Below are positions 1-64,000 of a DNA stretch of 64,000 nt, piece after piece. Both the position numbers and the translations under genes were made by a program. Below the pieces are notes generated by a model. It did not search any database. It was given only the letters and a program-made list of their open reading frames with translations, and was not told the origin of the DNA. Source of the stretch: Isoetes taiwanensis (Eukaryota; Streptophyta; Lycopodiopsida; Isoetales; Isoetaceae); NCBI GenBank assembly GCA_021234155.1, contig JAJEKV010000095.1:1491524-1555523 (forward strand). Reading direction: 5' to 3'. Positions within the stretch are counted from its first letter, which is position 1. Every line of letters starts with the position of its first letter.

Positions 1-1514
1 ATGTTTTCCTTTAATTAAGTTCTTCATCGTAACTGAATCTGTAACTTAAAGTAATCCAATATGAACTTTTTAGGTTAAATCTGGGCCATCCATCTTTTAG
101 GGATAGCATCTAGACCGTAGAAGTTTAACAAAGTGATACGAATTAGTGGCATTCTTCCTCTACAACGGATTCATCCTTAAGATGGGACTCAAGGTTAGGT
201 CACAGGTGAACAAGAACCCTAAAAGTGGCCCTATATAATAACACATACAACCCATATATAAAAACATTCATATAAAAAGCGTAGTATGTAATAGGCAATA
301 AATGGCTTTAACGGGGCTTGGTACTGCCTTTATAGGCCAATACCCACTTCTAGTATATCTATAACATGTGAAGCGTTACATGGAGGCCAATCTTGCACAC
401 AAAGCTCCTAGACCTTAGAACGTGAACTTAATTTTTCTAGTTGCATGGAACTCTTATCTTAACTTATCTATCTATCTATCTATCTAAAGTTTCAAAGAAA
501 TCTAAGCAAAACATACCAAACTAAAACTACTAAAATTTTGCTAAAGTAAACAAAGTACCTCTACAGATTGTAGTTACTTTGTCAAATGTTCTATAACTTT
601 GGAGAATCTCATTTATATTTGGCTAGATTTATTTATTTATTTATTTTAAGAATATCTAAAACCATAATGGGCAGGCCCAAAATTTCACCAAATGGGGAAG
701 AGTAGCCACTAATTTATGCCTTGCCACTTAGAATGCCCCTTTTAGGGACATGCAAAATGGATCTTCCCATATCAAATCTTTTGGCACCAAGTTGTGTAGA
801 GATGGAAAGTGTGATAAAGAGGCAATCCTCCTCCTATCCACCACTTCTTCCCATATCAACAACGGGCTCGAGTAGTATTGTAAATACCATATTCTTGCCA
901 ATAAATTGGCCCTAACTACTAAAAGTGGAATTCTGTTGCAATTTTTGTAGTTTGTAGATTGAAGCTTTGAATAAGATGTGTCAGGTCCCCCGGGCCTTCC
1001 CCAAAAAAAAAAAAGCACAAAAGTTTTTAATAAATTCTACCTTCATCTTCAAGTGGAGTGAATTGCTTATATGTAGGGCTTGGATTTGTCCCACTACAAC
1101 TATGTGGATAGTGGACAATGAGGGACAAATTCTGAAAAAACTCTAGCATCCTATTTGTTATATCAAATTTTTTGTACTGCTAGCTTAGAATATACATCAA
1201 ATATACTTGCTAGGTTTTCACAGTTTTATCCCACATTGGTAGTGGAATGTGGCCCTAAATATATATACTGAGATGAAATAGTATAGACAACAAATCTAGA
1301 AAGATGTCCAGCTGCACATTGATGGAGTGGCTAGTAGTTGGTTAGGTTTGACATGTGGGACCTGAATAATGCATGGCAATATATTGGACCTTTAGGTTGA
1401 CATGTGATGTGGGCATGGTACAAAACTTTAGATATTATTAAACATGTACTATCTTTTATCCTTCAAAACAAAAAATATTATTAACATGCCTTCACAATAT
1501 TGAGCACGAGTTAT
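1..1514. other. Intergenic DNA, no gene seen
   Basis: I see no coding region here. A short TCTA microsatellite lies near 463-486 and an ATTT run near 626-648. From about 314 onward the sequence is the first copy of a duplicated segment that returns near 17.05 kb; copy 1 carries roughly 220 extra bases between about 447 and 668. Short reading frames at 721-1018 on either strand have no recognisable protein content and are treated as chance. Confidence 0.6.
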
Positions 1515-1567
1515 GAAACTTCTATAGAAGCTTCTTGAATTTCCCACATTTTCCCCCAATATAAAAA
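1515..1567 (+). promoter_or_regulatory. Heat-shock element cluster and TATA box
   Basis: A three-unit heat shock element of alternating pentamers, GAAgcTTCttGAA, lies at 1527-1539, with another GAAacTTC pair at 1515-1522. A TATA box (tataaaaa) follows at 1560-1567 and the first downstream ATG of the serine-rich frame is at 1736. GAA/TTC alternation at 5-bp spacing just upstream of TATA is the known binding pattern of plant HSFs; heat induction is inferred. Confidence 0.75.
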
Positions 1568-1735
1568 GCTAGTTCCGCCATATCCGTCTTCCAAACCAAT
1601 TCTCCATCTATTTGCAAAAGCATTATCTTCGAATCCGGCATTCTGCCTCTGCAATTTGAATCTGGTGATAAGTTTTTTGTGAAGCGCCGCCTTGAAATCG
1701 AACGCTCTTAGGTATTAATCTAAATTCTTTGTAAA

Positions 1736-2047
1736 ATGGGTTATGAATCCGGCAGATGGGATGAAATGGGCGGCAAAAGAAGGCGGGCAAGAAGAGGCCA
1801 AGTTAAGGCAGCTATTATAGCCGAAGTTGCAGCTTCTATTACTTCTCTTTGCAGCAGGATTAAATCTTCTGTGACAGAGTATTCTTCTCACAAATCTTCT
1901 TTTTCTTCTACTTCTTCAAGATCATCCAGTTCATTGTCGTGTTCCACACCCCCTGCTTCGCCTTGGGGCTCGTTTAACTCTGTTCAGAGCATAAATCTGG
2001 CCTCTGCACTGCCCTCTTTTGAGTTTTATCCTGACAGGGATGATTAA
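1736..2047 (+). CDS. Small serine-rich basic protein, copy 1
   Basis: A 103-residue protein of unknown function. The N-terminus is basic (MGYESGRWDEMGGKRRRARR), followed by a mixed segment (VKAAIIAEVAASITSLCSRI), a serine-rich middle of about 35 residues, a proline/tryptophan patch (TPPASPWGSF) and an acidic end (DRDD). I see no signal peptide or membrane span. The frame is supported by two paralogues in the window that keep it open (2140-2460 and 18304-18615). It sits about 170 bases below a TATA box with heat-shock elements, so a heat-responsive role is inferred. I do not recognise the family. The ATG chosen is the first in frame and is shared by the 18.3 kb copy. Confidence 0.6.
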   Translation: MGYESGRWDEMGGKRRRARRGQVKAAIIAEVAASITSLCSRIKSSVTEYSSHKSSFSSTSSRSSSSLSCSTPPASPWGSFNSVQSINLASALPSFEFYPDRDD

Positions 2048-2139
2048 GAAGGAAATATTTGTGGATTTCACGCATACTGTGCAGATATTCAAGGCGAACA
2101 GGGCTTTGATGTGTACAGATTAGTGGTTTATGCTGTAAA

Positions 2140-2460
2140 ATGAGCAGCATGGGCTATGAATCCGGCAGATGGCATGAAATCGGCGGCAAAAGTTGGCGGC
2201 CAAGAAGGGGCCAAGTTAAGGCCGCTATTATGGCCGAAATCGCAGGATCTTTTACTTCTCTTTGCAGCAAGATTAAATCTTCCGTAACAGAGTATTCTTC
2301 TCACAGATCTTCTTTTTTGTCCCAATCTTCAAGATCATCCAGTTCATTGCCGTGTTCCACACCCCCTGCTTCGCCTTGGGGCTCTTTCGACTCTGTTGAG
2401 AGCATAAATCTGGCCTCTGCTCTGGCCCCTTCTGAGTTTGATCATGACAGGGATGATTAG
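2140..2460 (+). CDS. Small serine-rich basic protein, tandem copy 2
   Basis: A second 106-residue copy starts 92 bases after the first one stops and begins MSSMGYESGRWHEIGGK. It keeps the same layout: basic start, serine-rich centre, TPPASPWGSF and acidic DRDD end. The stretch between the copies is homologous to the 3' flank of each copy, so the unit arose by local duplication of the coding part and its 3' region. It lacks the heat-shock/TATA block of copy 1. It would need read-through from copy 1, splicing or re-initiation to be expressed, and may be silent. Confidence 0.45.
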   Translation: MSSMGYESGRWHEIGGKSWRPRRGQVKAAIMAEIAGSFTSLCSKIKSSVTEYSSHRSSFLSQSSRSSSSLPCSTPPASPWGSFDSVESINLASALAPSEFDHDRDD

Positions 2461-2706
2461 GAATTAAATTTTTATGGATTTCAAGCATATTTTACAGATA
2501 TTTTGGGTGAACAGGGTTTTGATGTGTACAGATTAGTGGTTCATGTTGTAAATAGAGCAGGAAGATTAAATCCATCATGGAAGATCTGTAAATTCAGCCT
2601 CTGTATATTGCAAGAGTTTGTTGTTGCAAACCAGCATCATCTGAACAGGCTGAGACGTGTCCAGCCTAAGGCTTGTGCCTTGCACTTGTATTTTCACATC
2701 TTATAA

Positions 2707-3019
2707 TGCGAAATGGCTAGCCAAGTTCATAATATCTTTCCCAACTTGAAATTTATTTATTGAAAATGCATGGTACGTTCTTTGTTAAGGTTATTTCAAA
2801 GTATCTGCTGCTACTCATTGACATCCTTGAATCTAAAGATGAATAGCAAAAATATATAAAATTTTGCCAACTTGATATTTCTCATGAATGATTCTCATCC
2901 CCAACATCATGATAATGCTTTTTTGCTCTTCATGAATTCATCATCATCACGGTACATCACAATCAAGTCGAAATATGGAGGATTTTCCAGAATGTTTAGG
3001 AGGGTACCAAATTACTGAA
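2707..3019. other. Non-coding spacer
   Basis: I see nothing identifiable between the serine-rich gene unit and the 78-bp tandem repeat. Confidence 0.5.
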
Positions 3020-3253
3020 GATGGATCTATCTAACGTTCGATGTTTGATAATCCAATGCATTCATAGCAATAAATTATGCATTTCTACTAGTTCGAAGAT
3101 GGATCTATCTAACGTTCGATGTTTGATAATTCAATGCATTCATAGCAATAAATTATGCATTTCTATTAGTTCGAAGATGGATCTATCTAACGTTCGATGT
3201 TTGATAATTTAATGCATTCATAGCAATAAATTATGCATTTCTATTAGTTCGAA
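3020..3253. repeat. Tandem repeat, 3 x 78 bp
   Basis: Three consecutive 78-bp units start at 3020, 3098 and 3176, each beginning 'gatggatctatctaacgttc'. They differ at only a few bases. The period is a multiple of three, so a frame stays open across part of the array, but nothing suggests it is translated. Confidence 0.95.
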
Positions 3254-3295
3254 CGGTGCAAAATACATGGTTAAATATGTGGTTGCTATACATTT

Positions 3296-3790
3296 TAAGC
3301 GAGGTGCACCTGACTACCATAGTCGTCGGATTCGTCGATCCTACGACCCAGGTCGTATGTTGGGGCTTTAGCACCTCTCATTTCGCTTATAGTCATTTAT
3401 AAAACCTGGCGCCTATGATTTTGAAATATGAAATAGGATTTCGCCTAAGTTACCTGGCGCCTATGATTTTGAAATATAAAATACGATTTCGCCTAAGTTT
3501 TGGAGGGAATATCGAACCTCTATACGGCTTTGCCTAAAATTTTAGAATATGAAATACAGGGGCTCGAACCTCTACCAAAATAACTCAGTATCCTAATAAT
3601 ACTACTTTAACCAATATACCCAATGAGCTAATGTGATTATTTTTTTTATCTTGAATCTATGTTTTTTTTTTTTTTTATAACAACCCATTCAATTGTTTTA
3701 GGGATATATGGTCTATGGTTTCAGGAATTTTTATTTTTTACATCCATATCAAATCCCCCTGGAACCCCCTGTTATTTTGCTACATATTGG
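3296..3790 (-). repeat. SINE-like composite repeat, copy 1
   Basis: On the minus strand a tRNA-like head at about 3559-3630 carries a box-A-like stretch (TAGCTCATTGG) and a box-B-like stretch (GGTTCGAGCCCC), the internal pol III promoter pattern of tRNA-derived SINEs. The plus-strand left part (gaggtgcacc... to ...cacctctcatttcgc) forms an imperfect long inverted repeat of about 90 bp. The same composite returns at 9568-10005 and 10006-10520 in the same orientation. It is diverged and has a short internal duplication near 3406-3498. Confidence 0.6.
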
Positions 3791-3859
3791 AGAAACATAA
3801 ATATTGGGTCTTGTGTAGCCAATAATAGCTGCTGCAATGGATCTCTGTAAATGCTAGTT

Positions 3860-4255
3860 GTACTACAGTGCATGTAGGATACAAGAAGTGTTATTTTTGA
3901 CGACTATGGATCCTTACTATCAAACTCTTTTTACTTCTTTTTTTGGGCAACCCTCTTGTTGGAGGGTGGAGTGACGTATAGAAGGCCTTGATTTATTTTA
4001 AGTATAATATGCCATAGAAAATTCTATATACGCGGTTGCGATTGCTTGGGCTTTTTTAGGATTTTGTGAGACTCAGTGACACTTAGACGGCCAAGATTCG
4101 TTTGGGATGTCTGACAGTAGAGATTGTTTGGGTCTTCTCTGGAAGATAGTGGGGCTGCAATCCCCTCCGGCGATGACAGTGGCATGGGCGAGGGCGGCAG
4201 TGTGACTTGAATGAGCTCCTTTGTTTCCTTCCTGTTGGATTGCTTAGGATTGCAG
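3860..4255. other. Non-coding sequence before COG3 fragment
   Basis: No gene is recognised here. The last 40 bases look like the 3' end of an intron, ending 'ggattgcag' at 4255 just before the first COG3 exon piece. Confidence 0.5.
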
Positions 4256-4650
4256 GTCACGGAGAAAGACAAACTAGTTGAATTTGCTGATGCTTTACGG
4301 AGCAAGCTGAACTATTTTGATGAACTTGAAAATGTAATATGGTGCTGCATGTTTACCAACAATGCAGTTGGTCATAAAGGACTTAGTCTATTCGACCTTT
4401 CCAAAGTTATGAAAGCTGCCATTGACATTATTACTGCTTATTGCAAATAACGACACAATTTTATGCGCCAAATATGAGTGTCACTAATATTCATTTCTTA
4501 CCCTTGCTAAAGGCATTGCGTGAGTACCCAGCATTTATATAAGCTCTTTTCACTTTGATGTTAACTACTGTTCTATGGTGAAGTTATGTAGGTAATAATC
4601 CTCAATATGCTGACTCGGGCGTTTATCTCATCAAGTTCAAACAGTTGCAG
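4256..4650 (+). pseudogene. COG3 (Golgi tether subunit) gene fragment
   Basis: Three exon-like pieces match subunit 3 of the conserved oligomeric Golgi complex, which tethers retrograde vesicles. Exon a (4256-4333) encodes [20 protein letters not shown] and FDELEN, followed by a GT. Exon b (about 4453-4519) encodes TQFYAPNMSVTNIHFLPLLK, ending at a GTGAGT donor. Exon c (4592-4650), after a TAG acceptor, encodes NNPQYADSGVYLIKFKQLQ. These blocks are consecutive in plant COG3, so the gene order and introns are kept. The acceptor before exon b is not evident. No other COG3 exons are visible, so this is a fragment rather than a working gene. The piece ends about 150 bases before the Helitron at 4797. 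Confidence 0.8.
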
Positions 4651-5109
4651 GCAAATGCTACGTTATTCTGTACTACTCATATAAAGGAAAGGAATCTGCA
4701 TGGGATGGTGAAAATTTAAATGAATTGATAAACTTAATTACAACTTTAAGCACCAAACTCTGATAATTGTACAAAAAAGAATATTGGTGCTGAACATCTT
4801 ATATTATAATGTTGTGTAATGGACCACGCCCTAATTTGGGCGGCCCAGATTAATTAATGCCACGTGGCATCATCTTGCACCTTCCTTCCGATCTTATCTT
4901 TCTTTTAGGGTTTTTTTTAACGGGAGCAGCTTCATCACGAATAGGAGCAGCTTCGTCACGAACAGGGCGAGTAGATTTGACGAATTAGGATGTTCAGAGT
5001 CGACCCTACTCGGATTCATTCTCAAACATGCATTTCTACCACATCTTATCACAAATAGATACTCTGTTTGCAGCTTGTAAAAAACCCATGCCTGGAAATA
5101 AAAGACGGC

Positions 5110-5202
5110 AACCATCGAGCTTCCTCACTCCACATTGGTCAGGCCGGTATTCAGGTCGGCAATGCCTGTTGGGAGCTCTATGGCCTTAAGCATGGAATCC
5201 AG
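5110..5202 (+). pseudogene. Alpha-tubulin exon 1 fragment
   Basis: The translation [19 protein letters not shown] and then GLKHGIQ matches the N-terminus of alpha-tubulin (GTP-binding subunit of microtubules). It ends at the usual plant exon 1 boundary with a GT donor at 5203. The expected start MRE is not intact; residues before SLHIG have diverged. The matching exon 2 lies 8 kb away at 13224, the gap being filled by a kinesin fragment and other material. It looks like a piece carried in the Helitron rather than a working gene. Confidence 0.85.
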
Positions 5203-5262
5203 GTAAAAACTCTTTCATTGTTCCTTTTCTTTCGTCTCTTTGTTAAATTTGGAGAAATCTGC

Positions 5263-5345
5263 CTGTTTTTGGGTTGCCCCTAGGGGGGCAAACCCTTGTT
5301 TATATGGGTTTGTGGCATATCCTAGGTATATGCCAGAATTTTTTA
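5263..5345 (+). repeat. Tubulin-intron repeat, left copy
   Basis: This ~80-bp stretch (tttttgggttgcccctaggg ... gtttgtggcatatcctaggt) is similar to 12947-13030. The left copy lies 60 bases inside the tubulin intron; the right copy lies about 200 bases before tubulin exon 2. The pair suggests that one intron was duplicated or that two tubulin gene copies contributed the two exons. Confidence 0.65.
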
Positions 5346-5519
5346 GGATATGCTTGTGGATCGCTAAAAACCCCGCCGCTCCCCTCAGAATTGGCGGTCA
5401 TCTGCGTTTTGACGGTGGTGTTTCAACCGGATAACCGGCATGTAAATTCCGAAAGCGTGATTTGGTCTATTCTCGTTAGAATGGACTAGAACACCTGCGA
5501 GCTATGGCCTGGCAGAGAA

Positions 5520-7280
5520 GTGCGATGCTAGAGATATATAATGAACTTCTTCGTGATCCGCTGGCAATAGATGGCGGCAATAAAAAATATCCTTTATGGC
5601 GGTTTGTGTTGTTAAGAGAAGATAGCCGGTAGTTCTATATTTTGAAATTGTTACCTTGACTTTCACAAACTTGAGATCTACAAATGACTCTCGCCAGAAT
5701 GGAATAAATGTCCCTGATGCCACAATGTCGCCTTTGTAACATCAACTAGTGATGTCTTAGAATTGATGGATATGGGACACAAGAATCGCTCGCTTTCTTC
5801 AACAGCCTCTCAATGAACGCAGAGCGCATCACATAGGTGTCTTGCCATTCAACCCGCCATCGTGGGCTTTATATTATTATATGGATCTTACCGACTTTGT
5901 GTTCGCTCTTTCAGCAGGCCGACAGTTCATGTTCAAGGGGTAGACCTCGTCAGACGTGCAATATTACGTGGATGTTTACACCTGGTTGACCTTGCTTAGT
6001 GTAGTGAAAGGGTGGACAAGTCCGGTTACCGGAAACAGCTTAAGGAGGCTCCGGTTTATTAATAAATCTCTTTCAGCTTTTGAGATGTCATTTCGCCCCT
6101 CGGCCGAGAAAAGTGCACATGTTCCTTACCGCAATAGCAAACTTACCCAATTGCTTCAGGATGCACTAGGTAGGCCATACACCTAACATAATCGTAACAT
6201 ATTTCAAGATGTAATCGACTTCCCCTTATGCGGTGGGCAAGCAAACTCATGTTTGTCCATATAAGCCCTGACATTGACTCTTATAGTGAAACTTTAAGCA
6301 CGCTTAAAGTTTTTGCCGAGAGAGTGGCTTCAATTGGAGCTTGGAGCTGCCCGCTCTAACAGTGGAAACCGGAGAATTACGAGAGCTTAAAAGAGCGGTG
6401 ACACTACTTGGTTCGTCTTGCATTCCCATTGTCTCTATTTCTTGTTTGTTAGAAATATGTTCTTCAAATGGCATATTGATCAATCGCAAGAAGGGCATGT
6501 AGTTCATGTCATTTGGCAAGCATTAGATTTTGTATCTCTTTCCGATCATTTATGACATTGTAAAATTAGGCAAAATGCAAAGGTTTCTAATCTTATTTCT
6601 TATAATGTTTATGCATGAAGGCATCAAGAGTGACAAGACATTTGTGTTATTGGATATTGTTCGTATCCGCATTGAAGGAAGCTCTAAGCAAGAAAGAGAG
6701 TGAAATAGAAAGATTCCAAAGTATAAGATACTCACTGCAATGGTAATCATTGACATCTTTAACATGGAAAAATAAGAAGATCCATGCGGCAACAAGTGAT
6801 TGACAATCGAGAACAAGAAATGAGAAAGCTTGATGATGAGGTAATGTCCTACCATCTCCGAAAAAGTTGACATCCCATATTGTTTGGTAAGAAATCCTTA
6901 ATAAGAGTAAATGTTGTTATCGTGTGATTGGGGGTTGCCTCAATAACATGAATCTAGTACATACACATTCTATTGGAGGAATGGTTGATGCTTTTGAAGC
7001 CCAAACACCAGTATCATCGAAGGGAAAAGATTGATTCCAAAAGAAAAGCTTAGATGCAAAATAGCGCCCGGATCAAAAAATGGATCTTCAAGTTCTAGGA
7101 GGATGTCCTTAGGCTTTGAGATTCCATCGACAAAAACTCATCACTTGATGCATCAAAACAAAGTCTTAGTCCAGTTGAATGGTTCTCCATCGATTGCAAG
7201 CGATTCTGGGGTCCACCACTTCCGAGTGGCTTCTTCGATGGGTCCCTATTTGAGCTCCAATTTACCCCCTCGCATCTAAA
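5520..7280 (+). pseudogene. KIN-14 kinesin gene fragment
   Basis: Pieces of a minus-end-directed kinesin-14 follow one another in the plus direction: EIYNELLRD (5531-5557), VPDAT (5710-5724), a DVLELMDMGHKNR-like block (about 5750-5795), TVHVQG then LRGCLHLVDLA (5964-5996), INKSLSA (about 6058), HVPYRNSKLTQLLQDALG (6117-6170), DIDSYSETLSTLK (about 6270-6308), an ERVASIE-like block, ETGELRELK (about 6370), a coiled part (ALKEALSKKESEIERFQ, near 6670-6720) and a C-terminal tail to about 7280. The ATP-binding P-loop part is absent. Frames shift between blocks and stops occur, so it is a decayed gene piece with introns retained, lying inside the alpha-tubulin intron of the Helitron. Confidence 0.85.
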
Positions 7281-7595
7281 GATCTCCTCCCCCCCTTCCA
7301 TGTTTCCTGCTTGCCTCCCAAAGAACAATCCCTCTCGAACCCATCAATTTCACAAAAGCAGGTTGAATGTGCTCTATTGCTTGGATTCACAAAGCAACTT
7401 TAGGGTTGTTTTAGGCAATTGCGGTTCTCTATTGGAAGTAGAAGTAGCATTTGGCAAGGTATATCTGTGAAAGAGCTATTATCTTGAATGATAAAAGCGT
7501 TTAGCATGAGTAATGAAATCAACAAGAATGTAAAATGTTTTGAGGATAAGCGGAAATTAAGGTTGAAACCTGATTCTGTGGCATTTCACATGCCT

Positions 7596-7882
7596 AGGCT
7601 GACCTGGTAGAAAAGGGCCAGCAGGATTTTAATCCAATGAAAGAATATGGTGTTGTGTTAACAGAGGATCACTATATCTGCATGGTGGATATGCTTGCAC
7701 GATCAGGAATGTTGCATGAAAAAGAGAGAAATTGTTTAAAACTGCATGGTCATCATGTTGAACAGGGAGGGGTATGGCGGGGTCCTTCAGCATCCTCCAG
7801 AACATGGGCTGCTTATGAATGCGGGAGTTGGACAGGTGCAGAGTTTGTGAAAAAGGCTGCAGCAAGAAGGTGGTCCTTATGA
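7596..7882 (+). pseudogene. PPR protein C-terminal fragment
   Basis: The translation includes EKGQQDFNPMKEYGV and then HYICMVDMLARSGMLHE, the hallmark of the last PPR repeats and E region of plant PLS-class pentatricopeptide proteins, which bind organellar RNA. After this the match weakens (VWRGPSASSRTW resembles VWGALLSSCRTHG) and the frame runs to 7882 without the E/DYW domains. It is a fragment, plausibly captured by the Helitron. Confidence 0.75.
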
Positions 7883-8884
7883 AAGCTGCACTGCAAACCA
7901 TCATTCTCTAAGTACTCCAGATAATTTAGGTACTTCACATGACTTCTAGAATGACATTTCTGTTGGTTTATTGTAAATGTATCATCATATAGTAGCCTTT
8001 TCATATAGAGTATTATAGTATGCGAGTGAGAAAGCAGATTGATATTACATGATAAATATGAGTTTCAGAAAACGTCAAGTCATACCAAAGAATATTGTAA
8101 TAGCAGTGCTTTTCAGTAAATGCTGGTGACAAAATTATGCACCACCTCTAGATTGCATAGTCAATTATAGATTGCATGAAATATTGTAACAACAGTGCTT
8201 TAGGAGGCTGAAAAAATTATGCACCAGCTCTAGATTGCAAAGCAAGGTATAGATGGCGTAAAATGTTGTAATTTTTGTGATCTTATATAATTATTTCATT
8301 TCTGCTGGGTTGTAGCATGCTAGAGTGAACAAAGAGAGAAGCATCGACTAATGTGATGAGACTGTACACTTCTGTTACTATATATAGTCACATAACGCAG
8401 TCGCATGGTATGATGTATATGTCAAGATAAGACATTAAAAGCTATATTATCCATAAGTTAAAACAGCCTCCAGAAAACTATGTCTACATATAGCATCATA
8501 TAGGCTCATAGCATAGGCCTATGGCATTTAATCTCTTAGCTTATTGTAGGTTATCCACTTTGAAGAATTGAATGGAAAATGTATAGCATCACATGCTCCA
8601 TAATTTTTCTGGCTTTAGCCTACGGTCCAGAGCTCTTCTCACAGGTCGTCGAAAAACTTGAATTTTGATCTAGCTTTTGCTGGAAGGGCAGGTCTTTGCA
8701 TGTGCTCAGGTATTTTTCTTCATATGTTCTATTATAGTCAATGATGCGATTTGTGTTTCAGATATTTTGATCAAAATGCGCTCTGTTTCAAGATAATGTG
8801 GCAAAGAAAAATCCCATTCCATGTCGTTGTTGCATATGGCCTCTATTCCCTGTGCCACATTCAATGCATTCTTAACTTGAAAGA
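7883..8884. other. Helitron interior, non-coding
   Basis: No gene is seen. Two degenerate ~100-bp direct copies lie at about 8090-8280 (sharing 'ttatgcacca' and 'ctctagattgca'). Confidence 0.5.
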
Positions 8885-8890
8885 GATTCA

Positions 8891-8935
<45 letters not shown>
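8885..8935 (-). pseudogene. Mitochondrial rrn18 3'-end scrap (NUMT)
   Basis: On the minus strand the 51 bases read GGAGAAGTCGTAACAAGGTA, then GCCGTAGGGGAACCTGCGGC and TGGATTGAATC. This is the universally conserved small-subunit rRNA 3' end in its plant mitochondrial form (TGGATTGAATCC tail), unlike nuclear 18S or plastid 16S. Nothing on either side looks mitochondrial. It is a tiny nuclear copy of organelle DNA inside the Helitron. Confidence 0.75.
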
Positions 8936-9567
8936 AATAACAAAAAGCTCAATCATGTTGTAGGGCATGCATTCGTCAACCTGGTATCGTTCCATTCAAC
9001 TTGATACATAATGTTTGCTTTTATCTTCTGTATTCTTGATTGAGAAACTCCAACTTCGGAGCAAAGACATTCTTGATGTTACAGATGGCACAAGACATTA
9101 TATTAGCAAGAACAATTGCAGCTGGAGCATAATTGGCACACCTTATGCAAACTTAACTCATGTCCACATGTAGCAGAGAAAGAACCACCTGAAAATCTCA
9201 TGCCATTGGCCAACGCACAATGTAAGTTATGAACGCACGGAGATTATGATGTATTAAGTTGCTTTAGCTTATTTTAACCAACAAACACATCTGAATTCAT
9301 CTTCGCTTTCACTTCTTAATGTTCTATTCCAGCATTGTAGCTCTGCAATACCATGATTGTTAAGCAGCCCATTTGATGCTACAACCATGGTTTGCTTCTC
9401 GTTCTAGTCTAGCACATAAAATACAGTTGCCAAAGAATATGGGCTCTTAGATTTGCATTGTGCTTCTTGATTCTACAATGCTAGTTCTATGGAGCAACAT
9501 CCAGGTAAGTCATCATTGGGCTAAAATTTGCAGTTAGAGAGTTGTTATTTTGCTACATATTTCTAAA
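8936..9567. other. Helitron interior, non-coding
   Basis: I see no gene, repeat or regulatory element that I can name in this stretch. Confidence 0.45.
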
Positions 9568-10005
9568 CGAGGTGCACCCTGGACTACCACAGTCGTTGGA
9601 TTCGTCGATCCTACGACCCAGATCGTATGTTGGGGCCTCTGGACGCCTCTCGTTTCGTTTATAGTCATTTATGATTGAAGGCGCCTATGATTTTGAAATA
9701 TGAAATACGATTTCCCCTAAGGTTTTGAGGGAATATCGAACCTCTATACGTCTTTGCCTAAGATTCTAGAATATGAAATACGGGGGTTCGAACCTCTACC
9801 AAAATAACTCAATGCTCTAATAAGACTACTTTAACCAATATACCCAGTGAGTTAATGTGATTATTTTTTATTTTGAATCTATAATTTTTTTTTATAACAA
9901 GTTATTCAATGTTTTTGGGATGTATGGTCTATGGTTTCAGGAATTGTTATTTTTACATCCATATCAAATCCCCCTGGAACCCCCTGTTATTTTGCTACAT
10001 CTTTC
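9568..10005 (-). repeat. SINE-like composite repeat, copy 2
   Basis: Same family as 3296-3790. The tRNA-like head is at 9782-9855 on the minus strand and ends in box-B-like GGTTCGAACCCC. It is followed directly by copy 3, the two forming a tandem pair with a 438-bp period. Confidence 0.65.
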
Positions 10006-10520
10006 TAAACGAGGTGCACCCTGGACTACCACAGTCGTTGATTCGTCGATCCTACGACCCAGATCGTATGTTGGGGCCTCTGGAACGAGGTGCACCCTGG
10101 ACTACCACAGTCGTTGATTCGTCGATCCTACGACCCAGATCGTATGTTGGGGCCTCTGGACGCCGCTCGTTTCGCTTATAGTCATTTATGATTGAAGGCG
10201 CCTATGATTTTGAAATATGAAATACGATTTCTCCTAAGGTTTTGAGGGAATATCGAACCTCTATACGTCTTTGCCTAAGATTCTAGAATATGAAATACGG
10301 GGGTTCGAACCTCTACCAAAATAACTCAATGCTCTAATAAGACTACTTTAACCAATATACCCAGTGAGTTAATGTGATTATTTTTTATCTTGAATCTATA
10401 ATTTTTTCTATAACAAGTTATTCAATTTTTTTGGGATGTATGGTCTATGGTTTCAGGAATTGTTATTTTTACATCCATATCAAATCCCCCTGGAACCCCC
10501 TGTTATTTTGCTACATATTT
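10006..10520 (-). repeat. SINE-like composite repeat, copy 3
   Basis: A near-identical neighbour of copy 2, with the tRNA-like head at about 10300-10375 on the minus strand. Its first 75 bases (aacgaggtgcaccctggact onward) are themselves duplicated in tandem at about 10009 and 10084. The closeness of copies 2 and 3 points to recent tandem duplication rather than separate insertions. Confidence 0.65.
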
Positions 10521-10592
10521 TATTATGTTTATGCTAATATGGTAATCAATCAAAGGTGCCGGGCTATGTAGCAAGCATTGACCTAGCATCAT

Positions 10593-10913
10593 GGGTAAAA
10601 GCATGCTACGGTGTACCACTTTTGGAACCCTCAAAGTACCTACACTGGGTACTTCTAAAACTGGTACTTTATGTTTTTTCTTTCCATTAAAATCAATCAA
10701 ATTTTTTTGAATTGAAGGTCAATAACATGTCAATCTATAGTACTCGAGGATAACAATACTCTTAGAGACTAAAATAAATGAGTTAACTCCCAAATTTACT
10801 GTTTATTGTGACATTTATGCAAGTTCCCAGTACCCAGTGCTGGGTACTTTTCTGAATAGTTTTGCACTCCCTAAAAAGTACTTTAGATGGTACACCCTAG
10901 CATGCTTTCACCC
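10593..10913. mobile_element. MITE-like element, 321 bp
   Basis: Terminal inverted repeats of 26 bp match at 24 positions: left GGGTAAAAGCATGCTACGG..., right (reversed) GGGTGAAAGCATGCTAGGG.... Both sides carry TCAT (10589-10592 and 10914-10917), a possible 4-bp target duplication. Inner copies of 'gggtac' add to the palindromic character. There is no coding capacity. The superfamily is not assigned. Confidence 0.65.
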
Positions 10914-10989
10914 TCATATCATTAAGAAGATATGACAGTAAGAAGATGCATATGAATGGATGTATACTTCTTAAACAAGCATAGATGCA

Positions 10990-11160
10990 GTTCCATCTGC
11001 ACAGCCTCTTGGTACCCTGTAGTATATGTAACTGGCTCCTGCTTCATTCAAGTTAGGGATCTTTGCCATCTTCCTTTTGAGCTTTGTGGATATGGAATCT
11101 TTAGACTAGAAGCCACTGTTTGGAACATCATTGCAATACACACAGAGGATAACCAGCTAC
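10990..11160 (+). pseudogene. Possible DUF789-type gene fragment
   Basis: A short translation contains SWYPVVYVTG, then VRDL and a GYGIFRLEATVW block. It weakly resembles the plant DUF789 family (SWYPVYRIPTGPTL...DL ... FGLASYKxKxSVW). Similarity is short and from memory, so this is a tentative label for one more captured piece. No intact gene is present. Confidence 0.3.
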
Positions 11161-11234
11161 TTCTCGTTGTCTTTAATTATATGCCTAGCGTCGCTCAGAA
11201 AATCCTTATTGTATGCAGTCTGGTAATACTCTAG

Positions 11235-11989
11235 AAGCATATAACATCTTTATGGAGCCGGCAGAGCAAGATGTTGTGATTTGAGTTATAGTGGTTGCTG
11301 GGATTGCAATCATTTTTTTGAGTGCTATGAAGGGAATTTGTGCAGTTGAATATTTTAAGAACATGAAGCAAGAGGGCATAAAAGATGCAAGTGACCTTGG
11401 TCCGCCCCTTTACACAAAGGCAAAAAAGGCGTGCTTGTGCACTACCAGTTTATGAAAGGCAAATTGGAATCTAATGCCGTCTACCAGCAGAATCTTTGAG
11501 AATTTTCATGCCTGAATATTCTCCTTAAATTTACTGTTCCAGTAGGATGTATTAAACTGATGCAATTTCGACCTCACCTGTTTTATTCCTTTCAAATCTA
11601 TGCTTGATTTTCGAGAAATTTTATATGTCCACTAGGTTTCTAAGTTCATGTTTTGACAGCTAACACATGCAATCCAAACTTGTCTCAACACACTCACACA
11701 ACTAGTTATGCACATTATAACGCAACACTTTCACACAACACAATGTAATTATTCGACAACAGGGAGCTAAAAGGTGACATCACCCTCACACAACACAATA
11801 TAATTATCTGACAACTTTTTCAAAACACCCCTTACCCTCTTCTCCCCTTTTTGCTCAACCACCAATGGAAAAAGCTCTAGAAATAGTGGCTTTGATGACT
11901 GCTTCATGATCATACATCCCTCCACTAGAAATTGGAAGTAAATATTGTCTTGCTTTCTAATTCATCTTGTGTAATTCTAAATTGGCCAG
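11235..11989. other. Helitron interior, non-coding
   Basis: No recognised gene. A translation near 11340-11450 (EYFKNMKQEGIKDASDLG) looks protein-like but I cannot assign it. Confidence 0.4.
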
Positions 11990-12677
11990 TCTTGTGCCCC
12001 CTCTGCACCAACCGCAATCCCAACCTTGTGGTGCATTAAAGTAAGCACCCCCCCTCCCCCCCCGGGCCCTCCGGCACTTGCCCCATTGACAAATAATCTA
12101 TATACCCAGGCAACTAGCAATCAACTCCCAGAAAGACAAAGATTAAAAATAACTTACAGGATCAACTAGCTTACCAAAAATATTGTAGAAGCATTGCCCG
12201 AACTTGCAGTGTAGAACTAGCGTAATTTCGAAAGCGCTGCCCGAACTTGCACCATAGGAATTGGCATAACTTTAACATAAAAAACCTCGCTATTCACCTG
12301 CCCCCCTTTGCATCTGGCCCATTCCTACTCTCCCTCCATATCTTATGTAAAAGTTGACTAAGCAAATCCTCAAAGTCCATGTATAAAAATTATTAGCATA
12401 GCTTCTAAATTGGGTAAAAGTTGACTAAGCAAATCCTCAAAGTCCATGTATAAAAATTATCCCTCTACACCAACCCCAACTCCAACCCTAGTGGCACATC
12501 AAAATAAGTCCCCCTTTGCGCCTGCCCCATCGACAACTAATTTATATAGCTACGCAACTATCAATCAACTCCAAGAAAGAGAAAGATTAAAAATAACAAT
12601 TTTTTAAAAACAACTAGTTTGCCAAAGACACCGTAGAAGCGTTGCCCGAACTTGCACTGTAGAACTAGCGTAATTCT
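11990..12677. repeat. Diverged direct repeats, ~230 bp
   Basis: Copy 1 at about 11990-12230 and copy 2 at about 12460-12677 share blocks such as 'ggcaactagcaatcaactcc' versus 'gcaactatcaatcaactcc' and 'cccgaacttgca.tgtagaactagcgtaatt'. Between them a 65-bp phrase (taaaagttgactaagcaaat...) is repeated in tandem at about 12350 and 12415. Confidence 0.75.
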
Positions 12678-12946
12678 GGAGGCAATTTCAAATTTAGAAA
12701 ACAAAAATAGCAATAAAAAATCGAATTCCTTGAATCTTGGAGAACCGGGCTACAGTGCGTGCATGTGTTGAGCCCCGATAAAGAAAACTAAAACACCAAC
12801 AAAATCATCATTCTTGCTTCTCGTCTTTCGATATGTTCAAGGTTTGAATGTCCAACCAATGGATTGTGTTATTAGCATATTTGAATGTCTTGCCTTATGA
12901 ATTATGAATTGGGCATGGGAATAGCATTCCACTGATATATTTGATT

Positions 12947-13030
12947 CCAGTTTTTTGGGTTGTCCCTAAGGGGAAAACCCTCATCCATGTGGGTTTGTGG
13001 CATATTCCAAGTATATGTCAGTATATGCTC
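12947..13030 (+). repeat. Tubulin-intron repeat, right copy
   Basis: This is the partner of 5263-5345 (ttttttgggttgtccctaag ... gtttgtggcatattccaagt). It lies in the last part of the intron before alpha-tubulin exon 2. Confidence 0.65.
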
Positions 13031-13223
13031 GAAAACATGACTTTGAAGTGTGATTTAAGCCATTTCACTCTCGGGTCACGGAGGGCAACCCTTCGTGCGC
13101 AGCACCTTGTTTACTTGAGTTTCGTTTGGAGGACATATATGTTCTTTTCTGAAATACCCTATTTAGGTCTGATGGATAGAGTCTTATTGTGTAATAGATT
13201 TAACTCTATTTTCGATTTTGCAG

Positions 13224-13458
13224 CCTGATGGGCATGTGCCCAGCGATAAAACGGTTGGTGGAGGGGATGATGCATTCAATACCTTCTTCAACGAAACTGG
13301 AGCCGGAAAGCATGTCCCTAGGGCGGTTTTCCTCGATTTGGAGCCAACTGTGATAGATGAAGTGAGGACCGGAACATACAGGCAGCTATTCCATCCGGAG
13401 CAGCTTATCAGCGGCAAAGAGGATGCAACAAACAACTTTGCCCGTGGCCATTATACCA
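13224..13458 (+). pseudogene. Alpha-tubulin exon 2
   Basis: After a TTTTGCAG acceptor the frame reads [78 protein letters not shown] and ends at a GTAAG donor. That is the whole second exon of plant alpha-tubulin, 78 residues, with no stop. Downstream exons (IGKEIVDLCL...) are not found in the following 3 kb. With exon 1 8 kb upstream it is a partial gene carried in the Helitron. The intact frame means capture may be fairly young or the exon may have been lucky. Confidence 0.9.
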
Positions 13459-13479
13459 GTAAGACCTAAACCTCCCTTT

Positions 13480-13597
13480 TCTTTCATCATACTGAAGTCT
13501 ATGCTGTGTTGATGATTAGGGTTCTTATTTTTACAGTTTCTTTCATTATACTGAAGTTATGGTGTCCTGATGATTTGGGTTCTTATTTTTACAGTTG
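13480..13597 (+). repeat. Tandem duplication, ~58 bp x 2
   Basis: The phrase 'ttctttcatcatactgaagt...ggttcttatttttacag' occurs twice in a row. Each copy ends in a splice-acceptor-like TTTTTACAG. It lies in the intron after alpha-tubulin exon 2. Confidence 0.8.
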
Positions 13598-13599
13598 AA

Positions 13600-14250
13600 A
13601 AGGACCATAGTTGGGGCGTATTTTTTTTTCTGTTTCTACTCAGGTTCATTCTCAAGGATTTTTAAATTCCGGAGAGCTAGCCTTTAGCTTGATGCAAAGA
13701 TGCAAAGAACAATTGGGTAGGCAAATGTAAATGCCTTTCTCTGTATGCATGCATTTTACCAGATCTTTTTCTATAAATCTGCGCAATTTCGAGGAGACTG
13801 CTTGAAGATGATCCAGTGAGCAGGTTTAAACCCATGCCTTCAGCTTGTGAAAAAAACCCATGCCTGGAAATAAGAGATAAGAGAATGCTTTAGATTAGTC
13901 CATGGTCATGCAGCTTTAGGTTTAATTTTGAGCCTGGTCCTGTAGCCATTCAGAATTATCAGAGCAAGGAGGAGAAAAGGACCATGGCTGGGGCATATCT
14001 GGGGCTCAGGCATAACATCAACTCAGGTATTCTCACTCTCAATCCTTTTTTCCTTTCAGTTTCTACTCAGGTTCATTCTCAAGGATTTACAAATTCTGGA
14101 GAGCTAGCCTTTAGCTTGATGCAAAGATGCAAAGAACAGTAAGATATAAATCCGGCTACGCAACGTAAATGCCTTTCTCTGTGTGCATGCATTTTACCAC
14201 ATCTTTTTTTTCAAATCTATGCATTTTCTTATCGCAAATAGATATTCAGT
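13600..14250 (+). repeat. Direct repeats, ~200 bp, in tubulin 3' flank
   Basis: Blocks at about 13600-13790 and 13975-14215 share 'ggaccatggctggggcat' (first copy 'ggaccatagttggggcgt'), 'tttctactcaggttcattct', 'ggagagctagcctttagctt' and 'gtaaatgcctttctctgt'. A further phrase (aacccatgcctggaaataa) at about 13851 also occurs at 5086, just upstream of tubulin exon 1. Confidence 0.75.
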
Positions 14251-16240
14251 TTGCCATGTCAGTACGTGAATTCCCATTGCTCATCTTTCATGGTTGAATT
14301 GTCATAGGTGTAAATGGCGGCGTTACAAATTATTTTGTAAGCTTAATCATTGAGTAGCCAAAAAAGTATAAGTTATACTGGTCTGGCTATGCCGTTAGTT
14401 GTACTGCTCTGCGCTTTCTTTCTTCTTCTGTTTATTGCATTGTTTGTTTTGAAAGATTTTGACTTTTTGTTCCCTTGCAGTAACCATTGCCATTTTCCAC
14501 AACTGGAAGTAACTGAAATAATGACATTAATGCTCTAAGGTAAGATTCCTTTTGCTCCTTATTTGCTGATTGAGCTAAAACCATGTTGATCATTGCCATC
14601 TTATGTTGATCATTTGCAGGTTTGCTGACTGCACTCTAGAAGTTGGAGTAATTTAAAAACTATGAGCAGCCATGGTAATGGAAAGCCACAACAAATGTCC
14701 AGATTCGCAATCGACCATCTCTGTAATAAGTAGGTGCTTCTTTTTCCCTTCGGGTAGTTGGAATTACCTGCAACAGAAAATCAAAGAGCTTCTCTGAGGC
14801 CCTGAGGGAAGAATCTGTGGATAAGATGCTTAGCAATCAAAGACGTCTGGTAATTTCATCCTTTTGCCGCTTTAATTGGGTACAAATCTCTTTATGAAGG
14901 TTGGCAATGTTTTATAAACTATGTTTTTGCTGTAAAGCATCCATATTTGTCAAAACACAAGCTGCAGTTTTGGAACCTAAATGTAAGAAACGTACTTTGC
15001 AATATGCCATGTGTTACAAAATAATTCATCATAGAATGGCTGGTTTTATAGTATTACACATGTTATGAAGTCAGAATAGACAACGTTCTTTGTTGATAGC
15101 TGCAATTTTGGTTAGATGATCACATTTTGTTTTATCGATGTGCAGAGGTCTATGGAAAGAAAGGAAGTAACATAGGGAATACGTCCATGGGAGTAGAAGT
15201 AGTGAGGCAGTAACGTAATAGCATAAAATCACAAGCAAACTTTCAACAGGCATTTATAAAAACTGAGTAAAACAACTCCTTTGCCAAGTATTTTGAATGA
15301 TACGATCGCCCAAGCAATCTCTTGCAAATGTTAATAAGATTGTGTTTCATTATTTCTTTCGTCCTTTGTTAAAGCGGAAATTTATGTAGTTATGCTAATT
15401 TAAAGTTATGAGCAAATGTGGTGGTGAGGATTAACATTATTTTCTTGGAATGTTGGTTGGAGCTAGGCATTTATGGATGCTTTAACTAGCAAGCATATGT
15501 CACAATCCTCACAGAAGGAAGGATGTGGGCTGATGCAAATAGGGCCGAGGCCTAGAGTAAATACAAAATTTCTACATCAGTTTGGGTATCATGTTGTAAT
15601 CCAAGCTATAAAACTAAGACGGATTGATGACATCCATTGTCAAAGATCACCGTTTTGATATTAGAGCTAGGCAGCTCTGCATATCACCCATACCCATCAT
15701 TTCCATAGTGGACTGCTTAGATTTTTATTGTAGGAGTAACTTGATATTTCTTGAAAAAAATTGGAGCAATTTCTGTGGGAGGATACAACAATTTTTGTTG
15801 GATGGAAAGCGAATGCATATGCACCATATTACAATGTTACTATAATGTTCCAATAGCATACCGCAATTTATGAAGTTCCAACATTGTTACTATGAGTTCC
15901 AATATATATACCCGTAATTGAAGTATAATTTGGTCTCATAGACCCAATGGCTTTTTTAACTACCTACTCCTTCGTACAAGCATCAAGATAAATATTGTCA
16001 AACGAAAAACAACCTTCATAATGTGACTATGTTACATTATTAAAAGATAGGGTGAACATCCCATATTATATCATGTTCTAATTTATCTTCATTTGCCCCT
16101 TTCATGCTAGAGTGCTTTATTTGGAAAGCACATGATGAAATTTTAAAGTGTGGAAATATGTGTTGTAATTTGTCTACAGTAGAGGTTTAAGAAATATAAG
16201 TAATTACTTATGGATGCGAATATTGAAGCGGAAACATTTA
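14251..16240. other. Helitron interior, non-coding
   Basis: I see no protein, RNA gene or repeat that I can support. Short frames here look like chance. Confidence 0.45.
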
Positions 16241-16250
16241 CATGTTACTT

Positions 16251-16280
16251 ATGCCCAGCAACGCTGGGCACCGTAACTAG
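16251..16280 (+). repeat. Helitron A 3' hairpin and CTAG end
   Basis: GCCCAGC-AAC-GCTGGGC forms a perfect 7-bp stem, 7 bases before the terminal CTAG at 16277-16280, followed by host T. The same end occurs at 61651-61678. Confidence 0.8.
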
Positions 16281-16281
16281 T

Positions 16282-17044
16282 TGTGAATATGTCATTATGG
16301 AGTGGTTACAACTTACAAGCGACTCATCCCTTGTCAAGGCCACAATTCGGGCTATATTGTTCTACATAGTCAAATGAAGGGATCAAGATAAAAAACAAGT
16401 TTGGCATCCACTGAATTCTTCATGAAGAATAGCATAGAACGTTGATATGAAATTCAAGTTGTTGACGTGCGTCAATGGCTCCTCTAAAGGGCAACCCATT
16501 GATGCGTTAGCATCTTGTTTAATTCAAGCCAATCTCTACCCAATGGTTAACATGTAAAATGAGAATAGCACAATTGTAAACCTCTCTAAATTCCCTATGA
16601 TGTTCTATCCTATATAATACCATGGGAAGAAATTTCGTGGCAGATTTCATAAATTTCATATTGCACAGGCGTGGACTGTTGAAGGTGTTCTTGGCAAACC
16701 TTCAACCTTAATGGCTTAGAACCTCCAGGTTGCTTCAGGCAACCAGTCTGATGAAGAAGATTGCAAAAAGAATGCTCAAACTTTGTGTTAGAACTGTTTT
16801 CCCAAAACCAGAAAAAATGACCCTTAGCAAAACAGATGCCATTTGGAAACAGACTCGAGTTTTGACATGATTCCAATTCAAAAATATGCTCTGACACTCA
16901 AAGAATCTATTATTAAGAGTGAGGTGCAAAACAATATGCAGAGGCCTCTCAAATTTGCATTTTTTACCAAGTCAAAACTTGGTCAATGTTCCTGGGAGCA
17001 AGCTGAATGAAAAAGTACAACTCTTTTTTCAGTTCTGACACTTA
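16282..17044. other. Non-coding spacer after Helitron A
   Basis: Nothing identifiable. I looked for a continuation of the COG3 gene that ends before the Helitron and did not find one. Confidence 0.45.
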
Positions 17045-18078
17045 GGGTTTGGTACCCCCTTTATAGGCCAATACCCACTTCCAGTATATCCATAACATGT
17101 GAAGTGTTACATGGAGGCCAATCGTGCACACAAAGCTCCTAGACCTTAGAACGTGAACTTAATTTTTCTAGTTGCATGGAAGCACTCTAGTTCTTTTCTA
17201 TAACTTGGCTAAAGTTTCAAATGGGGAAGAGTAGCCACTAATCTATGCCTTGCCACTTAGAATGCCCCTTTTAGGGACATGCAAAATGGATCTCCCCATA
17301 TCAAATCTTTGGCACCAAGTTGTGTAGTGATGGAAAGTGTGATAAAGCAAGGGCAGGATATGATGTGATGTGCAATCCTCCTCCTAGCCACCACTTCTTC
17401 CCATATCAACAAGGGGCTCAGGTAGTATTGTAAATACCAGATTCTTGGCAATAAATTGGCCTTTACTACCAAAGGTGGAATTCTGATGCAGTTTCTGTAG
17501 TTTGTAGATTGAAGCTTTGAATAAGGTGTATCAGGTTTAACTACTCCCTCTAGCCCCCCTGCCAAAGCACAAAAGTTTTTGATAAATTCCACCTTCATCT
17601 TGAAGTGGAGTAACAACGCTTATATGTAGTGCTTGGATTAGTCCCACTACAACTATGTGGATAGTGGACAATGAGGGACAAATTCTGAAAAAACTCTAGC
17701 ATCCTATTTGTTATATCAAATTCTTTGTACTGCTAGCTTAGAATATACATCAAATATACCTGCTAGGTTTTCACAGTTTTGGCCCACATTGGTAGTGTGT
17801 GGAATGTGGCCTTAAATATAGATACTGAGATGAAATAGTATAGACAACAAATCTAGAAAGATGTCCAGCTGCACATTAATGGAGTGGCTAGCCTTCAAAG
17901 GAGTACCTTGTTAGGTTTGACATGTGGGACCTGAATAATGCATCATACTGTATTGGACCTTTAGGCCATGTGATGTGGGCATGGTGATGGTACTACAATA
18001 CTTTAGATATTATTAAATATTTTATCCTTCAAAACAAAAAATATTATTAAACATGCCTTCACATTGAGCACGAGTTAT

Positions 18079-18130
18079 GAAACTTCTGCAGAAGCTTCTC
18101 GAATTTCCCACATTTTCCCCCAATATAAAA
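18079..18130 (+). promoter_or_regulatory. Heat-shock element cluster and TATA box, copy 2
   Basis: GAAgcTTCtcGAA lies at 18091-18103, another GAAacTTC at 18079-18086, and TATA (tataaaa) at 18124-18130. The pentamer bases are kept relative to copy 1 while the dinucleotide spacers differ (tc for tt), as expected if HSF binding is under selection. Confidence 0.75.
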
Positions 18131-18303
18131 GCTACTTCCGCCATATCCGCTCCTCCAAACCAATTCTCCATCCATCTATTTGCAAAAGCGTTATCTTCGA
18201 ATCCGGCATTCTGCCTCTGCAATTTGAATCTGGTGATAAGTTTTTTGTGAAGCGCCGCCTTGAAATCGAACGCTCTTAGGTATCAATCTAAATTCTTTGT
18301 AAA

Positions 18304-18615
18304 ATGGCTTATGAATCCGGCAGATGGGATGAAATGGGCGGCAAAAGAAGGCGGGCAAGAAGAGGCCAAGTTAAGGCAGCTATTATAGCCGAGGTTGCAG
18401 GCTCTATTACTTCTCTTTGCAACAGGATTAAATCTTCTGTGGCAGAGTATTCTTCTCACAAATCTTCTTTTTCTTCTACTTCTTCAAGATCATCCAGTTC
18501 ATTGTCGTGTTCCACACCCCCTGCTTCGCCCTGGGGCTCGTTTAACTCTGTTCAGAGCATAAATCTGGCCTCTGCGCTGCCCTCTTTTGAGTTTAATCCT
18601 GACAGGGATGATTAA
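18304..18615 (+). CDS. Small serine-rich basic protein, copy 3
   Basis: A 103-residue paralogue of the 1736 frame, starting MAYESGRWDEMGGKRRRARR and ending NPDRDD. It differs from copy 1 at about five residues with no stop or frameshift. It keeps the heat-shock/TATA promoter and a ~170-base leader. Of the three copies this one has the most complete-looking context (own promoter, single unit). Function unknown. Confidence 0.6.
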   Translation: MAYESGRWDEMGGKRRRARRGQVKAAIIAEVAGSITSLCNRIKSSVAEYSSHKSSFSSTSSRSSSSLSCSTPPASPWGSFNSVQSINLASALPSFEFNPDRDD

Positions 18616-18772
18616 GAAGGAAATATTTGTGGATTTCAAGCATACTGTGCAGATATTCAAGGCGAAAAGGGCTTTGATGTGTACAGATTAGTGGTTTATG
18701 CTGTAGATAGGGGCAGGAAGATTAAATCCATTTTGGAAGATCTGTAAACGCAGTTTATGTATTGCATAGTTT

Positions 18773-20745
18773 TTTGCTGAATTCATCGTCATCCAACGAC
18801 GTCTATCCTGTATATTACATAGATGTGATGGCTTGTTCTTAACATTCAGAAATTATTAAAATGCTGTTGACTTTTTTCTGGACAATCTAGGATCTCATAA
18901 ATATGCCAACTTAACTGAATGTATGAATGTAGGATTATTATTAGGGAAAATTCAGGGAAAATTTCAAAAATGCCCCTGTATTTATATTTATATATATTTG
19001 TCAAGATACCTTTGTATTTAAATTGTTAAATTGATCGTGATTTCGGACAATGGCTAAATTTGATACATTTTGCTTTCACTCATCAGCTTTTGCAATACCC
19101 CGTAATAAACGTTACCTTCAAACTAATGTTAAATTCCGTCTAATTTATAAGGCAGAAACGTCCCAGGTCTGGGGGAGGGGCGCCGCTAACCTTCCCGCCA
19201 GAATTTTTTTGCATCCCTTGTTTTTCTCAGTTGTTTGAAACATCTCGAAGCTCAAAAGATTTCTTCCTTTGTATTCTCGAAAGAAGATGAAAAGCATCTT
19301 CATCTTTGGAAAGCATCATTCATCCTCTGTCCCACAAATATCTTCATCTATATTTGTAGTGCACAGGGCAAAAGGGCAAACAAGCAAGCAAGGTTAATTT
19401 CGTGCTTTCATACAGCCGTGATCTATTTCATGCTTTCATACAGTCGTGACTGATGCAGAATTTTCTGGTATGAAATAGCTTGAATACCAGCCGATTTTCT
19501 CCAAGATGCAGCTTACAGAAGGTTTTATGCTCTTGCTTTCATACTTGGCCCCCTGAGATAGATCCGGTAGTCTCAATGCCATTGGAAAAATTAATCCATA
19601 CACCGCCCCTAGGCAGTAACAGACACTTGGAACATTCCCAGCCCACCCAGTGGCACTTCCAAGGCAGTGTATGGCAAAGTATTTGAAATGAATAGGTATC
19701 TATTCTATTTAGGATGAATAGGTATCTTCAAATTTGGACGGGATTTATCCTAGTAATAGAATTTTGGTTCGGAAAATTTCTTTTAAATCTTAGAAACAAA
19801 AGGATATCAAAAGGATCTAACATGTGTTAGCCAGTGATCTTCACAAATCCAAAAATCGCTAGTTGATTTTCCACACTGACAATCTCCAGAATTTGTTGTC
19901 TTGTATTTTGTCAGATTATGCTTGGAAGGTGGATTTCTGACTGTGGATATCTATTCTAGCCCTTGGAAAGCCACTCAAGTTCCTTGCTGCAATGAAAGGA
20001 TTGCAACTTAGAGCTTGGTGCACTATTTAAAAAATGTAATAAGAGTCATAGAGTTCAAGAGGCTACAATTCAAGAATACAATAATCTGTGCTTCTGTAGA
20101 GAAGGAAAAAGAACAAAGAAGGAATATGTACCCAGAGGACTCAGTGGCTTCTACCTTTATTGCTATCAACGCCAATTAACAATGTTCCACGATGCCGAGC
20201 TCACTGCAATATAGATTATTATGAGAAAAGCCCCATCACAATTTCCTAATACATCAGATGCTACTTGGATGCCCCCAATAAGCACAGGTCCAAAAGATCT
20301 TCTAAATGGGTATGCCCGTTAGTTGATCCTCCGAAAGATTTTTTATGGTAATTGCAAGCCAAATTTGTCATAGAAAGCATAAGAAAGGGCGAGAAAAGAA
20401 TCTATGGCTCAACGTCCCACTCTTGGTGCCAAACTTGCTATCATGAGATCGTTGGTAAGAAAAAGAAGAAATCGAAAATTTTGAATTTTGTTTCTTTGGC
20501 CTAGCTCCCGCCATTCGTTACACGGAGACATGCATAACTATAATTAGAGAACCAAGAAAAATAAAACATACTAAGTAACCATATAAAAAATATCCTATAG
20601 CTTTTTTCTAAAACCAGAAAAAATCCTACCTGTAGAAATATGAATCGGAAAAATCCTTATACGCCTCTTTTTTGATCTGCCGCATATCCTGTGGCATCTT
20701 AAGTGAACCGGAAAATTATTTTTTTAAACCAGAAATTTTGTGAAG
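18773..20745. other. Intergenic DNA, no gene seen
   Basis: No recognised gene, RNA or repeat. Several frames of 60-72 codons lack any familiar motif. Confidence 0.45.
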
Positions 20746-20749
20746 CGCC

Positions 20750-21250
20750 TAGGACTTTGCCACACGTAGTTCCAAGGGCAACTCCCAGTCCCAAGGCTCC
20801 AAGCGCGACTTGCCCTTGGATCGTAACAATTTCCACCCCTCCCCTTAGGACCTTGTCCCCAAGATCTAGAGTTTCAAATGAGGAAAATGTTGCACAAACT
20901 CATCCGTCTTCTAAGTGGCATCTGCAGGAGACTGGCCTCGCCACAAGACCAGATATTCACGAATATCTCTATTGCGCAACTATGGAACACGAGTATTTAG
21001 AATCTGTTTGGGTGTTACAGCGAAGTTCAACATTAGGGGCATACTCTCAGGACTAACCACATTGTAAAAATATACTTCCTTCCTTCCTTCCTTCCTTATC
21101 TAGTATAGCTCGCTTAAGCTGGCTTATGTGAAATATAGGATGGATCCCAATATCCTGTGGTAACGCCAACTCATATGCTGTGGTATCTAACCTTTTAACA
21201 ATTTTAAAAGGTCCAGCATATCTCGGGGTTAACTTAGGTACAACGAACAC
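20750..21250 (-). mobile_element. Ty3-type LTR retrotransposon fossil fragment
   Basis: On the minus strand the 21250-21053 part matches the end of a Ty3-type polyprotein (PRYAGPFKIVKRL, then IHPIFHISQLK, typical just after the integrase core), and the stretch down to about 20820 resembles the polyprotein tail. It is a small broken remnant. No LTRs, protease or reverse transcriptase are seen nearby. It looks old. Confidence 0.75.
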
Positions 21251-21343
21251 AAAAAATGAATCATTGCCAGTTTTTTAGAATTTTTTTTTTACATAAAACC
21301 ACTATTATAAGGTGATGTTATTTTGTGAATTAATATGTTGAAT

Positions 21344-21588
21344 AACAATTATTAGCTATATTATTATTATTATATGTTGAATTATTAGCAAGAGGCGATT
21401 GATTTTTGAGGAGTTTTTGGATGTGCACTCTTATGCTTAGGCAGGTTGCTTCACTCGGTGGGTCTCCGCTTATCCGCTGAGATTTTATTCCTGTCTCTGC
21501 ATTTATACTTGTATTTGACTCTTTGATTGAATAAAGTCTGACGTCCTTCAAAAAAAAAAAAAAAAAAAAAAACAATTATTAGCTATAT
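21344..21588 (+). mobile_element. 5'-truncated LINE 3' end with target duplication
   Basis: A ~209-bp insert (21362-21570) ends in a long poly(A), preceded by 'gattgaataaagtctgac', and is flanked by an exact 18-bp duplication AACAATTATTAGCTATAT at 21344-21361 and 21571-21588. The poly(A) tail, long target duplication and 5' truncation are the marks of LINE-type retrotransposition. The tail sequence resembles plant LINE 3' ends. The exact duplication suggests a fairly recent event. Confidence 0.8.
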
Positions 21589-22831
21589 AATGTGGTTCTT
21601 CTTTATGGTTTATCGTTCTAGTTTATTGCCACAACCCGCCTTCTTGGTTTGTTATGGTAGTTTGTTCATATAGTTCTTAATAATGCCTTATTAATGTAGA
21701 CCATTACCACCTATGATTTCAACTTTAATTCTTTGTGCAACTTCAGAGTGGTTTCTCAATGAAGTCATGTACATCAGGGAAAATTTTAAAGGACCTAGAC
21801 TTTTGTATAACTATAATGAATTGGCCATTCCTTGTAAAATATGCCCCCAAAAGTGTAGCCTGAACTGGCCATTTTTCCTATTTTTTCCTAATGTGGCAGC
21901 AACCCAATTGGCGATTTTTGAACCAAATATCTAATAATGTGTAGCTCAAATGGCGATTTTTAGCTAAATTCTTATTGAAATATAGAGCTAGTTGTCCAAA
22001 CATAAAGAAGTCGCTACCCTATATAAATGTGTTTAAGTTACATGTTGTATGAATTTGAATTCATACCCCATGTATTTCAATAATGCACATATTGCTGGTA
22101 GGGAGAAATTTAATTTTTATATGTTGGATGTTAATGGTTTGTGTTGCAAAATTTTTTTTTTGGCCCCTTCGGGGCCTTAGAAACGCCCCTCCCCCTCCGG
22201 TGTGACAAAATTTTTAGAATTCAAACCAGAAAAAAACTAGAATTCATTTAAGGCTTTCATCACCTGTAGCTTTTGAATTTCATTATAATAAAACATAAGT
22301 AAAAGTCACCATAAAGATAGAGCGGATTGATCCCATTATTCTGAAAGTCATAACGTTTGCAACACCCATGCACAAAGATCTTTCAACTGGAATTTAACAG
22401 CAGCCTTTGGCCTCCATGGATTCTTGTGGTGAGAAACCAAAGTGGAAAACTTTTCTGCTTGTTAGCACAAGGATCTAGAAGCCTTGGAATTTGCTTAATA
22501 ACTGCCTCAAAATCTAAAAATGCATGGTAATTTTTTGCAACCTTCATTCGGAATGAGCCATAAAACAATATCCAATAAGCGCAATCCTCAGATAATCACC
22601 GGTAGGATGTGAAAGCCTACCAAACCCGGCCGAAAATTTGCTGTTTTAGCATAGATAACTTAACCAAGCATATCCATATCATACACTATCAAAAAGATCT
22701 TGGAGAGAGCTTTCCAACGCAATAAAAATCATCTCAAACAGAGCTCTGGATCAAAAGTTATGATAAGAAATGTGTTGCCGGCGGTGAAACTGCACTACAT
22801 GCGCCCTTCAAGCCCTTCATGTTCATGTGCC
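21589..22831. other. Intergenic DNA, no gene seen
   Basis: No supported feature. A GC-rich short palindrome 'ggccccttcggggcc' lies at about 22161-22175. Confidence 0.45.
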
Positions 22832-23002
22832 CATTATGCACCACACACACAAAAAGAGGGCTTTTGTTGTGAGCCATTGGTTGTTGACCATTATGCACCA
22901 CACGCACAAAAAGAGGGCTTTTGTTGTGAGCCATTAGTTGTTGACCATTATGCACCACACGCACAAAAAAAGGGCTTTTGTTGTGAGCCATTGGTTGTTG
23001 AC
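22832..23002. repeat. Tandem repeat, 3 x 57 bp
   Basis: Three 57-bp units start at 22832, 22889 and 22946, each with 'cattatgcaccacac.caca' and 'gggcttttgttgtgagccat'. The period is a multiple of three, so frames on both strands stay open across it; I see no sign of translation. Confidence 0.95.
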
Positions 23003-23372
23003 AATTGGAAAAAAAAAGCTAAAATCAATGGCTCAGAAATGGTGCACTCTAGATGTACGCATTAGTACATTAATTTAAATACATCACGAAATCATAGGAA
23101 AACCTTAGTGAAAAGCGTACAAAAACACAAAGAAAACCCCATATTATTATGCTACATATTCTTGGGACTAAATTGGCCCAAAGTCGATACCACTCCAATT
23201 AGCAAACATCTAATTAGCCATTCTAATGTCGTAATAGGCAATAAAGTGCCACGAAATGGGGAATCTGCAGATAGTACGTAGGTAAAGCATCCTACTCAAG
23301 CTAGCCATCGCATTTTGTCTGAACCTGTCACTTGTGGCCAAATGGCCCGCCGGGGCCACTAAAATTTTCGTT
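23003..23372. other. Spacer before the tRNA array
   Basis: No gene seen. The array homology begins abruptly at about 23373 with 'gcatttgattgagttggttg'. Confidence 0.5.
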
Positions 23373-23435
23373 GCATTTGATTGAGTTGGTTGTATGTGCT
23401 TGTTAATTAAAAAGGTATTCATTTGTATTACTTGT

Positions 23436-23506
23436 GCATTGGTGGTCTAGTGGTAGAATAGTACCTTGCCACGGTACAGACCCGAGTTTGATTCTTGGCC
23501 AATGCA
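23436..23506 (+). tRNA. tRNA-Gly(GCC) 1
   Basis: 71 nt with acceptor GCATTGG/CCAATGC plus A, anticodon stem GTACC/GGTAC and anticodon GCC at gene bases 33-35. This copy has loop base changes (ttGCCac) and a T-loop tttgatt, which weakens box B. Confidence 0.85.
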
Positions 23507-23763
23507 TCCTGTGGTTCAACTCTTCCAATTTTGTTCTTGGCGCAAGAGCCAAAAAGAAGATTTAATGCATTAAACCATCTTGATAATGAAATAAGGATAA
23601 TTGAGCAATCGATTGCACCATAGTGTGAGAAATGAGATTGAAGCTAATCTTGCTCTTCCAACCATCAAACATCACAATGAGAGAGAAGAAATAACTAGCC
23701 AAATCCTATCCTCCTAAATATCTCAATGATCTAGGAAGAATCGGAAGTATTTCACATGCTGGT

Positions 23764-23802
23764 GTGGATGTGCCAGAGTGGTTTTGAATCCTATCATCCA
23801 CG
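23764..23802 (+). pseudogene. tRNA-Ser remnant 1, internally deleted
   Basis: It keeps the 5' part (gtggatgtgccagagtggtt) and the 3' part (ttgaatcctatcatccacg), but the whole anticodon and variable arms are missing. Not a functional tRNA. Confidence 0.9.
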
Positions 23803-24158
23803 GTAGGAGCTTGTTGATATCATTTTATAGTCCCTATGACATACGTCCATTTGATTAATATTTAGAGTTTGTGCCCATTAGTGGCACACCAATGCTCGAA
23901 ATTGTTACTCATTCACATGTTAATTCTTTCGATTTTTTATGATATCAAGTTCAAGCACGGGAAAACATGGTGATTGAGCAAATCTTGTCGCTTTATGCCT
24001 TGGCATAATCATTTGTTTGGACTTATTAGAAGAACAACCATTCCTACACCTTATTGTAGGACCACGATATTTTTTTGAGAACTGGATTATGAGATGCATT
24101 TGATTGAGTTGGTTGTATATACTTGTTAATTAAGAAGATATTCATTTGTATTACTTGT

Positions 24159-24229
24159 GCATTGGTGGTCTAGTGGTAGAATAGTACCCTGCCACGGTAC
24201 AGACTCCAGTTCGATTCTCGGCCAATGCA
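24159..24229 (+). tRNA. tRNA-Gly(GCC) 2
   Basis: Anticodon arm intact. The T-stem reads tccag against ctcgg, breaking two pairs, so folding may be impaired. Confidence 0.8.
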
Positions 24230-24445
24230 TCCTGTGGAAGATTTAATGCATTAAACCATGTTGATAAATGACATAAGGACAACTGAGCAAGCGATTGCAC
24301 CGTAGTGTAAGAAATGAGATCAATGCTAATCTTGCTCTTCCAACCATCAAACATGACAATGAGAGAGAACAAATGACTGGCCAAATCCTATCCTCCTAAA
24401 TATCTCAATGATCTAAGAAGAATCGAAAGTATTCCACGTGCCGTC

Positions 24446-24472
24446 GTGGATGTGCCAGAGTGGTTATTGGGC
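24446..24472 (+). pseudogene. tRNA-Ser remnant 2, 3'-truncated
   Basis: The gene stops after 'gtggttattgggc' and joins spacer sequence that normally lies between Gly and Ser (gcgaagctaatcttgctc). This is a deletion between neighbouring units that removed one Gly gene. Confidence 0.85.
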
Positions 24473-24598
24473 GCGAAGCTAATCTTGCTCGTCCAACCAT
24501 CAAACATCAGAATGAGCGAGAATAAATGACTAGCCAAATCCTATCCTCCTAAATATCTCAATGATCTAAGAAAAATCGGAAGTATTCCACATGCTGGC

Positions 24599-24680
24599 AT
24601 GGATGTGCTAGAGTGGTTATTGGGCATGACTAGAAATCATGTGGGCTTTGCTCGCATAGGTTCGAATCCTATCATCCACG
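24599..24680 (+). tRNA. tRNA-Ser(AGA) 3
   Basis: 82 nt, type II tRNA with long variable arm (GTGGGCTTTGCTCGCA), anticodon AGA in actAGAaat and T-arm GGTTCGAATCC. First acceptor base is A instead of G, and gccagag is gctagag. Confidence 0.85.
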
Positions 24681-25080
24681 TGTAGGAGCTTGTTCATATT
24701 ATTTTATAGTCCCTATCACATACATCCATTCGATTAATATTTAGAGTTTTTCATTCAGATTCCCTACGCACTCTTCCACTGACGCAATATTCTAGAGTTT
24801 ATGCATAGGCCCCATTAGTGCTCGACATTGTTACTCATTCACATGTGAATTCTTTCAATTTTTTATGATATCTGATTCAAGCATGGAAAAAAATTGTGAT
24901 TGAGCAAATCTTGTCGCTTTATGCCTTGGCATAATCATTTGTTTGGACTTATTAGAAGAACAACCATTCCTACACCTTATTGTACGACCACGATATTTTT
25001 TTGAAAACTGTATTATGAGATGCATTTGATTGAGTTGGTTGTATGTGCTTGTTAATTAAGAAGGTATTCATTTTACTTGT

Positions 25081-25151
25081 GCATTGGTGGTCTAGTGGTA
25101 GAATAGTACCCTGCCATGGTACAGACCCGTGTTCGATTCTCGGCCAATGCA
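25081..25151 (+). tRNA. tRNA-Gly(GCC) 3
   Basis: Anticodon GCC kept; one loop change (GCCAT) and one T-stem mismatch (cccgtg). Confidence 0.85.
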
Positions 25152-25408
25152 TCTTGTGGTTCAAGTCTTCCAATTTTGTTCTTGGCGCAAGAGCCAAAAA
25201 GAAGATTTAATGCATTAAACCATGTTGATAATGACATAAGGATAATTGAGCAATCGATTGCACCATAGTGTGAGAAATGAGATCGAAGCTAATCTTGATC
25301 TTCCAACCATCAAACATCACAATGAGAGAGAACAAATTGTTAGCCAAATCTTATCCTCCTAAATATCTCAATGATCTAAGAAGAATCGGAAGCATTCCAC
25401 ATGCTGGC

Positions 25409-25490
25409 GTGGATGTGCCAGAGTGGTTATTGGGCATGACTAGAAATCATGTGGGCTTTGCTCGCATAGGTTTGAATCCTATCATCCAAG
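25409..25490 (+). tRNA. tRNA-Ser(AGA) 4
   Basis: Complete, but the T-loop is tttgaat and the acceptor 3' strand ends atccaag, which breaks the first pair. Confidence 0.8.
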
Positions 25491-25905
25491 TGTAGGAGCT
25501 TGTTCATATTATTTTATAGTCCCTATCACATACGTCCATTCGATTAATATTTAGAGTTTGTCATTCATATTCCCCACGCACTCTTCCACTGACGCAATAT
25601 TCTAGGGTTTACGCATAGCCCCTATTAGTGGCACACCAATGCTCGACATTGTTACTCATTCACATGTTAATTCTTTCAATTTTTTATGATATCAAGTTCA
25701 AGCATGGAAAAACACGGTGATTGAGCAAATCTTGTCGCTTTATGCCTTGGCATAATCGTTTGTTTGGACTTATTAGAAGAACAACCATTCCTGCACCTTA
25801 TTGTACGACCATGATATTTTTTTGAGAACTGGATTATGAGATGCATTTGATTGAGTTGGTTGTATGTGCTTGTTAATTAAGAAGGTATTCATTTGTATTA
25901 TTTGT

Positions 25906-25976
25906 GCATTGGTGGTCTAGTGGTAGAATAGTACCCTGCCACGGTACAAACCCGAGTTCGATTCTCGGCTAATGCA
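25906..25976 (+). tRNA. tRNA-Gly(GCC) 4
   Basis: Well-formed cloverleaf; 3' strand ctaatgc gives one G-U pair in the acceptor. Among the best-preserved Gly copies. Confidence 0.9.
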
Positions 25977-26233
25977 TCATGTGGTTCAACTCTTCCAATT
26001 TTGTTCTTGGCGCAAGAGCAAAAAAGAAGATTTAATGCATTAAACCATGTTGATAATGACATAAGGATAACTGAGCAATCGATTGCACCATAGTGTGAGA
26101 AATGAGATCGAAGCTAATCTTGCTCTTCCAACCATCAAACATCACAATGAGAGAGAACAAATGACTAGCCAAATCCTATCCTCCTAAATATCTCAATGAT
26201 CTAAGAAGGAACGGAAGTATTCCACATGCCATC

Positions 26234-26315
26234 GTGGATGTGCCAGAGTGGTTATTGGGCATGACTAGAAATCATGTGGGCTTTGCTTGCATAGGTTCGA
26301 ATTCTATCATCCATG
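26234..26315 (+). tRNA. tRNA-Ser(AGA) 5
   Basis: Complete; acceptor ends atccatg and T-stem reads attctat, giving mismatch or G-U pairs. Confidence 0.85.
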
Positions 26316-26359
26316 TGTAGGAGCTTTTTCATATTATTTTATAGTCCCTATCACATATA

Positions 26360-26390
26360 AAGGTGACGGTGCAAACGCCCTAATGACCTG
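26360..26390 (+). repeat. Left terminal inverted repeat
   Basis: Begins AAGGTGACGGTGCAAACG and continues through taatgacctg. Pairs with 35095-35125. Confidence 0.85.
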
Positions 26391-26860
26391 CGTTTGCACT
26401 AATAAAAAGCATCTTTCAAAGATTCCATTAAGATACCCTTAAATTCAGCCACTTTTGGGGGGTCAATTAAAAAAATGACCCTAAATTTACGAATTTGGTA
26501 GCTATTTTAGGGGTCAAAATTACCAAAAAATTGGCGTCTTGTTAATTTGACACCCCATTTTAGGTATAAAAATAATAATCTAATTTAGTTGTTTTAGGTA
26601 CACATTCAAAAAGTGGCAAAATGGAACAACGAGCAAATTCTTGACAAATTTTAAAGACAGAAACAATAAAATGGAGCCGTAAGCATTTTTTATTGCTCAA
26701 GGAACAGCACACATGCTATGCGCGCATGGGCAAGGCACAAAAATAGTTTGCTACAAAAGAAACAAAAATTGCAAAATGCTATGCGCGCATAGCAGGGATC
26801 CTAAGTTTGAAAGACAAACATTGTACAAACTAGTCATGTACAGATGTACAAACATTCAAA

Positions 26861-29800
26861 TTACACGAGTAGCTTACGCCTATTAAGAAGAGCAGGTATT
26901 GGAATGTCGTCGTACTCATCAATTCCTTCAGACTGGTCATCACTCTCCTCATTGACACTCTCCTCATTATCGCTTGAAGTGGTGGAAGAGCTAACCGCCG
27001 GAACGCTATCCTCGTCTTGTTCAGCTTTGTCGTCGCTATCCTCGCAGAAAGACTTCAGCAAGTTTACTGTTGTTCTGCGGAGTCTGTTATCAACCTTTAA
27101 AGTAAAATCATAAGCCAAGACTTGAGTTTCAGCCAGGTCCAGATTGTCTAAGTGATTCTTATTCACTGTTTTCCGTCCTTTCTTAAAAGGAATTATCACA
27201 GGATCATACCGACCAACAAATGGATCTGTATCCTTAGTGGCATACCAGTGAACTTTTATCACTGAGGGTAGGTAATGTCTTTAACCCTTGCAATCCAAAA
27301 AGGACGTTCTTCGTCATCGTCAGTTGAAGGTACAGCTACTAGCATCCCTTTCTGCAAATCTGCAAGTTTCTCTGGAGTTTGACCTTCCTTTTTCTTGAGT
27401 GCACGTCGAGATCCCAGGTACATTGCACGATCAACGGGCTCCTTGTTGATAACAGTATTGCAGACAATAGATTCTTCTGCAATTCCTTGGGCATCCTCAG
27501 CAGGAGGAGAGGTTTGGCTACCAGGCCAACAAAAAGGAATCTCCAAAGTGATGTTGTTTAAGGACTTGGTCACGTCTTTCATGGTTTCAAAGAAATTCTC
27601 CCACCAGCCCTTTTCTTCCTCATTAAAGTACTTAAAACACGAGCTTATGCTTTTCTCCATGCTGGATAATGAGACAAGAGGATTCTTGTCCTTGTTCTTC
27701 TCAGTGTTGTCTATGGCACTCTTCAGTGGCTGCTGAATGGCTCTTCTCATTTCTTTAACTTCAGGAACACGTCTCAAGAATTGTAAACCTGCCTCTGGAA
27801 GCCAGGATGCAGAAGTTACAAAGTACTTTCCTTGAAGAATTGCATTACCTTCTCTGAGAAAGAACTTTACATGATGCTGAAAGGTCAAATTATTCAACTT
27901 GTGAATAGCAGGACCTGTGTCAGACTGTCGTTGAAAAACAAATTCACGAAAATCACAAGTCTCGCTAAGCACTTCGACAACTGGAGTTGGATTGTAGGCT
28001 TTCTCGATCACACTGCATAGGGAGTACAGACAAAATGCCTTTTTCCTGCGTAACCTTACAGAAAATCGACTGAACATTTGGTCTATTTGATCATGCGTGT
28101 GGCCAACAAGTAAGAAGCCAACCTTGACCTTTCGGAAGATACCTAATTGGACCAGCATTGCACAGTAGGCAAATAGAACTTGGTTTTTGTTTTCCCTGCT
28201 TGTATTGTCTAACTGTATGTAGAGCACTGAAGGCAACTTCTCCGTTGCCAGAAGAATCTTGTTCAGTATTGTCAGCGTGAGGTTAGGATCACTATGTATA
28301 TTTGGGTACATCAAAAATACTCTGCACTTTACCACGCCCTGAAAAACTAAAGCACCAACTAGATGCAACTTCAAGAAGTCAGCTTCATCTAAATCTTTAG
28401 GAACATTTATAAAATGAGGAAGGGACGTCTTCTTTTGATCCATGCCATCTACTACCACAGACATGTATTCAAGAGGCCTCTCCAAAGCTTTTTTTTCTGT
28501 GTTTTGCAAGCTTCTTTCTTTCCAGGGCTTGAGCCTCTCTGTGTTCCTGTAATTGTTGAGTTATTTGATCTGCAACCAAAGACATTTGTCAATATCACAT
28601 CCCACTTGCGCTTGCTATGCGCCAAGCGCATAGACACAATGACATCGTATTTGGTTTCTCGCTATGTGCGCATGGACAAGCGTCGGGGGTACATGAAGCA
28701 TGCTATGCGGGGCATAGACAAGCGACGAGTAAAATAGAAGCACGCTATGCGGCGCATAGACCGTAGTCCTTGCTTTATAAACCGTGCTATCGCGCCGCGA
28801 TAGACAAAAGACAAATCTAGTTAAACCGTGTTACGAAAGATAGATATGGGGGAACAAAGTACTTTGAAACAAAGAACGTGCTTTTCTCGAAAAAATTCTT
28901 TGCCATGGACCTTTTCTCCTTCAATACGTAATCGTAGAACATACCGAGAACCGTGCCTTTTGGGATCCTAACAAGATTGAATTCTTGCTTCCACAATCTT
29001 AAGAAGTAAGAGTAGGATATGAACGATCGACTTGAAGACTGAAAAGATCTCTCGTACATGATGTAGACTTCTTTCTTGGTAATGCTTGTCCGTAAGATGA
29101 TGAAACGAATGACTGTTGGGTAGTCGCCACGCTTTGAGTCAAAGAAGCCCACCAACCATGCTTTTGCTTCCAAGCAATGCACACCAACTACTTTCTTTGG
29201 GTGACAGTAGTCGTCAATGCATGGATTTTTGTCTAACCGTTTTTGTACCCTTGACATGTGACGACTTCCAATGGCATGTATTCTTTTGAAAGCCAGCTGG
29301 CAAACAGTTATGTTCAACACGTACTATGAAAAACTGTCGCCTCGTTCAAGCCTCACGTGATATGCTAGGTAGGATTCCTGGTCACCTTTAGACATTGACA
29401 AGAAGGATTGTCTTGTTTGCCTTAAGGACAAAAAAGGGAAGTTCATTATACACTTCTTTTGACAACAAGCCAGACGCCTCAACTGCCTCATGTAAGTTAG
29501 TCCCATTAACCGATTTCGCAAAACTGTCCTAAATGCCCTTACTGTAGGGTCCCTCTTAAATCTCTTTGCACTGCTGTATGGATTTCTCTGAGTCGAAAGC
29601 TCTGCGGGGTTGTTGTTCTGGCTGGAGCCTATGGTAGGTCTTTCTGGAGTACAAACAGGCTCGTCTTCAATAGTTGTGTCGTTAACCTTCTCACTCTCAA
29701 CCGAGGAACATGGAAACAATGTTCTAGACTTCCTCCTTAACATTTGTAGGCCATCCTCAGCGACCCTTTGGGTTAACGAGGGGCCTTTTGCACGCTGAAG

Positions 29801-30172
29801 AGGTCTCTCTGCAGAATCTATTATGTTTTGCAAGGAACGGTGCAATTCCTGTAGAGGTGAAGGAGTTTCAAAAATGGAGTGGGTGGTGTGAGTAGGTGAG
29901 GCCGAGGAAACGTCTTGTCGGAGTGAGGGAGATGGTGTTCTAAACACAGAGGAACGCTGTAGAACGTGTGTTGGTGAAGGAGTTTGAAAGGAGGTAGACC
30001 CGCGCATTAAGTGTATTGGCGACGGAGAAACAAAGCTTCCAGATAGACTATCACGTAAATCTTCGTCTTCACTGCTTTGTGTGGGTGTGCTGAACCCGCC
30101 TCGAGGCAATAATGAAAGATTCGCAGGCGGAGATAAAAACTTTTTCTTGAGTGGCTGCCGTCCATGCTGCAA
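26861..30172 (-). pseudogene. DUF7869-type transposase-like gene
   Basis: Read on the minus strand in four pieces. 30172-29324: a 282-residue Ser/Pro-rich N-terminus with SP/TP repeats (SPSPTH-like blocks), then RRLACCQKKC. 29320-28817: continues in the same frame after one TAG, VCQLAFKRIHAIG and a C..H.-rich stretch. 28509-27259: 416 residues with VDGMDQKKTSLPHF (D21, D24), QLDNTSRENKNQ (D101) and VGHTHDQIDQMFSR (H137-D143), the recurring acidic motifs of this family and candidate DDE-type catalytic residues. 27262-26861: VIKVHWYATKDTDPFVGRY and an acidic tail, joined by a frame change. A probable intron (about 28574-28816) holds five palindromes. DUF7869 proteins are widespread in eukaryotic mobile elements; the catalytic assignment is my inference. 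Confidence 0.75.
28617..28803. repeat. Five variant palindromes in transposase intron
   Basis: CTATGCGC-CAA-GCGCATAG-type (28617-28635), CTATGTGCGCATGG (28662), CTATGCGGGGCATAG (28703), CTATGCGGCGCATAG (28745) and CTATCGCGCCGCGATAG (28787). The centres and some arm bases differ from the standard CTATGCGCGCATAG, yet the two arms stay mutually complementary. Confidence 0.85.
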
Positions 30173-31241
30173 ATGGACAAAGACCTGTACTCAGAAACAG
30201 ACATGCACCACACCTACTGTGCATGTACTAAGTAAGGAAGTACACTAACAAATTAAAATAGTATTAGTAGCAGCTTGCCTATGCGCGCATAGCCCGGGTG
30301 TAAGATGAACTCTTATTGCCCATGCGCGCATAGACAAGATGTCATAAATTACAGTGAGAGATAAGCCTGTTACCTACTTGAGCACAGGGCAGACGTAATA
30401 ATAAAGTCTATAGCTCAAGTGAAGGAAGACAAGATAAGATAAACAACTGTAAAGGAAGAGCGGGAAATATGAAGAGACTTTGTGTGGGCTTGACACTCCA
30501 TAAAGGATCGCATGAAATGAAACACTACACTCTTCATGTATAATCTCATAGAAAATATCCAAGTACTAACGTAGAGAATAAATAGGGAAAAAGGGCGCAC
30601 ATTTCTGCATACAGACCGAAGCTCCTGGGCACTCGACCTCCGCCTTCACAGTCACTCCGCTTTTTTTACATACCGAACTCTATAAGAAGGTGCATAGACT
30701 CGCGGCAAATGGTAGGTGGAAGGTACGTCAAGATCTTAGCTGCTAGTTAATTAGCTCACTTTTTAATTTTTTTTTTTGCATTATTTGCTTAATTAGGCTA
30801 CCTCCAAAACGATTAAAAATGTCAATTTCTTAAGTGTTTCTGGCCTTCTTCCTGTGTTCTAGATATGTTTTGTGTGTTTTAGGTCATGTTGTCCTTGCTA
30901 AGCCTATGCGCGCATAGACACAAATCTTTTTTCTTAAGCTTTGCCTATGCGCGCATAGACACAAAGTTTTTTTTCTCATGCTTTGCCTATGCGCGCATAG
31001 ACACAATGTTTTTTTTCTCACGCTTGACCATGCGCTCATGGGCTTCAGCCTTTTTTAATTTGATCCTATGCGCGCATGGGCATAACACTTTTATTGAAGG
31101 TCGCCTATGCGCGCATGGGCTCAGAGCTTTTCTTTTGTAGTATGCCTATGTCACTTTTGGGGATAAGATTTTTTGAATCGATTGGCTATGCGCGCATAGG
31201 CAAATGATGTTTTAATACTTTACTGTTCTTAATATTTCAGT
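30173..31241. promoter_or_regulatory. Divergent intergenic region of the transposon
   Basis: This separates the two outward-facing genes and presumably holds both promoters. Palindromes occur at 30279 and 30319, and an array at 30904-31118 spaces six of them 38-42 bases apart, with another at 31186. A TTTCAG at 31235-31240 precedes the methyltransferase ATG (31242), so a leader intron is possible. Confidence 0.55.
30904..31118. repeat. Iteron-like palindrome array, ~40 bp period
   Basis: Six units each hold CTATGCGCGCATAG or a near variant (starts 30904, 30945, 30987, 31028, 31066, 31105), separated by T-rich spacers such as 'acacaaagttttttttctca'. The regular period, close to four helical turns, is like replication or partition iterons. 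Confidence 0.85.
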
Positions 31242-34200
31242 ATGAAGAGAAGCCTTGCACGGGGTAGCCAGGATGATGGTGGATCCTCCCAGAAGGCAGC
31301 CAGGAAGAGGAGGACGACAAAGGACAAGAGTCAGGATGCAGTTCTGGCTGCAAGTCAGCAGCAATTTCAGGTGGCCGAATAGGAGGCCGAATAGGAGGAC
31401 GAAGATGGCTCCTATTTTTGTAAGGACCAGCAGTGGTTGCTTGTCAGGGGTACCGGTGATCCAGCAACTGCGCAGTTTTTGTATTTGTACATTTGCTCTG
31501 AGACCGGCAAGCAAACACAAGACCTGGAAAGCTTCAGAAGATGTGGCAGGCTCGTGGATGTTGATCTGTTTGGTATGTTCCACATCAAGTGCACAACCAC
31601 CACCAAGGAGAGTGAACATGTATATTCTGTGGATAGTTCATTTTTTAAGCTGAGTTTGTCTTCTCCTGATGATATGCAAGGCTACATTCAGGCAAGACTG
31701 AAGAGTAAAATTGTAAGTGTTATTTTCCTGCACGAGAAGACTTTACCAACATGTTTGGTCTATGACATCATAGGTTTTGTTTGCAGGATCTTGTTTCTAT
31801 ACTAAAGGATCTTCTTTTGAACAAGGATCCTCTGTTAAGTTCTAGCGCACCGCCTGCTAAGCCGCGGAAGGATGCCGTGCCTCAAGTTCCCAAGCTAATC
31901 ATCCCCAGAATCTCAGAAACTGTTGAGGTGGCAACAGTGGATGAAGATGAACCTTCGGATCCCGAATCTGAAGAGGAAGAGTTTGAGGTTGAAGTGGTGG
32001 AGAGGCCAAAAAAAAAGAAAGCCAAAAGAAATTATTACAAAGCGTGCCCGGTGGACCGACATTAATCGCCCCACCAACTAGCAAGGCATCAAGAAAAGCC
32101 ACTAAGGTAGTTTTGCCTCCAAAGACCGCACAAGGATTGCCGCATGAAAAAGACATGGCTTCTAGGAAGCTCAAGAAATTGAGCTGAGATGTCGTGTTGC
32201 CTGGATCATGCACCTGCAGGTTGATTGTGTTAAGTTGTGCCCAAAGGATGAGTCTGGTGAGAGACCTTTGCAGGTGAGGAAAATTTACTCTGGTCATTTG
32301 TTTGCTCTTAAGGAACGTATAAGGGACAGACCAAAATGCAGCTACAAAGACGGACATTTGCATTGTTGACCCTTCCCAAAGGTAATCGGAAAAGGGATTT
32401 GTTTGTAAAGGAAGAGGATGAAAGCTACATGTAGTTTGTTTTGGGTGGCATTCACAGCTTTAAGGCGAGGAGGCAGCTTTTTAAAGAAACTAAAGAACAC
32501 TGCTTCTCTCAAATATTTGCATTTGTTTACGCGGTGTCACCGACTCGGCCCAAGTTGCTTGCCATGAGCCACAATGTGGACAATGAATATCGGATGAGCA
32601 TGAGCTTCAATCGACAAAATTAAGTTTATGCATAAGGAATAATGAAGCTTTTTAGGTCGGAGCATAAGGGTGACAAAGGTATAAAGGATGATCAAAACCT
32701 TTATCCGCTCTTAAAGAGCAAGCAGCTTTCTGAGTGTTTGCTTAACATACAACTCCACTGATGCCAGAGCGTCTCTTGTGAAGTACGACAACTACTTCCA
32801 ACTAGCTTTTAGGCATGGACGTGTAAGATCTTCTCCAAGTTCTTTGACCATGCGCGCATAGCTGTTCAGTTTTCTTACCTTTATTTCTTTCTTGTTCCTT
32901 TTTAGGTCTGGGAACTTCAAGATTTTTTTTTTTTGATATGTTTGCTGAGGGTACACTGAAATTCAAAGGAAAGGTGAATGATGCGAAAAGAAAAAAAACT
33001 GAACCTGCAAAACAGAAGGACATGGGTATCATGGTTTGGAGGGAAATGCAGGGTTTAAAAATGCAGGGTTTGGAGGGAAATGCAGGGTTTGTGAGGTGCT
33101 GCAGAAGGTGGTCAATGGCCACTTTACCTTGGAAGAGATGCAGGGTGAATTCAAACAGTAAGTTAAATTTCTGATCCAAAACACTAGCTAGTTTTTGTTG
33201 GTAGTTTACGTTCCAGAGTTTTTTAAGACTCCTTACTTTTGCAGCCAAAAGGATTGTGCACTCTGTCAGCAGCAATTCATGGTCCACCTTAACTGTGACA
33301 CCTGGGAAAAAGTTAAGGAATTATACCCTACATGGTCGTCGGACGAAAAGATTAACCAATACGCTTCGAATTTCACGAACTGGGTAAAATTTGTTGTTCC
33401 CCTACTTATCTTGTTGTGTGCCTATGCACGCATAGCACTACAAGAAGTCCGTTACTGTGGTGCTATGCGCGCATAGGCTGACCCTCAGAACTTTTGTTTT
33501 CTTCTTCTTACTAAAGCTGTTTTCTTGTTGTGTGTCTATGCGCGCATAGCACCACAAGAAGTCCGTTACTGTGTTGCTATGCGCGCATAGGAAGACACTT
33601 TGTACTTTCGTCTTCTTGATCTTACTAAAGCTGTGTTCTGTGGTTTTAGAAAAAGAAGGACCCGATGCCGCCAGGGTTTCTTAACATGGTTAGACTTGCT
33701 AAGGAAGAGCGCGCCAAGCTAAAGAAGAAAGAAGAAGCTGAGCAAAGTTTTGTGCCAACAGAATTTGAAAGGTTTGACATGTTTGGCCAGAATTGTTTAT
33801 ACCAGATATATCATGTGTCAAACTTGACCATACGTTGAAACCTGGCAATTATTCGTTGTGTATTGCTGATATCCCTTATGGGTTCAAGCTACCTGATAGT
33901 CGAGGAGATGATTCTCCATTTACTTATGCTGAATTTGATTCTTTCTTGAGACGTCTCGTCAAAATAAATACTGCACCGCTTTGGAGGATAATAGTTTTTC
34001 ATTCAAGTAATCAGGCAGGTTTGGTACAAGCTGCAATGAGAGAGAACTGCAAAGCTGGTTACGAGCCAGCCATTTGGTAAGTTATTTCTTTTTGCTATGC
34101 GCGCATAGCACACAATAACTCATTGGTTGCGGTTGCAGGTTGAAGACGAATGTAAGAGGAGATGACGGTGGTGCAAGGCTTGTAAATGTTTGGGAACAGA

Positions 34201-34818
34201 TGCACATTGGTTACCATAGCATTGGTGGGCAGAGAAGCATTTTGCACTATAATACTGCTGGAATGGATTTGCGTAATGCGTTTCAATTCCCAGCAGTCAT
34301 TCAGAAATTAACAGACCCAGTACCAGGGTCGTATAGTCAATCCTTATCAGAAGCCTCAATAGCTTATTAATACCCTTTTAGAGATGTTTTCACAGCCAGG
34401 TGACTGGGTCGTCGATGCCTTCTCAGGGTCAGGGACCACCTTGGCTTGTGCTTTAAAAAAGGGTCGCAACTGCCTTGCAATTGATTTTGATAAGGATACT
34501 GTGGTATATATAAAATCCAGAATAAGTTCTCTGCACAGCCTGCCAGATGAGAAGTAGGAGGTTGGCCTTAAGGATAAGGATGGTAATCCTGCAGCTTCAA
34601 GCTCAGAGCCTTTGCCACCACTCACTGGGAACACCAACGATCCGGCCGAGTTCGTCGAGCTTGTTCCTATGGAAGAGCTTCAAAAGGTTGTGGAAGAGAA
34701 GGATGCCTCAGACACTGAGGAAGTTAATCCTGACAGCTCTACTAAGGTTCTCCCTCCTGCAGATTCTGATGATGAACTTGTTGACAAGGTCTTCCTCTTG
34801 ATGTATAATGTGTGCTAA
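31242..34818 (+). pseudogene. ParB-like domain / DNA methyltransferase gene
   Basis: Starts MKRSLARGSQDDGGSS at 31242. Exon 1 runs to a GTAAGT donor at 31713 and exon 2 starts at 31787 after TTTGCAG with an acidic/lysine-rich part (EEEEFEVEVVERPKKKKAK). Around 32255-32640 come ERPLQVRKIYSGHLFALK and FVLGGIHSFKARRQL ... LAMSHNVDNEYRMSMSF, the ParB/sulfiredoxin-like fold pattern. The catalytic part has motif IV DIPY (33868-33879), then FxGSGTT motif I as DAFSGSGTT (34420-34440) and ALKKGRNCLAIDFDKD. That order (IV before I) marks the beta class of N6-adenine/N4-cytosine methyltransferases, targeting an amino group on DNA. Introns at about 33384-33649 and 34079-34138 carry palindromes. Several in-frame stops, mostly TAG, and at least one frame change are present. 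Confidence 0.75.
33409..33636 (+). repeat. Intronic 114-bp tandem duplication with palindromes
   Basis: Two 114-bp copies (about 33409 and 33523), each with two palindromes (33422, 33463; 33536, 33577) and the phrase 'caagaagtccgttactgtg', lie within a methyltransferase intron. Confidence 0.85.
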
Positions 34819-35094
34819 AAAAATGACATTTTTTTAAGTGCCTATATTATTGTATTACATTATTGAAATATAACTTTGTTGTCTATGCGCGTATAGACTT
34901 TCTTCCTTCCCTTTGTATTTTTGTGTCGTAAGAAAGTGCATTTTCTTAGTGTATCTTAACACAAAATCTGTCGCCCGCTTTTAAAATTGGCCATATTTGG
35001 AATGCAACTTTATTTTTTGGTAGTTGTTTTTTTTTTAAATGGTCAAAACTGGCGAATTTACGTTTTTTTGAAAAAGGAATCTGCAATTGCACCA

Positions 35095-35125
35095 CAGGTC
35101 ATTAGTGCGTTTGCACCGTCACCTT
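35095..35125 (-). repeat. Right terminal inverted repeat
   Basis: Reverse complement begins AAGGTGACGGTGCAAACG and continues cactaatgacctg. Array sequence resumes at 35129 with atatgtccattcg. Confidence 0.85.
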
Positions 35126-35507
35126 GTTATATGTCCATTCGATTAATATTTAGAGTTTGTCATTCAGATTCCTTACGCACTCTTCCACTGACGCAATATT
35201 CTAGAGTTTATGCATAGGCCCCATTAGTGGCACACCAATGCTCGACATTGTTACTCATTCACATGTTAATTCTTTCAATTTTTTATGATATCAAGTTCAA
35301 GCATGGAAAAACACGGTGATTGAGCAAATCTTGTCGCTTTATGCCTTGGCATAATCATTTGTTTGGACTTATTAGAAGAACAACCATTCCTACACCTTAT
35401 TGTACGACCACGATATTTTTTTGAGAACTGGAATCTGGATTATGAGATGCATTTGATTGAGTTGGTTGTATGTGCTTGTTAATTAAGAAGGTATTCATTT
35501 TACTTGT

Positions 35508-35578
35508 GCATTGGTGGTCTAGTGGTAGAATAGTACCCTGCCACGGTACAGATCCGAGTTCGATTCTCAGCCAATGCA
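35508..35578 (+). tRNA. tRNA-Gly(GCC) 5
   Basis: Anticodon arm intact; T-stem changed (atccgag / ctcag) with a possible mismatch. Confidence 0.85.
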
Positions 35579-35834
35579 TCTTGTGGTTCAACTCTTCCAA
35601 TTTTGTTCTTGGTGCAAGAGCCAAAAAGAAGATTTAATGCATTAAACCAGTTGATAATGACATAAGGATAACTGAGCAATCGATTGCACCATAGTGTGAG
35701 AAATGAGATCGAAGCTAATCTTGCTCTCCCAACCATCAAACATCACAATGAGAGAGAATAAATGACTAGCCAAATCCTATCCTCCTAAATATCTCAATGA
35801 TCTAAGAAGAATCGGAAGTATTCCACATGCCGTC

Positions 35835-35916
35835 GTGGATGTGCCAGAGTGGTTATTGGGCATGACTAGAAATCATGTGGGCTTTGCTCGCATAGGTTCG
35901 AATCCTATCATCCACG
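35835..35916 (+). tRNA. tRNA-Ser(AGA) 6
   Basis: All arms match: acceptor GTGGATG/CATCCAC plus G, intact box A and box B. One of the cleanest Ser copies. Confidence 0.95.
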
Positions 35917-36053
35917 TGTAGGAGCTTGTTCATATTATTTTATAGTCCCTATTATTTTTTCCCTATTATTTTATAGCCATAGAAATTAGGGTTTGCTTCA
36001 TGACATACTTACGCTATAACTTTATAATATAAAGATTCATTTGTATTACTTAT

Positions 36054-36124
36054 GCATTGGTGGTCTAGTGGTAGAATAGTACCCTGCCACGGTACAGACC
36101 CGAGTTTGATTCTCGGCCAATGCA
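36054..36124 (+). tRNA. tRNA-Gly(GCC) 6
   Basis: Intact except T-loop tttgatt (box B C to T). Its upstream flank differs from other units (contains 'ccatagaaattagggtttgc'). Confidence 0.85.
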
Positions 36125-36382
36125 TCCTGTGGTTCAACTCTTCCAATTTTGTTCTTGGCGCAAGAGCCAAAAAAGAAGATTTAATGCATTAAACCATGAT
36201 GATAATGACATAAGAATAACTGAGCAATCGATTGCACCATAGTGTGAGAAATGAGATCGAAGCTAATCTTGCTCTTCCAACCATCAAACATCACAATGAG
36301 AGAGAACAAATGACTAGCCAAATCCTAACCTCCTAAATATTTCAATGATCTAAGAAGAATCGGAAGTATTCCACATGCCGTC

Positions 36383-36464
36383 GTGGATGTGCCAGAGTGG
36401 TTATTGGACATGACTAGAAATCATGTGGGCTTTGTTTGCATAGGTTCGAATCCTATCATCCACA
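36383..36464 (+). tRNA. tRNA-Ser(AGA) 7
   Basis: Complete; discriminator base A instead of G and the usual 'gtgtaggagc' 3' flank is deleted, so the T-run terminator is lost here. Confidence 0.8.
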
Positions 36465-36852
36465 TGTCCCTATCACATACGTCCATTCGATTAATATTTA
36501 GAGTTTGTCATTCAGATTCCCTACGCACTCTTCCACTGACGCAATATTCTAGGGTTTATGCATAGCCCCCATTAGTGGCACACCAATGCTCGACATTGTT
36601 ACTCATTCACATGTTAATTCTTTCAATTTTTTATGATATCAGGTTCAAGCATGGAAAAACACGGTGATTGAGCAAATCTTGTCGCTTTATGCCTTGGCAT
36701 AATCATTTGTTTGGACTTATTAGAAGAACAACCATTCCTGCACCTTATTGAACGACCACGATATTTTTTTGAGAACTGGATTATGAGATGCATTTGATTG
36801 AGTTCGTTGTATGTGCTTGTTAATTAAGAAGGTATTCATTTGTATTACTTGT

Positions 36853-36923
36853 GCATTGGTGGTCTAGTGGTAGAATAGTACCCTGCCACAGTACAGACCC
36901 GAGTTCGATTCTCGGCGAATGAA
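36853..36923 (+). tRNA. tRNA-Gly(GCC) 7, damaged acceptor
   Basis: Anticodon GCC present, but the stem reads gtacc/agtac and the 3' acceptor strand is cgaatga, breaking two pairs. Probably non-functional. Confidence 0.75.
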
Positions 36924-37163
36924 TCCTGTGGTTCAACTCTTCCAATTTTGTTCTTGGTGCAAGAGCCAGAAAGAAGATTTAATGCATTAAACCTGATAAT
37001 GACATAAGGCGATTGCACCATAGTGTGAGAAATGAGATCGAAGCTAATCTTGCTCTTCCAACCATCAAACATCACAATGAGAGAGAACAAATGACTTGCC
37101 AAATCCTATCCTCCTAAATATTTCAATGATCTAAGAAGAAATGGAAGTATTCCACATGCCGTC

Positions 37164-37245
37164 GTGGATGTGCCAGAGTGGTTATTGTGCATGACTAGAA
37201 ATCATGTGGGCTTTGCTCGCATAGGTTCGAATCCTATCATCCTAC
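37164..37245 (+). pseudogene. tRNA-Ser 8, 3' end lost
   Basis: Good up to the T-arm (ggttcgaatcctatcatcc), then replaced by 'taccattc', the start of the pyrimidine tract. One base of the anticodon-stem flank also differs (attgtgcatg). Confidence 0.8.
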
Positions 37246-37246
37246 C

Positions 37247-38590
37247 ATTCTTTACGCTGCTTTTACTCTTTTCTTTTTCCTTTTCCTTGTTTTCACACTT
37301 CCCTTTTTCCTTTTCCTTTTTTTTTTTTCATTTTCTTTGCATGCTTCCTTTCTTTCTTTCTTTTTTTTCTTTTTTTTTTTTCACATCCTTGTTTCCCCCT
37401 ATGTTGCCCTTCCCTTTCCCTTCTTCCCAAACCTTTTTCCATGCTCTGCTTGGCTTCTTTTTTCCCCTTTCTTTCGCCCTTTTTCTGTGCCTTTTTCCCC
37501 CTCTCTTTTCCCATTTCGCTATTCCTCTTTTCCCCACCTTTTTTTCGTTCCCTTTTTTCCCTTCCATTTTCCTCCTTTCCCCACCCTTTCCCTTTTCTCC
37601 TCTCTCTATTTTTCCTTTTCCCTTTTCTCATGACATTCTTTCTCATGCCTTTTTTCCCTTCCATTTACATGCTCTTTTCGCTTCCCTTTTACCCTTTGTT
37701 CACCCTTTCCTCTTTCCCTTTTCTCGTGGCTTTTCCCCCTCCCTTTTCCCTATCCCTCTTCCCCTTTTTCCTCTTGCTTTTTCCTGGTTCTTTTTTCCAC
37801 TTTCCCCTCCCTTTTTTATTTTTTCATTTCCCTTTTCCATTTCCAGTTCCCCCTTTTCCCTTCCCCTTTCCTCTTTTTTCCCACCCTTTCCCTCTTCCCC
37901 TTTTGATGGTGCCCTTTTTCCCTTCATTTTTCCCTTTCGTTTTCTACTCCCTTTCTCAAGCCATTTATTCCTTCCCTTTTTGACTTTTCCTTTTCCCATG
38001 CCTTTTTTTTTCCTTCCCTTTTGCATTCTCTTTTTTTTTTTTCCTCGTGCCTTTTTGCCCTTCACATTCTCCCTTTGCTTCTCTTTTTTCCTTTTCCCCC
38101 TTTTCCTTTTCCCATGCCTTTGTTTTTTCCCCACTCTTTCTTAATCCCTTTTTCCAGATGATTTTTTCCTTCCCTTTTCCCCTTTCCTCTCTTTTCTTTT
38201 TCCTTTCTCATTCCTTTATCTCATTCCCATTTCCTTTTTAATTTCCCTTTCCCCATCATTTTCCTCTTCCCTTTTTTTTTAATGAGTTTCCTCACCTTTT
38301 TATCTTCCCTTTTTCCCTTTCCCTCTTCCCTTGAACTTTTCTTCCCTTCTCCCTTCCTTCTTCCTTCCCCCCTTACCCTTTCCCTTTCCCAATGCCCTCT
38401 CTTTCATCCCACCCCCCTTTTCCTTTCCCTTTCCCATGCCTTTTTCCATGATCTACCCTTTTCCTTTTTTTTGTGGATTTCCTTCCCTTTCCCTCTTTCC
38501 CTTTTCTCATTGTCCTTTTTAGAGTTTTTTCCCTTTCTCCCTTTTTTTTCTTTCTCTTTTGTCATTCATTTCCCCCCCTCTTCCATTTCT
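37247..38590. repeat. Pyrimidine-only tract, ~1.3 kb
   Basis: The plus strand is almost pure C and T in irregular CCCTTTT-like runs with scattered 'catgcc', 'tcatt' and 'ctcatgac'. It starts inside a tRNA-Ser gene and ends inside a normal array phrase (tctagggtttatgcatagcc), so it replaces about one to two array units. A 326-codon Phe/Pro/Leu/Ser frame across it is a composition effect. It may be a true microsatellite or a failed consensus. Confidence 0.85.
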
Positions 38591-38868
38591 AGGGTTTATG
38601 CATAGCCCCTTTTAGTCCACCAATTGCCCATTGTTACTTTTCACATGTTAATTTTTCAATTTTTTTTGATATCAGATCAAAGCATGGAAAACATGGTGAT
38701 TGAGCAAATCTTTGTATGCCTTGGCATAATCATTTGTTTGGACTTATTAGAAGAACAACCAAATGATCTTATTGTACCATAAATATTTTTTTTTGCTTCA
38801 TGACATACTTTGATTTGAGTTAGTATGTGCGCTTATTAATTAAGAAGGTATTCATTTGTATTACTTAT

Positions 38869-38936
38869 GCATTGGTGGTCTAGTGGTAGAATAGTACCCC
38901 ACCAGTATGCACTGAAGTTCGATTCTCGGCCAATGC
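38869..38936 (+). pseudogene. tRNA-Gly 8, scrambled anticodon arm
   Basis: 68 nt. Both ends are normal, but the anticodon arm reads gtaccccaccagtatgcact, with no stem and no GCC in place. Confidence 0.85.
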
Positions 38937-39190
38937 ATCCTGTGGTTCAACTCTTCCAATTTTGTTCTTGGCGCAAGAGCCAAAAGAAGATTTAATGCAT
39001 TAAACCATGATGATAATGACATAAGGATAACGAGCAATCGATTGCACCATAGTGAGAAAATGAGATCGGGCTAATCTTGCTCTTCCAACCATCAAACATC
39101 ACAATGAGAGAGAACAAATGACTAGCCAAATCCTATCCTCCTAAATATTTCAATGATCTAAGAAGAAATGTAAGTATTCCACATGCCGCT

Positions 39191-39270
39191 GTGGATGTGC
39201 GAGTGGTTATTGGGCATGACTAGAAATCATGTGGGCTTTGCTCGCATAGGTTCGAATCCTATCATCCACA
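39191..39270 (+). pseudogene. tRNA-Ser 9, two-base deletion
   Basis: gccagag is reduced to gcgag near box A and the discriminator is A. Otherwise complete. Confidence 0.75.
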
Positions 39271-39687
39271 TGTAGGAGCTTTTTTATATTATTTTATAGT
39301 CCCTATCACATATGTCCATTCGATTAATATTTAGAGTTTGTCATTCATATTCCCCACGCACTCTTCCACTGACGCAATATTCTAGGGTTTATGCATAGCC
39401 CCCATTAGTGGCACACGAATGCTCGACATTCTTACTCATTCATATGTTAATTCTTTCAATTTTTTATGATATCAAGTTCAAGCATGGAAAAACACGACGA
39501 TTGAGCAAATCTTGTCGCTTTATGCCTTGGCATAATCATTTGTTTGGACTTATTAGAAGAACAACCATTCCCCGCACCTTATTGTACGATCATGATATTT
39601 TTTTTGAGAACCGGATTATGAGATGCATTTGATTGAGTTCGTTGTATGTGCTTGTTAATTAAGAAGGTATTCATTTGTATTACTTGT

Positions 39688-39755
39688 GCATTGGTGGTCT
39701 AGTGGTAGAATAGTACCACCTTGCATGCACCCGAGTTCGATTCTCGGCCAATGCA
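39688..39755 (+). pseudogene. tRNA-Gly 9, scrambled anticodon arm
   Basis: 68 nt; arm reads gtaccaccttgcatgcaccc, anticodon position lost. The rest is intact. Confidence 0.85.
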
Positions 39756-40005
39756 TCATGTGGTTCAACTCTTTCAATTTTGTTCTTGGCGCAAGAGCCA
39801 AAAAGAAGATTTAATGCATTAAAGATAATGACATAAGGATAACTGAGCAATCGATTGCACCATAGTGTGAGAAATGAGATCGAAGCTAATCTTGCTCTTC
39901 CAACCATCAAACATCACAATGAGAGAGAACAAATGACTAGCCAAATCCTATCCTCCTAAATATTTCAATGATCTAAGAAGAAACAGAAGTATTCCACATG
40001 TCGTT

Positions 40006-40087
40006 GTGGATGTGCCAGAGTGGTTATTGGGCATGACTAGAAATCATGTGGGCTTTGCTCGCATAGGTTCGAATCCTATCATCCACG
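40006..40087 (+). tRNA. tRNA-Ser(AGA) 10
   Basis: Complete and well-formed, followed within 20 bases by a T5 run. Confidence 0.95.
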
Positions 40088-40502
40088 TGTAGGAGCTTTT
40101 TCATATTATTTTATAGTCCCTATCACATATGTCCATTCGATTAATATTTAGAGTTTGTCATTCATATTCCCCACGCACTCTTCCACTGACGCAATATTCT
40201 AGAGTTTATGCATAGCCCCCATTAGTGGCACACCAATGCTCAACATTGTTACTCATTCACATGTTAATTCTTTCAATTTTTTATGATATCAAGTTCAAGC
40301 ATGGAAAAACACGGTGATTGAGCAAATCTTGTCGCTTTATGCCTTGGCATAATCATTTGTTTGGACTTATTAGAAGAACAACCATTCCTGCACCTTATTG
40401 TACGACCACGATATTTTTTTGAGAACTGGATTATGAGATGCATTTGATTGAGTTCGTTGTATGTGCTTGTTAATTAAGAAGGTATTCATTTGTATTACTT
40501 GT

Positions 40503-40575
40503 GCATTGGTGGTCTAGTGGTAGAATAGTACCGCCACCCGGTATGCGGACTGAAGTTCGATTCTCGGCCAATGCA
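40503..40575 (+). pseudogene. tRNA-Gly 10, scrambled anticodon arm
   Basis: 73 nt; arm reads gtaccgccacccggtatgcg. A GCC triplet is present but out of register, and the stem is not formed as in normal copies. Confidence 0.8.
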
Positions 40576-40832
40576 TCCTGTGGTTCAACTCTTCCAATTT
40601 TGTTCTTGGCGCAAGAGCCAAAAAGAAGATTTAATGCATTAAACCATGTTGATAATGACATAAGGATAACTGAGCAATCGATTGCACCATAGTGTGAGAA
40701 ATGAGATCGAAGCTAATCTTGCTCTTCCAACCATCAAACATCACAATGAGAGAGAACAAATGACTAGCCAAATCCTATCCTCCTAAATATTTCAATGATC
40801 TAAGAAGAAACAGAAGTATTTCGCATGCCGTT

Positions 40833-40914
40833 GTGGATGTGCCAGAGTGGTTATTGGGCATGACTAGAAATCATGTGGGCTTTGCTCGCATAGGTTCGAA
40901 TCCTATCATCCACG
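40833..40914 (+). tRNA. tRNA-Ser(AGA) 11
   Basis: Complete and well-formed; T5 run follows. Confidence 0.95.
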
Positions 40915-41348
40915 TGTAGGAGCTTTTTCATATTATTTTATAGTCCCTATCACATATGTCCATTCGATTAATATTTAGAGTTTGTCATTCATATTCCCCA
41001 CGCACTCTTCCACTGACGCAATATTCTAGAGTTTATGCATAGCCCCCATTAGTGGCACACCAATGCCTTTTCCACTTTCATTGTTACTCATTCACATGTT
41101 AATTCTTTCAATTTTTTATGATATCAAGTTCAAGCATGGAAAACACGGTTTGATTGAGCAAATCTTGTCGCTTTTATGCCTTTTCCATAATCATTTGTTT
41201 GGACTTATTAGAAGAACAACCATTCCTTTTGACCTTATTGTAATGCGACCAATGATATTTTTTTTGAGAACCGGATTATGAGATGCATTTGATTGAGTTC
41301 GTTGTATGTGCTTGTTAATTAAGAAGGTATTCATTTTTCCTTACTTGT

Positions 41349-41425
41349 GCATTGGTGGTCTAGTGGTAGAATAGTACCCCTTTACCACCACGGTATGCAC
41401 TGAAGTTCGATTCTCGGCCAATGCA
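41349..41425 (+). pseudogene. tRNA-Gly 11, scrambled anticodon arm
   Basis: 77 nt; arm reads gtacccctttaccaccacgg, an expanded form with CTTT inserted. Confidence 0.85.
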
Positions 41426-41685
41426 TCCTCGTGGTTTTCAACTCTTCCAATTTTGTTCTTGGTGCAAGAGCCAAAAAGAAGATTTAATGCAATTAAACCA
41501 TGTTGATAATGACATAAGGATAACTGAGCAATCGATTGCGCCATAGTGTGAGAAATGAGATCGAATCTAATCTTGCTCTCCCAACCATCAAACATCACAA
41601 TGAGAGAGAATAAATGACTAGCCAAATCCTATCCTCCTAAATATCTCAATGATCTAAGAAGAATCTAAGTATTCCACATGCCGTC

Positions 41686-41769
41686 GTGGATGGATGTGCC
41701 GAGTGGTTATTGGGCATGATTAGAAATCATGTGGGCTTTGCTCGCATAGGTTCAATCCTATCATCCACG
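41686..41769 (+). pseudogene. tRNA-Ser 12, damaged
   Basis: A 4-base duplication in the acceptor (gtggatggatg) and single-base losses in gccgag and gttcaatcc. Confidence 0.8.
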
Positions 41770-42185
41770 TAGGAGCTTTTTCATATTGTTTTATAGTCCC
41801 TATCACATATGTCCATTCGACAATATTTAGAGTTTGTCATTCATATTCCCCAATTTTTCCAGTGACCCAATATTCTAGGGTTTATGCATAGCCCCCATTA
41901 GTGGCACACCAATGCTTCGACATTGTTACTCATTCACATGTTAATTCTTTCAATTTTTTTTTGATATCCTTTTTCAAGCATGGAAAAACATGGTGATTGA
42001 GCAAATCTTTTCGCTTTTTGCCTTTTCATAATCATTTGTTTGGACTTATTAGAAGAACAACCATTCCTTTACCTTTTATGTACCTTTTCCCTTTATTTTT
42101 TTTTTTTCCCGGATTATGAGATGCATTTGATTGAGTTCGTTGTATGTGCTTGTTAATTAAGAAGGTATTCATTTGTATTACTTGT

Positions 42186-42259
42186 GCATTGGTGGTCTAG
42201 TGGTAGAATAGTACCCCCACCTTCATACCTTTTCTTTTCCCCCTTCTCCTTCCAATGCA
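42186..42259 (+). pseudogene. tRNA-Gly 12, replaced by pyrimidines
   Basis: After gtagaatagtaccc the anticodon and T arms are overwritten by 'ccaccttcatacctttt' and further C/T runs. Only both ends remain. Confidence 0.85.
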
Positions 42260-42512
42260 TCCCGGTGGGTTCAACTCTTTCAATTTTGTTCTTGGCGCAA
42301 GAGCCAAAAGAAGATTTAATGCATTAAACCATGTTGATAATGACATAAGGATAACTTCCCAATCGATTGCACCATAGTGTGAGAAATGAGATCGGTCTAA
42401 TCTTGCTCTTTCCAACCATCAAACATCACAATGAGAGAGAACAAATGACTAGCCAAATCCTATCCTCCTAAATATTTCAATGATCTAAGAAGAAATTATT
42501 TCACATGCCGCT

Positions 42513-42588
42513 GTGGATGTGCCGTGGTTATTGGGCATGATTAGAAATCATGTGGGTTTTTTTCATAGGTTCAATCCTATCATCCACG
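42513..42588 (+). pseudogene. tRNA-Ser 13, damaged
   Basis: Loss in gccgtgg, variable arm turned to gtgggtttttttcat, and T-arm gttcaatcc. Confidence 0.8.
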
Positions 42589-43014
42589 TGTGGAGCTTTT
42601 TTCATATTATTTTATAGTCCCTATCACATATGTCCATTCCCTTTTTTCCTTTTAGAGTTTGTCATTCATATTCCCCACCCTTTTCCAATTCCCTAATATT
42701 CTAGAGTTTATGCATAGCCCCCATTAGTGGCACACCAATGCTCACATTGTTACTCATTCACATGTTAATTCTTTTCAATTTTTATGATATCAAGTTCAAG
42801 CATGGAAAAACATGGTGATTGAGCAAATCTTGTCGCTTATGCCTTGGCATAATCATTTGTTTGGACTTATTAGAAGAACAACCATTTCCTGCCCCTTATT
42901 GTACCTTTTCTTTTCCTACCTTTTCTATTTTTTGAGAACTGATTATGGGATGCATTTGATTGAGTTCCTTGTATGTGCTTGTTAATTAAGAAGGTATTCA
43001 TTTGTATTACTTTG

Positions 43015-43086
43015 TCCTGGTGGTCTAGTGGTAGAATAGTACCCTCCACCTTTCCCTTTCCATTCGAGTTCGATTCTCCCAATGCA
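43015..43086 (+). pseudogene. tRNA-Gly 13, corrupted
   Basis: Start altered (tcctggtgg), anticodon arm replaced by 'ccctccacctttccctttcc', 3' strand shortened. Confidence 0.8.
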
Positions 43087-43337
43087 TCCCCTGGTTTTTT
43101 TCCACTTTTGTCCTTTTAAAGAGCCAAAAAGAAGATTTAATGCATTAAACCATGTTGATAATGACATAAGGATAACTCTAGCAATCGATTCCTCACCATA
43201 GTGTTTCCCTGAGATCGGTTAATCTTTGTTCTCAACCATTCAAACATCACAATTTGAGAGAATTTTTGACTAGCCAAATCCTATCCTCCCCTTATCTCAA
43301 TGATCTAAGAAGAATCCTTTTCCACATGCCGTCCCTT

Positions 43338-43380
43338 TGGATGTGCCAAAGTGGTTATTGGGCATGACTAGAAATCATTT
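43338..43380 (+). pseudogene. tRNA-Ser 14, 3'-truncated
   Basis: Begins after a 'cccttt' replacement of the acceptor and ends at aaatcatttt, where unrelated spacer (43381-43510) takes over. Confidence 0.75.
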
Positions 43381-43898
43381 TCTCCTTGGCCAATTTGATC
43401 CTCTTTTATTGGAAATGGAGGTCTTCGGATGCATCATTAGTTGATCTCAACCATCCAAATTAGGGTTTGATTCAGTCCCTACATTTTAAACTTTATAATA
43501 TAAGATAGTCCATTTCCCTTTTCCAATTAATATTTAGAGTTTGTCATTCCATTTCCCTACGCACTCTTCCACCGAATTTTTATTCTAGGGTTTATGCATA
43601 GCCACTATCCCATTAGTGGCACACCAATGCTTCGACATTGTTACTCATTCACATGTTAATTCTTTCAATTTTTTTTATGATATCAGGGTTCAAGCATGGA
43701 AAAACATGGTGATTGAGCAAATCTTGTCGCTTTATGCCTTGGCATAATCATTTATTTGGACTTATTAGAAGAACAACCATTCTCGCACCTTATTGTACGA
43801 CCCGCGATATGTTTTTGAGAACCGATTATGAGATGGATTTGATTGAGTTCCTTGTATGTGCTTGTTAATTAAGAAGGTATTCATTTTGTATTACTTGT

Positions 43899-44002
43899 GC
43901 ATTGGTGGTCTCATTTGTTAATTAAGAAGGTATTCATTTGTAGTAGAATAGTACCCCCAATCATGGTGATTGAGCACGAGTTCGATTCTCATGGCCAATG
44001 CA
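43899..44002 (+). pseudogene. tRNA-Gly 14 with array pieces inserted
   Basis: 104 nt. Within the gene lie a copy of the upstream phrase (ttaattaagaaggtattcat) and of 'catggtgattgagcac', both from elsewhere in the unit. It looks like a template-switch or mis-join product. Confidence 0.8.
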
Positions 44003-44261
44003 TCCCCCTGGTTCAACTCTTCCAATTTTGTTCTTGGCGCAAGAGCCAAAAAGAAGATTTAATGCATTAAACCATGCTGTCATTAAGGATAAGTAGAGAA
44101 AGCAATCGATTGCACCATAGTGTGAGAAATGAGATCGAAGCTAATCTTGCTCTTCCAACCATCAAACATCACAATGAGAGAGAACAAATGACTAGCCAAA
44201 TCCTATCCTCCTAAATATTTCAATGATCTAAGAAGAAACCTAAGTATTTCGCATGCCGCTT

Positions 44262-44343
44262 GTGGATGTGCCGAGTGGTTATTGGGCATGACTAGAAATC
44301 ATGTGGGCTTTGCTTTGGCATAGGTTCAATCCTATCATCCACG
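44262..44343 (+). pseudogene. tRNA-Ser 15, several small indels
   Basis: gccgag lacks a base, variable arm has tgctttggca, T-arm is gttcaatcc. Anticodon AGA remains. Confidence 0.75.
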
Positions 44344-44728
44344 TGTAGGAGCTGTTTCATATTATTTTATAGTCCCTATCACATATGTCCATTCGATTAA
44401 TATTTAGAGTTTGTCATTCATATTCCCCATGCACTCTTCCACTGACGCAATATTCTAGAGTTTATGCATAGCCCCCATTAGTGGCACACCAATGCTTCGA
44501 CATTGATACTCATTCACATGTTAATTCTTTCAATTTTTATGATATCAAGTTCAAGCATGGAAAACCTGGTGATTGAGCAAATCTTGTCGCTTTATGCCTT
44601 GGCATAATCATTTGTTTGGACTTATTAGAAGAACAACCATTCCTGCACCTTATTGTACGACCACGATATTTTTTTGAGTTCGTTGTATGTGCTTGTTAAT
44701 TAAGAAGGTATTCATTTGTATTACTTGT

Positions 44729-44802
44729 GTATTGGTGGTCTAGTGGTAGAATAGTACCCCCGCCACCAGATGCACTGAAGTTCGATTCTCGGCCCGAATG
44801 CA
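44729..44802 (+). pseudogene. tRNA-Gly 15, scrambled anticodon arm
   Basis: First bases gtattgg; arm reads gtacccccgccaccagatgc; extra base before the 3' strand (ggcccgaatgca). Confidence 0.8.
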
Positions 44803-45058
44803 TCCCCGGTTCAACTCTTCCAATTTTGTTCTTGGTGCAAGAGCCAAAAAGAAGATTTAATGCATTAAACCATGCTGATAATGACATAAGGATAACTGAG
44901 CAATCGATTGCACCATAGTGTGAGAAATAAGATCGAAGCTAATCTTGCTCTTCCAACCATCAAACATCACAATGAGAGAGAACAAATGACTAGCCAAATC
45001 CTATCCTCCTAAATATTTCAATGATCTAAGAAGAAACAGAAGTATTCCACATGCCGTT

Positions 45059-45140
45059 GTGGATGTGCCAGAGTGGTTATTAGGCATGACTAGAAATCAT
45101 GTGGGCTTTGCTCGCATAGGTTCGAATCCTATCATCCACG
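45059..45140 (+). tRNA. tRNA-Ser(AGA) 16
   Basis: Complete; one change (ttattaggcatg) at the base of the anticodon stem. Confidence 0.9.
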
Positions 45141-45555
45141 TGTAGGAGCTTTTTCATATTATTTTATAGTCCCTATCATATACGTCCATTCGATTAATAT
45201 TTAGAGTTTGTCATTCAGATTCCCTATGCACTCTTCCACTGACGCAATATTCTAGGGTTTATGCATAGCCCCCATTAGTGGCACACCAATGCTCGACATT
45301 GTTACTCATTCACATGTTAATTCTTTCAATTTTTTATGATATCAGGTTCAAGCATTGAAAAACATGGTGATTGAGCAAATCTTGTCGCTTTATGCCTTGG
45401 CATAATCATTTGTTTGGACTTATTAGAAGAACAACCATTCCTGCACCTTATTGTACGACCACAATATTTTTTTGAGAACTGGATTATGAGATGCATTTGA
45501 TTGAGTTCGTTGTATGTGCTTGTTAATTAAGAAGGTATTCATTTGTATTACTTGT

Positions 45556-45629
45556 GCATTGGTGGTCTAGTGGTAGAATAGTACCACCGCCACTAAGCAG
45601 GACCCGAAGTTCGATTCTCGGCCAATGCA
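45556..45629 (+). pseudogene. tRNA-Gly 16, scrambled anticodon arm
   Basis: 74 nt; arm reads gtaccaccgccactaagcag, the right half of the stem lost. Confidence 0.8.
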
Positions 45630-45877
45630 TCTTGTGGTTCAACTCTTCCAATTTTGTTCTTGGCGCAAGAGCCAAAAAGAAGATTTAATGCATTAAACCA
45701 TGCTGATAATATAACTGAGCAATCGATTGCACCATAGTGTGAGAAATGAGATCGAAGCTAATCTTGCTCTTCCAACCATCAAACATCACAATGAGAGAGA
45801 ACAAATGACTAGCCAAATCCTATCCTCCTAAATATTTCAATGATCTAAGAAGAAACATAAGTATTTCGCATGCCGTT

Positions 45878-45946
45878 GTGGATGTGCCAGAGTGGTTATG
45901 GGGCATGACTAGAAATCATGTGGGCTTTGCTCGCATAGGTTCGAAT
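45878..45946 (+). pseudogene. tRNA-Ser 17, 3'-truncated
   Basis: Ends at ggttcgaat and joins 'taggagtttttt', so the T-arm and acceptor 3' strand are missing. Confidence 0.85.
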
Positions 45947-46359
45947 TAGGAGTTTTTTCATATTATTTTATAGTCCCTATCACATATGTCCATTCGATTC
46001 ATATTTAGAGTTTGTCATTCATATTCCCCACGCACTCTTCCACTGGCGCAATATTCTAGAGTTTATGCATAGCCCCCATTAGTGGCACACCAATGCTCGA
46101 CATTGTTACTCATTCACATGTTAATTCTTTCAATTTTTTATGATATCAAGTTCAAGCATGGAAAAACACGGTGATTGAGCAAATCTTGTCGCTTTATGCC
46201 TTGGCATAATCATTTGTTTGGACTTATTAGAAGAACAACCATTCCTGCACCTTATTGTACGACCACGATATTTTTTTGAGAACTGGATTATGAGATGCAT
46301 TTGATTGAGTTCGTTGTATGTGCTTGTTAATTAAGAAGGTATTCATTTGTATTACTTGT

Positions 46360-46436
46360 GCATTGGTGGCCGTGGTCTAGTGGTAGAATAGTACCCTGCC
46401 ACGGTACAGACCCGAGTTCGATTCTCGGCCAATGCA
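46360..46436 (+). pseudogene. tRNA-Gly 17 with 6-bp insert
   Basis: The anticodon arm is normal (ctGCCac between gtacc and ggtac), but a 6-base duplication lies between acceptor and D arm (gcattggtggccgtggtcta). Confidence 0.75.
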
Positions 46437-46675
46437 TCCTGTGGTTCAACTCTTCCAATTTTGTTCTTGGTGCAAGAGCCAAAAAGAAGATTTAATGCAT
46501 TAAACCATGTTGATAATGACATATGGATAACTGAGCAATCGATTGCACCAGTGAGAAATGAGATCGAAGCTACCATCAAACATCACAATGTAGAGAGAAT
46601 AAATGACTAGCCAAATCCTATCCTCCTAAATATCTCAATGATCTAAGAAGAATCGGAAGTATTCCACATGCCGTT

Positions 46676-46757
46676 GTGGATGTGCCAGAGTGGTTATTGG
46701 GCATGATTAGAAATCATGTGGGCTTTGCTCGCATAGGTTCGAATCCTATCATCCACG
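46676..46757 (+). tRNA. tRNA-Ser(AGA) 18
   Basis: Complete; one stem change (gcatgattaga). Confidence 0.9.
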
Positions 46758-47172
46758 TGTAGGAGCTTTTTCATATTATTTTATAGTCCCTATCACATAC
46801 GTCCATTCGATTAATATTTAGAGTTTGTCATTCAGATTCCCTATGCACTCTTCCACTGACGCAATATTCTAGGGTTTATGCATAGCCCCCATTAGTGGCA
46901 CACCAATGCTCGACATTGTTACTCATTCACATGTTAATTCTTTCAATTTTTTATGATATCAGGTTCAAGCATGAAAAAACATGGTGATTGAGCAAATCTT
47001 GTCGCTTTATGCCTTGGCATAATCATTTGTTTGGACTTATTAGAAGAACAACCATTCCTGCACCTTATTGTACGACCACGATATTTTTTTGAGAACTGGA
47101 TTATGAGATGCATTTGATTGAGTTCGTTGTATGTGCTTGTTAATTAAGAAGGTATTCATTTGTATTACTTGT

Positions 47173-47243
47173 GCATTGGTGGTCTAGTGGTAGAATAGTA
47201 GTACCACATACATGCAACCGAAGTTCGATTCTCGGCCAATGCA
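47173..47243 (+). pseudogene. tRNA-Gly 18, scrambled anticodon arm
   Basis: Arm reads gtagtaccacatacatgcaa, with no GCC anticodon. Confidence 0.85.
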
Positions 47244-47481
47244 TCCTGTGGTTCAACTCTTTCAATTTTGTTCTTGGCGCAAGAGCCAAAAAGAATGCTG
47301 ATAATGACATAAGGATAACTGAGCAATCGATTGCACCATAGTGTGAGAAATGAGATCGAAGCTAATCTTGCTCTTCCAACCATCAAACATCACAATGAGA
47401 GAGAACAAATGACTAGCCAAATCCTATCCTCCTAAATATTTCAATGATCTAAGAAGAAACAGAAGTATTTCGCATGCCGTT

Positions 47482-47563
47482 GTGGATGTGCCAGAGTGGT
47501 TATTGGGCATGACTAGAAATCATGTGGGCTTTGCTCGCATAGGTTCGAATCCTATCATCCACG
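47482..47563 (+). tRNA. tRNA-Ser(AGA) 19
   Basis: Complete and well-formed. Confidence 0.95.
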
Positions 47564-47978
47564 TGTAGGAGCTGTTTCATATTATTTTATAGTCCCTATC
47601 ACATATGTCCATTCGATTAATATTTAGAGTTTGTCATTCATATTCCCCATGCACTCTTCCACTGACGCAATATTCTAGAGTTTATGCATAGCCCCCATTA
47701 GTGGCACACCAATGCTCGACATTGATACTCATTCACATGTTAATTCTTTCAATTTTTTATGATATCAAGTTCAAGCATGGAAAAACACGGTGATTGAGCA
47801 AATCTTGTCGCTTTATGCCTTGGCATAATCATTTGTTTGGACTTATTAGAAGAACAACCATTCCTGCACCTTATTGTACGACCACGATATTTTTTTGAGA
47901 ACTGGATTATGAGATGCATTTGATTGAGTTCGTTGTATGTGCTTGTTAATTAAGAAGGTATTCATTTGTATTACTTAT

Positions 47979-48050
47979 GCATTGGTGGTCTAGTGGTAGA
48001 ATAGTACCACCACCGCATGCACGGACCGAGTTCGATTCTCGGCCAATGCA
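47979..48050 (+). pseudogene. tRNA-Gly 19, scrambled anticodon arm
   Basis: 72 nt; arm reads gtaccaccaccgcatgcacg. Ends and T-arm normal. Confidence 0.85.
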
Positions 48051-48307
48051 TCCTGTGGTTCAACTCTTCCAATTTTGTTCTTGGTGCAAGAGCCAAAAAG
48101 AAGATTTAATGCATTAAACCATGTTGATAATGACATAAGGATAACTGAGCAATCGATTGCACCATAGTGTGAGAAATGAGATCGAAGCTAATCTTGCTCT
48201 CCCAACCATCAAACATCACAATGAGAGAGAATAAATGACTAGCCAAATCCTATCCTCCTAAATATCTCAATGATCTAGGAAGAATCGGAAGTATTCCACA
48301 TGCTGTC

Positions 48308-48389
48308 GTGGATGTGCCAGAGTGGTTATTGGGCATGATTAGAAATCATGTGGGCTTTGCTCGCATAGGTTCGAATCCTATCATCCACG
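48308..48389 (+). tRNA. tRNA-Ser(AGA) 20
   Basis: Complete; gcatgattaga change as in copy 18. Confidence 0.9.
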
Positions 48390-48821
48390 TGTAGGAGCTT
48401 GTTCATATTGTTTTATAGTCCCTATCACATACGTCCATTCGATTAATATTTAGAGTTTGTCATTCAGATTCCCTACGCACTCTTCCACTGACTCAATATT
48501 CTAGGGTTTATGCATAGCCCCCATTAGTGGCACACCAATGCTCGACATTGTTACTCATTCACATGTTAATTCTTTCAATTTTTTATGATATCAGGTTCAA
48601 GCATGGAAAAACAGGGTGATTGAGCAAATCTTGTCGCTTTATGCCTTGGCATAATCATTTGTTTGGACTTATTAGAAGAACAACCATTCCTGCACCTTAT
48701 TGTACGACCACGATATTTTTTTGAGAACTGGATTATGAGATGCATTTGATTGAGTTCGTTGTATGTGCTTGTTAATTAAGAAGGTATCCTATATTATAAA
48801 GTTATTCTCGTAAGTGTTGGA

Positions 48822-49412
48822 CCCGGCCCTAATTTGGGCGCCCGATTTTACCTTCGATTTGATGTCGAGATCAAGCCCTCGATCTGGGTTTTGCTTCCTC
48901 CCCAATTCATTCCAATCCGGCAGGGACCAGGCTTAAATCACGAATAGGGAAGGAAAAAACCTTTCGTTATCGAAGCCCATAGCATGGTGTTTTGGCTGGC
49001 TGAATCTTAGTTGCAATTGGAGGTGCAAAGGTGCTTCCATCTCTAAGTGGAGCTGCTTTTCGAAATCTAAGAATGTAGTTGGAGGAGGTCTTCTGGTGCT
49101 GGCATATTATGGCCCTGCTTTTGGCGGTCTTTGACGGAAAGCAGAGGCATGGAGCTGTACCATGGGCTTGGCGTGTAGCAGATGAATCACTTCATAAAAA
49201 TATGATATGCAGTAGGTATAACTCCAGATTTCCGGAGGCATTCAAAATTGCATAGATTCCAGATTGCATAAGGCCGTTGGTAAGGTTGAGGCTCTGCCGC
49301 AAGATCTGGGCAACGGATCCCAGCAGAAGCCGGGCTTGGAGGCACGCTGCTGCCAGAAACAAAAGAAAATTGCATGATGCTGCCATTTTTTGGGCAACGG
49401 ATCCGAAGAATC
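48822..49412 (+). other. Helitron B 5' interior, likely captured sequence
   Basis: Matches 58945-59530 of Helitron C with small local differences. Some frames look exon-like (for example around 49140-49380) but I cannot name a source gene. Confidence 0.5.
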
Positions 49413-49727
49413 CTTTTTTCTTCTCTTTTCTGTTTATTCCTGTGTTTTATTTCCTTTTTCTTGGAATTGACGCTTATATGATAATGGATGGGACCCTCTA
49501 CCCCTAACTAGATCTTGCAGGTCGTCCAGGGTACGAGCAGCCCCCTCTCATTATCAAGGTAGCTTTCCCCTCTTTCTTCCCAATCATTTTTTCTCCCCTT
49601 TTCTTTGTCCTCTACCATCTTTCCGGTTCTTTCGAGCCTTTCCTGCTTCTTCCCCTCTTTTCTGTTCCCCTTTACTCTTTTTTTATCTTCTTTTTTGTTC
49701 CGTTTCCCTTTGAATCTCTGCGCCACC

Positions 49728-51772
49728 ATGAGAACCAAGGCCTCGACAAGCAAACCAGCTATGGAAGGATCCTCCACAAGGATCCCATATGAATACAAGG
49801 ATTCGGACCCAATTTTGATCATCCAAAGTTGGGACCAAATCTTTGTCCTCGAGGGCAAGAATGATCAATCGTGGATAAAAATGAAAGAACTCAAAGCTGC
49901 CTTCGACATCATTAGGGAACAGCAGGAATCAGCGGCAGATTGCATGGGTGTGCAGAAGGAAGGACAAATTTTGGTTTGCAAACTTGAAATGCAGAGATTG
50001 GAAAACCAGTATAAGGAAGGTAAAGCAAATGATCGGGACCTGGCATGGCAAATGATTCAGAAAATACAGGAGATGGATAACCTTCTTTATCAACTCATAA
50101 GAGTCAAAACAGGGCACTCAAAAGAAGATTGCTGTAGCCTGAAAAACCAGATCTTCAGAAGATCCATGACAGAGATGCTTCGGGCGGCAAAAGGACTGGT
50201 GGAAGAACTCGAGGATCTCGGGTGGAAGTCAAAAGCTTCTTTTCGACTGGTGAAAATCTGGGAAGAAGCAGACGACCATGTAATTGAAGAATTCCGAAAA
50301 GGATTCAAGAACAGGCTACCCTCTTTCGGCCCGGATACTCTTTTAAAGGAAGTTGCAATGGACTATAAAACTTACCAACTCCCGCTCAAAGTTCCCACTA
50401 AATGCGAGATTGCTTGACAAAGAATGGCTATTTCCATCCCATCGGGATCGCAAAAATTGTGAGTGCCAAAACCGTACCAAAGATCAAGGAGCGAACCGGA
50501 CAAAAACAAGACAAAGGTTTCCAAGCAAACTCTGAAGTCTTCAGTCCCAATCATGGGAAAATACGACAAAACCAATGGTATCTCTTACAAGAATGCTTTA
50601 CTCAATTCTTTCGATTCTGTTAATGATGCTAATGACTCTGCTGAAAAAGATAATCTTAAAGGAAAAGAGGATATTCTGGACCTGGGTAAGATTGTGGATA
50701 ATACAGCCAACACCAGATATATAAATCATGGAATTCTTATTCATTTCCCTCAAAACTGTCCTTCTATTAGCACTGTTAAATATTGGATTACCAAAACTCT
50801 GTTAGTTCCAATATTATCTATCCTTAAATTGGACAGTAAGACCTATCAGATCATCTGCAGAGAAGAGAAAAGTGTCTCCATAATTCTTACCAGGAAAATC
50901 ACCCTTATCTCAGGTTCCCCAGTTTATATAATGAAATGGGACCCTCTTTTCATTCCGTGAGATTTCTCCACGATAGCCACCACCACCGGATTTCCCCGCC
51001 CTGAATCTACCTATGGGCTGCTGGACCATCTCTCACCTTAGTGCTATAGCTAGCAGTCTGGGCGAAATCATTTATGTCTCCATACCCCAGACCAGTTTTC
51101 CCTCTGTCTGTATTCAAAAGAAAATTTATTCTAATTGGGAAGACTGCATCCCCTGCAAAATTCCTAAAAGGGGGCTATTTGAGCTGAAAATCTCCTACTC
51201 CAAAATGCCTCTGGCTAAAAGTTCTCACCCTACAGAGCATCATAAGGAGGACAAGATCCAGGAGCAGGGAGGAGACAAATCATAAGCGAGGAAGGAACAT
51301 ATCGCATCAAACAAGTTTGGGTGCCCAAGGGTAAGAAAATGGAAGACAACCGTGATAGCAAACTGTTTGTAACACCAAAGACAAGGGATATTAAGGAAGA
51401 CAAGATCAACATAATATCATGAATTCTCAAGATAGGTAATGCCCGGATAAAGGTATTTTCTTCCAATTCCCCTCAAAAGTGGTGATTAGAGTTGACCCTA
51501 TGAATATGACTATCTCGACTATGGATCTGGGTATCTCAACCCTAGATTTTGACAAGTTGTGCAAATATGAGGAAACCAGGAAGGAAGACTCAGAGGAGGA
51601 TGACTTTGAATTCCGAGTCAATAGTAAGACTTCCACCCCGAAGACCCCTGCCTGGTCTACAATCAACAACAGAAGGAAGAGAGGTAAGAAAAATTTCAAA
51701 GACTACTCTTTGGGACCTCCAAGAAGATCACCAAGAAAGATCCTCCCCCCCTCCAATGGATATAAGTCTTAA
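49728..51772 (+). pseudogene. LINE ORF1
   Basis: ATG at 49728 sits in a strong context (GCCACCATGA). The first 230 residues (MRTKASTSKPAMEGSSTRIP...) are mostly charged and helical, likely coiled coil. From about 50600 the translation GILIHFPQNCPSISTVKYWI ... SPVYIMKWDPLFIP matches the DUF4283-type domain of plant L1 ORF1 proteins, and about 51020 LSAIASSLGEI continues it. The reading frame changes near 50417, 50960 and 51290, so the gene is broken. The end overlaps the ORF2 start. Confidence 0.75.
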
Positions 51773-54700
51773 AGGCATAACTTGGAATATCCAAGGCATC
51801 AATTCAAATATCAAAAGAGGTAGATTGAAGGTTTGCCTCTCATCCATGAATCTGATTTTTCTTTTCTTTCAAGAGCATAAGATTTATGATGATAACATTA
51901 ATTCCATTATTAAAGATGTTCTTCCCCGTTGACTTTCAAGATTGGTCTCTCAAAGCTAACAACACCTCTGCAGAATTACTATAGCTTGGAGCAACAGGGC
52001 TTAATTTTGTTGACATTCGGGATGGTAAATGATAATGTTGCAAAAGGTGGCAAATTATTCATGGGATGGTTGGTGACAAGAGGATTGCTTTTATCAATGT
52101 TTATGCTTACCATCAGCCCCCGGAGAGAGTCAGCCTTTGGGAAGTCATTAATAGGAGTCTTGAGAGGATCCCTTATGATGAATGTATTCTAGCAGGAGAT
52201 TTTAACATGGTCACCCATAGCTATATGAGAAGTGCCAATTTTAGGCCTCCTCGACCGATAATGAATTTGCTAGCTGGAATTCTCTTCTCCACTCTCATCA
52301 TCTCTCTAACCGAGTCACCCCCACTCCTACAGTTGGAGTGACCATAGGGATCAGCCTGCTTGTTTGCCTTCATGACATTTTACCTCGAGGCCCCTCTGGA
52401 ACAACAAGACTAGGGTCACTAATTTAACCAACTATACTATTTCTCGACCATTTCCCTCATTAGTATCTGTGGTAACACTGCTCAGAGAAAAAGAAATTCT
52501 TTTTTTAAACTCAATACCAATCTCCTTGAGCTTGATGATTTCATGCCTAATCTGCAACAGGTGATTTCTCAAGAGAGAAAGCCTAATGGCAACACAGGCT
52601 GGATGGATTGGTGGGTGAGGGTTTCCAAAAGAATTAAGAATTGGCTCAAGGTTTGGGGAAAGGAAGTCCATAGAAGTAATACTGCTCATTTACAGGATTT
52701 GAGAACCCGGTTGGACCTAGCCCTGGATCAGCACAAAGATGAGATCAAAATTCAGATAGAAAGAGAAGAAATCAGAATTGCAAGAGGCTGGAAAATTAAA
52801 GCCAAGGTAAAGGAGCTCAAAGAAGATGAGAGAAGCAATTCGAAATATTTCTTCATCAAAGCTAAGGGAAGGATTAAGAGAAATCACATCTAGTATCCTT
52901 TGGGAAGGCAATAGTATTGACAATGATTTGCAACTCAAGGATGCAGCCAGAACTCACTTCTCCAGGATTATGGGGACTGAGGAAAATATTAGAAGAGAAG
53001 ATATTGAGAATTTTGTGTATATTCAAGAAAAAGTTACTGATCAGATGAATGACAGACTTTCCAGGCCATTTAGTTATGAGGAAATGTTAAAGGTACTTCA
53101 GGGAATGGAAAATGGTAAAACTCCAGGCCCTGATGGTCTCCCAGCTGAATTCTTCAAAGAATCGTGGGATATTCTAGGTATGGATATAGTATCCCTTGCT
53201 AATGAATTTCTGATGACTAAAAGATTGGACTGCAGGATCAACACTAGTCTGATTGCCCTCATCCCAAAGATTGATCTCCCAAATACTTTTTCCTTCTACG
53301 CACTATATCCTTAACCAATGTAGTCTATAAGTTAATTACGATACCATTGTTTGCTAGGCTCAAGCCCATCCTTGAAGAAGTTATCAGCAACACTCAAAGT
53401 GCCTACTTGAGGGGCAGGTATATTCTTGATAATGTTGTTGCTGCTTCCTTAGGAATCTCTTGGGCCAAAGACTCCAATCAGTCAATTGGCCTCCTCAAAT
53501 TGGATATTACAAAGGCCTTTGACACTGTAAGTTGGGCTTTCCTTTGCTGGTGTTGCAAAAAGCTTGGTTTCTCTGATAATGTTATCTCTGTCTTTCATGC
53601 CATTCTTAGCAATTCCAGATCTTCTGTTCTCATTAATGGGGAATGTAGCCCTTTCTTTGACATTAAAAGGGGGGTTAAGCAAGGTTGCCCTCTTGCACCC
53701 TTCCTCTTCCTGATTGTAATGGAAGGTCTGAATAGCCATTTCAAGAGAGCCAAAGATTTACATCTAATCAAAGGGCTTAGTCTACCCTCTCAGGAAGAAG
53801 GAGAAATATTAAATGTTCACTTTGCAGATGACACTTTTCTCTTTCTCCATTTGGAAGCACACTCCATTCAGCACACTCAGACTATTCTAGAAGATTTTGG
53901 TAAGTGCTCGGGATGCAGAATCAACCCTGCCAAGACCAAGCTCATCTCAAGGCATCAAGATGAGGGTGAGCAAGCAGCTACAAACTTGGGTTGTATGTAC
54001 CTCTCTCCCACTACTAAGACTAAAATTTTAGGCATCCCCTATGCTATTAGAACTAATGCTTGTGAACTTTGGGATGACTTGATTGATAAATTTTACAGAA
54101 AAGTAGACTCTCTTAATTCTAAATTCCTTTCTAAAAATGGGAGAGCCATTTTGGCAAATTCGGTCATCTCCTCCTCTCAGGTTTATCAATCCTCCATTAT
54201 GGTGGCCCCTAAGAAGGTTCTGACCAAAATGCAAGGTATCATTGGTAGGTTTATTGCGTGAGGGTCAAGCGAGAGGTGTTGGATTCCTATCTCAATGGAA
54301 GAATGTTGCAAGCACAAAAAGTTGGGAGGTCCGGGAGTTATTAATATTGAGAAACAAAGCTCGCTTTAGCTGCCAAGTACTTTTACGAGCGTGTAATAAC
54401 CAAATCAAGCACCCCGTGAGCATTCTTATCTCCCATTATGTCAAGAAATGCCACCCTTTCTACTGGAGGAATCTCAAAATGCAAATGCCTCCACAAAGAT
54501 TTACTTTGACTTTACCATCCCAACTACAGTACCTTTGATTATCAAAAAGTGGATCAGGGCATGGCAAAAGGTAAAGGGTATGTATACATGGAAGGAAGGT
54601 CTTTCTCAAGATCAACCAATTTTCTGGAGTCCCTCTCTCATTCTGGATGACCCTAGTACCTGTCTGGCTGCTAATTTCCCAACTCTAGCCAAGCAATGGA

Positions 54701-55160
54701 CCAGTAAGGGAATTATTTATATAAGGGACATTACTGATAATTTTGTTTATCAGGATTCCAGCATTGCAAATTTAGGAGATGACTCCAGACAGCTTTTTAA
54801 CAGTATCACCCAAAGGTTGGCAGCAGGGGTTTGGCATGACACAGATATTCTTTGGCACATCAATGAATTCTGTGGATACAGAGTAAACTTGGCCTATAGG
54901 TATCTCAATAGAGGCCAAGAGAATTCTATTCACAGAAAATGGAACATTGATCCAGACAGAGTCTCTAGGAACCTGAGATTCATGTGGAAGAGTCCAATTC
55001 ATCCAAAGATCAAGGCCTTTATGTGGCAGCTATGGCACAAGGCTTTAGCCACAAACAGAAAAAGATGGAGGCTAAACATGTCTGATTCTAATATATGTGT
55101 TAGGTGTATGCAGGATCGGGAAGATGAAGAACACTTATTTAAAAATTGTCTATGGGCGTA
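51756..55160 (+). pseudogene. LINE ORF2: endonuclease and reverse transcriptase
   Basis: Starts MDISLKGITWNIQGINSN. Endonuclease: ITWNIQG, FFQEHKI, AFINVYAYH and LAGDFNMV (51770-52215). Reverse transcriptase: NGKTPGPDGLPAEFFKESW (about 53113), QSAYLRGR, LKLDITKAFDTVSWAF, GVKQGCPLAPFLF and the catalytic FADD (53821-53832). C-terminal zinc-binding domain: FMWKSPIHPKIKAFMWQLWH and CVRCMQDREDEEHLFKNC (54980-55150). Frame changes occur at several places. The order is that of plant L1-clade LINEs, which copy RNA at nicked target DNA. Confidence 0.85.
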
Positions 55161-55560
55161 ATGGATTTTGGAGTCAAGCGAGATCTTCGAGTTGAACATT
55201 CCCGATTGGCTAATATGCAAATTGAAGAAATTATTTTCCCCGAGAACCCAAAGTGGAATGGAGGAGATACATTCTTCTTTGGAGAATGTGGAAAGGAAGG
55301 AATACCATGATCTTTAAGGAAGAAATCATCCGCCCAATGCAATTATTAAGCAAGCCCAAGATGATATAAATTGGGTTTTGAAATCTTCGGAATCGAACTA
55401 AGTCCTAATTCCTTTATCTAATGTCAATTTTGCTTTTGTGTGCGTGAAACACTTTCGATCATGTTCAAAAGATTGAAGTGGAGAAGGATGAATCTTCATG
55501 CTTGAATGCGCAATGGCTAACACAATTTGGGGTGGAAATACCAAACGAGCATGGGGATAA

Positions 55561-55764
55561 TCACAATGCAACTGCACCTTTTCTTACTTGGATGAAAGAA
55601 GATACATTCTCGTAATCGCCAAGGATAAAAAGACATTCAATCCGGGGAAGGCCCATATGTGCAATTGCCCTTATCGCCTGCTGTTCATTGTTGCCAACAA
55701 GGGCATGGGAAGGAAAGACCATTCCAAAAGGGAGCCCAAGAAAAGGAGATACTCGGGCGAGCAT
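55561..55764 (-). pseudogene. RNase H-like fragment in reverse orientation
   Basis: On the minus strand a 67-residue frame contains VGNNEQQAIRAIAHMGLPRI and GDYENVSSFIQ, resembling the NNEAE...A...MGL.RI..EGDS.NV pattern of plant RNase H domains. The LINE around it runs on the plus strand, so this piece is inverted or of other origin. Similarity is short; catalytic acids cannot all be placed. Confidence 0.45.
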
Positions 55765-55993
55765 TGATCACTGCCCTTCCAGATTTTTCAAATTTTCTAA
55801 CTGCTTGAAACTGTTTGGAACTACCAGAAATTTATAATTCTGTTACGTCTTTGGTCAGTTTAACTTATCAGGGTTTCCGACCTACCCTTTCCTAAAGGTC
55901 TTTTTTTTCAAAAAAGCATTATAGCTTTTTTGGAACCATGTACGTTATCATATACTTTTAATACATACTTAAGCCTTCAATTAAAAAAAAAAA

Positions 55994-58080
55994 GATTTAG
56001 GAAAATGGGTGTGGCAGAAGATCGGCATCTCTATCTCTCCTCTAGCAAAAGGTATTGGGATTCCCGCAGCAACCAAACAGGCACATATGGATTTAATCTT
56101 TAGTTTTTATTGTTATTGTTTGTTTTCTTTATCTTAATCTGTCTATCTCATCTTCTTACAGGAACCAAGCACAGAAATTTATTCCAGATACATACATGGC
56201 GGATTCAAATTCTTGATCTGAATCTGAGAATAACTCAAAACAGTTTCACTCTAGATTTTCTATTTTAATTCCATCAATATGAATGAGCTAGAAATGAGAG
56301 CGTACAATTTGGAATTTGTCGATATCACAGATGCAGGAAGGGTTTTGAGTTATATGATGCAGAGGCTGTTGAGATGATTAAAAAGGGGCTTGCAATTCCT
56401 GCTTATGATTCTGTTTTTAAGGCTTCTCCTGTATTTAATATTTCTGGGTATGCTTGGAGCAACTAGGAAGCAATGGATGTTGACCAGGAAGCAATGCATA
56501 GGTTCTTCCATAGGATTTATTTCCCGGTTGGCATCAATGTCAGGTTAGGTTGTCCATTATTTCTCAGTTGGCATCGTGGTAGGGTTTATATTGGTTTTAT
56601 ATGAGGTCTTATGTATTTCACAGGATGCCTTATACGGAACGTGACATTCTTCGTTATGTGAATGTTTAACAATTTTCAAGATTCAAGCCATGATAGAACC
56701 TTCTAGACTGTCTTTTATCATCTTTCCTTGATCTGCCTCTGTTGTACCACTTTGCACAAATATAGGCTTCTTAGCTTTAAAACAATCATGGTTTCTTCAA
56801 GCTTTATGTCTACAGAGATCATGAAGAAGCAGGACCATCAAGTTACTCTCTTAAAACTCTAGACATGTTCGTTTTTCATGGCCCATGGTGGTCTAGATTC
56901 AGTTGTTCCATGCAACTAAACTGTTCTGAGCACAAGCGATATTAAAAAGAATTTCAGAACCATGTCATCAAACTTGGAGTGCCATCATTACAGCCCATGG
57001 TAGGCTTTGAATTGTGCCATTCAGATGCAAAATGAAGTTTGACTATAATTATGTTGTTTCCTTCTTGCCATTTTTGCACACACATGTATAGAAATACAAG
57101 CTACAAAGATCTGCGGCAATATATCAACTATTTATTACATTTTGAAGAGTATCTGCTGCAAATTTAGTTGCATTTTACAGTTTATTAAGTGTTAAATATG
57201 ATTTGTCTTTCAATTTTGTTAAGGACTGAATTATTACTTCTCAAAAACATAGTCAAACTTGACATGATTGAATGGGAATTCTGCTTATTGCAGTGAGCAC
57301 TTGCCACTTTTCTTATAATGTTTGGTGTTTTGGTGGTGCTCTTTCCGAGTTGCATTTTTTTAGTAAATTCTATTTGTGTAAGTCTAATGCATGTTCTTTA
57401 TCTGCGCTTTGTCTTGGTTGGTCATAATGATGCACTTTGGTTTGCTTGCAGAAACTAAAATGATACTAATACAATGGAAGCAGCAGCAGAATAATGTGAA
57501 CGCAACTGCCTACTGATAAATAAGATGATGAAAGCAATAACTATGGAGGAGCAAGAACTATGGAGAAGGTTCTGGACACTCTAATGACCCTTGATTCTGT
57601 CCATTTAAGTTAGAATTGAGCTGATGCACTACTTATAAAGAATAGTCCGCAATGAACTGGATGTAGTTTGGCATGTAAAGAAGTAGAGAGAACGGAATTG
57701 AACTCTTCGCACATGCATATGCAAAAGACTACATACAACTACGTAAAAGCATGTAAAGGGGATTTCCAAAAATGTTGTATTCTTAGAGAATCTAAACTAC
57801 CATATACAAAAGTATGGTACTCATTTCATGCAAACAAAACCCTTCCTCACTTTCTATTATACGCCAATACATAAATCAATGCCAACAAATAACATTATTT
57901 TTAGAAGGAATAAAAAAGAAATTATGAGTCGTTGACAAATTTGCCAACTTTTGCAAGAAAATTTATTGTTTGTAGAAGGAAGTGAGTGCAGCATTAATAT
58001 GTCACTCCCTTCTCATTGCGGTCAAAAGATTTAAAGACTTCCAACTTATGCCCAAAGATCGGGGCAATCACCGTTACTAG
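55994..58080 (+). other. Helitron B 3' interior with captured exons
   Basis: Nearly identical to 59583-61678 of C. At about 56339-56450 it carries the GlyRS-like piece described for C. An identical 68-codon frame in B (57668) and C (61269) reflects the shared ancestry rather than coding. The rest is non-coding with intron-like stretches. Confidence 0.6.
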
Positions 58081-58098
58081 TTCATTTATATTACTTGT

Positions 58099-58171
58099 GC
58101 ATTGGTGGTCTAGTGGTAGAATAGTACCACCTTGCGATGCATGCATCCGAGTTCGATTCTCGGCCAATGCA
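58099..58171 (+). pseudogene. tRNA-Gly 20, scrambled anticodon arm
   Basis: 73 nt; arm reads gtaccaccttgcgatgcatg. Lies 18 bases after Helitron B. Confidence 0.85.
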
Positions 58172-58428
58172 TCCTGTGGTTCAACTCTTCCAATTTTGTT
58201 CTTGGCGCAAGAGCCAAAAAGAAGATTTAATGCATTAAACCATGCTGATAATGACATAAGGATAACTGAGCAATCGATTGCACCATAGTGTGAGAAATGA
58301 GATCGAAGCTAATCTTGCTCTTCCAACCATCAAACATCACAATGAGAGAGAACAAATGACTAGCCAAATCCTATCCTCCTAAATATTTCAATGATCTAAG
58401 AAGAAACAGAAGTATTCCACATGCTGTC

Positions 58429-58510
58429 GTGGATGTGCCAGAGTGGTTATTGGGTATGATTAGAAATCATGTGGGCTTTGCTCGCATAGATTCGAATCCT
58501 ATCATCCACG
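58429..58510 (+). tRNA. tRNA-Ser(AGA) 21
   Basis: Complete, with three changes (gggtatgattaga, catagattcg). The T-stem change removes one pair. Confidence 0.85.
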
Positions 58511-59923
58511 TGTAGGAGCTTGTTCATATTGTTTTATAGTCCCTATCACATACGTCCATTCGATTAATATTTAGAGTTTGTCATTCAGATTCCCTACGCA
58601 CTCTTCCATTGACGCAATATTCTAGGGTTTATGCATAGCCCCCATTAGTGGCACACCAATGCTCGACATTGTTACTCATTCACATGTTAATTCTTTCAAT
58701 GTTTTATGATATCAGGTTCAAGCATGGAAAAACATGGTGATTGAGCAAATCTTGTCGCTTTATGCCTTCGCATAATCATTTGTTTGGACTTATTAGAAGA
58801 ACAACCATTCCTGCACCTTATTGTACGACCACGATATTTTTTTGAGAACTGGATTATGAGATGCATTTGATTGAGTTCGTTGTATGTGCTTGTTAATTAA
58901 GAAGGTATCCTATATTATAAAGTTATTCTGTAAGTGTTGGACCCAGCCCTAATTTGGGCGGCCCAGATTTTACCTTCGATTTGACGGTCGAGATCAAGCC
59001 CTCGATCTGGGTTTTGCTTCCTCCCCAATTCATTCCAATCCGGCAGGACCAGCTTCGTCACGAATAGGAAGGAAAAAACCCTTTCGTTATCGAAGCCCAT
59101 AGCATGGTGTTTTGGCTGGCTGAATCTTAGTTGCAATTGGAGGTGCAAAGGTGCTTCCATCTCTAAGTGGAGCTGCTTTTCGAAATCTAAGAATGTAGTT
59201 GGAGGAGGTCTTCTGGTGCTGGCATATTATGGCCCTGCTTTTGGCGGTCTTTGACGGAAAGCAGAGGCATGGAGCTGTACCATGGGCTTGGCGTGTAGCA
59301 GATGAATCACTTCATAAAAATATGATATGCAGTAGGTATAACTCCAGATTTCCGGAGGCATTCAAAATTGCATAGATTCCAGATTGCATAAGGCCGTTGG
59401 TAAGATTGAGGCTCTGCCGCAAGATCTGGGCAACGGATCCCAGCAGAAGCCGGGCTTGGAGGCACGCTGCTGCCAGAAACAAAAGAAAATTGCATGATGC
59501 TGCCATTTTTTGGGCAACGGATCCCAAGAATCTAATCCTTTTCTCTGGTTTTTGCAGGCTTACTTCAAGCAAATAGGGTTGTGATTTAGGAAAATGGGTG
59601 TGGCAGAAGATCGGCATCTCTATCTCTCCTCTAGCAAAAGGTATTGGGATTCCCACAGCAACCAAACAGGCACATATGGATTTAATCTTTAGTTTTTATT
59701 GTTATTGTTTGTTTTCTTTATCTTAATCTGTCTATCTCATCTTCTTACAGGAACCAAGCACAGAAATTTATTCCAGATACATACATGGCGGATTCAGCCT
59801 CTTGATACAGATACAGAATAACTCAAAACAGTTTCACTCTAGATTTTCTATTTTAATTCCATCAATATGAATGAGCTAGAAATGAGAGCGTACAATTTGG
59901 AGTTTGTCGATATCACAGATGCA

Positions 59924-60050
59924 GGAAGGGTTTTGAGTTATATGATGCAGAGGCTGTTGAGATGATTAAAAAGGGGCTTGCAATTCCTGCTTATGATTCT
60001 ATTTTTAAGGCTTCTCCTGTATTTAATATTTCTGGGTATGCTTGGAGCAA
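59924..60050 (+). pseudogene. Organellar GlyRS-like exon piece (captured)
   Basis: One frame reads KGFELYDAEAVEMIKKGLAI then PAYDSIFKASPVFNISG. The block GLAIPAYDxxxKxSxxFNI resembles the alpha-type glycyl-tRNA synthetase of bacteria and plant organelles (EDD1-like). Conserved flanking residues (LDSRG...) do not follow, so only one short exon piece is present. An upstream AYFKQIG at about 59559 may be a second piece. Identified from memory of the family and moderately sure. Confidence 0.5.
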
Positions 60051-61650
60051 CTAGGAAGCAATGGATGTTGACCAGGAAGCAATGCATAGGTTCTTCCATA
60101 GGATTTATTTCCCGGTTGGCATCAATGTCAGGTTAGGTTGTCCATTATTTCTCAGTTGGCATCGTGGTAGGGTTTATATTGGTTTTATATGAGGTCTTAT
60201 GTATTTCACAGGATGCCTTATACGGAACGTGACATTCTTCGTTATGTGAATGTTTAACAATTTTCAAGATTCAAGCCATGATAGAACCTTCTAGACTGTC
60301 TTTTATCATCTTTCCTTGATCTGCCTCTGTTGTACCACTTTGCACAAATATAGGCTTCTTAGCTTTAAAACAATCATGGTTTCTTCAAGCTTTATGTCTA
60401 CAGAGATCATGAAGAGATCATGAAGAAGCACGAGCATCAAGTTACTTTCTTAAAACTCTAGACATCTTCGTTTTTCATGGCCCATGGTGGTCTAGATTCA
60501 GTTGTTCCATGCAACTAAATTGTTCTAAGCACAAGCGATATTTTAAAAGAATTTCAGAACCATGTCATCAAACTTGGAGTGCCATCATTACAGCTCATGG
60601 TAGGCTTTGAATTGTGCCATTCAGATGCAAAATGAAGTTTGACTATAATTATGATGTTTCCTTCTTGCCATTTTTGCACATACACGTATAGAAGTACAAG
60701 CTACAAAGATCTGAGGCAATATATCAACTATTTATTACATTTTGAAGAGGATCTGCTGCAAATTTAATTGCATTTTACAGTTTATTAAGTGTTAAATATG
60801 ATTTATCTTTCAATTTTGTTAAGGACTGAATTATTACTTCTCAAAAACATAGTCAAACTTGACATGATTGAATGGGAATTCTGCTTATTGCAGTGAGCAC
60901 TTGCCACTTTTCTTATAATGTTTGGTGTTTTGGTGGTGCTCTTTCCAGATTGCATTTTTTTTAGTAAATTCTATTTGTGTAAGTCTAATGCATGTTCTTT
61001 ATCTGCGCTTTGTCTTGGTTGGTCATAATGATGCACTTTGGTTTGCTTGCAGAAACTAAAATGATACTAATACAATGGAAGCAGCAGCAGAATAATGTGA
61101 ACGCAACTGCCTACTGAAAAATAAGATGATGAAAGCAATAACTATGGAGGAGCAAGAACTATGGAGAAGGTTCTGGACACTCTAATGACCCTTGATTCTG
61201 TCCATTTAAGTTAGAATTGAGCTGATGCACTACTTATAAAGAATAGTCCGCAATGAACTGGATGCAGTTTGGCATGTAAAGAAGTAGAGAGAACGGAATT
61301 GAACTCTTCGCACATGCATATGCAAAAGACTACATACAACTACGTAAAAGCATGTAAAGGGGATTTCCAAAAATGTTGTATTCTTAGAGAATCTAAACTA
61401 CCATATACAAAAGTATGGTACTCATTTCATGCAAACAAAACCCTTCCTCACTTTCTATTATACGCCAATACATAAATCAATGCCAACAAATAACATTATT
61501 TTTAGAAGGAATAAAAAAGAAATTATTAGTCGTTGACAAATTTGCCAACTTTTGCAAGAAAATTTATTGTTTGTAGAAGGAAGTGAGTGCAGCATTAATA
61601 TGTCACTCCCTTCTCATTGCGGTCAAAAGATTTAAAGACTTCCAACTTAT

Positions 61651-61678
61651 GCCCAGCATCGCTGGGCACCGTTACTAG
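61651..61678 (+). repeat. Helitron C 3' hairpin and CTAG end
   Basis: Perfect 7-bp stem 7 bases before CTAG, the same arrangement as at 16251-16280. Confidence 0.85.
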
Positions 61679-61696
61679 TTCATTTATATTACTTGT

Positions 61697-61767
61697 GCAT
61701 TGGTGGTCTAGTGGTAGAATAGTACCCTGCCACGGTACAGATCCGAGTTCGATTCTTGGCCAATGCA
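61697..61767 (+). tRNA. tRNA-Gly(GCC) 21
   Basis: Normal anticodon arm returns in this unit. T-stem ccgag/cttgg includes a G-U pair. Confidence 0.9.
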
Positions 61768-62024
61768 TCCTGTGGTTCAACTCTTCCAATTTTGTTCTTG
61801 GCGCAAGAGCCAAAAAGAAGATTTAATGCATTAAACCATGCTGATAATGACATAAGGATAACTGAGCAATCGATTGCACCATAGTGTGAGAAATGATATC
61901 GAAGCTAATCTTGCTCTTCCAACCATCAAACATCACAATGAGAGAGAACAAATGACTAGCCAAATCCTATCCTCCTAAATATTTCAATGATCTAAGAAGA
62001 AACAGAAGTATTTCGCATGCCGTT

Positions 62025-62106
62025 GTGGATGTGCCAGAGTGGTTATTGGGCATGACTAGAAATCATGTGGGCTTTGCTTGCATAGGTTCGAATCCTATCA
62101 TCCACG
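62025..62106 (+). tRNA. tRNA-Ser(AGA) 22
   Basis: Complete; variable arm tttgcttgc has one base change. Confidence 0.92.
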
Positions 62107-62521
62107 TGTAGGAGCTTGTTCATAATGTTTTATAGTCCCTATCACATACGTCCATTCGATTAATATTTAGAGTTTGTCATTCAGATTCCCTACGCACTCT
62201 TTCACTGACTCAATATTCTAGGGTTTATGCATAGCCCCCATTAGTGGCACACCAATGCTCGACATTGTTACTCATTCTCATGTTAATTCTTTCAATTTTT
62301 TATGATATCAGGTTCAAGCATGGAAAAACACGGTGATTGAGCAAATCTTGTCGCTTTATGCCTTGGCATAATCATTTGTTTGGACTTATTAGAAGAACAA
62401 CCATTCCTGCACCTTATTGTACGACCACGATATTTTTTTGAGAACTGGATTATGAGATGCATTTGATTGAGTTCGTTGTATGTGCTTGTTAATTAAGAGG
62501 GTATTCATTTATATTACTTGT

Positions 62522-62585
62522 GCATTGGTGGTCTAGTGGTAGCTCTGCCACGGTACAGACCCGAGTTCGATTCTTGGCCAATGCA
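62522..62585 (+). pseudogene. tRNA-Gly 22, 7-bp deletion
   Basis: 64 nt; 'gtagctctgccacggtac' shows loss of the left half of the anticodon stem. GCC remains but cannot be presented on a stem. Confidence 0.85.
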
Positions 62586-62842
62586 TCCTGTGGTTCAACT
62601 CTTCCAATTTTGTTCTTGGCGCAAGAGCCAAAAAGAAGATTTAATGCATTAAACCATGCTGATAATGACATAAGGATAACTGAGCAATCGATTGCACCAT
62701 AGTGTGAGAAATGAGATCGAAGCTAATCTTGCTCTTCCAACCATCAAACATCACAATGAGAGAGAACAAATGACTAGCCAAATCCTATCCTCCTAAATAT
62801 TTCAATGATCTAAGAAGAAACAGAAGTATTTCGCATGTCGTT

Positions 62843-62924
62843 GTGGATGTGCCAGAGTGGTTATTGGGCATGACTAGAAATCATGTGGGCTTTGCTTGCA
62901 TAGGTTCGAATTCTATCATCGACG
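62843..62924 (+). tRNA. tRNA-Ser(AGA) 23
   Basis: Complete; acceptor 3' strand atcgacg gives one mismatch and the T-stem reads attctat. Confidence 0.85.
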
Positions 62925-63339
62925 TGTAGGAGTTTTTTCATATTATTTTATAGTCCCTATCACATATGTCCATTCGATTAATATTTAGAGTTTGTCATTC
63001 ATATTCCCCACGCACTCTTCCACCGGCAAATATTCTAGAGTTTATGTATAGCCCCCATTAGTGGCACACCAATGCTCGACATTGTTACTCATTCACATGT
63101 TAATTCTTTCAATTTTTTATGATATCAAGTTCAAGCATGGAAAAACACGGTGATTGAGCAAATCTTGTCGCTTTATGCCTTGGCATAATCATTTGTTTGG
63201 ACTTATTAGAAGAACAACCATTCCTGCACCTTATTAAAACGACCACGATATTTTTTTGAGAACTGGATTATGAGATGCATTTGATTGAGTTCGTTGTATG
63301 TGCTTGTTAATTAAGAAGGTATTCATTTGTATTACTTGT

Positions 63340-63410
63340 GCATTGGTGGTCTAGTGGTAGAATAGTACCCTGCCACGGTATAGACCCGAGTTCGATTCTC
63401 GGTCAATGCA
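63340..63410 (+). tRNA. tRNA-Gly(GCC) 23
   Basis: Well-formed; one G-U pair in the acceptor (tcaatgc). Confidence 0.92.
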
Positions 63411-63643
63411 TCTTGTGGTTCAACTCTTCCAATTTTGTTCTTGGCGCAAGAGCCAAAAAGAAGATTTAATGCATTAAACCATGCTGATAATGACATAAGG
63501 ATAAATGAGCAATCGATTGCACCATAGTGTGAGAAATGAGATCGAAGCTAATCTTGCTCTTCCAACCATCAAACATCACAATGTCCTATCCTCCTAAATA
63601 TTTCAATGATCTAAGAAGAAAGAGAAGTATTCCACATGCCGTT

Positions 63644-63725
63644 GTGGATGTGCCAGAGTGGTTATTGGGCATGACTAGAAATCATGTGGGCTTTGCTCGC
63701 ATAGGTTCGAATCCTATCATCCACG
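63644..63725 (+). tRNA. tRNA-Ser(AGA) 24
   Basis: Complete and well-formed. A ~40-bp deletion (loss of 'gagagagaacaaatgactag') lies in the spacer before it. Confidence 0.95.
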
Positions 63726-64000
63726 TGTAGGAGCTTTTTCATATTATTTTATAGTCCCTATCACATATGTCCATTCGATTAATATTTAGAGTTTGTCATT
63801 CATATTCCCCACGCACTCTTCCACTGACGCAATATTCTAGAGTTTATGTATAGCCCCCATTAGTGGCACACCAATGCTCGACATTGTTACTCATTCACAT
63901 GTTAATTCTTTCAATTTTTTATGATATCAAGTTCAAGCATGGAAAAACACGGTGATTGAGCAAATCTTGTCGCTTTATGCCTTGGCATAATCATTTGTTT

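Follow-up and report, generated by a model that had tools for sequence, protein, structure and literature searches.

Brown, green, and red algae have published examples of transposons carrying ParB-methyltransferase genes (the green and red algal genes being credited to Iyer 2011 and Petroll 2025), and it has been suggested that the encoded protein binds and marks its own transposon (PMC12477816). The moss Physcomitrella is among the reported hosts of Sola superfamily transposons, which have a DDD transposase and a 4-bp target duplication (AT-rich in Sola2) (PMC10741241; PMC9033089; PMC3627910). Adenine methylation of eukaryotic DNA is itself controversial, with conflicting reports stemming from method artefacts (PMC12695648).

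Here, we describe an element of Isoetes taiwanensis in which a gene with a DUF7869 domain is paired with a predicted amino-methyltransferase gene. An earlier note on this DNA did not know the combination from a plant; outside land plants, it has the published algal counterparts (PMC12477816). The new finding is a set of CTATGCGCGCATAG palindromes that lie in its non-coding regions. In the open-licence papers searched, DUF7869 is not named and no paper was found to link palindrome arrays to ParB-methyltransferase transposons.

The element occupies approximately positions 26359–35128 of the window (the whole 64,000-nt stretch that was analysed), is ~8.8 kb long, and is a DNA transposon of the cut-and-paste type, with both terminal inverted repeats and a target duplication present. 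The left repeat (26359–26390, plus strand) holds 31 nt matching the reverse complement of the right end (35095–35128, minus strand), with 96.8% identity between 26360–26390 and 35095–35125. A search with the 19-nt end at up to three mismatches found two matches in the window, both being the element ends (0.01 expected). The inverted repeats of the earlier note are confirmed, and its claim of an insertion into a unit of a tRNA array is borne out as well: the window holds 30 tRNA genes (20 Ser and 10 Gly), and one repeat unit is split by the element and reads CAC-ATAT-[element]-ATAT-GTCC, whereas the site is uninterrupted in 17 other units (10 with CACATATGTCC, 6 with CACATACGTCC, and 1 with CACATACATCC; consensus CACATA(T/C)(G/A)TCC). 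Comparison with these units gives a 4-bp target duplication, ATAT, at 26355–26358 and 35129–35132 if the element ends are AAAGG...CCTTGTT, the exact boundary depending on AAAGG/AACAAGG being taken as the ends. Target duplications of the KDZ superfamily are 8 bp long, and assignment of the element to that superfamily was rejected on this mismatch.

Two divergent genes lie between the repeats. On the minus strand, the catalytic part and C-terminus of the DUF7869 protein are encoded at 26861–28560, where the reading frame changes at about 27270 and again close to the 5′ end of the exon; the profile PF25273 matches 27259–28560 (E 4.2e-51), in agreement with the DUF7869-type gene named by the earlier note. 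P0001 aligns to 28515–27211 at 54% and, in a different frame, to 27271–26903 at 41%. The 5′ part of the gene (28818–30190, minus strand) consists of two open frames (28817–29323 and 29324–30190) separated by one in-frame TAG, and by eye resembles transposases of ferns and liverworts in their N-terminal part. Three aspartates of the DUF7869 domain (D38, D118, and D160) are near-invariant, occurring in 97–100% of the rows with a residue at that position among 37 aligned. We propose that this protein would be the DDD-type transposase of the element.

The partner gene (31242–34817, plus strand) runs head-to-head to the transposase gene and has several GT-AG introns. Its downstream part encodes a predicted amino-DNA-methyltransferase domain of the beta class (33787–34557, plus strand), with DIPY in the first and FSGSGTT in the second exon of the domain. 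The N6_N4_Mtase profile PF01555 matches at E 4.3e-12 on a single exon and 6.3e-14 on the joined exons (52.9 bits against a cut-off of 26.7), and two PHROG DNA-methyltransferase families cover nearly the full domain (query 17–223 and 17–220 of 229), all of which supports the methyltransferase, with DIPY before FSGSGTT, that the earlier note had read from the sequence. The catalytic consensus of amino-methyltransferases is (D/N/S)PP(Y/F), located before the AdoMet motif; here, the second motif residue is Ile rather than Pro, and DIPY is conserved in two related elements (L011 and L014), within an IADIPYGF that is identical in all three. P0121, which comes from a different source, keeps the domain (55% identity over 49% of the query, E 8.6e-32) and scores 62 bits against PF01555, with L014 scoring 32.8. 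A first methyltransferase search of genome contigs gave no match. A viral origin was rejected, as searches of viral contigs gave no relative. As to a bacterial source, the phage and plasmid matches of widest coverage are ~25% identical, too distant for a donor to be named. No ParB fusion appears in the annotation of the phage and plasmid matches inspected, where annotated, and a Pfam scan of two of them found no ParB.

The oppositely directed, spliced ParB-like/methyltransferase gene of the earlier note therefore stands in its direction, introns, and methyltransferase, and lacks profile support for its ParB part. The ParB-like block (32271–32620, plus strand) looks like ParB by eye and by its position in the middle of the protein, and the fold is putative. 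It matched no ParB family in Pfam, PHROGs, NCBIfam, or PDB sequences, and neither did relatives with long open frames in the profile libraries or PDB sequences; the sole profile raised was DUF6551, below its own cut-off, in three of four cropped relatives (E 0.013–0.053). Against five loci of the Azolla bin (contigs of probable Azolla fern origin), the block gave tblastn E values of 4e-15 to 3e-11, at 45–47% identity for four of the five. Where GxxR would be expected, the arginine is replaced by serine in all five sequences compared (GGIHS in the window and GGSHS in four relatives).

Both genes of the window copy are broken as assembled; the damage is heavier in the partner gene, which has stops within the frame as well as frame changes, than in the transposase gene. 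The methyltransferase gene being broken, this copy could write no mark by itself, and it would be a dependent copy. Some of the frame changes may be assembly errors in A runs. Several breaks are TAG; its reading as a sense codon was rejected, as there are also frame changes among the breaks and relatives have frames that are open under the standard code. Neither these broken frames nor the richness of the element in palindromes had been mentioned in the earlier note.

There are 24 palindromic sites in the element, all of them outside coding parts, a result that depends on manually drawn exons based on open frames and splice-like borders. The sites are partly tandem copies, and a naive probability for this result does not apply. 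They were kept from 27 pattern matches, those at 30162, 30680, and 34247 (two of which fall in coding parts) being dropped as not palindromic (8/15, 8/18, and 8/20 letters). Three sites lie near the element ends, namely two at 26716–26792 (63 nt apart) and one at 34883–34896. The rest lie between the genes and in introns, including nine at 30279–31199 between the divergent genes (38–42 nt in six of eight spacings), five with a varying core in the transposase intron at 28615–28803 (centres 41.5–44.5 nt apart), four at 33422–33590 in a partner-gene intron with an internal 114-nt tandem duplication, and one at 34095–34108 in the intron between the DIPY and FSGSGTT exons. Twenty of the 24 share a fixed length of 14 nt. 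Column statistics for 19 of these (31760, with a different core, and the four longer sites were left out) give a near-fixed sequence, with 1.87 bits per column in the core versus 0.31 in the flanks; the outer eight columns are partly circular, being in the search pattern, and the inner six, outside it, average 2.03 bits. Across 30904–31118, the sites are 91% identical and the spacers 52%.

Chance was ruled out as the source of the palindromes by two comparisons. Scanned with up to two mismatches, the window yields 34 matches versus 1.14 expected: 10 exact and 8 others inside the element, and 16 outside, of which 15 are one two-mismatch sequence of tRNA-Ser type. Between the genes, there are five strict palindromes versus a shuffle mean of 0.31, five being reached in none of 200 shuffles. 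The spacings also hint at helical phasing, the vector strength having been computed without a null on spacings that are interdependent through tandem duplication.

Related elements support the view of the earlier note that a DNA transposon pairs the two genes. Five of the eight Azolla-bin contigs with DUF7869 (L011, L013, L014, L015, and L018) also carry the divergent partner gene, and the other three end too early to show it. Inverted ends of 33–37 nt (79–94% identity) enclose both genes in all three linked contigs that extend past both, of which L011 alone has, by eye, a 4-bp duplication (AACA); the L011 and L014 elements measure 7.7–7.8 kb. In L011, L013, L014, and L015, stop-to-stop frames span 873–898 aa for the transposase and 566–594 aa for the first exon of the partner, and, over the first exon, three partner proteins share 68–73% identity with the first and have entire blocks without variation. 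The palindromes of the fern-bin copies differ from those of the window and often form arrays ~51 nt apart, including between the genes; their sequence varies among elements and their location between the genes is kept. The intergenic palindrome count was unmatched in 200 shuffles at four of the five linked loci. At L018, the partner gene is present, yet there are zero palindromes between the genes. For the cut contigs L012, L016, and L017, the observed number was reached in 12, 2, and 9 of 200 shuffles, each being weak alone.

The best explanation of these data, which we favour only tentatively, is a land-plant DNA transposon whose partner protein binds the palindromes and marks its own element. 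The ParB-like domain would bind the palindromes in the intergenic promoter region and introns, as ParB binds parS; the bound protein would methylate adenine (6mA) or cytosine N4 in the DNA of the element; and the bound or methylated state would protect the shared promoter from silencing or distinguish element copies from host DNA. The chain of transposase role, palindrome binding, methylation, and anti-silencing or self-recognition is a proposed function that we infer from sequence. Consistent with it, five distant DUF7869 contigs (L019–L023, all fragments), in which no partner gene was found, have no palindrome array. Against it stand the missing ParB profile match, the replaced arginine of GxxR, the lack of intergenic palindromes in L018, the broken genes of the window copy, and two more distant contigs (L024 and L026, possibly incomplete) that carry a DUF7869-type open reading frame and repeated GCGATC...GATCGC palindromes and on which no methyltransferase was found. 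A more ambitious version, a complete self-recognition system in which an element-specific ParB-like methyltransferase and helically spaced palindrome arrays (placed in the promoter common to both genes and in introns) co-evolve from family to family and the element writes its own 6mA or 4mC to stay active under 5mC silencing, is doubtful; the spacings hint at ~4 helical turns in the window and ~5 for the fern-bin elements.

About as doubtful is that the palindromes are bound by the DUF7869 transposase, or by a repressor that the element encodes, and function in transposition or in autoregulating the promoter shared by the two genes, with the methyltransferase unguided or acting on other targets. 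Iterated transposase-binding motifs are well known in transposons (e.g. En/Spm-type subterminal repeats), and the palindromes of L024 and L026 fit this reading; however, only the three sites mentioned lie near the ends of the window element, those of L011, L013, L014, and L015 are concentrated between the genes, and L019–L023 have DUF7869 with 0–3 palindromes each. It is improbable that the palindromes are merely structure (DNA cruciforms, or leader or intron RNA hairpins) or products of hairpin-copying expansion, read by no protein: four of the five transposase-intron sites, 15–19 nt long, do have paired arms around centres of differing length, and arms reach 17 in L013 and 12 in L015, but structure alone needs neither the fixed length nor the near-fixed sequence of most window sites, and Rfam gave only weak matches over the palindromes, all far below gathering scores. 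A methyltransferase gene that was captured and plays no part in the element, like the genes carried by some non-autonomous transposons, fits the heavier damage of this gene in the window copy; this reading is likewise improbable given the constant place and direction of the gene in the five linked contigs, its first-exon conservation, and the domain kept in P0121 (a protein only possibly linked to a transposase).

On the self-marking reading, a bacterial-type methylating protein encoded by the element may recognize the short palindromic sites and, through them, mark the DNA of the element itself. An element that encodes its own predicted amino-methyltransferase and holds candidate target sites offers a place in a plant genome to look for 6mA or 4mC, with a clear prediction, and the published bind-and-mark suggestion (PMC12477816) becomes testable on named DNA sites. 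The more ambitious, doubtful version would amount to a self-marking equivalent of ParB-parS in a eukaryote.

Fungal KDZ transposons, which carry TET/JBP genes, likewise combine a transposon with a DNA-modification enzyme, and differ in both transposase and enzyme class. Phage fusions of ParB with an N6_N4 methyltransferase have the same domain pair (PMC12704722), whereas here the gene is an intron-containing gene of a eukaryotic transposon, with Ser for the Arg of GxxR and no detectable ParB sequence match. The element has the 4-bp duplication of Sola (ATAT here; as defined in PMC3627910 and PMC10741241), and its three near-invariant aspartates may correspond to the DDD of a Sola-like transposase. 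Sola1-1_Ec32 of the brown alga Ectocarpus is 21.5 kb long, well above the lengths given here, and the section of PMC12477816 on that element does not mention a palindrome array, such as the window element has. The green and red algal transposons have the same kind of accessory protein in different hosts (PMC12477816). The window element is probably a land-plant form of these algal ParB-methyltransferase transposons, to which it adds candidate binding sites.

The element (window ~26359-35128) lies among 30 tRNA genes (20 Ser-AGA and 10 Gly-GCC; window 23435-63726, all on the plus strand), many of which sit in head-to-tail units of ~825 nt. One repeat unit is split by the element at CATATG, the same site is unbroken in 17 other units of the window, and the inverted ends (31 nt) are 96.8% identical, which bears out the earlier note's description of a transposon with inverted repeats inside a tRNA array unit. 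With the ends taken as AAAGG and AACAAGG, we interpret the target duplication as 4 bp, ATAT; this choice leaves a difference of two terminal bases between them, which makes the exact border itself an interpretation. No further copies of the element end (19 nt, at most 3 mismatches) were found in the window. Between stretches of the tRNA array lies an L1-like non-LTR retrotransposon (52400-55161; RVT_1 E 2e-29, zf-RVT 3e-14). The DNA is eukaryotic, and this type of retrotransposon, together with the relatives described below, points to a probable plant host. The window also holds a 2.9-kb direct duplication of 97% identity (55994-58917 and 59583-62516) and, at 37302-38390, CCCTTTT-like repeats that are C-/T-rich with strong GC and AT skew.

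The transposase gene is on the minus strand, with its 5′ part at 28818-30190 and its C-terminal part at 26861-27280. The DUF7869 profile (PF25273) matches at 27259-28560, also on the minus strand (E 4.2e-51), so that the DUF7869-type gene proposed from the sequence is supported. The gene includes an intron bearing palindromes, and in the window copy it is disrupted by an in-frame TAG and frame changes. Relatives were sought among 5.8 billion proteins, the best 120 of 130 being considered; among the matches listed, those named come from the liverwort Riccia sorocarpa (many), the fern Adiantum nelumboides (two), and two bivalves. Three EukProt entries are also among the matches listed (two probably sponge, judging by their names), and the listed relative with the best E-value outside the named organisms is 55% identical over 95%. 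Among 37 aligned sequences, those with a residue at the position share the query's aspartates 38, 118, and 160 in 97-100% of cases, a pattern that would fit the expectation for a DDD transposase.

The partner gene (31242-34817, plus strand) has several GT-AG introns, and its 3′ part holds an amino-DNA-methyltransferase domain (PF01555, E 6.3e-14). Two PHROG profiles (phrog_67 and phrog_498) cover nearly the whole domain, CcrM and other beta-class enzymes give weaker matches in NCBIfam (below its cut-offs) and among PDB sequences, and DIPY and FSGSGTT lie on consecutive exons, DIPY first. A spliced, oppositely directed amino-methyltransferase gene, as previously claimed, is therefore upheld. 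Several breaks interrupt the reading frame, and thus the window copy, as assembled, cannot make the full protein. A protein search with a 486-aa query of joined partner pieces gave no match at E 1e-3; a 229-aa query gave one, P0121, at E 8.6e-32 (55% identity across 49% of the query), from a 901-base contig whose exon border is apparently the same as that of the partner gene. At 31369-31403, a 12-nt repeat, AGGAGGCCGAAT, repeats an in-frame TAG in the first partner exon.

The ParB-like half of the claimed fusion did not gain the profile support found for the methyltransferase: neither the window piece nor the partner relatives yielded ParB in sequence searches of Pfam, NCBIfam, PHROGs, and PDB. 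The sole profile match of the block is DUF6551, below cut-off, in three of four crops of relatives, and tblastn gave nothing against phages and nothing significant against plasmids. In favour of the ParB reading, the relatives, judged by eye, carry in order L-K-K-K-M-K-x-N-x-x-x-x-x-V-P-F-L-V, Y-F-V-I-G-G-S-H-S-x-E-A-R-R-Q-L, and L-A-W-D-H-N-N-D-N, which is the order of these blocks known from ParB. The nucleotide motif of the ParB fold is GxxR according to an excerpt of PMC12704722; the window and four relatives have Ser in place of its arginine, and the nucleotide site would therefore be changed if the block is a ParB fold.

Scanning prokaryote genome contigs with the DUF7869 profile returned 16 loci (L024 and L025 are apparently the same contig), eight of which (L011-L018) share the bin ERR2144891, labelled Trichormus. 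Azolla ferns harbour Trichormus azollae. Because of this association, and because the partner gene of L011, at least, has GT-AG intron borders, these eight loci are probably fern DNA inside a cyanobacterial bin. This public bin is a GTDB species representative, and intron-bearing transposon genes are found within it.

By tblastn with window pieces, the pairing of the two genes recurs in five of the eight contigs: all five match both the ParB-like block (E 4e-15 to 3e-11) and, at E 1e-21 to 1e-7, the first methyltransferase exon, and in each the partner matches run opposite to the transposase. The second methyltransferase exon was found in L011, L014, and L018, and is absent from the L013 and L015 matches because both contigs are cut off within the gene; the remaining three contigs extend only 1.5-1.6 kb upstream of their transposase match, too short to show whether a partner gene is there. 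In L011, L013, L014, and L015, the transposase is a single stop-to-stop frame of 873-898 aa, as is the first partner exon (566-594 aa). Inverted ends (33-37 nt, 79-94% identity) enclose both genes in all three contigs long enough (L011, L014, and L018); the L011 pair is weak on its own (E 0.003), yet similar to the other two, and among the three a 4-bp duplication was seen by eye in L011 only. Since these ends differ from those of the window, the three are related families and not copies of the window element.

The window element contains 24 palindromic sites of the type CTATGCGCGCATAG. Three lie close to its ends and nine between the two genes; introns hold the rest, five in the transposase gene and seven in the partner gene, and none falls in coding parts (exons as drawn by hand). 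The core holds 1.87 bits per column versus 0.31 in the flanks (calculated from 19 of the 20 sites that are 14 nt long), and the inner six columns, outside the search pattern, average 2.03 bits (19 sites). Across the array at 30904-31118, identity is 91% in sites versus 52% in spacers, and 12 of the 15 window spacings under 100 nt fall within 38-44.5 nt. The Azolla-bin loci have palindromes of their own at the same position: 13 of two kinds in L013 (50-54 nt apart, except one spacing of 43), ten in L015 (50-52 nt), three in L016 (51 nt), spacings of 41 and 43 in L012 and of 51 in L017, and, in looser order, four in L011 and two in L014; none were found in L018. At least one palindrome in each of L011-L017 has ATGC..GCAT, as in the window core; one of the two L013 kinds is without it (GATACC..GGTATC). 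None of 200 shuffles reached the observed count in the window, L011, L013, L014, or L015; taken singly, L012, L016, and L017, whose contigs are cut, give weak evidence. Spacings cluster near whole helical turns (R 0.66 for 15 in the window and 0.78 for 28 in the Azolla-bin loci), a hint only, as R was obtained without a null and the spacings depend on one another through tandem duplication.

Most simply read, the ParB-like/methyltransferase protein and the element-specific phased palindromes would be a protein and its candidate sites; the missing ParB profile match, the palindrome-free L018, and the broken window copy count against this. Alternatively, the palindromes may serve the transposase. 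Among distant DUF7869 loci with no partner gene detected, L019-L023 lack an array, each having 0-3 palindromes, and L024 and L026, both from aquatic metagenome bins, have repeated GCGATC...GATCGC palindromes. Their DUF7869-type ORFs (L024, 3907-6919, PF25273 E 5e-21; L026, 3756-3875, a relative by tblastn, 4e-8) have weak OTU-like matches at the N-termini. No methyltransferase was found on either contig, which favours a role with the transposase if the contigs hold whole elements.

The literature searched contained no report of this kind of element in a land plant, no link of DUF7869 to ParB-methyltransferase transposons, and no palindrome arrays in them. The kind of element is nevertheless already known, since PMC12477816 describes Sola1-1_Ec32 of Ectocarpus, in which a gene opposite the transposase has ParB-like and 4mC/6mA methyltransferase domains, and cites similar proteins from green and red algae, with the suggestion that such proteins bind and mark their own transposon. 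In the literature searched, Sola1-1_Ec32 is the closest published case to the window element, and Sola elements, compared by their descriptions in parts of PMC3627910 and PMC10741241, agree with its 4-bp AT-rich duplication and three aspartates.
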